Positions 1 through 47,908 of a DNA stretch of 47,908 nt are shown piece after piece. The DNA comes from Candidatus Colimorpha merdihippi (GTDB lineage Bacteria > Bacteroidota > Bacteroidia > Bacteroidales > P3). The stretch lies in contig JAGHRY010000148.1 in the NCBI GenBank assembly GCA_018066145.1, positions 1-47,908 of the forward strand, in the 5' to 3' direction. A model generated the notes under the pieces. It saw only the letters and a list, made by a program, of their open reading frames with translations, did not search any database and was not told the origin of the DNA. A program made the translations under genes and the position numbers. Each line of letters starts with the position of its first letter. The stretch's first letter is position 1.

Positions 1-13
1 TAAATATATACAT

Positions 14-1519
14 ATGAGACAAGAAGAATTAAAACTCAACCCCAACCGTTTGGTTCAGTTCCTTCAGAAACCCATGAAGGAATTTACCAAGGCAGATATC
101 CTCAAGGTCATCGAGGAATTCGAAATCGAGATGATCAACTTCCGCTACATGGCGAATGATGGTCGATTGAAGACCCTCAATTTCATCATCAACAGCCTCC
201 AGCATGCCGATGAAATTCTCACCAGCGGCGAACGTGTCGACGGATCCAGCCTCTTCCCCTTCCTTGAAGCCGGCAGCTCCGACCTTTACGTCATTCCTCG
301 TTTCCGCACCGCTTTCCTGAACCCCTTTGCCGATATTCCCACCCTCGACATCCTCTGCGCCTTCTATACTGGCGACGGCAAACCTTTCGAGATGGCTCCC
401 GAATACACCCTGGCCAAGGCTGGCAATGCTTTCCGCAAAGCTACCGGCGGTATGGAGTTTGAGGTGATGGGCGAGCTGGAATACTACGCCATCGCTCCCA
501 AGGACGATGCCTATATGCCCGCCGACCAGCGCGGCTACCACGAATCGTCGCCCTACTGCAAATTCGAGAATTTCCGTACCGAAGCCATGCAGCTCATCGC
601 CCAAACAGGCGGCCTTATCAAATACGGCCACAGCGAGGTAGGCAACTTCAGCGTTGGCGAAACCATGTACGAACAGAACGAAATCGAGTTCCTCCCCACA
701 ACCCTTGAAGATGCTGCCGACCAGCTGGTTATCGCCAAATGGATTATGCGCACCCTGGGTCACCAGTATGGCATCACCATCACCTTTGCCCCCAAGATTA
801 CCGTGGGCAAGGCTGGTAGCGGCATGCACATTCACACCCGCATCAGCAAGGATGGCAAGAACATGTATATCGGCCCCGACGGCCTCACCGAGACCGCACA
901 CAAGGCCATAGCCGGCATCCTCAGCCTGGCAGGTTCCCTCACCGCTTTCGGCGACACCAACCCCACCAGCTATTTCCGTCTGGTTCCCCACCAAGAGGCT
1001 CCTACCAACATCTGCTGGGGCGACCGCAACCGCAGCGCCATGGTGCGCGTACCCCTGGGTTGGACCAAGGGTAGCGGCAATATGATGGCCCATTGCAACC
1101 CCCTCGAAGCCAACGACAAGGTAGACTTCAGCTACAAGCAGACCATCGAGCTGCGCACTCCCGATGGCAGCGCCAACGTTTATCTGCTCCTTGCCGGCAT
1201 GACTGTTGCCGCACGCCACGGCTTCGAGATGGAAAATGCCGTCCAGTATGCCAAGGACCGCTATGTATCGGTCAACATCTTCGAGCACGAAGACGTTCTC
1301 AAACGCCTTGAAGTGCTGCCCGACAGCTGCGCCGCCAGCGCCGACTTGCTTGAGCGCGACCGCGCCATCTACGAGGCTCAGGGCATTTTCGCTCCCGCCC
1401 TCATCGATGGCATCCTCAGCCAGCTCCGCTCCTACAACGACCGCACCTTGCGTGCCGAAATCGGCAACGACTCACAGAAAATCCTCGAACTTGTCGAAAC
1501 CTTCATGCATTGCGGCTAA
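14..1519 (+). CDS. glnA: Glutamine synthetase (GlnA, about 500-residue type)
   Basis: ATP-dependent cytosolic synthesis of glutamine from glutamate and ammonia. The 501-residue protein has the short N-terminal beta-grasp region (roughly residues 15-110) and the large catalytic domain. Visible family signatures are the ELEYYAI metal-ligand stretch (about 153-159), the SGMHIHTRI segment holding the active-site histidine (about 270-280) and NRSAMVRVP, which binds ATP and glutamate (about 340-348). The length fits the class I-like enzyme of Bacteroidota rather than the 700-plus-residue GSIII. The start is the ATG at 14; only 13 bases precede it, so its promoter lies outside the window. The stop overlaps the folK start by one base (TAATG), which suggests cotranscription. 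No Tyr adenylylation site could be confirmed by eye. Confidence 0.95.
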   Translation: MRQEELKLNPNRLVQFLQKPMKEFTKADILKVIEEFEIEMINFRYMANDGRLKTLNFIINSLQHADEILTSGERVDGSSLFPFLEAGSSDLYVIPRFRTAFLNPFADIPTLDILCAFYTGDGKPFEMAPEYTLAKAGNAFRKATGGMEFEVMGELEYYAIAPKDDAYMPADQRGYHESSPYCKFENFRTEAMQLIAQTGGLIKYGHSEVGNFSVGETMYEQNEIEFLPTTLEDAADQLVIAKWIMRTLGHQYGITITFAPKITVGKAGSGMHIHTRISKDGKNMYIGPDGLTETAHKAIAGILSLAGSLTAFGDTNPTSYFRLVPHQEAPTNICWGDRNRSAMVRVPLGWTKGSGNMMAHCNPLEANDKVDFSYKQTIELRTPDGSANVYLLLAGMTVAARHGFEMENAVQYAKDRYVSVNIFEHEDVLKRLEVLPDSCAASADLLERDRAIYEAQGIFAPALIDGILSQLRSYNDRTLRAEIGNDSQKILELVETFMHCG

Positions 1520-2070
1520 TGACCTACAATACGCTTTACCTCCTCATCGGAGGTAATCAAGGTGATAGAGCAGCATTGCTACAACAAGCAACAGACCTGA
1601 TACAATTGAATATCGGGTCTGTTGCTCATTTTTCCTCCATTTACGAAACCCAGCCTTGGGGCACTTTTGCCCCCGGCGAAAAGCCTCAGAATTTCTACAA
1701 TCAGGCCCTTGAAATCCACACTTTGCTCTCCCCACTACAGGTCTTGGAGCAATCGCAAGCCATTGAAAAAAAACTTGGCCGCCAACGGCTCGGTGCCTCT
1801 GGCATCGAAGTTCCTGACGATGTGCTCAAGCAGCAAGGCAAGCTGTATGCCTCCCGACCTATCGACATCGACCTGATTTTTTACAACGATGAGATCATCA
1901 ACAATCCCCCCGACCTCATCCTCCCCCACCCTCGCGCGCACCTGCGTGCATTTGTTTTGAAACCCCTCTGCGATATTGCCGCAGACTTTATACATCCTTT
2001 ATTCCAATGTTCATTAAACCAATTACTCCTTCAATGCCCCGATTCTTTGCCCTGTTTGCCTTTGTGCTGA
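1519..2070 (+). CDS. folK: 2-amino-4-hydroxy-6-hydroxymethyldihydropteridine pyrophosphokinase
   Basis: Transfers pyrophosphate from ATP to 6-hydroxymethyl-dihydropterin, a cytosolic step of folate synthesis. HPPK signatures are in order: the N-terminal GGNQGD nucleotide loop, YETQPWG, FYNQAL, the metal-binding SRPIDIDLIFY segment, and LPHPRAHLRAFVLKPL. The ATG at 1519 overlaps the glnA stop by one base; a TTG at 1510 is also in frame but would only add three residues inside glnA. About 183 residues is slightly longer than the classic 160-residue enzyme, because of an extra segment (GIEVPDDVLKQQG) before the catalytic aspartates, probably a lineage feature. The 3' end overlaps the start of the TonB receptor gene by 37 to 64 bases, so the two are almost certainly on one transcript. 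Confidence 0.93.
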   Translation: MTYNTLYLLIGGNQGDRAALLQQATDLIQLNIGSVAHFSSIYETQPWGTFAPGEKPQNFYNQALEIHTLLSPLQVLEQSQAIEKKLGRQRLGASGIEVPDDVLKQQGKLYASRPIDIDLIFYNDEIINNPPDLILPHPRAHLRAFVLKPLCDIAADFIHPLFQCSLNQLLLQCPDSLPCLPLC

Positions 2071-4481
2071 TGCCCTTGCTGGCAGGTGCCCAACGCACCC
2101 TCTCGGGCGTGGTTACCGACAATGCTACGGGCGAGACTCTCATTGGTGCCACCATCTACGATACCCGTAGCGGCAAAGGCACTACCACTAATGTAAATGG
2201 GCGCTACAGCCTCACCATCCCACAAGGCGATGTAATCCTGCGCGTTACATACGTAGGATACGAACCTATATACGACACATTCCACCTCTCCGCCAACCGC
2301 GACCACAACTACCAGCTTCGCCCTAGCATTCAGCTGAAAGAGGTCACCATCACCGCCCAACGTGTCAACTCGCGCGAGTCGGCCCAGATGTCGGCCATCG
2401 AAATGCCCGTAGAACAGCTCAAGGCCGTGCCCGTTCTTTTTGGCGAAGCCGACATCATCAAGGCCATCCAGCTGCTCCCTGGCGTGCAGAGCGGAAGCGA
2501 AGGCACCGGCGGCATGTATGTTCGCGGCGGTGGCCCCGACGAGAACCTGTTCCTACTCGACGGTATTCCCCTTTACAACGTCAACCACCTTGGCGGTTTC
2601 TTTTCCGCATTCAATGCCGATGCCGTCAAAAACGTAACCCTCTACAAAGGTTCATTCCCTGCCCGTTTCGGCGGCCGATTAAGCAGCGTGCTGGACATCA
2701 CCACCAACAACGGAAACGACAAGCAGATACACGGCAACGCATCCATCGGCCTCATCTCGGCAAAGCTAGCTATTGAAGGCCCCATCGTAAAAGAAAAAAC
2801 CACCTTCTCGCTATCTGCCCGACGCACTTATGCCGACTTAATCCTACGTCCCATTGTTGCCAAGCGCGCACTCGACAACGATGGCAAGACCAAACTTAAA
2901 GCCGGATACCATTTTTATGATATCAACGCCAAAGCCACACACAAATTCAGCGACAAGAGCCGACTCTATGCCACTTTCTATGCCGGCGACGACGATGCCG
3001 ACCTCAAAGTGCGCACCGAAAGCAGCCTGGCAGAAGACCAGTATCTCCAATTCACCAACAACTGGGGCAACCTTGTTGGCGGCCTCAGATGGAACTACGT
3101 GCTGGGTCCAAAACTCTTCATGAACCTTTCCGGCTCTTACACCCAATATACCAACAAGATGGTAATCGGTATTGAAAAGATTGCAACCCTCGAGGACGGA
3201 TCCGATCAACTATCTACTATTAACGGCGACTACCTTTCCTCCATCCGCGACATCACCGGCCGCGTTGATTTCAGCTATGCCCCCAATACAAATCACAATC
3301 TTCAGTTTGGCGGCTATGCTATCCTCCATTGGTTCAACCCCTCGGTGGCTAAAGGCAGCATCGACTATTTCGACCAGATTCAGATGAACGAAGCCCTCAC
3401 AATGGAAATAGCCATGAAAGATTCTGCTATTCAAGCCAACGAAATGGTTGCCTTCATTGAGGACGACTGGAATATCGGCGACATCCTCAAGGTCAACTAC
3501 GGCCTCCATTTCAGCGGTTTTGACGTGCAAAACACTTTCTATCCTTCCATTCAGCCACGTCTTTCGGCTCGCGCCCTCATCGGCGACAACCTCTCCTTCA
3601 AGATGGGCTACGCTTATATGTCGCAGTACCTCCACCTCCTCTCCACCACTTCGGTATCTATGCCTACCGACCTCTGGGTGCCCGCTACCGACCGCATTTC
3701 TCCTATGACGGCCCACCAAGTGGCTGCCAGCGCCTGCTACGATATTCCCTTCTGGTGCGAAATCTCCCTCGAAGGATATTACAAGCGCATGAGCAACCTG
3801 CTGGAATATAAGGATGGTGCCACCACCTTCGGTACCACGCAAGGATGGGAAGACCTCGTGTGCCTTGGCGACGGATGGACCTATGGCGTTGAATTCCTCG
3901 CCCAACGCAACTATGGCAACCTCACCGGCTGGGTAGCTTATACCTGGAGCCGCACCACCCACCTTTTCGACCGTCCCGGCCAAGTGCTCAACAACGGCAA
4001 CCCCTTCCCCGCAAAATACGACCGTCGCCACGATTTCTCTATTGTACTGACATATAAATTCAATGACAAAATCGATGTCTCTGGCACCTGGGTGTTTGCC
4101 ACTGGAAACACAGCCACTCTGGCCATGGAAAAATACCCTCTTGCCAGCGACGACCCCGATGACTATAGTGCAGGGCAACACCTCTCCAACACTTTATCGC
4201 ATGTCTCTTCCCGCAACAACTATCGCATGCCCAACTACCACCGTGCCGACGTGAGCGTCAACTTCCATCGCAAGTTTAAAACGTCCCTACGCGACGCCAA
4301 CGGTCAACCCCGCCGCATGAACCGCACTATCAACATCAGCGTATATAACCTATACAATCACGCTAACCCTTACATCACCTACACAAGCAGCGACTACTCG
4401 TATAAGGGCTACCCCAAAGCCTTGGTGCAGCTATCCATCTTCCCCATATTACCCTCGGTAGCATACACACTATATTTTTAA
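2034..4481 (+). CDS. TonB-dependent outer-membrane receptor with carboxypeptidase-like N-terminal domain
   Basis: Outer-membrane active transporter for an unknown ligand, energised by TonB. From the ATG at 2034 the protein begins with a clean signal peptide ending LLAGAQ; the in-frame ATG at 2007 would give a nine-residue longer n-region. Then come a CarboxypepD_reg-like beta-sandwich (TLSGVVTDNATGETLIGATI, VTYVGYE; roughly residues 20-100), a plug domain (VQSGSEGTGGMYVRGGGPDENLFLLDG abbreviated here to its GGMYVRGG and LLDG marks; about 130-240), and a beta-barrel ending in a terminal aromatic residue (SVAYTLYF). There is no SusD gene next to it. Instead a DUF4249 lipoprotein follows after 25 bp, the usual partner of this receptor subgroup. 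Ligand not predictable. Confidence 0.92.
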   Translation: MPRFFALFAFVLMPLLAGAQRTLSGVVTDNATGETLIGATIYDTRSGKGTTTNVNGRYSLTIPQGDVILRVTYVGYEPIYDTFHLSANRDHNYQLRPSIQLKEVTITAQRVNSRESAQMSAIEMPVEQLKAVPVLFGEADIIKAIQLLPGVQSGSEGTGGMYVRGGGPDENLFLLDGIPLYNVNHLGGFFSAFNADAVKNVTLYKGSFPARFGGRLSSVLDITTNNGNDKQIHGNASIGLISAKLAIEGPIVKEKTTFSLSARRTYADLILRPIVAKRALDNDGKTKLKAGYHFYDINAKATHKFSDKSRLYATFYAGDDDADLKVRTESSLAEDQYLQFTNNWGNLVGGLRWNYVLGPKLFMNLSGSYTQYTNKMVIGIEKIATLEDGSDQLSTINGDYLSSIRDITGRVDFSYAPNTNHNLQFGGYAILHWFNPSVAKGSIDYFDQIQMNEALTMEIAMKDSAIQANEMVAFIEDDWNIGDILKVNYGLHFSGFDVQNTFYPSIQPRLSARALIGDNLSFKMGYAYMSQYLHLLSTTSVSMPTDLWVPATDRISPMTAHQVAASACYDIPFWCEISLEGYYKRMSNLLEYKDGATTFGTTQGWEDLVCLGDGWTYGVEFLAQRNYGNLTGWVAYTWSRTTHLFDRPGQVLNNGNPFPAKYDRRHDFSIVLTYKFNDKIDVSGTWVFATGNTATLAMEKYPLASDDPDDYSAGQHLSNTLSHVSSRNNYRMPNYHRADVSVNFHRKFKTSLRDANGQPRRMNRTINISVYNLYNHANPYITYTSSDYSYKGYPKALVQLSIFPILPSVAYTLYF

Positions 4482-4506
4482 TCAACAATCCAGACTCATT
4501 TACCCC

Positions 4507-5550
4507 ATGAAACATCACATATTCATCCTCGCCCTATCATTTATCCTCCTTGCTTCGTGCGAGAAGGTCATCGACGTTGACCCCAATGCCGTTAACTCCA
4601 AAATGGTGCTCAACGGCATACCTTCCGTCAACAAAGACCTCTTTGTCTACTTCGCCCATTCACGTTTTTTCCTCGACACTTCCAACAACCACCCCGCCAA
4701 CGATGTTGACATGGTGGTCACAATTAACGGCACTCAATACCGTCCTGTAAAAGATAGCAACTGCCTTTACTTCTTCGACTACAACGTACAGGAAGGCGAC
4801 AGCCTCCAAATCAGCATATCGGCTGAAGGCAAGCAAATCACTGCCGCTACCCGAGCACCCCGCATGCCGCAAATCGACCTCAATGCTGCCTATGTCAACA
4901 GCGATACTTCTATCAACCTTTTGATGGTCAATTTCACCATCAACGACCCCGGCGATTACCACAACCTCTATTGTTTCCGACTAACGGAACGCGACAGCGG
5001 CGCCTATTACCACCCCTATTGGGAATTTTTCGATACCATCGACACTGTATACACCAACATGTTCTTCTGCTACGATGATGCCCTTACCGCTTCCAACGCG
5101 GCAGCCTCGGAAATGCTTTACGGCTACCCCGTTTACACCCAGCTCCTCACCTCTGATGCCAACATCAACGGCACCAGCCACAACACAACACTTTTCATGA
5201 TGCTGCCTCGCGACACCAACGAGATTCAGCCTTTCATCCACCAGTATTCCCTTACAGTCGAGTGTGTAAGTCCCGAACGCTATAAATACCTTCAAACCGT
5301 AGCAGCCGCCAACAACATGATGTCGTTAATCACCGAGCCGCCAGAGGTTTATTCCAATATCAATGGAGCTTTGGGCATTTTCTGTGGAACCGCCAAACAA
5401 ACCTTCCCCCTTATCACCCTAGCCGATGGACAACCTGTCAATGCCACTAACACCCGCGCTTCAACCATAGGCAAGCGTTCCTTCTCCCTGCCCACCGTTA
5501 CTGTACCTCGAGAAGTAGTGCGCCGAATCACTCAGAATTTACGAAAATAG
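4507..5550 (+). CDS. DUF4249 family lipoprotein
   Basis: A 347-residue lipoprotein with a lipobox cysteine at about residue 18 (ILLASC). The start of the mature protein (EKVIDVDP) and the following beta-rich region match the DUF4249 pattern known from Bacteroidota, where such genes regularly sit directly downstream of a TonB-dependent receptor. Here it follows the receptor by 25 bp and precedes aroK by 8 bp on the same strand. By analogy with SusD it may sit on the outer face of the outer membrane and help ligand capture, but no biochemical role is established for the family and this is inference. No catalytic motif is visible. Confidence 0.85.
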   Translation: MKHHIFILALSFILLASCEKVIDVDPNAVNSKMVLNGIPSVNKDLFVYFAHSRFFLDTSNNHPANDVDMVVTINGTQYRPVKDSNCLYFFDYNVQEGDSLQISISAEGKQITAATRAPRMPQIDLNAAYVNSDTSINLLMVNFTINDPGDYHNLYCFRLTERDSGAYYHPYWEFFDTIDTVYTNMFFCYDDALTASNAAASEMLYGYPVYTQLLTSDANINGTSHNTTLFMMLPRDTNEIQPFIHQYSLTVECVSPERYKYLQTVAAANNMMSLITEPPEVYSNINGALGIFCGTAKQTFPLITLADGQPVNATNTRASTIGKRSFSLPTVTVPREVVRRITQNLRK

Positions 5551-5558
5551 GTGATGCC

Positions 5559-6059
5559 ATGAGGATATACCTTCTTGGATATATGTATAGCGGCAAAACC
5601 ACCTTAGGCAACCAATTGGCTAAGTGCCTTGGATATGACTTCGCTGACCTAGACCAGATGTTCGAGTTCCGCTACCATACCTCCATCCCTATTTTCTTCA
5701 AACGCTACGGTGAAGAAGCCTTTCGAAAACTCGAGCAGCAGATGCTCCACACCACCTCCACTATGGACAATACCGTCATTGCCCTCGGTGGAGGTACACC
5801 TTGTTTTTTCGATAATATGGAATGGATTAATGCTCACGGTAAATCGGTATACCTTCAGATGAGCGTAGAAGACATTATCTCTCGAGCCCATCGATCAAGG
5901 AAAATTCGCCCTGTGCTTGCAGATAAAACGTCTGACGAACTTCACGCATTCATCACCCACCAGCTTTCACAGCGTCAGAAATTCTACGCACAAGCCCACA
6001 TAGCCCATCCTGCGGCCTCACCTAACATTTCACACCTTGTTCAATCACTTTTTTTATAA
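5559..6059 (+). CDS. aroK: Shikimate kinase
   Basis: Phosphorylates shikimate at the 3-hydroxyl with ATP in chorismate synthesis. The 166-residue P-loop protein has Walker A GYMYSGKTT (residues about 7-15), the shikimate-binding DLDQ aspartate (about 32-35), FRKLE with its conserved Arg and Glu (about 55-59), the GGGTP loop (about 76-80) and the RPVLA lid-region motif (about 113-117). Length is typical. The gene lies 8 bp after the DUF4249 gene and appears to be last in the glnA-led run. Its stop codon is inside the T-rich 10-mer that is repeated on the far side of the structured element that follows, so the element may have inserted right at the gene end. Confidence 0.93.
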   Translation: MRIYLLGYMYSGKTTLGNQLAKCLGYDFADLDQMFEFRYHTSIPIFFKRYGEEAFRKLEQQMLHTTSTMDNTVIALGGGTPCFFDNMEWINAHGKSVYLQMSVEDIISRAHRSRKIRPVLADKTSDELHAFITHQLSQRQKFYAQAHIAHPAASPNISHLVQSLFL

Positions 6060-6115
6060 ACCTATTGGAGGGATTGATTCTCGAAAAAAACAACCACTTC
6101 CTCCGCCCAAGGGGC

Positions 6116-6193
6116 ACTCATCCTACGGGGATCCTACGGGGTGGTTTCGCTCTATAGGAGCGGACAGACCCCGTAGAATCCCCGTAAAATGAG
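6116..6193. repeat. Palindrome I of copy A (tandem repeat within each arm)
   Basis: The left arm (6116-6142) contains CCTACGGGG twice in tandem separated by AT. The right arm (6168-6193) is its near-complement, with three mismatches that become G-T wobbles on the minus strand. A smaller stem, CGCTCT/GGAGCG (6148-6153 with 6157-6162), lies in the loop, giving a nested hairpin. The counterpart in copy B is 38113-38189. Confidence 0.85.
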
Positions 6194-6325
6194 CGTCGTT
6201 AGGGCTAACCTGCTTACCGTTGATTTGAAGTTATTGGAGTTTTCTAGTAGCGAATTGGCAGCAGCAGCTTCATTGACTTCATCAGCTACTAACCCCATAA
6301 GCTCCATAAAAATTCAACAACCGTA

Positions 6326-6384
6326 TCTAGAATCTAGAATGGATTTTTTGATGTATTGCACAAAACGGCGTTCTAGATTCTAGA
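6326..6384. repeat. Palindrome II of copy A with conserved 31-nt loop
   Basis: Arms TCTAGAATCTAGAA (6326-6339) and TTCTAGATTCTAGA (6371-6384) are perfectly complementary over 14 bp. The 31-nt loop is the same in copy B except for one base. The loop contains TGCACAAAA (6357-6365), which is complementary to TTTTGTGCA at 6487-6495. Confidence 0.85.
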
Positions 6385-6511
6385 TTGGGGCATTTTTGAG
6401 AAGCTTCAGCACTGGTCGCCAACATATTTAATTAGCTACCTTACATATACTTAGAATAAAACCTACCTAGAATGCACCGAGACTGATTTTGTGCACATCA
6501 AGGGCTGACTG

Positions 6512-6547
6512 ACTAGAAAATCTAGAATTGATTCTAGATTTTCTAGT
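6512..6547. repeat. Palindrome III of copy A (perfect 17-bp arms)
   Basis: Arms 6512-6528 and 6531-6547 pair perfectly around a 2-nt spacer and are rich in CTAG. In copy B (37777-37811) the stem keeps 16 perfect pairs, although one A-T pair (6518 with 6541) is replaced by G-C (37782 with 37806). The hairpin lies 40 bp past the end of the minus-strand M23 gene and could act as its terminator, although no long T-run follows the stem. Confidence 0.85.
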
Positions 6548-6586
6548 TGGATTAATTCCGCCAAAGGGTTTTTTATAAGTGTTTTT

Positions 6587-8341
6587 CTATCGTCGAAGGG
6601 TGAATACTTGCTCGCGGCTGTTTCCACAAGCATCGGTCAGGAAAATACGGAGTTCGAAATCTTTGATTGAAGAATCAATCTGAGCCATGTTGATAGATAG
6701 TGTGGCACTCTTTCCATCGAATTCGGAGAGTACCCACTCGCCGTTGATGAAACAACGGTAGCTACGAACGCCTGATAGATTGTCGCTCATACGAAGATTG
6801 AGCACACGACCCGTAAAGCGATTCCCATTCTTGAAATTCAAGGGTTTTACCCAAGGTGCTGCAGTATCGGCTTTAACAATAAAATTCCCCCATACGCGAA
6901 CATCAGCTTCGAGCCATCGGCCTGGTTTCCCCTCAATTTTACGCTCTACAATCCTGGTCGGCAAGGCAGCAGCATTGTCGCCATTAAGACGGCAGATAAC
7001 CAGTTGTTCGGGTTCATATCCAATAACCAAGGGCATGCGGAGAGTCCATGTATGATGGGGAGGATAGGGACTAATCCACGGCTTGACGGTGACAATGGGC
7101 GAAATATAGCGGCGATCAGTAGAGGTGCCATGAGTAAGCAAATCGTCGTAATAAACCATGCCTGCGGGCATCTCGATTTGGTAATTGCCGCGGAAAACGC
7201 TCAGCGGCCACCTGACTGTCAAACTATCGGATTGAAGATTATAGTTCGGGTGCTCGGGAACATCGTGCATGGGGACTAACGTTTCGAAACAATTGCGCAG
7301 ATAAAAACGGCGCACGCTGCGATTGCCATTGTAATCGCTTACAGCTACAGTTAAATAATGGAGAGTAGTGTCGGAATCGATAAAGGCAATACTGCCATCG
7401 CCAAAGGTACGGGCAGGTTTGGCGGGATCGCCCGGCAGACGGCGGGTAATGATATACGGCTCGCGAGTGGAAGCATAGCGATTCCAATCAAGCTGGGCAT
7501 TGATGGCACGAGTGTCACCAAAAGTAATCTTATCGACATGATATTGAAAGAACGGCTTTCCATCAACCCAAATGTCGATACGGTCGTATCCATTATTGGC
7601 GGTAGACCCCCACGATTGATCGGAAGCATAAACGCCCACATAGAATCGGCCGAGAACGGGGATAGGATTGGTTTCGGAACCCAATGCATCGGGTTTAGAA
7701 CTGAGGTCGATTTGCAGGGCCGACCTGCTGTGGTTAATTCGGGTATTTTTGTCCACAGGAAGTAATCGAATGCCTTTGATTGTAGGAGGAATAGTATCCT
7801 GCAAACGTATACCGTAATCGAGGGGATTGAGACTCTGCTGAGTACGTGTATTGCGCACCTCGTAGTGAAGATGTGGGCCTCCACTCATGCCCGAATTGCC
7901 TGCATAGGCAATGAGTTGACCACGCTTCACGGGAATGACACCATCAGAAAGGGATGTGTCGAAAGAATAACATTGGTTTCGTCGTTGGTAGTCGAGAACA
8001 TAGTCGGCAATAGCCCCATGATAACCATCGAGGTGGAGATAAACCGTAGTGATATTCCCTTGATGGTTGATATAAAGCATCTTGCCGCCATCATATGAAG
8101 AAATGCGTAGGCGCGATACATACCCATCAGCAGGAGCGTACACTGGAGTACCAATCCCTTCATCACCCCCGATACGCAAATCGAGTCCGCCGTGAAAGTG
8201 GTTAGACCGTATTTCGGCAAACGTACCCGACGGTGCCGGCTGGAGTCGCAAAGGGCAGTCGAGTTTGGGCGGTTCAAGGGATTGAGTGCATGCGGACAAA
8301 GCGATAACCGTAAAAGCAGCAAGCAATAAGAATCGTTTCAT
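6587..8341 (-). CDS. M23 family metallopeptidase lipoprotein (LytM-like)
   Basis: Predicted zinc peptidase acting on peptidoglycan cross-bridges or stem peptides from the periplasmic side of a membrane. Of 584 residues, the first 17 form a lipoprotein signal with the lipobox cysteine at 18 (IALSAC). The peptidase domain spans about 40-175 and has the zinc ligands HFHGGLD (His 50, Asp 54) and HLHYE (His 157, His 159), plus YLHL (His 103). The remaining 400 residues are beta-rich with no recognised domain and may bind substrate or a partner. All catalytic residues are present, so activity is expected. It lies 37 bp downstream of recN on the same strand and appears to end the long minus-strand run. 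Confidence 0.9.
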   Translation of the reverse strand: MKRFLLLAAFTVIALSACTQSLEPPKLDCPLRLQPAPSGTFAEIRSNHFHGGLDLRIGGDEGIGTPVYAPADGYVSRLRISSYDGGKMLYINHQGNITTVYLHLDGYHGAIADYVLDYQRRNQCYSFDTSLSDGVIPVKRGQLIAYAGNSGMSGGPHLHYEVRNTRTQQSLNPLDYGIRLQDTIPPTIKGIRLLPVDKNTRINHSRSALQIDLSSKPDALGSETNPIPVLGRFYVGVYASDQSWGSTANNGYDRIDIWVDGKPFFQYHVDKITFGDTRAINAQLDWNRYASTREPYIITRRLPGDPAKPARTFGDGSIAFIDSDTTLHYLTVAVSDYNGNRSVRRFYLRNCFETLVPMHDVPEHPNYNLQSDSLTVRWPLSVFRGNYQIEMPAGMVYYDDLLTHGTSTDRRYISPIVTVKPWISPYPPHHTWTLRMPLVIGYEPEQLVICRLNGDNAAALPTRIVERKIEGKPGRWLEADVRVWGNFIVKADTAAPWVKPLNFKNGNRFTGRVLNLRMSDNLSGVRSYRCFINGEWVLSEFDGKSATLSINMAQIDSSIKDFELRIFLTDACGNSREQVFTLRR

Positions 8342-8378
8342 ATATACAATCTAGGATTAATTACTATTGGTGTGGCAA

Positions 8379-10037
8379 TTAGTTCATGAGTTCACGAGCT
8401 GTTTGAAGAGCTGAGGCAGTGGGCGGATTGGAGGAAAGCATGATGGCAATTTCAGTGATTCGGTCGTCGGGGGACAACTGGCGAATTCGCGAAACGGTGC
8501 GATCGTCTTCAAGCGCCTTGGCCACTTTAAGATGCTGCGAAGCTTTGGCTGCCAACTGAGGCAAGTGCGAAATAGCTATCACCTGCATATGCTGGGCCAT
8601 ACTGCGCATAATCTGACCTACTGCAACAGAGATATCGCCAGAAACACCACTATCAATCTCATCAAAAATAATGGTCGGCAAAAGATTACGTTGAGTAACA
8701 ACAGACTTGATCGAAAGCATGATTCGCGACATTTCGCCACCAGATGCCACATCGGCTATGGGACGCAGAACACCGCCTTGATTGGCATTGAACAGAAACT
8801 GCACGCTGTCGTGCCCCAACAAGGTGTAATCAGCTGCAGGAGCGATATCGACAACAATACGAGCCAAAGGCATGCCCAACTGCCCCATGATGGGCAATAA
8901 CTGCTGTTCGAGAACAGAGGCCGCCTGCCGCCGGCTCTCAGTGAGCTTATCAGCAGCTTTCTGCAACTGCGAGAAAACGGCATCGACTTGTTCCATCACC
9001 TCATGAATACGGTCGTCCAAAGTATCGGCTTCCTGCAGCTGAGCATCTAACTGAGACTGTATCTGGAGAAGCAACTCAACGGAATCGACATTGTGTTTTT
9101 TTTGCAGACGGTATATCAAATCAAGACGCTCATTAACCAACACCTGCCTTTCGGGTGAAAACTGAAGTTTATCGTCAAGCGAAGTAATCTCAGATAGGAT
9201 ATCCTGCAATTCAATTAAACATGAGTCGAGTCGCTGGTATAGAGACTCGATATCTGGATGGAAATCGGTAATACGAGAAAGGGCACTGCGTGAGGCATTT
9301 AGACGAAGGACGGCAGAATCTTCAGTAGCAGAATCGCCATCGCACAAAGATGCTACCATGGATAGCCCCTCCTTGATAGTGCCAGTATGGGACAAAAGTT
9401 CTGACTCGGCTTCTAGTTCAGACTGTTCATCGGGTTGAAGCTTTGCCGAATGTAATTCGTCGAATAAAAACCGATTATAATCGAGCACTTTTTTATTCTC
9501 AGCATCTTGCGATGTAAGAGACTCGAGCTGGCGTTTTAGGGAAGTATACTGTCGAAAAAGACTTTGGTAATTCTCAAGCAGATCGGACGTAGCAAAGGAA
9601 TCGAGCAGCTGTGTTTGGAAAAGGCTATCGGAAAGAGTAAGAGTTTGATATTGAGAATGAATGTCAAGGATATGAGGTCCAAGTTCTTTGAGGAATTGGA
9701 GATTTGCAGGGGTGTCGTTAACAAAAGCCCGACTTTTGGCCGAAGGTAGTATTTCACGTCGGAGCACCAAAGTATCGTCGTAATCGGCATCATATTCCTC
9801 AAAAAGGGGCTGAAGGCCCAATCCGGCGATATCGAATACAGCCTCGACTACGCATTTGCGGTCTTTATCTGACAGTACCTGTGTATCTGCACGCTGACCA
9901 AGAAGCAGGCCTAAGGCGCCTAACATAATAGACTTGCCGGCACCTGTTTCGCCAGTAATAGCAACAAAACCGTTATCGAAATCGATATCGGACTGCTGTA
10001 TGAGAGCATAATTCTCGATGTGTAGTTTTTTTAGCAT
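8379..10037 (-). CDS. recN: DNA repair protein RecN
   Basis: SMC-like ATPase involved in double-strand break repair. The 552-residue protein has the Walker A motif GETGAGKS (29-36) near the N-terminus, a long coiled-coil middle (about 150-370, rich in Glu, Gln, Leu and Lys), and the C-terminal Walker B and D-loop TIIFDEIDSGVSG (455-467) followed by ISHLPQLAA. Length matches the family. The ATG at 10037 is supported because translation starts straight into the LKKLHIENYALI strand typical of RecN. It follows sufS after 139 bp, the largest gap in this run, so it may have its own promoter. Confidence 0.96.
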   Translation of the reverse strand: MLKKLHIENYALIQQSDIDFDNGFVAITGETGAGKSIMLGALGLLLGQRADTQVLSDKDRKCVVEAVFDIAGLGLQPLFEEYDADYDDTLVLRREILPSAKSRAFVNDTPANLQFLKELGPHILDIHSQYQTLTLSDSLFQTQLLDSFATSDLLENYQSLFRQYTSLKRQLESLTSQDAENKKVLDYNRFLFDELHSAKLQPDEQSELEAESELLSHTGTIKEGLSMVASLCDGDSATEDSAVLRLNASRSALSRITDFHPDIESLYQRLDSCLIELQDILSEITSLDDKLQFSPERQVLVNERLDLIYRLQKKHNVDSVELLLQIQSQLDAQLQEADTLDDRIHEVMEQVDAVFSQLQKAADKLTESRRQAASVLEQQLLPIMGQLGMPLARIVVDIAPAADYTLLGHDSVQFLFNANQGGVLRPIADVASGGEMSRIMLSIKSVVTQRNLLPTIIFDEIDSGVSGDISVAVGQIMRSMAQHMQVIAISHLPQLAAKASQHLKVAKALEDDRTVSRIRQLSPDDRITEIAIMLSSNPPTASALQTARELMN

Positions 10038-10176
10038 AGGTGTGTGTTTGTCAACGAAATAATAACAAAAGCAATAATATTAAGAAGCACATTACAAATC
10101 AGCAGTAATCTTGTCCCTCAGTATTCTAACATACTTTCAACATCATATTCAACTGGGGAGCAACCCACCTCAGTAC

Positions 10177-11373
10177 CTATTCCAACATTGGGGCAATGCG
10201 ATGAAGAGCCGCTACAAGGGCATCGATATCGTTGGTAGAAGTATAACTTGCAAAGGAGGCACGAACAGTACCAGGAATACCGAAACGATCCATGATTGGC
10301 TGGGTGCAATGGTGGCCAGTACGTACTGCAATTCCTAGTTTGTCTAGCAAGGTGCCAACATCATAAGGATGAGAATTGCCTATCAGGAATGATACCACGC
10401 CAGCTTTTTGCGGAGCCGTACCAATGAAACGGATATTGGGTACGTTGGTCAGCTGCTGCATGGCATACTGAAGAAGTATATCTTCGTGGTGTGCGATGTT
10501 TTCAATACCCACAGACTGGATATAATTAATCGCAGCACCCAAGCCCAATACATCGGCGACGGATGGAGTTCCGGCCTCGAACTTGAAAGGGAGTTCGTTA
10601 TAGGTGGTTTTCTCAAAAGTAACATCCTTAATCATCTCTCCCCCACCCTGGTAGGGAGGGATTTCGTTGAGGATTTCTTCGCGACCATACATTACCCCCA
10701 CACCCATGGGACCATACATTTTATGACCCGAGAAACAGAAAAAATCGCAATCAAGATCCTGAACATCGATGGGCATGTGGGCAACAGACTGAGCACCATC
10801 TACCAAAACGGGGACACCATGCTGATGAGCGATGTGCACCATTTCCTTAATAGGATTGATGGTTCCAAGGGTATTGGAAACTTGATTGACAGCCACAATA
10901 CGAGTGCGCTTGGTAAAGAGTGACTCGTATACTTGAAGATCCAAGACACCTTGATCACTAAAAGGAATGACTTTCAATCGGGCGCCCACCCGCTCGCAAG
11001 CTAATTGCCATGGTACGATATTGGAATGGTGCTCCATACCAGAGACAATCACCTCGTCATATTGTTTCACATATTTCTGACAAAATGAAGATGCCACCAG
11101 ATTGATACTCTCAGTGGTACCTCGGGTAAAGACAATCTCGGTGTGGCTGCGGGCATTGATGTACGACTGAACTTGTCGGCGAACAGCCTCGAACCTATCG
11201 GTTGCCTGTGACGCAAGATAATGTGCCCCACGATGAATATTGGAGTTGAGAGTCAGATAGTAATTGGCCAGCGTGTCAATCACCTGTTGGGGTTTCTGGG
11301 TAGTAGCAGCGTTGTCGAGATATACCAACCGGTGGTTGTACACCTGAGTATTGTCAAGTATCGGAAAATTCAT
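10177..11373 (-). CDS. sufS: Cysteine desulfurase, SufS type
   Basis: PLP enzyme that takes sulfur from cysteine as a persulfide for Fe-S cluster assembly. The 398-residue protein shows the YLDNAATTQKP start (about 18-28), PLP lysine 218 in SGHKMYG, and the catalytic cysteine 356 in RTGHHCTQP, the form typical of SufS (group II) rather than IscS. It is coded 8 bp below a 61-residue membrane protein gene, inside the ruvA-sprA run. No sufB, sufC, sufD or sufE is visible near it, so the sulfur donor is encoded apart from its scaffold unless the rest lies outside the window. Confidence 0.94.
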   Translation of the reverse strand: MNFPILDNTQVYNHRLVYLDNAATTQKPQQVIDTLANYYLTLNSNIHRGAHYLASQATDRFEAVRRQVQSYINARSHTEIVFTRGTTESINLVASSFCQKYVKQYDEVIVSGMEHHSNIVPWQLACERVGARLKVIPFSDQGVLDLQVYESLFTKRTRIVAVNQVSNTLGTINPIKEMVHIAHQHGVPVLVDGAQSVAHMPIDVQDLDCDFFCFSGHKMYGPMGVGVMYGREEILNEIPPYQGGGEMIKDVTFEKTTYNELPFKFEAGTPSVADVLGLGAAINYIQSVGIENIAHHEDILLQYAMQQLTNVPNIRFIGTAPQKAGVVSFLIGNSHPYDVGTLLDKLGIAVRTGHHCTQPIMDRFGIPGTVRASFASYTSTNDIDALVAALHRIAPMLE

Positions 11374-11381
11374 AGTATGGA

Positions 11382-11567
11382 TTACTGATGTTGATAAAAA
11401 ACGTAACTAACGATTAGTCCTAGAGTAAGCACACCCAGGAAAATAAAGAAAGCCCAGCTACATCCAGGTTTTGGCAAGGGACGGTCCTTACGCATAAAAA
11501 ATCGGGCGAACTGGATTTTCTGATCAATTTCTTCCTCAGTGGGCTCGGGCTTGGGAAAGTCGTACAT
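11382..11567 (-). CDS. Small single-pass membrane protein, unknown function
   Basis: A 61-residue protein with an acidic/charged cytoplasmic-like N-terminus (residues 1-37, including PTEEEIDQKIQFARFFMRKDRPLP in part) and one hydrophobic segment (about 38-58) near the C-terminus. It is not a shadow of another gene: it fills the space between dedA and sufS with gaps of 26 and 8 bp on the same strand, begins with ATG, and has a sensible membrane topology. I do not recognise a family. Co-expression with DedA or SufS is likely from position only. Confidence 0.7.
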   Translation of the reverse strand: MYDFPKPEPTEEEIDQKIQFARFFMRKDRPLPKPGCSWAFFIFLGVLTLGLIVSYVFYQHQ

Positions 11568-11593
11568 ACCTGTTGTTAAATAATAAATGATTA

Positions 11594-12367
11594 CTATTGG
11601 ACGTTGGCTTTACGTTTGTTAACAAAAGCACGCGCCACGAAGAACACCACAGCCAGAACAAACAGAACAATGATAATCTTTGAAATCTGGCCGCTATATC
11701 TGGCTATCACCGTAGGATCAGCAGCTTTATATGCCAAATAGCCCAAAAGGCCTAAGACACAATTCCACAAAGCAGCGCCAATGAATGTGAAAAATGAAAA
11801 AGCCAAGATATTCATCTTCGACAAACCGGCAGGAATAGAAATCAGCTGACGGATTACGGGTATGAGCCGCCCAATTAATGTAGAGATATTGCCGTGGTCG
11901 TTGAAGTAGGTCTCTGCCCGTTGTACTTTTTCTTTAGATAGCTGTAACACACGACCAACTTTGCTATCTGCAAACCAGTAAATAACGGGACGGCCTAGCC
12001 AACGGGACAGAAAATAGTTTATATATGCTCCTAGCATGGCACCAAGGGTACCGATAAGAATAATGAGCCACAACTTCATTCCGCTATTGGTATCGGGATT
12101 GCATGCCACATATACAGCAGGAGGAATCACCACTTCAGACGGGAATGGAACAAAAGAACTTTCAAGCGTCATCAGCAGACCAACAGCGGTATAATTCATA
12201 TTGGCATCATACCACGATAGGGCTTGGGAAACCCAGCCGCCAGACTCATTGTTGCCACCTTGTACCTGTTCGGCAATATGAGCGGCAGGGACCTGCTGGT
12301 CTACTTCCGCCCACAGCATCGGCATAGAAAACAAAGCCATGGCAAATAACAATACAATTTTTTTCAT
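11594..12367 (-). CDS. DedA family membrane protein
   Basis: Member of the DedA/SNARE-associated superfamily, whose members act in lipid carrier (undecaprenyl phosphate or phospholipid) translocation and envelope homeostasis. The 257-residue protein starts with a hydrophobic segment resembling a signal sequence (about 1-20), then shows the conserved ESSFVPFPSEVVIPPA (about 68-84), several membrane spans, and GRLIPVIRQLISIPAG (about 165-180), which carries the family Arg and Pro residues. It ends in a basic tail. Gaps to the TPR gene (6 bp) and the 61-residue gene (26 bp) show it belongs to the operon. Substrate not predictable. Confidence 0.9.
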   Translation of the reverse strand: MKKIVLLFAMALFSMPMLWAEVDQQVPAAHIAEQVQGGNNESGGWVSQALSWYDANMNYTAVGLLMTLESSFVPFPSEVVIPPAVYVACNPDTNSGMKLWLIILIGTLGAMLGAYINYFLSRWLGRPVIYWFADSKVGRVLQLSKEKVQRAETYFNDHGNISTLIGRLIPVIRQLISIPAGLSKMNILAFSFFTFIGAALWNCVLGLLGYLAYKAADPTVIARYSGQISKIIIVLFVLAVVFFVARAFVNKRKANVQ

Positions 12368-12373
12368 ATAGAA

Positions 12374-13678
12374 TTATATTTTTGACATCAAATCATTAAT
12401 AACAGCATACACTTCAAGGTCATTTACAAATTCAGGATACCAGCGAAGTAAATTTGGATAGAGCGTACCAAACTGCTCTGCATCGCGGTTGATGAGGTCG
12501 AAAAGGCGATTGCGACGTCCCAACCGAAAATAGCATAACATCAGCCGTGCATCAAATCCGAATTGATCGATTGCATCGGAACGCGAACTTTCAAGCAGCG
12601 AAGCGGCTTCTGCAAATCGCTCGGTTTGAATATACAAGTCTGCCAAACAAAGCCAATGCTCATCAGAATCGGGATCCAAGTCAATAGCACGACGGAAATA
12701 GCTGGCCGCCTCATCTACAAACCCCAGATTCTGGCTGCACCGACCCAAATCATTCCAAGCCAATGCATAGGTGGGATCTTCTTTGATAGCATCATGCAGA
12801 TAGGTAGAGGCCGTATGATTATTTCCTTTAGAAAGATAGAGTCGTCCGATAGAATAAAGCACAAAAGGACGGTCGTCGGTATACTCCAACGAATCGCGCA
12901 AGGCTTGCACAGCACGCCCCATATCATCTAGCTGACAATACGACTCAGATAGTGCGTAATAGGCCTGCAACATAGTTTTGTCGATAGCCAAAGCATATTC
13001 AAAACAATCGATGGCCTTTTCTAGCAAGTGAGCCCATGTGTATGCACAGCCTAAGCAATACCACCCTCCTTGGGAATAGGGGTTCTCTTCAACCAATTTC
13101 TGAAAGAAATCTTGCGCCTCATCGAGTTGGCCCTGATCTTGCCATACATTCATTAGATTGCAGAGCGAACGCTCGTCGTTGGGGTTTCTAGCGATGGACA
13201 TTTTGTAAAGCTTAATGGCATCAGAATATTCTCCAGACACGAAATGCTCATCGCCTATATTGCCATATATCACATCCAACTGATAGCCATCAGCAGATGC
13301 TTTATAATAATAATGTATCGACTGCTTGTGATAGCCCATCATGCTGTATAGGGCACCCAATGCGTAAAAAACATCCGTATTGTTGGGCGATTCGGCCTCC
13401 AGATTCTTCAGGATATCAAGGGCCTTTTGGTAATCGCCTTGCACACTAAGCAAATGCGCACGACGAAGTCGAATCTCGGGATTATTCGGAAACAGCTGCT
13501 CACCATACACTACAGCAGATTCTAGACCGGCAATATCGTACACTTCCAAATAATAGTCGGCAATAATCTCCATCTGGTCGATATCGAAGAAATGGGGATG
13601 CTCAGCGTTTTGGCTTTCGAAGGAAATAACCAAATCGCGGACTTTCTGCTCGTAGTTTTTAAATCTATCTTGTTTCAT
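12374..13678 (-). CDS. Tetratricopeptide-repeat protein
   Basis: A 434-residue soluble protein made almost wholly of TPR helices. From about residue 60 to 400 there are roughly nine to ten 34-residue units, for example AHLLSVQGDYQKALDILKNL, YALGALYSMMGYHKQSIHYY and WNDLGRCSQNLGFVDEAASY. There is no signal peptide or membrane segment, so a cytoplasmic scaffold is most likely. It begins 2 bp after the sprA stop and ends 6 bp before dedA, so it is translated from the same message as SprA. A role in assembly or regulation of the secretion apparatus is possible but is inferred from position alone. Confidence 0.88.
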   Translation of the reverse strand: MKQDRFKNYEQKVRDLVISFESQNAEHPHFFDIDQMEIIADYYLEVYDIAGLESAVVYGEQLFPNNPEIRLRRAHLLSVQGDYQKALDILKNLEAESPNNTDVFYALGALYSMMGYHKQSIHYYYKASADGYQLDVIYGNIGDEHFVSGEYSDAIKLYKMSIARNPNDERSLCNLMNVWQDQGQLDEAQDFFQKLVEENPYSQGGWYCLGCAYTWAHLLEKAIDCFEYALAIDKTMLQAYYALSESYCQLDDMGRAVQALRDSLEYTDDRPFVLYSIGRLYLSKGNNHTASTYLHDAIKEDPTYALAWNDLGRCSQNLGFVDEAASYFRRAIDLDPDSDEHWLCLADLYIQTERFAEAASLLESSRSDAIDQFGFDARLMLCYFRLGRRNRLFDLINRDAEQFGTLYPNLLRWYPEFVNDLEVYAVINDLMSKI

Positions 13679-13680
13679 TA

Positions 13681-16600
13681 TTAGAAGCTGAATCTCACAG
13701 TAATTCCACCTTTGGTGGTTGAGTTGGGGTAAGAATTGGAAATATATGGGGTGTTGATATTCGTTTGGAAGAAGGCACGTAGGGTAAGACTGGTAGACAA
13801 AGCATATTCGGCCGATACTTCAGCCATCCATACCTCACTACCCGACGATACCTGATTGATATTCTGATTAATTTTACGAATATTCGTCTTATTGCTGTTA
13901 TACGTAAGGTTAAGCTGCAACACAACATCGCTCTTTAGGTGCTTTACCTCGTCGCCCACTTGAATATCGAAAGCAACATCTTTGAAGCGATAACCGCCAC
14001 CGAATGTGATTCCGTCACGTGTGGTTTCTGTAAGCTGGTTGTTTGAGAAACTCAGGTTGAGAGTGCGATTTTTCTGTACCGAAAAGTTGAACTGCAAACT
14101 ATTAGTCATGCTTACCGACATACGAATCAAAGGATTAAACTGTTCGCTGATTTGTACTCCACTCATACTAACGGGCGCAATATAATCGCCCGTATTATTC
14201 AGCACAGTTTCAAATCCATAGTCATACCCCTCTTTGCCCGAGATGGCAGCATCGGTATAGAAATTGCCTACCGAATAGTTTGACGAATATTTATGAGAAA
14301 TACTGATATTGTTGAACCATTTCTTCAGAAATTTCACCTTGCTTAAGCCATTGTAATTAATCGACCAATTGGGCAAAGGCATAGCCAAAAATGGAGAATA
14401 ACTGAGGGTGGCAGCATCTTTGCCAAAGTATGCAGCCAAGAAACTGGTAAGCAATACCGTCTGCTGATTGGCACTATAGCCGGCATGGTAGAACTGACCG
14501 TTCATAGTGTCCCGAATCATTTGGTCACAATATGGGTTGGGGTTGTTTGCTGCCAATCGGTCCGAAACTGTTGTTCGATTGTCTAGGAAGCTATTGTATA
14601 GTTCATCAGGATCTATAAATGCGGTGTTCCAACACCATGTAGTGGTGGAATAGGAACCCGTCATCACATACGACAAAGGACCATCGACGCGATCCCATTC
14701 ACTCAGGTACTTGTAATAGTATTCCTCGCGTTGCTGGGAATTTTGGGTTGCTGTGATATCAATCTTCAAATCGCGTATCGGTTCCATGGATGCCTGCAAC
14801 GAAAGTTGTGTATTCAACGTATTCAAATGAGAGCTATTCATTAACGAATCGGTCGATAGCAAATCGTTGCGGCGCAGCTGTTCTACTATATTGTTATTAT
14901 AGCCCAATACATATGCTGGTCCTGGTGCCCATCCATTGGAAGGATCCATGCCAAAGATGCTGGCCGTACCCATGTAGCCAGGCAACGTCGATCCGGTGGA
15001 AAGGCTATACTGCAAACCAAAAGTCTTCAAACCAGTAACAAAGCGGATGCCAAAGTTGGCAATACTGCCCAGCATTTCAGCCACCTGTGCTCGGCGAACC
15101 GAGTCAGGGTTCTTCGCACGTGCTATCGAATCAGCGATGGCCTTGTCGCGCTCTTTTTTAGTCATTCGCTTTGGATCTTTCGTTGTATTAGCCGGGTTCT
15201 GCTTATAGGCATTCTTGATAAAGGGGAACTTGTTGTAGAGGGTCTGCATTTGGCCTGTGGCCGAGGCCTGGAGCTGCGATGCACTATTCAACGTGCTTCC
15301 CTGAGAGGCCAAAGCCTGAGTGGTTCCCATATAATTATAGGTAGTCCGGTACGTTACAGGCAATCGCAAGAAGTCCAAATACGGCAGTTTGGTGATAGGC
15401 ACATCCCACGTAAGATTTATCACCTGCTGAAAATTCTGCATGGTGCCGCCTTGCGCGAGGGAACTGAAGATGGCTTCACGGCTTTCGCGGGTATCTACCC
15501 GGCCAACAGGCTCGTCTACTCGGGCATTGGCTGCTGCTGTGTATTGGATATGAATCGATCGGCTGAGGTCATATTGGAGCGAATAGTCACGACGCCAGGT
15601 AAACTGCTTGAAATAGGTAGGCCTCAGTATTACCAGGGCTGCGCCCTTGTTGCGCAAAAGGGTTTCCTCATAGTCGCGAAACACTTCGGTGCTGAAAGAA
15701 AATGATTTGGGTTTATAATAGAAATTAAAGTCTTTGATAAACTTCATATTCTTATTATTGACCAGTTTGGACTTAGTATTGCCAAAGGGGGTTACTATTC
15801 CGGGTTCCTGCGGTGAGAAAGCATAAGAGAGGCTCCCTCGATGCTGGTCCTTATTGAAATACGATATTTCATCGTCCGACGATCGCTCGCGCGAATAAGC
15901 ATACGACATAGAGAAATTCTCCAAATCGTAAAAATGGGTCTTGAGTGCCCCCTTGCCGGTACGGTCTTTGCGGATATTGGTGAGCGTCAGGTTTGTAGTG
16001 GTTTTCTGCTCTTGGGCAGACTTGCGCACACTATCGCGTTCTGTCTGGGTCTGATATGTTTTCAAATCATTCCGCAAGCGGATATCGGGATCGTTGGGGT
16101 TATACTCTGGCGACCCCACCTGCTTGTTCCAATCCAAATAGAATGGAATGTGCACGCCCCATTCTTCGGGCAGGAACTTGCCCATTTCCATATCCAAGGT
16201 TGTCTGAAACTGAAGCGTGTTAACCAACTCAAGGGTTGTTGGATTATCTTCAAGATTACCGAAGCCTGAAGTGGTATAAGAGCCATACATCGAGAGGTTG
16301 CCCAAATCGGCCAGGTTCGTACGGGCCAAAGCCATGGCAGCATATCCGCCACGATTGTTGAAATCGGCCAAACGCAACTCATTTACCCACACGATGCACG
16401 ACTTTGGAAGCATATCATTACCATCGTCCAGTGTTTCTTTCTTAGGATTGCGGACACCCACCATAATCACTTTTACTTTGCCAAGATTGGGCGAACCCAG
16501 AACGGTGTACTTGTGGTCGTTCACATACTCGCTATATAGCAACTGGCTATTGTAATTCAAATTCCCCGATCGGATGAGCCTGTTTCGATTTGTTTTGATA

Positions 16601-19600
16601 TCAACTAATTTGGTTAAGTCTATCTCAACATTATTCGCTATAGGCCAAACCCCATATTGGTCGTCTCTCGACGTCCCCCAAGGGGTGAATGTGAGGGGCA
16701 CTTCATATTCGTAATAATTATTCGTGTAGTCGCTACCCAAGCGGACAAAGAGAACCAAGTCGCCATCATCGATGGGATCCGACTCAGCTTTTTTCTCGGC
16801 ATGAACGAACATTTTTCCTTTTCCGTAATTGCGCAGGTCGTATGAGCTATTGCGATATACTGCCCGAGCATCGCCCGAAGCCAAATCGGTAATATCTAAC
16901 GACAATGCCTGTTCATTCAATTGCATAAACGATGACGAGGTGCTATACCATTGTTCGCGCTGGATATCGGGGGGAAGCACGTAAGGCACAGGGTAACGGC
17001 TTCCATTTTCCTCGATACTTACAGTACTGATGCTGAACGAAGTATTTGCCCCTGTACCTGTAGTATAGTCGCCCGGTTGGAGCAATTCCTCGGTATACTT
17101 GCGCCAGGTGGCATACACCAGTTCCAAAGTGGCAAAACGAAGGAAGATGGGTTCTTCAAAATCATTGAGGTACATACGCATGAAACGAATCGATTGAAAT
17201 CCGTTCAGCTTGCCGACTAGCTGGTCGTACTCTCTAATGGGAATACGGAACTGATACCATTTGCATGATGTAGTGGTCCCATTGGGGAGCATCACATTTT
17301 CAGCCTCCTGAATATCGACAATATGGTTTTCACCTATCACCATTTTCGAAGGTTCGAGCTCGATTACATACTGATAGTAATTCTCGGCCTCGCTCAAAGT
17401 ATTATCTTTATTGATATCCTCCACATTAGGATATGCCGAGGCCGCAGTAGGGTAGCTCTCGGTATTGTCTGCATCTACACGCGAATTTCCTTCTGGGTTG
17501 TTGTAAAACTTGTATCGATCGACAATCTTCAAATCCATCTCGTCGTAATCGCTGCCGCGGAAATAGTGGAAATCATCGCCCGACGGGTCGGCCAATGCCT
17601 GCTGATATGCCTCCGACTCACTGCCAAATAGAGAATCAATCTGGCGTAGGTATGAAGCAAAGAATGTCTGCTCATCCTCGCAACCAAAACTGCTGCTAAG
17701 ACCATCATAGCCTATATCCTGATAGCGGCGGGCCGACTCGTTGTTGTCAAATGCATTCACAACAGGCTGAGCATTCGGCACACGTCCCCAAATGGTAGTA
17801 TCTACTCCTGTTACCTCTTCGCTTATGGGAAGTCCATTCTCGAAACTTTTCCTACCATCGCGAAGTATATCCTCGCTGATGTCGCCCAAATTGATATAAA
17901 ACTTACCTCCAGTATGGTTGGGATTCTCGATAAACGGATCCATCAGCCAAAACTCGATGGTTTCGATATTTTGTGTTTCAAAATCGGTATAATCCAACTG
18001 GCGCATAATGCCTGCCCAACGGCTCTTGGGCTGTGCCAGCTTGCCTTCACTTGTTAAACCAGCACTATACTGAGTGGGCGCCACATCGTAGTTATAAGGT
18101 CCTCGTTCTTCGGGGAAATACGACAGATTGAGTTCAAACACATATGAGTAATCGCCAGGTGCCAATTCTTTGTTGGGAAACACCTCCTGCTCATGAATAC
18201 GGCGGGCATAAGGTTTCGAGCGGTCTTCATCGTTGATATTATACGGACTACCGCTTTCGAAAAAATCCCGACCGATACGATACCATGCCAGTCTTGCTCT
18301 ATTGAAACCGTATGCCAGACCCGAGCCCGGAATTGTCTCGGGAAACTTGGGCATTGCCAGCTGGTAATCCTGCGGCGTACTAGCCAAATGCCAATAGGTA
18401 ATACCTTTCAAATCGATACTGCTTTCGGCTCCCTCAAAGTCATCGATATAGGTAACCGACCCTTCGGCACTTCCCGTACTGGCCAATCCCGGTACCAATT
18501 GAGCAAATTCGGCCGACACCGTCAGGTTCGAAGGTGCTTTGGTATCAATACCCGGCAAGCGGTCAATCAACTTAGTTACAAAGGGTGCTTCATGGCGGTA
18601 ATTGAGGTCTAAACCCCAAATACTATTGCTTGTAGGCTCCTCACCAAAATTATTTTTTTGCGTAAGGGGCTTTTCCGAGAGGTTCATAAAGGTGGCACCC
18701 ACATTAAAATCGGGCTGAATCTCGTAATTGAGGTGGCCGCCCAACAGGGTCTTCGACGTCATGCTGAACGAATTATTTTCGCTGCTGACGCTGATCGGGG
18801 TGCCGCTCGAAAGAATGCTTTCGTTTATGATGCGCACCGTACCCATCGTATAGTCGACAGTATAGTCAACATTCTCAATCAGCGGGACACCACCCGCCGT
18901 TACTGTTACCGAACCTTGCGAAACCGAATACCCAAGTGAGATTTCTCCACTTACGGTGCTCGAAAAATAGCCTTCGATATAAAACTTATTCTTGTCGGCA
19001 TATTGCTGGGCCAGCGCTCGTGTCATAGTGTACAACGAGTCGAAACAATACTGTTTGGCATACTCGGCATCACCCAATATCTCGCGCAAATCCTTACCAA
19101 AAGGTTCCACGTAGGGGAAGAATATTCTACCCGTGCTAGCCTGAATAAGACCGCCCTTGAAGGCAGCACTATCAAACCAGTCGAACACACCATCGGCATA
19201 AAAATAGTTCTGCGAAGCATCCATGCGGTCCAAGCCAAACACCTCTACCAGGGGCACACCTTCTTTGGGGCCATCTGTAAAGTAGCCTATACCCACACCT
19301 CCTTCGGGACTTTCATAGAGCACATTCAAACGGAAATTATCCCGTCCAATCTGGGTGCTTTTCAGGAAATAGACGTTCTTCATCATCAGCTTCCACAAAG
19401 GACTGTGGACGTCCACACCCGTACCCTTAATCAATTTTACCACCAGCGTATTGGGGTCGTTAACACCATCGGTAGTAAGCTCGCCAACCTGGTACACAGT
19501 GGTATCGCCAATCACTTGGTACTGAAATGCTACAGCAAGCACCTGATCGGAGCTGAGGGCTTGGTTGAGGGTAATGAATCCCAATTCCTCATTGTATGTA

Positions 19601-20808
19601 TATTCGCTGGTCGTGAGCAATCGCGCCGACTCGATTTTTTCATAGTCTGTGCCTCCCACAAAGCCCAACCCCTGCATATAGGAGGTAATGTTATTGATAC
19701 TGCGTATAGCCGAGCGATCCATGACCGAAAACAGATTGTTGCTCGTATTGGTTGGTTTCGTCGACATACCGCCCTGCAACCTGTTGCTCGCGGGGTTGTT
19801 TTCGCCCAAGTCAGTCAAAGCCAATATATTTCGGTTATTGGTAACTGCTGCACCCACATTGGTTCGCCACACCTCCATACGAATGATTTTTATATTCGTA
19901 TTGGGGGTAGGCAATGTAGACATGGCCTTGTTGTAATTTTCGTAAAAATACTGCGAAATGAAATAGTGGCGGTTTTCCTCGTACTCATCAGCCCGGATTT
20001 GGAACTCTTGTACCGAAGCCCCGCCTTGCACCTGCATATTTTCGGTGCTGGTTTCTTTAATCGAAAGTACGGCGTCCACCGTCAGCTTGCCGAATTTCAA
20101 TTTCGAGTGAAAACCCATCAATTGCTGGCTGCCGTGGATAAGGGTGGTATTCAACGGAAACGAGATATCGGCTGCTTCAAACAGCTGAAGGATATCATCC
20201 TCCTTGCCTTCGTATTTCAGTTTTACCTTATTTTCAAAATCAAATGTAGCTTGGGTGTTCCAATTGATGTCGAAGTCGAACAAATCGCCTATCTTGGCAT
20301 TAAGGCTTATCTGTATATTCTCATCGAAATCTGGAGTAGTAACGCTTCGCCGGGTGGCATCGCATTGGGGATCGTCGCGATAGTTGTTGATTATCTGGAA
20401 TGTAAGGTCGGCACTACCCGTAGGGGTAATGCTGATTTCGGGGATAGCCAAAAGGCCGTCGATTTTTTTGCTTATTTCGCTGAAACCCGGAATCCGGCTC
20501 AATAGTCCGGCATCGTTGGCTGTATCGGTGGCATCTGACCGGTCTTTCCAGTATTTCTGCATCAGCTGGTCCATCTGATAATTCTGGTACTCGTCAAAAG
20601 TCATATACTCTCGACTAATTACCATATCGCCCATACGGGTCACCTTGGTATAGCTGCCGCTTTGGGCATCATACTCCACGGTTGTAACCAACCCGCTGGG
20701 GTCCTGAGCCCATGTAGCAGGCGCTACCGCCAATAGCAGCAATAGCACCAGCCAACCAAATACCCTATTTTGTACCAATCTATTTATTTTCAAAACTTTC
20801 CGAATCAA
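13681..20808 (-). CDS. sprA: SprA/Sov-type outer-membrane protein (type IX secretion translocon)
   Basis: SprA forms the very large outer-membrane beta-barrel that passes type IX secretion substrates to the cell surface. The 2375-residue length and barrel-rich sequence match the family; recognisable stretches include RIPGFSEISKKIDGLLAIPEI, shortened here to IPGFSEISKKIDG (about 105-117), the repeated surface/barrel segments, and a final aromatic strand ending VRFSF. A signal peptide ends at about residue 35 (APATWAQ). The start is a TTG at 20808, 5 bp after the ruvA stop; no ATG or GTG fits between that stop and the signal peptide. The upstream ruvA neighbour agrees with known ruvA-sprA linkage. 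No PorV, GldKLMN or sorting-domain cargo is in the window. Confidence 0.93.
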   Translation of the reverse strand: MIRKVLKINRLVQNRVFGWLVLLLLLAVAPATWAQDPSGLVTTVEYDAQSGSYTKVTRMGDMVISREYMTFDEYQNYQMDQLMQKYWKDRSDATDTANDAGLLSRIPGFSEISKKIDGLLAIPEISITPTGSADLTFQIINNYRDDPQCDATRRSVTTPDFDENIQISLNAKIGDLFDFDINWNTQATFDFENKVKLKYEGKEDDILQLFEAADISFPLNTTLIHGSQQLMGFHSKLKFGKLTVDAVLSIKETSTENMQVQGGASVQEFQIRADEYEENRHYFISQYFYENYNKAMSTLPTPNTNIKIIRMEVWRTNVGAAVTNNRNILALTDLGENNPASNRLQGGMSTKPTNTSNNLFSVMDRSAIRSINNITSYMQGLGFVGGTDYEKIESARLLTTSEYTYNEELGFITLNQALSSDQVLAVAFQYQVIGDTTVYQVGELTTDGVNDPNTLVVKLIKGTGVDVHSPLWKLMMKNVYFLKSTQIGRDNFRLNVLYESPEGGVGIGYFTDGPKEGVPLVEVFGLDRMDASQNYFYADGVFDWFDSAAFKGGLIQASTGRIFFPYVEPFGKDLREILGDAEYAKQYCFDSLYTMTRALAQQYADKNKFYIEGYFSSTVSGEISLGYSVSQGSVTVTAGGVPLIENVDYTVDYTMGTVRIINESILSSGTPISVSSENNSFSMTSKTLLGGHLNYEIQPDFNVGATFMNLSEKPLTQKNNFGEEPTSNSIWGLDLNYRHEAPFVTKLIDRLPGIDTKAPSNLTVSAEFAQLVPGLASTGSAEGSVTYIDDFEGAESSIDLKGITYWHLASTPQDYQLAMPKFPETIPGSGLAYGFNRARLAWYRIGRDFFESGSPYNINDEDRSKPYARRIHEQEVFPNKELAPGDYSYVFELNLSYFPEERGPYNYDVAPTQYSAGLTSEGKLAQPKSRWAGIMRQLDYTDFETQNIETIEFWLMDPFIENPNHTGGKFYINLGDISEDILRDGRKSFENGLPISEEVTGVDTTIWGRVPNAQPVVNAFDNNESARRYQDIGYDGLSSSFGCEDEQTFFASYLRQIDSLFGSESEAYQQALADPSGDDFHYFRGSDYDEMDLKIVDRYKFYNNPEGNSRVDADNTESYPTAASAYPNVEDINKDNTLSEAENYYQYVIELEPSKMVIGENHIVDIQEAENVMLPNGTTTSCKWYQFRIPIREYDQLVGKLNGFQSIRFMRMYLNDFEEPIFLRFATLELVYATWRKYTEELLQPGDYTTGTGANTSFSISTVSIEENGSRYPVPYVLPPDIQREQWYSTSSSFMQLNEQALSLDITDLASGDARAVYRNSSYDLRNYGKGKMFVHAEKKAESDPIDDGDLVLFVRLGSDYTNNYYEYEVPLTFTPWGTSRDDQYGVWPIANNVEIDLTKLVDIKTNRNRLIRSGNLNYNSQLLYSEYVNDHKYTVLGSPNLGKVKVIMVGVRNPKKETLDDGNDMLPKSCIVWVNELRLADFNNRGGYAAMALARTNLADLGNLSMYGSYTTSGFGNLEDNPTTLELVNTLQFQTTLDMEMGKFLPEEWGVHIPFYLDWNKQVGSPEYNPNDPDIRLRNDLKTYQTQTERDSVRKSAQEQKTTTNLTLTNIRKDRTGKGALKTHFYDLENFSMSYAYSRERSSDDEISYFNKDQHRGSLSYAFSPQEPGIVTPFGNTKSKLVNNKNMKFIKDFNFYYKPKSFSFSTEVFRDYEETLLRNKGAALVILRPTYFKQFTWRRDYSLQYDLSRSIHIQYTAAANARVDEPVGRVDTRESREAIFSSLAQGGTMQNFQQVINLTWDVPITKLPYLDFLRLPVTYRTTYNYMGTTQALASQGSTLNSASQLQASATGQMQTLYNKFPFIKNAYKQNPANTTKDPKRMTKKERDKAIADSIARAKNPDSVRRAQVAEMLGSIANFGIRFVTGLKTFGLQYSLSTGSTLPGYMGTASIFGMDPSNGWAPGPAYVLGYNNNIVEQLRRNDLLSTDSLMNSSHLNTLNTQLSLQASMEPIRDLKIDITATQNSQQREEYYYKYLSEWDRVDGPLSYVMTGSYSTTTWCWNTAFIDPDELYNSFLDNRTTVSDRLAANNPNPYCDQMIRDTMNGQFYHAGYSANQQTVLLTSFLAAYFGKDAATLSYSPFLAMPLPNWSINYNGLSKVKFLKKWFNNISISHKYSSNYSVGNFYTDAAISGKEGYDYGFETVLNNTGDYIAPVSMSGVQISEQFNPLIRMSVSMTNSLQFNFSVQKNRTLNLSFSNNQLTETTRDGITFGGGYRFKDVAFDIQVGDEVKHLKSDVVLQLNLTYNSNKTNIRKINQNINQVSSGSEVWMAEVSAEYALSTSLTLRAFFQTNINTPYISNSYPNSTTKGGITVRFSF

Positions 20809-20813
20809 TGATA

Positions 20814-21383
20814 TTACAATTTTCCCAAAGCCTCCTTGATAAGGCCCTCTACCGAAAGCGTGTTGTCCAATTTCTGCAGCACCTTGTCGGCTGCTGCTTT
20901 GGGGAATCCCAGCATCACCAATGCGCTGAGCGCCTCTTCTTTGTTTTGGCTTGCAGCAGGAGCGGCGGCAGCAATGGTGCCACTAGCCTCCACTTTGTCT
21001 TGCAACTCTATCACAATACGTTGGGCAGTCTTGGCTCCTACCCCTTTCACTCGCTGGATTTGTTTGGCATCCTGGGCTGCTATGGCATTGGTAAGTTCTG
21101 CTACCGACAGCGACGACAGCATCATTCTGGCCGTAGCAGCTCCCACGCCGCTTACTGCCAGCAACAGCCGGAACATATCCCGCTCGGCTGTGGTATAAAA
21201 ACCATAAAGCAAATGGGCATCTTCGCGAATTATTTCATGCACCCAAAGTCGCGCCTGCTGTTTCTCCTGTATGGCACTATACGTATTGAGTGTGATTTCC
21301 ATCAGATAGCCCACGCCCCCACAGTCGATAACGGCGGTGGCGGCTGTAAGCGAGACCAATTGTCCTGAGATATATTCGTACAT
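20814..21383 (-). CDS. ruvA: Holliday junction branch-migration protein RuvA
   Basis: RuvA tetramers bind four-way junctions and load the RuvB motor. The 189-residue protein has the N-terminal OB-fold (MYEYISGQLVSLTAATAVID; about 1-62), two helix-hairpin-helix motifs in the middle (LLAVSGVGAATARMML and RVKGVGAKTAQRIVIEL; about 70-130), and the short C-terminal RuvB-contact domain (about 145-189, ALVMLGFPKAAADKVL). The acidic pin residues were not checked individually. The stop is 5 bp before the sprA TTG start, and the lipoprotein gene ends 9 bp upstream. Confidence 0.95.
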   Translation of the reverse strand: MYEYISGQLVSLTAATAVIDCGGVGYLMEITLNTYSAIQEKQQARLWVHEIIREDAHLLYGFYTTAERDMFRLLLAVSGVGAATARMMLSSLSVAELTNAIAAQDAKQIQRVKGVGAKTAQRIVIELQDKVEASGTIAAAAPAASQNKEEALSALVMLGFPKAAADKVLQKLDNTLSVEGLIKEALGKL

Positions 21384-21392
21384 AAATTGTCC

Positions 21393-22781
21393 TTATCGTA
21401 TTATTTTTTTGTCATTTGGAGCTTCGGCATCGGGGTATGTATACCCAATCCCAAGTGCCGGCGATCCTTCTTTCAGGCGGTAGTCGCCATTCGCAACATC
21501 TACAAACTTCGGGTCTTCATCCCACTCTCCTCCTTTGACCAGGGTGTGGTTTAACACCAAGGTTGCCGACACCGTAGTGTCGTAGTCGGCAATCAGCTCA
21601 TTGGCCATGGACCCATATATAATGCAATCGTCAAAACGCACATGCATTCCATACAGGTACAGGTAATTTGCATAGGTTCTATAGTTGGTTATCAACACAC
21701 TGGGGAATTTCCTGGTTTCATACCGCCAGTAATTGGCGAAAGTGGAGTTGGCAAACCTATATTCGCCGCCATACCGCAGCAGCAGGGTCGACACTCCGCA
21801 GTTGGTCACCAGCAAGTTGTCGCCAACTATATAGGCCGAATTGCTTTGTATGCCAGCCTGGGTGTGGTTGCGAATCTCGCTATTGGAAATATCCAACGTG
21901 GGGTTGCCATTGATATTGGTGTCCACCAGCAGCCCGATAAATCCGTTTTCAATTACGGCATGCTCAATCACATTGTCGCGACTGCCGCCATATAGCCATA
22001 TATGGCCCCACTGGCCGGGGAGATAGTCGTACCACCCGTCATGCCGAATCGAAGTAAACAGCACCGGTTGTTCGGCCGTGCCTCGTGCCACAAGCGTAGC
22101 GCTGTCGAATACCCACAGCACCGCATCGTCGGCAAAATAAATCTCGTCGCCGGCCTGCAGCTGAAGTGTGTTGCGCGAATCCACCACGGCATAGCCCAAC
22201 ACCACATGAGGCAGGTCGTGCCGCCAACCGTCGCAATCTATCACGCTGTAAGCGTATGGCTTGCCGTACATGCCGTTAATCAAAGGCTTGCCGCTGGCAT
22301 CACGCAGGGTGTCGGTAGGTATATGATATACCGCATTACGCCCGTATGCAGTCAGGGGAATGGATTCCTGCCGACCACCGAAATCGAACACAATGCGATC
22401 CTCTATCAAAAAAGGTTCGGTCTGGGAATTGGGGTTGATGTTGGCTCGAACAAACACAAAGATGCTGTCGCCAGCTGCTATACGCACATCCTCAGCCACC
22501 AGGCTGGTATCGCCATCGACATTCAGTCGAAACCGCGAGCTGCGCCCTCCAGCCAGCGTAACATACCGCATCTTCACGTCAAAATCATTGCGGTTATACA
22601 CCATCAGCTGACGTGTGGTGGTGCCCATTTGGGTGAATACGGTATCGAAGGCCATCGTATCGCACGAATAATCAAGCCAATTGCCTTCCGTCACCACGCT
22701 ATCCTCTTTCTGGCAGGCGCCAAACAGCACCGCCATCAAGAACAGCATCACCAGCGGATAATATAACGCATTTCTATACAT
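21393..22781 (-). CDS. Predicted beta-helix outer-membrane lipoprotein
   Basis: A 462-residue lipoprotein of unknown function. Using the ATG at 22781, the signal ends at a lipobox cysteine at about 23 (LFGACQ); a TTG nine bases upstream is also possible. Residues about 40-140 are beta-rich and Ig-like. Residues about 170-430 resemble a right-handed parallel beta-helix, with short turns such as VIEHAVIENGFIGLLVD, LDISNSEIRNHTQAGIQS and FANSTFANYWR. This suggests carbohydrate or surface binding, but no catalytic residues can be assigned. It is first in the minus-strand run leading to ruvA and sprA. Similar lipoproteins next to ruvA are plausible in other Bacteroidota; I could not check this. 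Confidence 0.82.
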   Translation of the reverse strand: MYRNALYYPLVMLFLMAVLFGACQKEDSVVTEGNWLDYSCDTMAFDTVFTQMGTTTRQLMVYNRNDFDVKMRYVTLAGGRSSRFRLNVDGDTSLVAEDVRIAAGDSIFVFVRANINPNSQTEPFLIEDRIVFDFGGRQESIPLTAYGRNAVYHIPTDTLRDASGKPLINGMYGKPYAYSVIDCDGWRHDLPHVVLGYAVVDSRNTLQLQAGDEIYFADDAVLWVFDSATLVARGTAEQPVLFTSIRHDGWYDYLPGQWGHIWLYGGSRDNVIEHAVIENGFIGLLVDTNINGNPTLDISNSEIRNHTQAGIQSNSAYIVGDNLLVTNCGVSTLLLRYGGEYRFANSTFANYWRYETRKFPSVLITNYRTYANYLYLYGMHVRFDDCIIYGSMANELIADYDTTVSATLVLNHTLVKGGEWDEDPKFVDVANGDYRLKEGSPALGIGYTYPDAEAPNDKKIIR

Positions 22782-22788
22782 ATCCCCC

Positions 22789-22831
22789 AATAACGGAAAA
22801 AAGATATTTATATTATAAATAACGGAAAAAA
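22789..22831. promoter_or_regulatory. Paired direct repeats upstream of the lipoprotein-ruvA-sprA run
   Basis: AATAACGGAAAAAA occurs at 22789-22802 and again at 22818-22831, 29 bp apart, directly before the first gene of the minus-strand run. On the minus strand, TATCTTTT (22798-22805) resembles the -7 element, with TTTC (22825-22828) 19 bp away in the -33 position. The promoter match is weak; the repeat itself is exact. Confidence 0.4.
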
Positions 22832-22886
22832 AAGTGCCTCATACTTCATCGTGCCGATAACCGCATAGCCTCCCCGCCCCCATTCA

Positions 22887-22913
22887 TTAAGCAATCGGCA
22901 TGCCGAAGCTTAA
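22887..22913. repeat. 27-bp palindrome with self-complementary core
   Basis: TTAAGC (22887-22892) pairs with GCTTAA (22908-22913), and between them CGGCATGCCG (22896-22905) is itself a perfect 10-bp palindrome. It lies in the gap between the M64 peptidase end and the lipoprotein start. It could be an operator or a hairpin; no regulator is assigned. Confidence 0.55.
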
Positions 22914-22942
22914 CAGCAACCGGGAAGCTGGCTCGTTGTTTG

Positions 22943-22992
22943 TTCGTTCTTGGACGAAGCAAGAACGAAGGTAGGACGAAGCAAGAACGAAG
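22943..22992. repeat. Tandem 22-nt repeat with hairpin potential
   Basis: GGACGAAGCAAGAACGAAG occurs twice (22952-22970 and 22974-22992) with a 3-nt spacer, and a shorter relative (CCCAAGACGAAGCC) follows at about 23003. TTCGTTCTTG (22943-22952) is the exact complement of CAAGAACGAA in either unit, so two alternative 10-bp stems are possible. Two units only; not a CRISPR. Confidence 0.75.
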
Positions 22993-23041
22993 TCTCGGCG
23001 AACCCAAGACGAAGCCAAAGAGAACTGTTTTTGAGTTCTTA

Positions 23042-24346
23042 TTATCTAGTGTAGAGGTCGAAAACCTGATTCAAGCGCTTGGCACAAACCGGACAGAAGG
23101 GAGCATAATCGCGCATCATACAATGCATTACGGGGCGGAAGAAATCCTTGGAATGGTAACTGGCTCCTTCGTAGGCCCCCACCGGGCCATTCTCGCTTCT
23201 TTTCACACTGTTATTGTCGGGGGTGGGCACAGGCGTTCCGGCGGGCAACATCGACTCCCATTTTTGGTCGAAATGTATGAGGGTGGTGATGTTGGGTTCC
23301 ATCGGCTCCTCTGTGGGCTTATGCATGCCGCCATAGCTGAGATTTTCGTCCACATACTCGTCGGCCAATCCGCCTATGCTGTGGCCCAATTCGTGCGGGA
23401 GCACCATGGGAGCCATCTGGTTCAACGAGCTGATAGCATAGAAATTATATATTGCCCCTCCGCCATAAGTATCACTATTGGCCATAATGATGATATGGTC
23501 GCATGGGGTATCGCCTATCACATCGTGAAGGCGGAACAGATTCATGGTCATCAAATAGCGGTCGGCGCCAAAGGTGTTGTAGCTGGCACCCACCAGACTT
23601 TTCACGGCTATGCCTTTATTGGGGTCGGTAATACCCGATGCTTTGCCCGTAATAGGGATGCCCCAAACGTTAAAATCGCTGCGCCTGCTGTTGAACGGCT
23701 CTTGGGCAAGCATATATTCCATGAATTTGTACATGTCGTTTATCATTTTTACCGAATCGGCAGGGCCGTATCCTTCGGGCACTATCACCACATCCATTTT
23801 GGAATGCACATCGCCCATATATTGCAGTTTCAGGGGCGTGACCACGCGACGGGTATACTCGCGCTGCGACATCACTTTCAGCCGGGTCTGGGGATCGTAA
23901 CGCAGCACGCTCAGGGTAAAATACCGGCCGTTGGCACCTCGCTCTTCCCAGCAGATATCCACCGGATTTTTAGGCCAAGGCACACGCACTACTTCTTCCA
24001 GCATGGCTATGCTGTCTTTGCCTTCAGGCGTGTCGCGATATTCGTTGAACAAGCTGTTATAGTGGCGAGTATATATTACATTCCCCCGTCGGGCATCCTT
24101 CACCACAATTCGGAAATGGCCATTGTCAAAGGGGTCTATCAACTGGGTGTACGACCCCGGCCAAATGGGCAAACGTTCATCGTAGCACCCCACAATGGTG
24201 TCGCTTTGGCGGTTGCCAGCCCGGTAATAATCGATACGCAGGGTGGCATCTTCAAAATACTTCGAAAAATTAACTGTCTGCGCCTGCATTTGGCTATTCG
24301 TTGGCAGCGCAAGTATTGTAAGAATTGCAATAAAAATACGTTTCAT
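23042..24346 (-). CDS. M64 family metallopeptidase (IgA peptidase-like)
   Basis: Predicted exported zinc protease. Of 434 residues, the first 22 form a signal peptide (ending SQMQAQ). An N-terminal beta-domain (about 25-150; VNFSKYFEDATLRIDYYRAG) precedes the peptidase M64 domain (about 160-430). The zinc-binding HELGH begins at residue 318 and is followed by the family pattern up to LADEY (about 327-331). Two cysteines near the end (FCPVCAKR) are typical of the family. M64 is named for a Clostridium IgA protease, but most Bacteroidota members have no known substrate, so host immunoglobulin cleavage should not be assumed. No type IX sorting domain and no lipobox are seen. Confidence 0.9.
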   Translation of the reverse strand: MKRIFIAILTILALPTNSQMQAQTVNFSKYFEDATLRIDYYRAGNRQSDTIVGCYDERLPIWPGSYTQLIDPFDNGHFRIVVKDARRGNVIYTRHYNSLFNEYRDTPEGKDSIAMLEEVVRVPWPKNPVDICWEERGANGRYFTLSVLRYDPQTRLKVMSQREYTRRVVTPLKLQYMGDVHSKMDVVIVPEGYGPADSVKMINDMYKFMEYMLAQEPFNSRRSDFNVWGIPITGKASGITDPNKGIAVKSLVGASYNTFGADRYLMTMNLFRLHDVIGDTPCDHIIIMANSDTYGGGAIYNFYAISSLNQMAPMVLPHELGHSIGGLADEYVDENLSYGGMHKPTEEPMEPNITTLIHFDQKWESMLPAGTPVPTPDNNSVKRSENGPVGAYEGASYHSKDFFRPVMHCMMRDYAPFCPVCAKRLNQVFDLYTR

Positions 24347-24402
24347 AACACTAATAAAACGACTTTTTATAAAAAAAAGTATTCCAATTCATAAAAAGTT
24401 TG

Positions 24403-24410
24403 TACTTTTG
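24403..24410 (+). promoter_or_regulatory. Bacteroidota -7 promoter element (TACTTTTG) of the Sua5/YrdC gene
   Basis: TACTTTTG fits TAnnTTTG and ends nine bases before the ATG at 24420, implying a very short leader. No good TTTG is found 19 bp upstream. Downstream, the holin-family and panC genes may depend partly on it. Confidence 0.55.
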
Positions 24411-24419
24411 CAGCCCGTA

Positions 24420-25040
24420 ATGATAACAAAAATATATCCCGACAACCCTAATACGCGCGAAATTCGTCGCGTTGTCGACCTCCTCAATCAGGGTGGAATC
24501 ATCGTCATTCCCACCGACACGCTTTATGCCTTTGCATGCAGCATGGAGTTCAAACGCTCTGTTGAAACCATCGCCCAGCTCAAGGGATTTTCCCTCAAAA
24601 AGGCCCGCTACTCTATGCTCTGTTCCTCGCTCAGCATGGCTTCGGAATATGTCCGCCCCATGGATAAGGACACTTTTTCGTTGCTCAAATCCTGCCTTCC
24701 CGGTCCTTACACTTTTGTGATGGATTCCAACAGCAATGTTCCTCGCAATTATCTCAATCCCAATAAAACCATCGGCATCCGTGTGCCTAACAATGCCATC
24801 CTCCAAGCCGTTGTCGACACCCTAGGCTGCCCGCTGATTGGCACTTCTGTGCGACGCGAGGGCGAAGATCAAGAGTCGGAATATCTCACCGACCCCGAAT
24901 TGATACACGAAACTTATAGCAATCGTGTCGACCTTGTAATCGACGGCGGCATCGGCAACGACGAGCCTTCAACCGTAGTCGACTGCTCGGGCGGCAATAT
25001 GGAAGTGCTCCGGTACGGCAAAGGTCCAATCGAACTCTAG
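24420..25040 (+). CDS. Sua5/YciO/YrdC family protein (threonylcarbamoyl-AMP synthase-like)
   Basis: Family members make threonylcarbamoyl-AMP from threonine, bicarbonate and ATP for the t6A modification of ANN-decoding tRNAs. The 206-residue protein starts at the ATG at 24420, straight after a TACTTTTG promoter element; longer reading upstream runs into the opposite gene. It has the GGIIVIPTDTLYA nucleotide loop (about 24-36), the KGFSLKKARYSML basic segment (about 58-70), LPGPYTFV (about 97-104) and the IGIRVPNN and GTSVRREGE motifs. The short form without a C-terminal Sua5 domain resembles the YciO/TsaC group. Whether it is the essential TsaC or the less understood YciO cannot be settled by eye. 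Confidence 0.85.
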   Translation: MITKIYPDNPNTREIRRVVDLLNQGGIIVIPTDTLYAFACSMEFKRSVETIAQLKGFSLKKARYSMLCSSLSMASEYVRPMDKDTFSLLKSCLPGPYTFVMDSNSNVPRNYLNPNKTIGIRVPNNAILQAVVDTLGCPLIGTSVRREGEDQESEYLTDPELIHETYSNRVDLVIDGGIGNDEPSTVVDCSGGNMEVLRYGKGPIEL

Positions 25041-25166
25041 CCGGTTTCAGTCTGCCCGATGTCAATTCGACGAATAATCCCTTAAATGAATTTGCCGCAC
25101 AATCTTCCATCTAATAATCTCCAACTCCACAACAATCAACAAAACGCTCCCTCGGTATAGTATAAA

Positions 25167-25685
25167 ATGAAAAAGAAGGTTATCCGAATTACCAGCAATA
25201 CTTATTCCGGCCCTTGGGGTTTTCTGGCACAAGTCGTCGTCATGACCCTCGCAGCCATCGTGGCTGCTTACATCGTGCCCGGTGTTGAAATCGAAACCAC
25301 CCGCACCGCCATCCTTACGGCTGTAGTGATTGCCCTGCTCAACAATTTCATCCGGCCGATACTTATCGTCATCACCCTCCCCTTCACTATCGGCACCATG
25401 GGGCTTTTCCTCCTGGTCGTCAACGCGGTCATCATTCTTTTGGCATCTCGGCTGGTGAGTCGGTTCCACGTCGACGGATTCTGGAGCGCATTCTTTTTCA
25501 GCCTGCTGCTCACAGCCATCAACTACCTGCTCGAAATCCCCAACAAGTATATGCGCCGTCCCGAATACCAACCCTCTGAGAACAGCTCTATCGACGACCA
25601 TGTCGACACCGATAACGACGGGTTTGCTTCCTACGAAGACGTGACCGACAGGTATACCGATGAGAGTAACAATCAAGAACATTAA
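25167..25685 (+). CDS. YvlD/phage-holin-4-superfamily membrane protein
   Basis: A 172-residue inner-membrane protein with four hydrophobic spans (about 20-42, 46-70, 73-97, 104-125) in the pattern of PF04020, including the marks LLNNFIRPILIVITLPFTIG (about 62-81) and FHVDGFWSAFF. The tail from about 130 is acidic and probably cytoplasmic (IDDHVDTDNDGF). Despite the family name it is a chromosomal housekeeping-type protein, not evidence of a prophage. It lies 126 bp after the Sua5 gene and 61 bp before panC, so cotranscription is possible. Function unknown. Confidence 0.85.
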   Translation: MKKKVIRITSNTYSGPWGFLAQVVVMTLAAIVAAYIVPGVEIETTRTAILTAVVIALLNNFIRPILIVITLPFTIGTMGLFLLVVNAVIILLASRLVSRFHVDGFWSAFFFSLLLTAINYLLEIPNKYMRRPEYQPSENSSIDDHVDTDNDGFASYEDVTDRYTDESNNQEH

Positions 25686-25746
25686 TCAATCCAAAAATAC
25701 GACTGGGAACACCATTCCCGGCTGCTGATTATTTTTTTAAACAACA

Positions 25747-26616
25747 ATGAAAATTCTTACTACTGTTGCGGAACTTACCGCAGCCATCCAAGATGCTAAG
25801 CAAAACAACAAGACCATAGGCCTTGTACCCACCATGGGAGCCCTTCACGAAGGCCACCTTTCACTTATCACCCGCGCCCGCCAGGAGAACGACATCGTGG
25901 TTGTGTCGGTGTTTGTCAACCCCATCCAGTTCAACAATCAGGAAGACCTGGCAAAATACCCTCGCACGGTCGAAGCCGACTGCCAGAAGTTGGCTGCGGG
26001 TGGTGCCGACATCGCTTTTGTTCCCCCTGTCGAAGAGATGTACCCCGAACCCGTTAATACTGTCTATCACTTCGGCCCTATCGAGGAGGTGATGGAAGGC
26101 CCACGCCGTCCGGGTCATTTTTCGGGCGTTGCCGTGGTGGTTCGCCGCCTGTTTGACCTCACCCAGCCCAATCGAGCCTATTTTGGCGAAAAGGACTTCC
26201 AGCAGATTGCCATCATCCGCAACCTCTTGGAGCAGATCCAATACCCCATCGAGCTTGTCCCATGCCCCATCGTCCGCGCCGACGATGGTTTGGCTCTCAG
26301 CAGCCGCAATATGCGCTTGAGTGCCGAAGCCCGCGCCGTGGCTCCCAACATCTACGCCACCTTGGAGCAAGCCGTGGAAATGAGCGAATGCGAGGATGTG
26401 GAGAGTGTGCACGATTTCGTGATGGAAACCCTTACATCATTCCATGAGGTGAACGGCATTGACGAAAGCCTAAAATTCGAGCCCGAATATTTCGAAATCG
26501 TCGACGACACCACGCTCCAACCCGTGACCGAATGGGACGGCGAGCATGGCATAGTCGGCTGCATCACCGTATGGCTTACCGGAGTACGCCTGATCGACAT
26601 GGTGCGTTTCCGCTAG
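25747..26616 (+). CDS. panC: Pantothenate synthetase
   Basis: Joins pantoate and beta-alanine with ATP to make pantothenate, the coenzyme A precursor. The 289-residue protein shows PTMGALHEGHLSLI with the HxGH histidines 34 and 37, FVNPIQFNNQEDLAKYPR (about 56-73), GEKDFQQ (about 146-152) and the ALSSRNMRLS KMSKS-like loop (about 184-193). It is complete, with all key motifs. No panB or panD is in the window. A rho-independent terminator follows at 26639-26674. Confidence 0.95.
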   Translation: MKILTTVAELTAAIQDAKQNNKTIGLVPTMGALHEGHLSLITRARQENDIVVVSVFVNPIQFNNQEDLAKYPRTVEADCQKLAAGGADIAFVPPVEEMYPEPVNTVYHFGPIEEVMEGPRRPGHFSGVAVVVRRLFDLTQPNRAYFGEKDFQQIAIIRNLLEQIQYPIELVPCPIVRADDGLALSSRNMRLSAEARAVAPNIYATLEQAVEMSECEDVESVHDFVMETLTSFHEVNGIDESLKFEPEYFEIVDDTTLQPVTEWDGEHGIVGCITVWLTGVRLIDMVRFR

Positions 26617-26638
26617 AATTTGAATCCATAGAACTAAC

Positions 26639-26674
26639 GAAGGCGGGAGCATCCACTCTCGCCTTTTTTCTTTT
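26639..26674 (+). terminator. Rho-independent terminator after panC
   Basis: The stem AAGGCGGGAG pairs with CTCTCGCCTT around an 8-nt loop (one G-T wobble) and runs into a T tract. It ends the plus-strand panC transcript 22 bp past its stop and lies between two converging genes. Confidence 0.88.
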
Positions 26675-26728
26675 TTAATACCTACAGCCACCTCTCTTAA
26701 AAAAACACCCTTCGGCGTAAAAAGTTAT

Positions 26729-27109
26729 TTATTTGTGCGTGATTATTCCAAGTATAAGCATCAATATTACGCCGACAAAATAAGCCACAAGGTCTTCCCA
26801 CATAAACCCTTGACCCAATAAAAGATGCCCAACCAAAGTACTGCGGAACCGGCAAAGCCACCCCCATTGGATGAGCTGTGAGAATTCAACGAAAAAGGAG
26901 ATGATTAGTGCTACGGCTCCAACAGACATATTGGGCCATCGAACAAACACCAGGCGAATAATGCAAAATACCATCATCGCCCAAAACATATCACCAACGC
27001 TATTGGGCAACCAGGCCACGCGGCGCGAGAACAAGCCCAAAACAACAATCACTCCCAAAGCCAACAGATAGCTGGCCCGGAGACGAAAGAACTGGTTGTG
27101 CCGACTCAT
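26729..27109 (-). CDS. DUF2809 family membrane protein
   Basis: A small integral membrane protein of about 126 residues with four predicted spans. The ATG at 27109 is preferred: it overlaps the aroQ stop as ATGA, a sign of translational coupling, and gives FFRLRASYLLALGVIVVLGLFSR at the start (shown in part). Family marks are the first span with GLFSRR, the VGDMFWAMMVF stretch, the FVEFSQL segment and the final span with the WEDLVAYFVGV motif. Function is not known for DUF2809. A TTG-type start 17 codons upstream would lie inside aroQ and is less likely. Confidence 0.82.
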   Translation of the reverse strand: MSRHNQFFRLRASYLLALGVIVVLGLFSRRVAWLPNSVGDMFWAMMVFCIIRLVFVRWPNMSVGAVALIISFFVEFSQLIQWGWLCRFRSTLVGHLLLGQGFMWEDLVAYFVGVILMLILGIITHK

Positions 27110-27525
27110 TGCAGCAAATAGTCGATGGCCAGTCGGTAGCCCTTGAGTCCCAATCCGCATATTACGCCTTTGGCCACCGAGGAGATATGCGAGTGATGCC
27201 GATACTCCTCTCTAGCGAAAATATTGCTTATGTGCACTTCTACCACAGGTGCCGTTATCGATGCTATTGCATCATGAATGGCCACCGACGTGTGGCTATA
27301 TCCGCCAGCATTGATAATGATACCATCGTAGCCGAAGCCCGCTTCTTGAATCTTGTTGATCAGTTCGCCCTCCACGTTGCTCTGATAATAGTCAATCTGC
27401 ACATGGGCAAGGTCGCTACGCAGCGTTGCCAGATACTCATCAAATCCGCAGCCGCCATATATCTCGGGCTGCCGAATGCCCAACAGGTTCAGGTTGGGAC
27501 CATTTATTATCATTATCTTTTTCAT
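27106..27525 (-). CDS. aroQ: 3-dehydroquinate dehydratase, type II
   Basis: Catalyses trans-elimination of water from 3-dehydroquinate in the shikimate pathway. The 139-residue protein has the NGPNLNLLGIRQPEIYG start with catalytic Tyr 23, INAGGYSHTS (71-80), which binds substrate, and the catalytic His 98 in VEVHISN. Length is typical of the dodecameric type II enzyme. The DUF2809 gene overlaps its stop by 4 bases. Together with aroK at 5559 the window holds two shikimate-pathway genes, though far apart. Confidence 0.95.
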   Translation of the reverse strand: MKKIMIINGPNLNLLGIRQPEIYGGCGFDEYLATLRSDLAHVQIDYYQSNVEGELINKIQEAGFGYDGIIINAGGYSHTSVAIHDAIASITAPVVEVHISNIFAREEYRHHSHISSVAKGVICGLGLKGYRLAIDYLLQ

Positions 27526-27649
27526 CGTGTATTTTCTATTGTTGCCGATTAGTTACTTTAATTTGTGTTTCGGAAGCGACGACTCGCTGGCAGTTCCTTC
27601 AATTTCTAATGCTTTGATATTTTAATAATCCGCCCGCCCGCAAACAATA

Positions 27650-29392
27650 TTATTCTACTTCATGCACAAGCCGCACCGAACGGCCTCTGCTGCGGTCGAA
27701 ATCTATCACCTTTACCTGATGGCCTTGGAAATTGAGTATGTAGGCGCTGCCCGCATTATCATAGGTCGACGACCAATATCGCCCATATATTCCTAGGTCA
27801 TAAAGTTCCCACCCGATCCTATATCCTGCAGCAGGCAGAAACACCGCGCCATTAGCCTGCATCAACGCCCATTGGGCAAGGGTGTATGTGTTCGACGAAT
27901 AGTCATCTGCCGCATTCGATGTTCGCGCTTCAAAGGTGCATCCCTTTGGCAGCACCCATTCATCGGGCAGCAGCAAGCACCCATTCACATATCGGCCTTT
28001 GCCCATTTGTATTCGCCCGGTAGCCACTTTCTCGGCTGCCTTCGGTCGGGTGTATATTATAAAATACCATTCGTTGTATGTCAGCGTTCGCCACATTCCA
28101 GGCAGATTGCCTCCATTTTCTATGGCATTGAACACCCCCCAATCATAGTTGGCGCTTGTGCCCGTCAAACTCGGATCGGGCATATGGGTCGATGGCCCAT
28201 ATCCATAATAGTTGTATATTTGGCTGTAATCATAGAAACTTGAAGAACTATAGGGCTGATAGTTACTATTGTACTCGTCGTCGGCATCATGGTATCCGCT
28301 AGTCCCCCAGCCCAAAAGGTCTATCCAACCAGTGTAGCTGGCGTCTATCATGGCATTATCCTCGCCAATGTAATCATATTGGCGGTCAGCAAATCGCCAT
28401 ACGCCAAAGGCTTCGCCTTCGGCAGTAGCGTGGGACACTCCCTTAAAGCCTTGATACTGCAGATTGCCCTTCGCAAACACCACACGCTTTCCACGCCCAT
28501 TTATCGTAAATACTCCCCCCAATGCCCCAGAAATCGCCAAATGTTCATTGCTATCGCACAAGCCTATCGATTCTTCAATCATGCTGCCTTGCGGGATTTT
28601 GCCCATGCAATTCGGCAAGCAGGGTATTTCGTATACAAAATCGTTTTTCGAATTATGGGCAAAAACACGCAGGCCGAAACGGTTGTCGTCCTCTTCAATC
28701 GCTGGCAGGTATAGATACAGCTCTCGGGTGCAGTTCTGATCTATACGCACACCCATTCCCTGTTCTTTCGCCGACGACAATAAGATACTATCGTTCACTC
28801 CTTTCTCGTAAGCCTCTTCTATCTTATACACCCTTTCTTGCGTAGTTATATTGCTCACACGGGCCCGCCCCCACATCGCCACAGACGAGGCGCACAAACT
28901 CACCTTGTCTATCACCAAGCCGTTACGCTCCGTAAGATTGGTAATTTCTATCTTCAGCAAGGCACCCATAGGGGTAAACTCCATCTCTTTCTTGCCGTCG
29001 CTATACCCGCCCATCGGGGCCAAAACCTTCTGCATTCGGTCTGGATTCAACACGTATTCCTGAACTTTTGGAATATCCAAATACACATTATCCATCTGTG
29101 CATCTGCCACATATTCGGCAGGGTAGATTCCATAATACGAATCTCCTATAGGCACTTCCGTATATGCCGAATGGCCGTCATTCTTCACTATGGCGTTCTC
29201 GCCGTTCACCATCACACAATCGCCATCCAACCAATACGGCACATAACCAACCAAACCCACCTTCTCTTTACTTACGTACTGGGCAATAGTCACTTTCAAA
29301 CGCAGCGTGAGCTCTTTTTCGCATCCTTGCAACCCAAGCATAATCGTTATTCCCATCAGGGTTAAAATAAAAAGTGATCGATTGTGTTTCAT
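27650..29392 (-). CDS. Surface lipoprotein: fimbrillin-like N-terminus plus FISUMP-like C-terminus
   Basis: A 580-residue lipoprotein; the ATG at 29392 gives a signal with lipobox cysteine 24 (GLQGCEK). The N-terminal half (about 30-290) has the beta-sandwich style of fimbrillin-like adhesins, for example GDCVMVNGENAIVKNDGHSA in part, YYGIYPAEYV and FTPMGALLKIEI. The C-terminal half (about 310-580) resembles the Fibrobacter succinogenes major paralogous domain: GVFTINGRGKRVVFAKGNLQ in part, GGNLPGMWRTLTYNEW, FLPAAGYR, YWSSTYDN and RSRGRSVRLV. The combination suggests surface display and adhesion; this is inference. A promoter with a good -7 (TATTTTTG) lies just upstream on the minus strand. 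Confidence 0.75.
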   Translation of the reverse strand: MKHNRSLFILTLMGITIMLGLQGCEKELTLRLKVTIAQYVSKEKVGLVGYVPYWLDGDCVMVNGENAIVKNDGHSAYTEVPIGDSYYGIYPAEYVADAQMDNVYLDIPKVQEYVLNPDRMQKVLAPMGGYSDGKKEMEFTPMGALLKIEITNLTERNGLVIDKVSLCASSVAMWGRARVSNITTQERVYKIEEAYEKGVNDSILLSSAKEQGMGVRIDQNCTRELYLYLPAIEEDDNRFGLRVFAHNSKNDFVYEIPCLPNCMGKIPQGSMIEESIGLCDSNEHLAISGALGGVFTINGRGKRVVFAKGNLQYQGFKGVSHATAEGEAFGVWRFADRQYDYIGEDNAMIDASYTGWIDLLGWGTSGYHDADDEYNSNYQPYSSSSFYDYSQIYNYYGYGPSTHMPDPSLTGTSANYDWGVFNAIENGGNLPGMWRTLTYNEWYFIIYTRPKAAEKVATGRIQMGKGRYVNGCLLLPDEWVLPKGCTFEARTSNAADDYSSNTYTLAQWALMQANGAVFLPAAGYRIGWELYDLGIYGRYWSSTYDNAGSAYILNFQGHQVKVIDFDRSRGRSVRLVHEVE

Positions 29393-29412
29393 TTTAGATA
29401 TTTTTTTGTTTG

Positions 29413-29443
29413 CAAAAATACAATTTTTTTTTGAATTATCAAC
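29413..29443 (-). promoter_or_regulatory. Promoter of the surface lipoprotein gene
   Basis: On the minus strand TATTTTTG (29413-29420) is the -7 element, and GTTG (29440-29443) sits exactly 19 bp away where TTTG is expected. The start codon is 20 bp downstream at 29392. Confidence 0.6.
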
Positions 29444-29660
29444 TTTTCGTTCATCATCACCAACTTTACACCCCATCCACAATTCATTTTGTTTTGTTGT
29501 TTTTCATCTGTCGGCAGAGTAAATCCAAAAAGAGTAAATCCAAAGTGGCAATATTATATCCACTCATCGGGTCGGGCTGATTCTCCTTCTTATCACCCAT
29601 TTTATCCCCAACCTCGCCCCACGCAAAATCATCCTGCCCATTTGTCCAAATCTGCAAATA

Positions 29661-29760
29661 CCATAGCAACTCAGGGGTAACCCAGGAGTGGCTCCGTCGT
29701 TTATCCGTTCCAGAACGGACATATGGCGGACCCTCAACGGACTCACCCCCGAGTTACTAC
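29661..29760 (+). repeat. 100-bp palindromic repeat family 2, copy 1
   Basis: Matches 47580-47678 in reverse orientation. It runs from CCATAGCAACTCAGGGGTAA to CACCCCCGAGTTACT. Its ends are inverted (AACTCAGGGGT and, on the other strand, AACTCGGGGGT), and the core TCCGTTC-CA-GAACGGA is a 7-bp palindrome. On the minus strand it carries a short frame beginning MSVLERINDGATPGLPL that is also kept in copy 2. It lies in the 598-bp gap (29393-29990) between the divergent lipoprotein and exonuclease genes; the rest of that gap shows a direct repeat of GAGTAAATCCAAA (about 29516-29541) and a promoter. Confidence 0.78.
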
Positions 29761-29955
29761 TGAACCACAGCCAATTACACAACCCGCACATAATCGTACA
29801 TTCATTCGAAATGATGGTTGGCAATAAGAAAATCAACCAAAAGCAGTACTCAAAATCATTAGAGATCATTTTTTGGCAACCACCCTATATAAATTATTCC
29901 ATCGAGTTTGTTTTAATAATGGGCGATGAGTACTCAGTATTTCGACTTTTTTTCG

Positions 29956-29963
29956 TATCTTTG
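29956..29963 (+). promoter_or_regulatory. -7 promoter element (TATCTTTG) of the exonuclease gene
   Basis: A perfect TAnnTTTG match 27 bp before the ATG at 29991. The -33 position (29933-29936, CTCA) does not match well. Confidence 0.6.
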
Positions 29964-29990
29964 CATTTTGATAATTACTACTCATCCACT

Positions 29991-30515
29991 ATGCAAAACT
30001 TTGCTGCAATAGACTTTGAAGGTGCCAACCGCAATTACACAAGTGCCTGCTCGGTAGGAGTGGTAGTGGTTCGCAATGGTGCCATCGTTCATTCTTTCTA
30101 TTCCCTCATCCACCCCGAGCCCAACTACTATGAATGGTACAATACCAAGGTTCACGGTTTGCGAAAGAAAGACACCCAAGACGCACCAAAATTCCCCGAA
30201 GTATGGGCCTGCATCCGCCCCTACCTGGAGCTCTCTGCTCAAGAGTCTCAGATGCTTGGCTTCGAACGGCTCCCGTTGGTGGCCCACGGCAAGAACTACG
30301 ACGAGAATGTGCTTCGTTCCCTCTTCCGCATGTACAAAATAAAATACCCCAATTACAAGTTCCTCTGCACTTTCGAGCAAGCCCGTAAAGTATGGCCCGA
30401 AGGTCCTCACACCCTGGTAGCCTGTGCCGAGCGTTGCGGCAGTCCCATGGCAAAACACCATCATGCCCTAGCCGATGCCGAAGCCTGCGCCGCCATCGCC
30501 CTACAAATCTTATAG
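29991..30515 (+). CDS. DnaQ/DEDDh-like 3'-5' exonuclease
   Basis: A 174-residue stand-alone exonuclease domain. Motif I is AAIDFEGA (about 5-12), where Asp and Glu bind metal; motif II is weaker around VAHGKNYDENVL (about 97-108, Asp in NYDENV); motif III is HHHALADAEACAAIAL (about 156-171), which has the His and Asp of the DEDDh class. Similar single-domain proteins in Bacteroidota trim DNA or RNA ends, or are epsilon-like paralogues; the actual substrate is unknown. The ATG at 29991 follows a promoter element closely, so the longer upstream reading is not used. No neighbour suggests a pathway. Confidence 0.87.
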   Translation: MQNFAAIDFEGANRNYTSACSVGVVVVRNGAIVHSFYSLIHPEPNYYEWYNTKVHGLRKKDTQDAPKFPEVWACIRPYLELSAQESQMLGFERLPLVAHGKNYDENVLRSLFRMYKIKYPNYKFLCTFEQARKVWPEGPHTLVACAERCGSPMAKHHHALADAEACAAIALQIL

Positions 30516-30627
30516 CCTATGTTTTGAGGCTGCCGCACCTCCACCCGCAACACTCGTTTTTCCTCCCTTCTGCAAAACACAGCTTCCTTTATAACTAGTA
30601 TTTTTCACATAAATGAAAAAAAATTTG

Positions 30628-30635
30628 TATTTTTG
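30628..30635 (+). promoter_or_regulatory. -7 promoter element (TATTTTTG) for the barrel/TANFOR-like pair
   Basis: Fits TAnnTTTG, lies 98 bp before the ATG at 30734, and is followed by a leader of about 90 nt without evident structure. No clear -33 element. Confidence 0.5.
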
Positions 30636-30733
30636 CATTTCGAAATAACAACTCTTTCAAGCACCTCGTTGCACCCTCTTTACAAACGCTTCACCATCAA
30701 TTGCACTATTTAACGAAATATACATATCCCCCT

Positions 30734-32803
30734 ATGAAGAAACGGCATATATTCTTCACTCCACCTTTCCGGAAGCTGATTATCTTTTGCCTATCAGCAT
30801 TTTGGATTGTCTGCCCAGCAGTAGCATTTGCGCAAATCGACGACAGTTTCCCTTTCAACGACGATAGCAAGTCTTCGGCATCCGCCGACAGTACCATTAA
30901 GCGCAATCCAATGACTATTTCGGGCACCCTAAGCGCAACTGCCAGCACACAATGGGCCGATTGCGATTTCAGCACCAGCCCGCTAGCTTTGGCCTCGTTT
31001 GCCAATTTCAACATCCAATACAAAGGGTACAACATCCCTATCCATTTCAACATTTTGGATGTAAGCGCCTTCAATTTGGGGCATCCCGCACCTAGCAGTT
31101 CCAAAGGTTCGCTCGATATGCTGCAGTCCCTCACCCGACGCCTGCCTGCCCCTAAAGCGGCCCTTGGCATCACGCCCAAATTTGGTGGCACAAAACTACA
31201 CCTTGGCGCCAGCTCCATGAAATTCTCCCCCTACATTTACTCTGGGGTGCAATTCCTTGGAGGCGGTATCGAATTCGATGGCAAATGGTTTCGTTTTGGA
31301 ACCTTTGCCGGAGTACTCAACCGCCCCACACGGTATCGCGAACTGGACACCCGCAGCGCGCTTCAACAGTATGCCGATTCACTACTCGGCTTGAATACAT
31401 ACGAAACCATGCGCCCGCAATTCCGTCGCGACGCCATTGCTTTCAAACTCGGCTTTGGTTCTATTCGCAATGGTGTCGACCTTATGGCCATGAAAGCCAA
31501 AGATATCGACAACACCCTCCCCGAAATAATTCCCTGGGGCGATTCCACCATAAATCGCAACATGCTTGTCTCCCCCAAAGAGAACTTGGCTCTCGGCATT
31601 TCTGGCCGATTCATGATTGCACGCAAATTTTCTGTCAAAGGCAATCTGGCGGCATCCATCTTCACCCCCAACACATTGGTCGACTCACTCGACTCCGAAC
31701 GTATCATCAGCACTTACGATATTGCCGATGCCACCATCGAAAAAGGACTTTCCCTTCTTGAAAAGGCTTCTTGGCTTTACCAAGTACAAGGCAACACCCG
31801 GCTGCGCTTAGCAGGCGATGTGGCTGCCCAATTGAAACTCAAACATTTCAATATCGGTGGCCAATATCGTTTTATTCAAGCCGACTATACCTCGCTAGGC
31901 ATCATCTCCAACCTCCAAAACCTCAAGAGCATGGGAGTTTCAGGTGGATTCAATATCCTCCAGGGCGCACTCACCGTCTCTGCATCGGCTTATGGGCAGC
32001 AGGACAATCTAAATCGCAAGCAGCTGTACACAAATTCCGTGTACAATTACAATCTGAACGCTAACGCCCTTTTCGGCACCACCGCCTCGGTAGTTTTTAG
32101 CGGCAATCTCATCCATCAAACCCAAGACAATGGAACCCGGGTAGTAGATCCCGAAACCCGCATCGACCAAACCACACTCAATCTCAACCTCACCCCCTCA
32201 GTACACTTTGAAGGCGTATACGACCACCAATTAGCCCTCAACCTCAACATTTTGTCTACCGACAATCACAACAAACTACTTATCAGCGATTTGGACTGCC
32301 GCACCACCAGCATCGGACCCAATTACGAATGCAGCATCAATAAAGGTCGCCTTATCCTCGACGCCTCCTACGATTTCGGTCGTTCCCTAAGCCAATATAG
32401 CAACTATGATGCCCACACTTTTGGCATCGGCGGGCTCTACCGAATCGCTGGCAATGCCACCAACAAGCTTACCACACGACTTAGCACTTCGCTAGGTTTC
32501 AACAACATCAAAAGCCAAGGCAGCGTTGCCGACGTCCTTGATATGAACACCCGTATGGGTTTTATCAAAACAGCCGGTTATGAGGTAACTGAAATGAAAA
32601 CAACATCTTTCGATATCACCAGCCAGCTTACCTGGACTTCAAAAAAAGGACATACTGCCACCGCCCGCATTTCGCTGCGCAACTTCTCCAACCGCGAAAT
32701 GATTGCACAAAAGGTATCCACCACCCTCAACATCTCTGCCAGCCTCAGCTACAGCTATACCTTCATGGCCAAACTTCAAAAAAAGAAACAAAAAGAATCA
32801 TGA
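30734..32803 (+). CDS. Exported outer-membrane beta-barrel protein, unknown family
   Basis: From the ATG at 30734 the protein has 689 residues. A signal peptide with a long basic n-region ends at about 36 (PAVAFAQ). After a low-complexity Asp/Ser stretch (DDSFPFNDDSKSSASADS) the rest is alternating polar/hydrophobic strands typical of a barrel (for example ITSQ LTW, ATARISLRNFSN and SASLSYSYTF near the end), with a lysine-rich C-terminal tail (KLQKKKQKES). There is no plug domain and no TonB box, so it is not a receptor. It is 48 bp upstream of the TANFOR-like gene and probably forms a pair with it. An export or anchoring role is inferred only. Confidence 0.7.
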   Translation: MKKRHIFFTPPFRKLIIFCLSAFWIVCPAVAFAQIDDSFPFNDDSKSSASADSTIKRNPMTISGTLSATASTQWADCDFSTSPLALASFANFNIQYKGYNIPIHFNILDVSAFNLGHPAPSSSKGSLDMLQSLTRRLPAPKAALGITPKFGGTKLHLGASSMKFSPYIYSGVQFLGGGIEFDGKWFRFGTFAGVLNRPTRYRELDTRSALQQYADSLLGLNTYETMRPQFRRDAIAFKLGFGSIRNGVDLMAMKAKDIDNTLPEIIPWGDSTINRNMLVSPKENLALGISGRFMIARKFSVKGNLAASIFTPNTLVDSLDSERIISTYDIADATIEKGLSLLEKASWLYQVQGNTRLRLAGDVAAQLKLKHFNIGGQYRFIQADYTSLGIISNLQNLKSMGVSGGFNILQGALTVSASAYGQQDNLNRKQLYTNSVYNYNLNANALFGTTASVVFSGNLIHQTQDNGTRVVDPETRIDQTTLNLNLTPSVHFEGVYDHQLALNLNILSTDNHNKLLISDLDCRTTSIGPNYECSINKGRLILDASYDFGRSLSQYSNYDAHTFGIGGLYRIAGNATNKLTTRLSTSLGFNNIKSQGSVADVLDMNTRMGFIKTAGYEVTEMKTTSFDITSQLTWTSKKGHTATARISLRNFSNREMIAQKVSTTLNISASLSYSYTFMAKLQKKKQKES

Positions 32804-32851
32804 TTTATGTGTAGCCTACCGCACACATTCACCATAATAACATATCAACAA

Positions 32852-33808
32852 ATGAAACTCAAAAGTATTCTAGTCACAATCTTGCTCATGGTAGCAACCC
32901 ATCATACTGCTCTTGCCCAAAACGACGTAAGCATCATCCTTACCAAAGCTCCTTGGGTAACCCAAATGCCCACCGAGCTGCTCAGTTACCTCAACGACCC
33001 ATTCCAGTATGTTTCCATTACGCTGGTAAACAACACACCCGCACCCCTTGACGTATATATCAATTTCGATCTGTCCACTTCGGCTTCTATCGAAGGTCAG
33101 GACGACGTACATATCTATAGCGACCTCGACAAAATCGGCGGCTACCACAACATCACATCGCTTCTTCATTTAAATCCCGGGGCCAACCGTATGTCTGCCC
33201 ACGATTTGCGCGAAAACCTCATGGGGCGTATCAATTTCCAGCTCGACTACTCCAATATCAATCTAAACACTTTCACCATGCCCGAAGGCAATTATTCTTT
33301 TTGCGTCACCGTGGCCAAAGAGGGCCAAGACCTCTCTCTCACCAGTTGCCTCAAATACAACTTATGCTACAGCGGAAGCGCCCCCATGATTACTTCTCCT
33401 ATTCTTACCGAAACCGATGCCGACTATCCCACCCTTACCCCTATGCGCAAAATCAACTTCATGTGGACCGGGGTTGTAAGCAACTGCCTACGTCCAAACC
33501 AATTCAATTATACAATCCGATTTGTTGAAGTGTACAAAAACCAAAATCCCCAACTTGCCATCGAAGGCAATCCCGTTATTGCCTCTATCAACTGTGGCAA
33601 GCACACTTTTTATATCTACGATATTCTTACCGACAAACGATTAATCATGGACAGCGGTCATGTATATGCCATGCAGGTTCTGGCCACGCCCAGCAACGAT
33701 GGCATCATAGCCAATATCAGCAACGACGGTTACAGCGATTTTGTCGTATTCGAATGGCCTGGCAACGATGCCATCGACCCTCGCAAAAACCATAAGGCAT
33801 CCCGCTAA
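32852..33808 (+). CDS. Exported TANFOR-like protein (short form)
   Basis: A 318-residue exported protein; the ATG at 32852 gives a signal peptide ending at about residue 23 (HHTALAQ). The mature start fits the N-terminal pattern of Bacteroidota proteins labelled TANFOR: LLSYLNDPFQYVSITLVNNT (in part), a beta-sandwich ending with MPEGNYSFCVTVAKEG, then a second domain with INFMWTGVVSNC and VEVYKNQNP, close to the usual FxWT / vEv marks. Those relatives are commonly far longer with many FN3-like domains; this one stops after two domains. No break in the frame is seen, so it may be a genuine short form. Family assignment is from memory of the pattern. Confidence 0.5.
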   Translation: MKLKSILVTILLMVATHHTALAQNDVSIILTKAPWVTQMPTELLSYLNDPFQYVSITLVNNTPAPLDVYINFDLSTSASIEGQDDVHIYSDLDKIGGYHNITSLLHLNPGANRMSAHDLRENLMGRINFQLDYSNINLNTFTMPEGNYSFCVTVAKEGQDLSLTSCLKYNLCYSGSAPMITSPILTETDADYPTLTPMRKINFMWTGVVSNCLRPNQFNYTIRFVEVYKNQNPQLAIEGNPVIASINCGKHTFYIYDILTDKRLIMDSGHVYAMQVLATPSNDGIIANISNDGYSDFVVFEWPGNDAIDPRKNHKASR

Positions 33809-33831
33809 CCACTTCTCTTCCTATCACTTTT

Positions 33832-36144
33832 TCAATCTTCTTTCGCCTGCCATTGCAGATCCATTTTACCAAAACGCAAGGTTACTGATAGCGAGATATA
33901 TCGACTGTTTGTATAAGTATCACTATAGCTGAGGAGGTAGGGATTGGTATTCCAGCTCTGCCTATGACCCCAGTTGAAAAGGTCGCTTATCGAGAGCGCC
34001 AAGGCCAGTCGCTTCCCCCAAAAGTCGCTATTGGCGCCCAAATCCACAGTATAGCTGCTCATATTCCGGCCAAATAACTGCTGAGTGGGTGAGGCATAGT
34101 TGCCCGACACATTAACCCTCACCCGCTTGGCAATCTTCACCCATACGTTGGCCCGCAGGCTATAGGAGGTGGTGCTCTGCTGCTGATGGCCGATGGTGGG
34201 GTGCTGAATGTCGAAGCCGGAGCGGTAGAGGTTGGCATAGAGGCGCAGGTTGAACCAGGCTTTGGGTGAGAGGGTGACGTTGCTCTCGATGCCGTATTGG
34301 TAGCTGGACCCCATGTTGAAAGGCATCGTGAAACTCACCAATCGACCCAGATAAGGGTCGGACGCAAGGGTGACATCGGTAACATCGTCTATCTCTCCCG
34401 ATGTGTACTTGGCATAACTTTCCACACCTACCGACCCTTTGCTGGCAAAATATCGATTCCAGCTAAAGTTGACACTATGCTGGTAACTGGGTTCCAGTGC
34501 AGGGTTTCCCACTTGATAGGAATCCTCACCATAGCATGGCGAAGGCGCAAGTTCCTGAAGACTAGGGTAAGACTGTCCAAAAGAGTAGTTAAGGCGGAAA
34601 TAGTGCATACGCTCTGTGCGGTAGGTGAGCCCTAGCGATGGGGCCAGACGTAAGCGGGTGCATACGGTGTCGAACGGCACGATACCATTCGCCTCAAAGT
34701 CGCTGTTTGTCACAGAGGCTCTCAACCCTAGATTCAGTGTCACGCACTCCCATTTGTGCCGCCAACTGGCATTGACACTGCCCGAACGACCACGCTCGCG
34801 AACGAGGTACGAACGCAACGTGTCGGTAATCGCATAGGCCATGCTGGCGGAGTCAAAAAGACTGATATCGACATTGTTGTTGCGAAACGATGGACTAAGC
34901 CACGCACCAAATGACAGCTCGTCGTTGTCGCCCACAGGGCGGTTGTAGATGGCACTGAGGTCAACCGACGCATAGCTGCGGGCAATATCGCTAGACTTGT
35001 CGTAGGGTTGCATGTGGTCGGCCCACAAGCCTTCCAGCAACGTGTATTCACGGCACTCGGTTTTCTGCGACGAGGAGGAGTTAATGTTGGTAGTCAGGCC
35101 AATCGATAGGTTGTGTCCTTGCTGGTCGAACTTATGTCGCCAGCTGGCAGTGGCCATACCATTACCCATCCGCATCAGCGCATGCGTGCTACTATGATAT
35201 ATGTAATGCAACCTGTCGGGGGCAAAATACCACCAGTCGGCCGTGCTGACCACCTCGTTTTGTGAAGGCATCAGCCATCCCATACCCCAGAGCGAGAATT
35301 CGTTCATCGAGTCGGCCTGATAGCTCAGCGTCGCAAAAATATTGCAGTTCAAGTCGCGAGCATCGCTGCTAAGGCTAGTGGTCGAGATTGCCGTGGTGTC
35401 TATCGTCCCATCGGCACCGTCGGCACGCATAGTGCTGCCGCCCAGCGTCTCTTTAAGGTTTCGGAAATAAGATCCATTCAGATATATGTTGGCCGTCAGC
35501 TTCTCATTCTTAATCACATAGCTTGCCCACGGAGCAAAGCCCGGACGGCTGTTGGCACGAGTGCCGAAGGATACAAAATGACTGTTCCTTATCTTCACAC
35601 TTGTCACGATATTGATAATATGGCAACCTTCCGCCACCATGTATTTGGCTGAAGGGTTCTTGATCACTTCTATGCGGTCGATGGCATCAGCCGGTAGCGA
35701 CTCCAGATACACTTTCAGCGTGGCACCATTCATGTTGGTGGGATAGCCATTCATCCATATCTCCACATCAGATGATCCCCGCATGGTGATATTGCCTTCG
35801 ATGTCCACTTCCACACTAGGCGCATTCTGCAGCGCATCCATGGCCGTGAGTCCTTTTACCGTGGCATCGTCGGCCACATTGTAGCTCACCACCTCGCCAT
35901 CCATGCTGTAGATTGGGCGCGGAGCCTTTACCGAGATGGCTTCCAGTTGCTTGATTTTCATGGCCACAACCAGGCTGTCGCGGCGGATAGAGTCTTCAGC
36001 CGTGGTCACTTTCATCGTGTCCACCACTTTGCGAGCTTGTTCCCGCTTGGCAGCCTCTATTGCATTCATCACTTCTATGGGCAGCTGGGCATAGCCCGCC
36101 ATGGCTGCCATCGTCAAAACAAATAGCAGAAAATACTTTTTCAT
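33832..36144 (-). CDS. TonB-dependent receptor-like barrel (outer-membrane beta-barrel family)
   Basis: A 770-residue outer-membrane protein with signal peptide (ending MAGYAQ, about 20). Residues 20-65 are a charged helical linker; there is no carboxypeptidase-like domain. The plug (about 70-195) shows AISVKAPRPIYSMDGEVVSY in part, TAMDALQNAPSVEVD, IRGSS-like ITMRGSSDVEIWMNG, and IDRIEVIKNPSAKY. The barrel follows to an end in LRFGKMDLQWQAKED. This matches the OMP_b-brl_3 receptors, which are often controlled by ECF sigma/anti-sigma pairs; exactly such a pair lies upstream on the same strand. Its gene starts 69 bp below the DUF4252-like gene. Ligand unknown. Confidence 0.88.
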   Translation of the reverse strand: MKKYFLLFVLTMAAMAGYAQLPIEVMNAIEAAKREQARKVVDTMKVTTAEDSIRRDSLVVAMKIKQLEAISVKAPRPIYSMDGEVVSYNVADDATVKGLTAMDALQNAPSVEVDIEGNITMRGSSDVEIWMNGYPTNMNGATLKVYLESLPADAIDRIEVIKNPSAKYMVAEGCHIINIVTSVKIRNSHFVSFGTRANSRPGFAPWASYVIKNEKLTANIYLNGSYFRNLKETLGGSTMRADGADGTIDTTAISTTSLSSDARDLNCNIFATLSYQADSMNEFSLWGMGWLMPSQNEVVSTADWWYFAPDRLHYIYHSSTHALMRMGNGMATASWRHKFDQQGHNLSIGLTTNINSSSSQKTECREYTLLEGLWADHMQPYDKSSDIARSYASVDLSAIYNRPVGDNDELSFGAWLSPSFRNNNVDISLFDSASMAYAITDTLRSYLVRERGRSGSVNASWRHKWECVTLNLGLRASVTNSDFEANGIVPFDTVCTRLRLAPSLGLTYRTERMHYFRLNYSFGQSYPSLQELAPSPCYGEDSYQVGNPALEPSYQHSVNFSWNRYFASKGSVGVESYAKYTSGEIDDVTDVTLASDPYLGRLVSFTMPFNMGSSYQYGIESNVTLSPKAWFNLRLYANLYRSGFDIQHPTIGHQQQSTTSYSLRANVWVKIAKRVRVNVSGNYASPTQQLFGRNMSSYTVDLGANSDFWGKRLALALSISDLFNWGHRQSWNTNPYLLSYSDTYTNSRYISLSVTLRFGKMDLQWQAKED

Positions 36145-36168
36145 GGTTTTATTGTTTAAGGGTTGAGC

Positions 36169-36205
36169 AGCTTAGTTGTTGTCGCAACAACCATGCCACT
36201 AAGCT
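36169..36205 (-). other. Two-tier hairpin before the TonB-family barrel gene
   Basis: AGCTTAG (36169-36175) pairs with CTAAGCT (36199-36205), and inside it TTGTTG (36176-36181 region) pairs with CAACAA around a 3-nt loop TCG. It lies between the DUF4252-like stop (36213) and the receptor start (36144). No U-run follows it on the minus strand, so a leader structure or mRNA processing site is more likely than a strong terminator. Confidence 0.6.
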
Positions 36206-36212
36206 ACTATAT

Positions 36213-36746
36213 TCATTCTTCACTCATTGATTTAATATTTGCGAGCCATAGTCTATATACATACGCTAGTACCTGTCCCACTTCCTCCTCATCTTTGCAG
36301 TGAAACACCAATGCGGTCTGTTGCTCGACCACTCCATATAAGACCACTAATTCATCAGTATCCGCCCTACTCCGGCCCAGCATTAGGCTCGTTGTCATCG
36401 TTTTAGCTATAGGTCTAGTACTCCTAATTATTTGGGTCGAATCATCCTCCATCATCCTTTTCGTGATAAAGTTGATTGATACCTGCTTCAAAAATTTTGA
36501 GTGCAAGATTGGTTCATGGATAATCTCCATCTTTTTCAAATCTTTCATCAGTCTATTGAAGGTGGCTGTATCGTCGGCCTCAAGCATGGTCACACTTACA
36601 CTATCGTTATCGCCTATCGGGCAGTTTTCTATGCACGAAGCGGTAATACCCCGCACTCCGCACATCTGCTTGTATAAGCTGGTCTGCGACACGGCCATAC
36701 GGCCACACACCACCGCCAGCACCATAAATAAGAACACTTTTTTCAT
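36213..36746 (-). CDS. Exported DUF4252-like protein
   Basis: A 177-residue protein with a signal peptide (MKKVFLFMVLAVVCGRMAVS, about 1-20). The rest is alpha/beta with the sequence feel of DUF4252, a Bacteroidota family that regularly follows ECF sigma/anti-sigma genes: LLMKDLKKMEIIHEPI-like (LMKDLKKMEII), SINFITKRM, DELVVLYGVVE, and a final helix (EVGQVLAYVYRLWLA). The ATG at 36746 overlaps the anti-sigma stop by 4 bases; the longer upstream reading has an unlikely n-region. It may be an output or modulator of the sigma system. Family call is tentative. Confidence 0.6.
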   Translation of the reverse strand: MKKVFLFMVLAVVCGRMAVSQTSLYKQMCGVRGITASCIENCPIGDNDSVSVTMLEADDTATFNRLMKDLKKMEIIHEPILHSKFLKQVSINFITKRMMEDDSTQIIRSTRPIAKTMTTSLMLGRSRADTDELVVLYGVVEQQTALVFHCKDEEEVGQVLAYVYRLWLANIKSMSEE

Positions 36747-37231
36747 ATTGTTATTGCTGATTGTTTCACTAGATTTTCCATGAGTGCCAACACCGCGTCG
36801 GCATTGCACTGGTTTTCGCAATATACCTTTATCCCGCTTTCAGACATGGAATAGGCATATTCCTCTTCCACCTGTGTTGCATCCGGATGGGGCAAGGCTG
36901 GTGCGGGCATGTCAGCTGTGCTGTCGGCCAGACTAGTTGCATTCCCTTTTTCCTTGATTGGCACTTTGGCTGAATGTGCCGGCACAATCTGCTCAGTTTG
37001 GGTTTGATCCACAGTTATAGGGGTTTTGACTGCCAGCACTTCATGTGGCATAGGCCGCTGTCTGTCCACCACCATCAGGCACAGCACCGCAGCCACTGCC
37101 ACCGCAGCACCGGACGCCACCCACGACCATGACGACCGCCTACTGCAGCCGACCTCGACACGTTGTTCTGCTTCGCGCAGTTTACGATTCTCGGCATGAA
37201 CCATTTCTATCCAATTATCCAAATCTTTCAT
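36743..37231 (-). CDS. Putative anti-sigma factor, single-pass membrane protein
   Basis: A 162-residue protein with a cytoplasmic N-terminal region of about 33 residues (MKDLDNWIEMVHAENRKLRE in part), one transmembrane span (about 36-56; VASGAAVAVAAVLCLMVV) and a periplasmic tail rich in Pro, Thr and Glu. The gene order (sigma factor directly upstream with a 4-base ATGA overlap) and topology support an anti-sigma role; no zinc-binding HxxxCxxC motif is seen, so it is not of the ZAS type. It is also overlapped by the DUF4252-like gene downstream. Annotated by context. Confidence 0.6.
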   Translation of the reverse strand: MKDLDNWIEMVHAENRKLREAEQRVEVGCSRRSSWSWVASGAAVAVAAVLCLMVVDRQRPMPHEVLAVKTPITVDQTQTEQIVPAHSAKVPIKEKGNATSLADSTADMPAPALPHPDATQVEEEYAYSMSESGIKVYCENQCNADAVLALMENLVKQSAITI

Positions 37232-37695
37232 TTTGCCATTCCTCTCATTTTTTCTTTAATTCTAAAAATCCGAGTTTGCACGTTGGTTTGGCTGATGCCC
37301 ATCAGTTCGGCAATTTCATCCTGACGCCAACCGTCTATATAGAGGCGCAACAGCCGCTGGTCCTGATGAGACAACCTTGCCATCATAGTCTCCAATAGCT
37401 CAGACAATTCCTTGTCAGCCACTGACTCAGGAATATCTATTCCATCCAAAGGAACTGATTCTGACTGCTTGATATGATGCCGATACCACGAAATAGACGT
37501 ATTCGTAGCCACACGCCAAACCCACGTCACCGACTTGGCCGAGGGTGTATAGTTCTTCCACCCCTTCCAAAGGCTCATAATCACATCCTGCCGAAGGTCT
37601 TTGCGGTCTTCGGCCGAATGAGCAAAAGATCGGCAAATTCGGTCAATCAAAGCCCTATGCTCATCTATTAGTTCCAAGAAAGGATGTGTCATCAT
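37228..37695 (-). CDS. ECF-type RNA polymerase sigma factor
   Basis: A 155-residue sigma-70 family protein with only regions 2 and 4, hence extracytoplasmic-function type. Region 2 spans about 8-78 (DLRQDVIMSLWKGWKNY and SVTWVWRVATNTSISWYR), and region 4 about 100-150 has a helix-turn-helix (WRQDEIAELMGISQTNVQTR) that reads the -35 element. The anti-sigma gene overlaps its stop by 4 bases. It probably controls the genes downstream, including the TonB-family barrel. The ATG pair at 37695 and 37692 are both possible starts. Upstream is the inverted copy B of the structured element, which ends 59 bp before the start codon. Confidence 0.9.
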   Translation of the reverse strand: MMTHPFLELIDEHRALIDRICRSFAHSAEDRKDLRQDVIMSLWKGWKNYTPSAKSVTWVWRVATNTSISWYRHHIKQSESVPLDGIDIPESVADKELSELLETMMARLSHQDQRLLRLYIDGWRQDEIAELMGISQTNVQTRIFRIKEKMRGMAK

Positions 37696-37753
37696 ACTTA
37701 TATTAAACGAAAAAATCTGCAGAATATCACACCAGCAGAAAATTTCATCAAAT

Positions 37754-38246
37754 CCCCCTTGGCAGAATTATTCCATCTAGAGAATCTAGAATCGAATTCT
37801 AGATTCTCTAGCTAGTCCAGCCATTGATGTGCACAAAATCAGTCTGGGCAGATTTTGTGCTAAATACATGTAGCCGACTAATTTAGCCTAGCATAAACCC
37901 GTACTGAAAGTTCTCAAAAATGCCCAAATCTAGAATCTAGAACGCCGTTTTGTGCAATGCATCAAAAAATCCATTCTAGATTCTATATATGGTTGATGAT
38001 TTATTATGGAGCTTATGGGGTTAGTAGCTGATGTGGCTAATGAAACAGCTGCTGCCCAACTTCAAAACTCCAATAACTTCAAATCAACAGTACGTCGTTT
38101 GCCCTAACGACGCTCATCCTACGGGGATCCTACGGGGTTTGTCCGCTCCTAGAGATCGGAGCTACCCCGTAGGATCCCCGTAGAATGAGTGTTCTTTGGG
38201 CGGTGGAAGTGGGTGTTTGTTTTCGAGAATCAATTCCGCCAATGGG
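37754..38246 (-). repeat. Structured MITE-like element, copy B (about 493 bp, inverted to copy A)
   Basis: On the minus strand this matches 6060-6568 through long identical blocks, including the palindrome II loop and a 22-base block containing GACTGATTTTGTGCACATCA. The terminal inverted repeats are clearer here: TTGGCGGAATTGATTC and TTGGCAGAATTATTCC. The immediate flanks CATCAAAT (37746-37753) and TACCAAAT (38247-38254) agree at 6 of 8 bases, a weak hint of a target duplication. The 719-bp gap from 37696 to 38414 holds this element and otherwise nothing recognised. It contains a second inverted pair GCACAAAATC/GATTTTGTGC (37832-37860) that is degenerate in copy A. Confidence 0.8.
37777..37811. 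repeat. Palindrome III of copy B (16-bp arms)
   Basis: Arms 37777-37792 and 37796-37811 pair perfectly around CGA. Relative to copy A, one A-T pair has become G-C (37782 with 37806), both sides having changed together. Confidence 0.85.
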
Positions 38247-38414
38247 TACCAAATAAAAATCGAACCTCTATTCAGCGTGATTTTGACCATATACGTACAA
38301 CATTCCCTATCATACATATACGCTAACGCACCTAAACAGAGGTTCGAACTTGTTTCTATTACTTCTCGTACTGAGGATTAATCTTCACTGCACCAGCACG
38401 ACAGACAAACCTGG

Positions 38415-38834
38415 CTAACGGACACCTTGAGAGGTCCAAGTCTTCGTCTTCAAATCATGCGGACCACCTTCTACACGCTGCATCGTAGCCGTCATATAAT
38501 CATCCTCATGAAGATTGGAACAAACGGCATTGTCGTCGATGAGTGCTAGAATTTGGTCAAAAGCCTCCACTGCCAACTGGTCGCAGGCTTGGCGAGTACC
38601 ATGATAGGTGCGCGTCCACACCACCTCATCGCCTTGTTCATTAACATCCCACAGCGGAGCAAATCCATCAAAAGTAGAGGCATTGTAGTTCTGATATTCT
38701 GTGTAAAGATTGTAATAATAATCCTTCTCAGGGCCATCCGTACCTGCAATATCGATACGTTCGCAACCCGAGGTCATAACCAAGATCAATGCCGCAAAGG
38801 CCAAAGATAATAATTGTATATAGGGTCTCTTCAT
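38415..38834 (-). CDS. Small lipoprotein, unknown function
   Basis: A 139-residue protein with a lipoprotein signal peptide and lipobox cysteine at about 24 (VMTSGCER). The mature part is acidic and rich in Tyr and Asp (EKDYYYNLYTEYQNYNASTF in part), with a short conserved-looking stretch HGTRQACDQLAVEAFDQIL (in part) that may form helices. I do not recognise a family. It is single: the gap to gdhA is 284 bp and the gap to the sigma operon holds the structured element. On the minus strand TATCTTTG (38924-38931) is a good -7 promoter element, giving a leader of about 85 nt. Confidence 0.72.
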   Translation of the reverse strand: MKRPYIQLLSLAFAALILVMTSGCERIDIAGTDGPEKDYYYNLYTEYQNYNASTFDGFAPLWDVNEQGDEVVWTRTYHGTRQACDQLAVEAFDQILALIDDNAVCSNLHEDDYMTATMQRVEGGPHDLKTKTWTSQGVR

Positions 38835-38923
38835 AATAAGTTTGTATTATTTTGTGTTTCTATCCAATTGCAACTCTATTTCATTTTTTCCGGGGATTTT
38901 ACCTGCCCGCGAAATACATTTTG

Positions 38924-38931
38924 CAAAGATA
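38924..38931 (-). promoter_or_regulatory. -7 promoter element (TATCTTTG) of the small lipoprotein gene
   Basis: Perfect TAnnTTTG on the minus strand, 90 bp before the start at 38834. The -33 position lacks TTTG. Confidence 0.5.
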
Positions 38932-39054
38932 CAAAAAAAACGACTAAACTGGGGAAACCATTCCATAACCAATAGGAAACCAATCTGAAATTCTTCGAAA
39001 CCATCCCTTGAGGACTCCCATTTTCACGAAATGACATCCCATTCATCACGTATC

Positions 39055-39092
39055 AAAAAAACAAAGGGCACCCATATTGGGAGCCCTTTAAA
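39055..39092 (-). terminator. Rho-independent terminator after gdhA
   Basis: On the minus strand AAAGGGCTCCC pairs with GGGTGCCCTTT around AATAT, followed after one base by a run of seven T. It starts about 30 bp past the gdhA stop. Confidence 0.88.
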
Positions 39093-39118
39093 TATCTTGG
39101 ATTACGGATAATCAAAGA

Positions 39119-40462
39119 TTAGATGATGCCCTGAGCCATCATAGCGTCAGCTACGCGCATGAAACCAGCGATGTTAGCGCCCTTAACGTAGTTGATGGTG
39201 CCGTCAGCCTGAGTACCATACTTAACGCACATGTCGTAGATGTCGTTCATGATCTTGAGGAGCTTAGCGTCAACCTCTTCAGCAGTCCAGTTGTAGTGAG
39301 CTGCATTCTGAGCGATTTCGAGACCGGAGGTAGCAACACCACCAGCGTTGACAGCCTTACCAGGTCCGAAGGGGATACCAGCTTCCTGGATAGCCTTGAT
39401 AGCGCCGGGCTGAGAACCCATGTTGGAAACCTCAGCTACATACTGTACGCCATTAGCGAGAAGTTCCTTAGCGTCCTCTTCAGCGAGCTCGTTCTGGAAA
39501 GCGCAGGGGCAAGCGATGTCGCACTTAACGCTCCAAGCCTTCTTACCAGCGGTGAACTTAGCCTGGCCGGGGAATTTGTCAGCCATATCCTGAACCTTGT
39601 TGCGGTTGGAAGCACGCATAACGAGCATGTAGTCGATCATCTCGCGGGTGATGCTGTCGGTGAATTCGCAAACACCGTCAGGACCGGAGATAGCAACAAC
39701 CTTAGCACCGAGGTCGAGAGCCTTGGTAGCAGCACCCCAAGCAACGTTACCGAAGCCGGAGAGAGCGATGCGCTTGCCGCACATGGTGTCGCCCTTCTGC
39801 TCAACCATACGTTTTACATAGTACATAGCACCGAAACCGGTAGCCTCGGGACGGATCAAAGAACCACCCCAGCCGTAGCTCTTACCAGTGAGAGCGCCAG
39901 TGCTGTGCTCGCGAGCGAGTTTCTTGTACATACCATACATGTAGCCAATTTCGCGGCCACCAACGCCTACGTCACCAGCGGGGCTGTCCTGATCGGGACC
40001 GATGTTGCGCCAGAGTTCGTAAACAAAGGCCTGGCAGAAACGCATGATTTCAGCCTCGCTCTTTCCAACGGGGTCGAAATCGGAACCACCCTTACCACCG
40101 CCGAGGGGCAGCATGGTGAGGCTGTTCTTGAAGATCTGCTCGAAACCGAGGAACTTCAGCATGGACTCGTTCACCTTGGGGTGGAAACGGAGACCGCCCT
40201 TGTATGCACCGAGAGCAGCATTGTACTGTACGCGGTAACCGAGGTTAACCTGGGTCTTGCCCTGGTCGTCAACCCATACAACGCGGAATTTGAAGATACG
40301 GTCGGGCTCAACAAGGCGCTCAACGATCTTAGCTGCCTCATATTCGGGGTGCTTGTTATATTCCTCTTCGATGGTCTCGAGAACCTCGCGAACGGCCTGC
40401 AAGTACTCATTTTCACCAGGATGTTTGGCTTCCAGGTTAGCCATAATTTCGTTTACTTTCAT
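39119..40462 (-). CDS. gdhA: NADP-type glutamate dehydrogenase
   Basis: Reversibly aminates 2-oxoglutarate to glutamate, normally in the assimilating direction with NADPH. The 447-residue length is typical of hexameric GDH. Motifs: GAYKGGLRFHP (about 85-95), catalytic Lys 124 in GGGKGGSDFD, PAGDVGVGGREIGYM (about 161-175), and the Rossmann-type ALSGFGNVAWGAA (about 235-247). Cofactor preference is taken from the family length and sequence, not proved. It is transcribed alone, with a -7 element TACATTTG at 40509-40516 and a terminator at 39055-39092. Codon use looks biased toward C/G-ending optimal codons relative to neighbours, as expected for an abundant enzyme; this also creates a long false reading frame on the opposite strand. 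Confidence 0.97.
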   Translation of the reverse strand: MKVNEIMANLEAKHPGENEYLQAVREVLETIEEEYNKHPEYEAAKIVERLVEPDRIFKFRVVWVDDQGKTQVNLGYRVQYNAALGAYKGGLRFHPKVNESMLKFLGFEQIFKNSLTMLPLGGGKGGSDFDPVGKSEAEIMRFCQAFVYELWRNIGPDQDSPAGDVGVGGREIGYMYGMYKKLAREHSTGALTGKSYGWGGSLIRPEATGFGAMYYVKRMVEQKGDTMCGKRIALSGFGNVAWGAATKALDLGAKVVAISGPDGVCEFTDSITREMIDYMLVMRASNRNKVQDMADKFPGQAKFTAGKKAWSVKCDIACPCAFQNELAEEDAKELLANGVQYVAEVSNMGSQPGAIKAIQEAGIPFGPGKAVNAGGVATSGLEIAQNAAHYNWTAEEVDAKLLKIMNDIYDMCVKYGTQADGTINYVKGANIAGFMRVADAMMAQGII

Positions 40463-40508
40463 GATATTGAATGTTTTGTATTAAACAAATTGTTAATTAT
40501 CAGTTCAA

Positions 40509-40516
40509 CAAATGTA
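40509..40516 (-). promoter_or_regulatory. -7 promoter element (TACATTTG) of gdhA
   Basis: TAnnTTTG on the minus strand, 47 bp before the gdhA ATG. The -33 element is not clear. Confidence 0.55.
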
Positions 40517-40587
40517 CAACCTTTTTTTGATATAAAGAAAAAAAATTTAGAATTTTTTCAATTTTTACTTTTTGGAGCCTCAAAAGT

Positions 40588-40671
40588 GAATTGTGAATTG
40601 TGGCTGTCGCCCTACGCTACAATCGAAATCCATAATCTCCAATCTCCCGTTCCCCTCATAATTCATGAACC
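40588..40671. repeat. Imperfect hairpin with tandem-repeat arms (GAATTGTG type)
   Basis: The left arm, GAATTGTGAATTGTGG, is two copies of GAATTGTG-like units. The right arm, CCATAATCCATAATTC, is its imperfect complement. It lies between the gdhA promoter and the end of the hydrolase gene in a 287-bp gap with no gene. A similar design with different bases occurs at 46213-46297. Confidence 0.55.
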
Positions 40672-40749
40672 ATAATCCATAATTCGTATCTAAGGGATAG
40701 CCGAACCAACGCACTCATAAATCATAGTGTTTTATTCCTCATCCTCCAT

Positions 40750-41559
40750 TTACATATAGCATGTATGAACGAAATTGAAGATACGCGGACGGATATAGTC
40801 ACGCTCTTCCAAGTGCGACATGTGCGCCACATTATCCAACAGCAATATTTCGGCATGTCGGGCTTCCATGGCTTGCGATAGGGCTAATTCTACCGGAATG
40901 CGGGGATCGTTTTTGCCATAAATAAATAATGTGGGAACCTCCAATTCGCGCAACACCTTCAATCGCGAGGGTCGAACTGCCATGCCCCGCTGCGCTGCCA
41001 CAATGCTACCTTCTTTGGTTTCCAAACATTGATCTTGCAGGTCTTTGATCTCCTGGTTCATATACCTGCGCTTGCTGGCATCGAACAACGTAGGTATAAA
41101 TCCCACGATGTAGCCTGCCCGGTTCTGGCTCACTTGCTCGCAAGTAGCCATGCGCCTTTGGGCAGCCTCCTCGGTGTCGGGCAATGCATGCGAATGAATC
41201 AATCCCAAGCCCCGCAGATAATGAGGATAGAGGTCAGCAAAAGCCAATGCCACATAACCGCCCATCGAATGTCCCACCATCACACATTGGTACACCCCAG
41301 CATCATCCAACACTGCCTTCACAGCTTTTGCCATAAAGTCCATCGTGTGCACCTCGCCAAACGTTTCGCTATATCCATGCCCAGGCAAATCAATGGTGAT
41401 AACCCGCATCGAACGCATATAAGTTAGCACATACGAACTCCAGATATCGAGATTCTGAAGATATCCATGTAAGAGCACTAACGTCTGTTCATGGCCTTTT
41501 CCTTCGTCACGATAATGCAACGTATGTTCCTCAAAAACAATGGTTCTATGCTGTTCCAT
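40750..41559 (-). CDS. Alpha/beta-fold hydrolase
   Basis: A 269-residue cytosolic hydrolase with the complete catalytic triad of the family: nucleophile Ser 98 in GHSMGG, Asp 218 in YGKNDPRIP, and His 246 in DNVAHMSHLE. The oxyanion region HGYLQNLDIW (about 31-40) and DLPGHGYS (about 57-64) are also present. A cap region covers about 125-200. Relatives include esterases, lactonases and dehalogenases; the substrate cannot be told from sequence. It has its own strong promoter (41590-41620). Confidence 0.9.
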   Translation of the reverse strand: MEQHRTIVFEEHTLHYRDEGKGHEQTLVLLHGYLQNLDIWSSYVLTYMRSMRVITIDLPGHGYSETFGEVHTMDFMAKAVKAVLDDAGVYQCVMVGHSMGGYVALAFADLYPHYLRGLGLIHSHALPDTEEAAQRRMATCEQVSQNRAGYIVGFIPTLFDASKRRYMNQEIKDLQDQCLETKEGSIVAAQRGMAVRPSRLKVLRELEVPTLFIYGKNDPRIPVELALSQAMEARHAEILLLDNVAHMSHLEERDYIRPRIFNFVHTCYM

Positions 41560-41589
41560 AGGGGTCTTGTTTAGCTAATTTCAGTTCTA

Positions 41590-41620
41590 CAAAGGTACAA
41601 GTTTTTTTTATAATAGCAAA
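41590..41620 (-). promoter_or_regulatory. Consensus Bacteroidota promoter of the hydrolase gene
   Basis: On the minus strand TTTG (41617-41620) and TACCTTTG (41590-41597) are exactly 19 bp apart, a full match to TTTG-N19-TAnnTTTG. The start codon is 30 bp downstream. This is the best promoter seen in the window. Confidence 0.8.
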
Positions 41621-41709
41621 CTTTATATTGAAATATTTAACAAAAAAAATCCCAACATGCTGTTTTATAACGGATTATTTTTTCATCTACCCAATACACG
41701 ATTGGCACA

Positions 41710-44454
41710 TCACAAAAAACGGACTTCTACCGATGAACCGCCCTTTAACCGAGGTAGCTTGGCATTGCCGTATGCCGCAACATGGATTCGTCCTGAAGCC
41801 ACACCATAGTCTTCCAAATAGGACCGGACCGCTTTGGCACGCTCTAACGACAAATCGTAGCACTGCCGCTCGTCTGAGCCAGCCACATACACCGAAATCT
41901 CTATTTGCGAATGAGTCCGCTGCTGCAAAAACCTTCCCAGATGGTTGAGCTCAAATTCAGCCAACGGCTCCAACTGCGAACTGGTTCCAACAAAATTTAC
42001 CAGCGGTAGTGCCACAGCCGAATCCATCAAACGCAACTCGTCCAAACTATATCCTTTCAGCGCAAACACTCCCGTATCAGCATCCTCGATCATCAACGTG
42101 GGCACATACAGCCAGTCGGCATCGGCCACCAGCGCATACTGCTTGTCTTTATAAAGGTGAAATGACATTGAAGTATCAATAGCCCGGTCGGCAAAGCGCA
42201 TGCTTTTCTGCTGACGCCACACCTCAACCAAATCCACTGTGCGCAATGCATGAATAGATGCTGACATATTCACTTCGATATAGCGATATGGAGCTGTTGT
42301 GTCGTGTTGGGTGGGGAACGTATAGGCATACCTGCCATGGGGATGATTCGATGTGAGCACCACCTGGCGCTCATTGCCTCCAAATGCCACCGACGACTCG
42401 TGATAAGGGCCATTCACATTACGTCCAACATTGACCGGTTTCAACCAATGGGTCCAATCGTCAATATCGGTACGCGTAGTTTGGTATACATCGCCATATC
42501 CCAATCCTCGGCTATCGGTAATAAAATATAATGTGCGCATATTGCGACTCAATATTGGGCTCAATTCGCAATAGGGTGTATTCACCGACAAGCCCAAATT
42601 CACCGCTGCGCCCCATCGCCCTTGATGGTAAGGGATATAATAGATATCGGTTGCAGGCATTCGGGAACCATGGTAATTGCTGCCCGACTGCTGCACATTA
42701 TGTCCCAAGGGGCGGTCGGATGCCAGCAGCATTCCCGACCCATCCTGAAGCATAAAGGCATCGCGCTCAAGGAATGCGGTATTCACCGGCGACGGGAAGA
42801 CCGACACCACCTTCCACACGCTGTCGCTCAACACTTGTGCCGACCAAATATCGCCGCCTATTCCCAGCAGCACCTTGTCGCCTTTGTCATAGAAATTATA
42901 AGCCACCACTTCGTCATTCGTTCCCTGCACATTCACCACTCCCGCTGTTTTCCATCCATTCTTCGTGTGCCGGGCATAGGCAATATCCTTACGGCCATTT
43001 TGCTGGCGAGTGTAATATAGTATTGCGTGCTTGGGATGGGGTATCACATGCGAGATGCTATCGCCCGAAAACTGAAGCGTTAGCGCCGGTCCGCCATTAT
43101 TCGACAACAGGGCCTCCAGCTCTTTGTATTCCTCCACACAATAATCCTCAAAACAGATTTCGAATTTCTGCATTCTCTTTTTTGCAGCAGCCCAATCTTT
43201 ACGTGCCAACTGCTGCTGGATAACGCGCTGCAATGCCACATAAGCCACCTTACGACCCGTAAGCAGATGCAGTATCGTGGTCATCGTGTCCAGCTCCGAC
43301 TCCACAAAGGTTTTATTCAGGTTAAAGCGGTCTATCATCTCCCCGCGAGCCAAATCGCTTTCAATGGTCAGCCGATCGGGGTAATTGGGATAATCCGCTG
43401 CAAATTGGGCTATTGGCTGCCGGTTTCCTTCGGCGGCATGCCAGCTGTAATAGGTTCTGAACACCATTGGGTAAGCCTCATCCAGCGGAAATCTCTTGAG
43501 ATATTCGCGAGCCGCAGCCTGGCTGTGTTCCTCCAACACCATTCTGCGGAGGATAGCCAATGCACTATCTGACGTAGCATCATCATGCTGTTCGGCATAG
43601 TCGGCCAGTTCTTTCACGGTCCTCAGCTGGGTGATACCGTTTGCAGCCAGCAATTCTTTCTTTTCAAATGCTGCCAGGTAATCTTCGCCCCGAGGATACT
43701 TCTCCATATACTCGTCATAAGCCTGCACAGTGTTTTTGCGGCACGCGTTACCATAGGCTATCCTGCTCTTCTGCTGCATGGCAGCACGCTGCATAGCCAC
43801 ACTTTCTGAAAATGGAGCCAGAGCCGTATCCACAGCCTCCTCGGTAGCAAACGACGACAGGTATCCAGGAGCCATCTTGGCTATCGACATCTCGGCCGAA
43901 TCGGCTTCCACAGTGCCAGGGTATCGTTTCAAAAAGTGATAATATCCAGCCAGGGTATTCTCGATGCAGGCATGCTCATAGGCTTCGGCCAGCTCTTTTG
44001 ACCGCAGCAGCCTAACAATCGTGGTATTGCCTGCATAGGCTTGCAGATAGGCCTGGGTTTGATGCTGCCCCATATCGGCGGCATGCAGCGTTACATATTG
44101 TACCGCACGAGCCTCAATATCTTTTTTCTGCTGACGAATAGTGGTAATAGTCACGCCCTTGCGTATCAGCTTCTGCACGTCGTGGAAACGCTTCGGGTCC
44201 TGAACCCATTCAGTATACAGCTTTTCGGCATGCACGATGTATTCGGTAGCCAGCGGCAAATCATACTGCGGATTTTCAGCGATGGAAAAGAAATCGGCCA
44301 ATGCTATCAAATTAGCCACATTGTCGGCATTTTTGGCATACTCCCTATACAGCTTTACATACTGCTCGCGATAAGGGTCGGCCATCTTGTTTTGGGCCAT
44401 CCCCCCTATTGCAAATGCCAGCGCTATTGCTATCGGCAGAATTCGTTTCATCAT
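41710..44454 (-). CDS. OmpA-family protein with helical N-terminus and PD40-like blades
   Basis: A 914-residue exported protein (signal peptide ending GGMAQ, about 21; no lipobox). Residues about 22-450 are alpha-helical with many YxxY/Ala-rich segments, possibly TPR-like. About 455-760 contain PD40/WD40-like blades (ILYYTRQQNGRKDIAYAR in part, SGMLLASDRPLG, LYFITDSRGLGYGDVY). An OmpA-like domain (about 810-914) ends with YDLSLERAKAVRSYLEDYG and GNAKLP. This order resembles PorE-type proteins of the type IX system, which bind peptidoglycan, but the usual HTD stretch is replaced by YVAGSD, so peptidoglycan binding is doubtful. It follows a 178-residue gene and a GT4 gene in an operon. Confidence 0.82.
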   Translation of the reverse strand: MMKRILPIAIALAFAIGGMAQNKMADPYREQYVKLYREYAKNADNVANLIALADFFSIAENPQYDLPLATEYIVHAEKLYTEWVQDPKRFHDVQKLIRKGVTITTIRQQKKDIEARAVQYVTLHAADMGQHQTQAYLQAYAGNTTIVRLLRSKELAEAYEHACIENTLAGYYHFLKRYPGTVEADSAEMSIAKMAPGYLSSFATEEAVDTALAPFSESVAMQRAAMQQKSRIAYGNACRKNTVQAYDEYMEKYPRGEDYLAAFEKKELLAANGITQLRTVKELADYAEQHDDATSDSALAILRRMVLEEHSQAAAREYLKRFPLDEAYPMVFRTYYSWHAAEGNRQPIAQFAADYPNYPDRLTIESDLARGEMIDRFNLNKTFVESELDTMTTILHLLTGRKVAYVALQRVIQQQLARKDWAAAKKRMQKFEICFEDYCVEEYKELEALLSNNGGPALTLQFSGDSISHVIPHPKHAILYYTRQQNGRKDIAYARHTKNGWKTAGVVNVQGTNDEVVAYNFYDKGDKVLLGIGGDIWSAQVLSDSVWKVVSVFPSPVNTAFLERDAFMLQDGSGMLLASDRPLGHNVQQSGSNYHGSRMPATDIYYIPYHQGRWGAAVNLGLSVNTPYCELSPILSRNMRTLYFITDSRGLGYGDVYQTTRTDIDDWTHWLKPVNVGRNVNGPYHESSVAFGGNERQVVLTSNHPHGRYAYTFPTQHDTTAPYRYIEVNMSASIHALRTVDLVEVWRQQKSMRFADRAIDTSMSFHLYKDKQYALVADADWLYVPTLMIEDADTGVFALKGYSLDELRLMDSAVALPLVNFVGTSSQLEPLAEFELNHLGRFLQQRTHSQIEISVYVAGSDERQCYDLSLERAKAVRSYLEDYGVASGRIHVAAYGNAKLPRLKGGSSVEVRFL

Positions 44455-44469
44455 AATCAGATAGGCAGA

Positions 44470-45006
44470 TTAAAAAGTGAGACTCTTCAATATATTCTCA
44501 AATTCCTTCTCCATCTGGGCGTAGGTGGCACGAGTGGTTTCCAAGCGGAATTCCACCACGGCATTTTGGGCTTTGAAGTACACCATCCTAAACTGGTAGT
44601 CTTTCTTATCCTTCAAATTGGTATAGGCTCCCACATAGCCCATGCCGCCCTGCTTGGGAAGTCCCAACCCTTGCGTGTAGTCTGTAAGCGACTGGTAAGG
44701 TTCTTTATTGTAGCGGTCAAACACGAAATCGAATATGGGGTTGGTATAGTTTTTGCGCACAACGATACGCAAAAAAGGCAAAGTGGTATCGCCTTTGGAT
44801 GCCACAGGTTTGGCTGCATAATAGTATAGGAATTGCTGGGTGTTGGCATCTATTTTCTGCGAACTCAGGAACTTCCATTTGCTGGGGAAGGTATATTGCA
44901 CCTTGGTGCCAGGAATGGCCACCTGAGCCTGCACGGCCATGCCGCATAGCAGCAGCCAAGCACACATCATGGCCTTCACAATCATTTTTGCATTCTGTTT
45001 TTTCAT
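44470..45006 (-). CDS. Exported protein of unknown function
   Basis: A 178-residue protein with a signal peptide (about 1-28, ending AVQAQ). The mature part is a compact alpha/beta domain (TKVQYTFPSKWKFLSSQKID in part, LPFLRIVVRKNYTNPIFDF in part, AQMEKEFENILKSLTF) that recalls small lipid- or ligand-binding PsbP/LpqN-style folds, which is a loose impression only. It begins one base after the GT4 stop and ends 15 bp before the OmpA-family gene, so the three are co-translated. No family name assigned. Confidence 0.78.
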   Translation of the reverse strand: MKKQNAKMIVKAMMCAWLLLCGMAVQAQVAIPGTKVQYTFPSKWKFLSSQKIDANTQQFLYYYAAKPVASKGDTTLPFLRIVVRKNYTNPIFDFVFDRYNKEPYQSLTDYTQGLGLPKQGGMGYVGAYTNLKDKKDYQFRMVYFKAQNAVVEFRLETTRATYAQMEKEFENILKSLTF

Positions 45007-45007
45007 A

Positions 45008-46207
45008 TCAGTCGCGGTCGATTATTTTATTATAAAATTCCAGCATTTGCTGTGTTAGTTGTTCGTTTCCATAGGCTTCGGCTATCAGCCGTTCGGCATT
45101 GCGGCCCACCTGGCGGCGGTACTCATCATCCTCCACACAACGCCTAATCTTTTCCACAAATTGCTCGGGGGTATCGGCCACCAGCAGGTTTTCTCCTTCG
45201 GTATAATTAATACCTTCTGCGCCTATGCTCGTAGCCACCACAGCCTTGCCGGCCGACATGGCTTCTATTATTTTCACCCGGATACCGCTGCCGCTGAGCA
45301 ATGGAACGATATTGATTTGTTTGGAGGCGATAAAATGCATGGCATCGTCCACCTCGCCTATCACCTTTACCCCTGCCAGCTGGCAATGCATCAAATCTTC
45401 GGGCATTTTTCTACCCGCCAGATACAGCGTCAGCTGCGGCATAGCAGCATGCACTTGGGGCCACACCTTGTCCAAAAACCAGGTCACCCCTTCCAGGTTA
45501 GGCATCCAGTCCATCGATCCTATATGGAACAGGCTATTGGGCTCTTCGTCCACCGTCGTCACATCTTCGGGAGTTACTGAAAACGGGATGGCCCGCATCG
45601 GCTTTCGGCACCCCATCTCGCGCAAAGTGGCCACATCGGTATCGGTAATGCCCACAACACCATCATAGTCGTTCAGATGCTCTACCTCATAGGCACGCAG
45701 TGTCAGCGACAAATGCTTCAGATACGAACGCTTGAAAAGGTTGCGCTCGCTTTGGGCAATGCGTTTCCATATCAGATGTTCTACATTGTGCGCACGAAGG
45801 AATATTTTGGCCTCGCTGTATTTGCGTATCAATGGCAGATAGGGGGTGAGGAATATGCTCTCCACATGCACCACGTCGAACGACTCCTCTTTAAGCACCT
45901 CGCGCAGCCGGGAGGCAAATTCCTTACTTTCAAACCGCTTTACATGGTACGAGTCGCCACACAGCCACGACACGCCGGCATCTACCAAATGGATGCCCAA
46001 ATCCACGTGCACAGCTTCAAAACGGGTTCGCTGCAGGTAATCGTCGTCCATTCGGTCATGCAGCACCGGATGCTTGTCGCTGCACATCGACAGCACACGC
46101 ACCTCGCACCCGGCAGCCAGCAGCCCCTGGGTAATACTGTTCATTGCCATCGTTCCGCCATCCACGGCAGGATAAGGCGGCTTGTTGCACAGCTGTAGAA
46201 CCTTCAT
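45008..46207 (-). CDS. Family 4 glycosyltransferase
   Basis: A 399-residue GT-B enzyme that adds a sugar from an activated nucleotide donor, probably to a surface polysaccharide or glycolipid. The N-terminal acceptor half starts LQLCNKPPYPAVDGGTMAMN (in part); the C-terminal donor half carries the GT4 marks LFHIGSMDWMPNLEG (about 247-261), PLLSGSGIRVKIIEAMSAGKAVVAT (in part; about 308-332) with the Glu of the EX7E-type motif, and GAEGI. No membrane segment. It leads an operon with the 178-residue exported protein and the OmpA-family protein, an odd set of partners for a glycosyltransferase; it does not sit in a polysaccharide cluster here. Confidence 0.9.
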   Translation of the reverse strand: MKVLQLCNKPPYPAVDGGTMAMNSITQGLLAAGCEVRVLSMCSDKHPVLHDRMDDDYLQRTRFEAVHVDLGIHLVDAGVSWLCGDSYHVKRFESKEFASRLREVLKEESFDVVHVESIFLTPYLPLIRKYSEAKIFLRAHNVEHLIWKRIAQSERNLFKRSYLKHLSLTLRAYEVEHLNDYDGVVGITDTDVATLREMGCRKPMRAIPFSVTPEDVTTVDEEPNSLFHIGSMDWMPNLEGVTWFLDKVWPQVHAAMPQLTLYLAGRKMPEDLMHCQLAGVKVIGEVDDAMHFIASKQINIVPLLSGSGIRVKIIEAMSAGKAVVATSIGAEGINYTEGENLLVADTPEQFVEKIRRCVEDDEYRRQVGRNAERLIAEAYGNEQLTQQMLEFYNKIIDRD

Positions 46208-46212
46208 TTGAT

Positions 46213-46297
46213 TTCTTATTATGAATGCAGAATGCAGAGCAGCCTATGCCAACCTTGGGGCGCCAGCCGCTCCACATTCCACATTCTGCATTCTATA
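46213..46297. repeat. Hairpin with tandem-repeat arms (GAATGCAG type)
   Basis: GAATGCAGAATG near 46221 pairs exactly over 12 bp with CATTCTGCATTC near 46282. Each arm is a short tandem repeat (GAATGCA). It fills the gap between the GT4 start and the YitT stop. Without a T-run on the minus strand it is not a classic terminator. Confidence 0.65.
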
Positions 46298-47254
46298 TTA
46301 TTCGGTAGGCAGCGCTTTGAAGCCCTTGCCCATAATCTCCGAGCTGTCAATCACATTCACGAAAGCTGCGGGGTCGAGCAGACGCAAGTTGGCACGCAGT
46401 TTCACAAAGTCGGCACGCTCCATGGTCACATAAATCATCTTGCGTTCCACGCCATTGTACAATCCTTCAACAGTGATGCAAGTGCCACCGCGATGCAAGT
46501 CGTTGAGCACGTAGTTGCGCACCTCTTCCATGTGGTCGGTAACGATGAATGCGGTCTTGTAGCTCTTCATGCCATCCACCACCAGGTCAATAACTTTGCC
46601 TTCGATAACGATGATGAGGATGGAATAGATAGGAAGACGGATATCGCCAAAAGCAATCAGGGTGCTGAGGGTGATGCAGCCGTCTACAATAGTCACGAGG
46701 GTACCCAGGGAGATTTTGGTGTATTTGTGCAGTATCATCGAAATGATGTCGCTGCCGCCAGAGGTGGCGCCGCTGCGGAAAATCATACCGATAGCCACAC
46801 CGTAGATAAGGCCGGCCACCATGGTGTTAAGGAAATAGTCGGGGGTAAAGAAACCGCCGTTGCTGCCAATTTCCACCATAGCATCATTCAATCGGGTAGC
46901 TTCGATAGCACCATCATGAATCACGGGAGCATAGCCCCAAGTGGCCTCCAGGATGTAGGTGAAAGCGAAAATAAGGATGGTGGAGATGATTGTCTTCACG
47001 CCAAATTTGGGTCCCAGAATAATAGTGCCGATAATCAGCAGGGGAATATCCATGCAGATTGCATACAGCGAAATCTTCCAAGGCCACAAGGTGTTGAACA
47101 CATTGGACAGACCATAGGTGCCGCCGGGAGCCATCATATAGGGGTTCACGAACATCACATCGCCTACTGCGAAAAGTGCGCTGCCCACAATGAGCAGCAG
47201 ATAAGCAATAACTTCCTGTTTGAAGTCGATTTTTTTGTTAACTTTATTTGTCAT
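46298..47254 (-). CDS. YitT family membrane protein (DUF161 and DUF2179 domains)
   Basis: A 318-residue inner-membrane protein with five to six spans in the first 200 residues (GSALFAVGDVMFVNPYMMAPGG in part; GVAIGMIFRSGATSGGSDII in part, the latter a conserved loop) and a soluble C-terminal DUF2179 domain (about 215-318; KTAFIVTDHMEEVRNYVLND in part). Function is not established; related proteins have been linked to transport. It has a -7 promoter element at 47317-47324 and sits alone, upstream of the GT4 operon. Confidence 0.92.
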   Translation of the reverse strand: MTNKVNKKIDFKQEVIAYLLLIVGSALFAVGDVMFVNPYMMAPGGTYGLSNVFNTLWPWKISLYAICMDIPLLIIGTIILGPKFGVKTIISTILIFAFTYILEATWGYAPVIHDGAIEATRLNDAMVEIGSNGGFFTPDYFLNTMVAGLIYGVAIGMIFRSGATSGGSDIISMILHKYTKISLGTLVTIVDGCITLSTLIAFGDIRLPIYSILIIVIEGKVIDLVVDGMKSYKTAFIVTDHMEEVRNYVLNDLHRGGTCITVEGLYNGVERKMIYVTMERADFVKLRANLRLLDPAAFVNVIDSSEIMGKGFKALPTE

Positions 47255-47316
47255 ATTATACTTATATTTTTCTAATACAATTAATTGTGCGCAAACGAAC
47301 GCTTTGCTAGAATTTG

Positions 47317-47324
47317 CAAAGTTA
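47317..47324 (-). promoter_or_regulatory. -7 promoter element (TAACTTTG) of the YitT gene
   Basis: Perfect TAnnTTTG on the minus strand, 63 bp before the start codon. TTTA at 47344-47347 matches three of four bases of the -33 element at the right distance. Confidence 0.6.
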
Positions 47325-47579
47325 CAAAAATAATTTTAGGTAATAAAAAATAACGTCTACACCGAAATGCCAAACCTTATTATTGTTGATTTGTCAAACT
47401 CCTGCCCACTCATAATTTGCAGCTCATAACTTGTATTGGTATACTTGTTGGAAGAATCATTGTCATGGTAGTTACCAAAAATTTATTTCTAATGATTTTG
47501 TGCCTTGTTTTTTGGGGGTAAATTCCCTTTTGCCAGCAGTTCAACTCTTGAAATTTTCCCGTAATTTGCTACAAATCAG

Positions 47580-47678
47580 CACCAACTCGGGAGTACGTCC
47601 GTAGTTGGTCCGTTCTATGTCCGTTCTGGAACGGAGAATCGACGGAGCCACTCCTGGGTTACCCCTGAATTACTATGG
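47580..47678 (-). repeat. 100-bp palindromic repeat family 2, copy 2
   Basis: Inverted copy of 29661-29760. The core TCCGTTC-TG-GAACGGA is a 7-bp palindrome. On the plus strand it holds a frame beginning MSVLERRIDGATPGLPL, parallel to that in copy 1. The region 47255-47908 has the YitT promoter, this repeat, a direct repeat of AGAGATAATAAGA (about 47743 and 47811) and no gene I can support. Confidence 0.78.
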
Positions 47679-47908
47679 GACTTGTCGATTGGGGAAATTG
47701 GTTGGAGGTTCTTGCGTGGGACTTGAATGGGGATTCAATGGGAGAGATAATAAGAGCATCTGCCCCAGCATTTCCGTGTTGAGGTAACATCTAAAAATTC
47801 AACGTTTTGAAAGAGATAATAAGAAATCCACTTTTCTATGATTTTGGACTTCTTTTGGCATCTTGCTGTTTATCTTTTGTTCTCCGCTTCGCTATCGTAA
47901 AGTCCACT

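Follow-up and report, generated by a model that had tools for sequence, protein, structure and literature searches.

A composite MITE-like repeat family in the genome of Candidatus Colimorpha merdihippi, probably mobilized by an IS982-family element

Structure and location of the two copies in the window

The stretch of DNA analyzed here (47,908 nucleotides, referred to as the window) harbors two inverted copies of a repeat that will be called family A. Copy 1 (ACCT...GGGT) occupies positions 6060..6569 of the plus strand; it resembles 30 loci of its own genome, and its ends were set by the duplications that flank it. Copy 2, retrieved by similarity search in the same genome, is located on the minus strand at 37754..38247 and shares 81% identity with copy 1. 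Both lie where the preliminary description had placed them, the ends that fit the duplications adding one base at one end of each. Copy 1 is immediately preceded by the stop codon of a shikimate kinase gene, and 17 bp separate its other end from a convergent M23 peptidase gene; copy 2 is located upstream of an ECF sigma factor gene, 58 bp from the start of the latter.

Imperfect terminal inverted repeats (TIRs), already noticed in the preliminary description, are seen in copy 1 at 6060..6080 (left, plus strand) and 6549..6569 (right, minus strand). The three palindromes that it had reported are located between them on the plus strand: H1 (6104..6205), made of 11-nt units, with arms (6105-6152 and 6158-6205) showing 75% complementarity; H2 (6325..6385), with arms (6325-6348 and 6362-6385) that are 83% complementary; and H3 (6512..6547), whose arms (6512-6528 and 6531-6547) are complementary at 100%. 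The corresponding parts of copy 2, all on the minus strand, are H1 at 38101..38202, the H2 region at 37922..37992 and H3 at 37776..37811. Copy 1 is flanked by the target-site duplication TTTTTATAA (best match 7/7), at 6051..6059, where it overlaps the shikimate kinase gene at its 3' end, and at 6570..6578. The duplication of copy 2 matches at 6/7 positions and reads, on the minus strand, ATTTGGT (38248..38254) and ATTTGAT (37747..37753).

The block is non-coding, as had been stated: the longest ORF spans 32 aa in the family A consensus and 25–66 aa across 28 copies, and a coding content was ruled out since no ORF exceeds 66 aa. The claim that no transposase lies nearby stands for the IS982 type, whose Pfam model (PF13612) had zero matches within the window; the Pfam scan of the window covered nine proteins.

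Distribution of family A copies

When copy 1 was used as a query against its own, fragmented genome (3.11 Mb, 320 contigs), at least 103 matching pieces were retrieved, including those of the two window copies. They correspond to at least 30 family A loci plus about ten shorter pieces, these counts being lower bounds because 40 of the 75 candidates were scored. Twenty-eight of the 30 loci span most of the block, with the 5' end missing in two of them (L017 and L022), and the remaining two (L029 and L030) share a similar internal deletion. Shorter parts of family A are found at six further loci, on contigs C219 (where both ends are kept), C35, C196, C147, C14 and C70, while C205, C221, C252 and C287 resemble copy 1 mainly at H1. 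The preliminary description had called for a search of the whole genome and had held that an absence of further copies, or a likeness confined to the palindromes, would speak against it; on the contrary, the 30 or more loci are alike along most of their length, beyond the palindromes.

The analyses of duplications and structure reported below were performed on 28 of the 30 loci, leaving out L017 and L022, which have no 5' end, as well as the shortened C219 piece with both ends. In this alignment the copies diverge from the consensus by 5.7–15.1%; the two most similar copies share 90.7% identity, and all pairs average 84.2%. Since no pair exceeds 91% identity, the burst of family A is old, and no recent movement is visible.

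When up to five candidates were scored in each of 120 genomes belonging to the genus, the full element was found only in its own genome; genome G097 matches family A in short stretches around H1, and a smaller search, of 41 genomes, gave in addition a single piece of 33 bases, in genome G001. The flanks of the window copies share only 64–72% identity with genomes G041, G018 and G020. A phage or plasmid origin was rejected, no similar DNA having been found in phage or plasmid collections, and the exact TIR pattern had no match in viral contigs. The term "undescribed", used in the preliminary description, is not contradicted by these collections, and the literature searched yielded other MITEs only. 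Family A is new within a known kind of element, its interior being unusually composite.

Terminal inverted repeats and target-site duplications

The ends of family A are imperfect inverted repeats of the type ACCC(A/T)TTGGCGGAATTRATYC, the element reading ACCC...GGGT, and the left and right ends of the consensus agree at 18/21 positions. In the best register, the 7-mers flanking the copies match at six or more of seven positions in 18 of 28 loci, 12 of which are perfect. When the partners were shuffled (2000 shuffles), a mean of 0.6 loci and a maximum of 4 reached this level, with zero perfect matches. In this test, the ends of two loci (L012 and L025) were re-set by a rule made for those two. 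The matching 7-mers are target-site duplications; a convincing one is missing in 10 of the 28 copies.

The TIR pattern, searched with up to two mismatches, occurs at 77 sites of the genome versus 4 for the reversed control, and some of the additional sites correspond to the right end of an insertion sequence (IS). This element carries an ORF of at least 273 aa, truncated by the contig edge, whose reading frame reaches the TIR. Its transposase matches the Pfam models DDE_Tnp_1 and DDE_Tnp_1_3 and the NCBIfam model NF033520 (E 4.2e-72), which assigns it to the IS982 family; the comparison with solved structures gave no convincing match (best E 0.86). Compared with the right end of this IS, the consensus of family A matches at 19/21 positions with its right end and at 17/21 with its left end. 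The copies present in the genome (contigs C184, C186 and C98) each stop at a contig end, and this is why a complete IS is not seen there. The possibility that family A is a simple internal deletion of the IS was rejected, because the sequence that they have in common is limited to the ends.

The exact right-end pattern was found in 41 stretches of named genome records, 40 of which carry Bacteroidota names. Four complete IS copies could be bounded (L134, L139, L141 and L159), with lengths of 1023–1104 bp. L141 is flanked by a perfect 7-bp duplication; in L134, L139 and L159, agreement is limited to 4, 4 and 2 of 7 positions, i.e., there is no clear duplication of this length; duplications of IS982 elements are usually 6–9 bp long. 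Within the genus, IS-like DNA is present in 17 of 120 genomes (counting the own genome), often partial or only 66–70% identical.

Palindromic modules in other repeats of the genome

The palindromes of family A are modules common to other repeats. Family D comprises seven loci (L092-L098, on contigs C133, C101, C252, C184:10368, C137, C310 and C100), in which the same three palindromes are placed outside an IS982-type right end, the orientation of H1 relative to H2 and H3 being opposite to that in family A. The module adjoins the TIR and the interior of the IS in 5/7 loci, the TIR without the IS interior in one and just the initial TIR bases in another, which suggests that module and IS end moved together. 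Family B (L071, L075, L084, L086, L087 and L088) is a MITE-like repeat of about 540 bp with IS982-like ends and different hairpins, flanked, in two copies at least, by duplications of 7 bp (TGTACTA in L075 and AAGTATA in L087).

Nature and origin of family A

The preliminary description had left two possibilities open, a complex MITE-like element or a structured RNA, and had proposed a covariation test. A dispersed family of structured non-coding or cis-regulatory RNAs, retained for its fold, would agree with the predicted structure of copy 1, which is better than that of all 100 shuffled sequences (z -9.47 as RNA, -7.08 as DNA), and with the lower variation of the columns predicted to be paired (0.070 vs 0.154 in the unpaired ones). 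However, Rfam gave no match at gathering scores and, in the alignment of 28 copies, 364 of the 601 changed pair cells carry one-sided changes that break the pair (196 keep it), as opposed to 23 two-sided changes that keep it and 18 that do not. The two-sided kept changes are close to those of shuffled alignments in the TIRs (2 vs 1.1), H1 (7 vs 5.6) and H2 (1 vs 0.6); a slight excess exists in H3 (3 vs 0.7, a value reached by 8 of 300 shuffles), and the other predicted pairs have 10 vs 6.1 (reached by 21 of 300 shuffles). Moreover, TIRs and duplications would require a transposon anyway. A structured RNA was thus rejected for family A on the basis of Rfam and of this covariation, the slight excess in H3 excepted, and we regard it as very unlikely. 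An even more improbable origin is that of a REP/BIME-like repeat spread, via its palindromes, by a RAYT-type single-strand transposase: family A is palindromic, intergenic and multi-copy, and H1 also occurs alone, but REPs are described as palindromes of 20–40 bp (PMC3733652), whereas family A is a 510-bp element with 21-bp TIRs and 7-bp duplications; for the element as a whole, this origin is contradicted by the duplications.

A third possibility is that family A is indeed a MITE whose copies have been retained because they serve the host in regulation, as terminators or promoter-side elements, the palindromes being conserved for the host. According to crude ORF calls, 20 of the 28 copies lie between two ORFs, 10 of them between convergent, 5 between tandem and 5 between divergent ones, a count to be read with caution since the other eight copies are too near a contig edge, genes split by a copy are not recognizable and the background consists of only 8 gaps. 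The placement of half of these copies between convergent genes, the start of copy 1 directly after a stop codon and the fact that changes private to single copies are fewer in H1 (0.0085) than elsewhere would be in agreement with such a role. Against it, private changes in the TIRs (0.026), and nearly so in H2 (0.021), are at the level of the unpaired columns (0.028), resembling a neutral decay after insertion, the orientation background is scanty, and the consensus contains no Bacteroidota-type promoter with both boxes. Retention by the host is therefore considered unlikely. The private rate in H3 is 0.017; that of H1 is about threefold below the unpaired columns although its compensated changes are at chance. 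Total variation ranges from 0.037 to 0.077 in the TIRs, H1, H2 and H3, versus 0.155 in the unpaired columns, which suggests that these parts were important in the lineages that kept jumping; the whole pattern can be read as a constraint acting on the lineages that spread, with a mostly neutral decay thereafter.

Four features by which a MITE is recognized are found in family A, i.e., a length of 510 bp without a transposase gene, TIRs, target-site duplications and at least 30 dispersed loci. On the basis of the TIRs, the duplications, the copies, the lack of an ORF and the existence of an IS982-family element with similar ends, it is very probable that family A is a non-autonomous, MITE-type transposable element of about 510 bp of a Bacteroidales species, most likely mobilized by an IS982-family element. 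The "complex MITE-like" part of the preliminary description is thus borne out, with about 30 dispersed copies, and the factor that it supposed to be supplied from elsewhere would be the IS982-family element of the same genome. The enzyme that moved family A was most likely that of an IS982-family element, acting in trans: its DDE transposase would recognize the ends of family A, and the copies would have been inserted in AT-rich DNA via a staggered cut, mostly of 7 bp, giving rise to the target-site duplications. The interior is probably a cargo built from the palindromic modules that are found also in other repeats of the genome.

Among known systems, the nearest to family A as to the mobilizer are MITECca01 and MITECca02 of Cardinium, linked to the IS982-family element ISCca4 (PMC9769881). 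They share with family A ends similar to those of an IS982-family element present in the genome that harbors them, a lineage-specific distribution and a mostly intergenic location; MITECca01, however, is about 240 bp long and retains IS-derived sequence inside its ends, whereas family A is about 510 bp long and has only the ends in common with the IS. BrickBuilt, a MITE of Porphyromonas gingivalis (PMC4596501), is characterized by 23-nt direct repeats, IS5-type ends and duplications in few copies, while family A has palindromes, three in number and separate from each other, ends of the IS982 type and duplications that are mostly 7 bp long. With family A, a MITE family and its likely mobilizer are defined for an uncultured lineage of Bacteroidales, and the interior of a MITE is shown to be open to assembly from exchangeable palindromic modules.

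H1 and the 11-nt-unit hairpins

Family A also leads to a hairpin repeat that is odder than the MITE itself. A covariance model of H1 (R1), constructed from 44 sequences, five of which are from G041, matches 15 of the 120 genomes of the genus, own genome included (E <= 1e-4). In the rest of the order, none of 294 genomes is matched by R1 (E <= 1e-5), a contrast somewhat inflated by the stricter E value and by the scoring of 13 candidates per genome rather than 32. G041 (via the record Horse_feces127) and G097 are apparently the same genome, since the coordinates of their hits agree.

In other species of the genus, H1-like sequences form stand-alone intergenic hairpins (L187-L199 and L205-L258), with tandem 11-nt units (for example, TTCTACGGTNN and NNACCGTAGAA), each corresponding to about one helical turn, and complementary arms. 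The 54 loci considered here, from seven genomes, are a subset picked from the list of R1 matches. Their arms are mostly 25–55 bp long, with perfect stems over 40–51 bp in L208, L214, L215 and L220. A period of 11 was the best in 11 of 11 chosen arms, one being an H1-type arm of the own genome; the unit is not evident in L197. When the better strand of each locus was taken (54 of 108 rows), standard pairs were found in 89.9% of the pair cells versus 76.1% in shuffled alignments (maximum 77.9), and 170 cells were changed on both sides versus 57 (maximum 72). These values support, without proving it, a covariation of the two arms, the alignment being structure-fitted and the copies related. Such covariation might reflect either selection on the structure or a copying mechanism by which the palindromes stay perfect.

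Crude ORF calls place 24 of 52 hairpins between divergent genes, 22 between tandem and 6 between convergent ones (two of the 54 are too near a contig edge), while the other 31 gaps of the same stretches include 4 divergent, 19 tandem and 8 convergent ones. REP/REPIN sequences are similar to these hairpins in habit, both being palindromic intergenic repeats; REPs are without DDE-type TIRs, whereas the H1-like hairpins consist of 11-nt units arranged in arrays. The open-access literature yielded nothing on 11-nt-unit hairpins in Bacteroidales. It may tentatively be proposed that H1 belongs to a class of intergenic hairpins that seems to be undescribed, found only within the genus in the searches performed and defined by tandem 11-nt units, covarying arms and a preference for divergent genes, and that a module of this sort was captured by IS982-type MITEs, which spread it; the hairpins might be structured DNA or RNA regulatory arrays, or be kept nearly perfect by arm-to-arm copying. 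Two of them, L205 and L213 (in G022 and G083), apparently occupy the same gene neighborhood in two species.

Two minor observations concern other contigs of the genome. An element of about 270 bp (L085, at ~733-1000 of contig C305) has ACTCGTTGGCGGAATTAA-type ends on both sides and, as neighbors, lipoprotein-like ORFs including a 400-bp repeat at 82% identity. Contig C287 (L079/L068; L145) shares 99.4% identity with the record Horse_feces127 along 3266 bp; since the window region shares only 64–71% identity with that genome, C287 might be either a mis-binned contig or the outcome of a very recent transfer.
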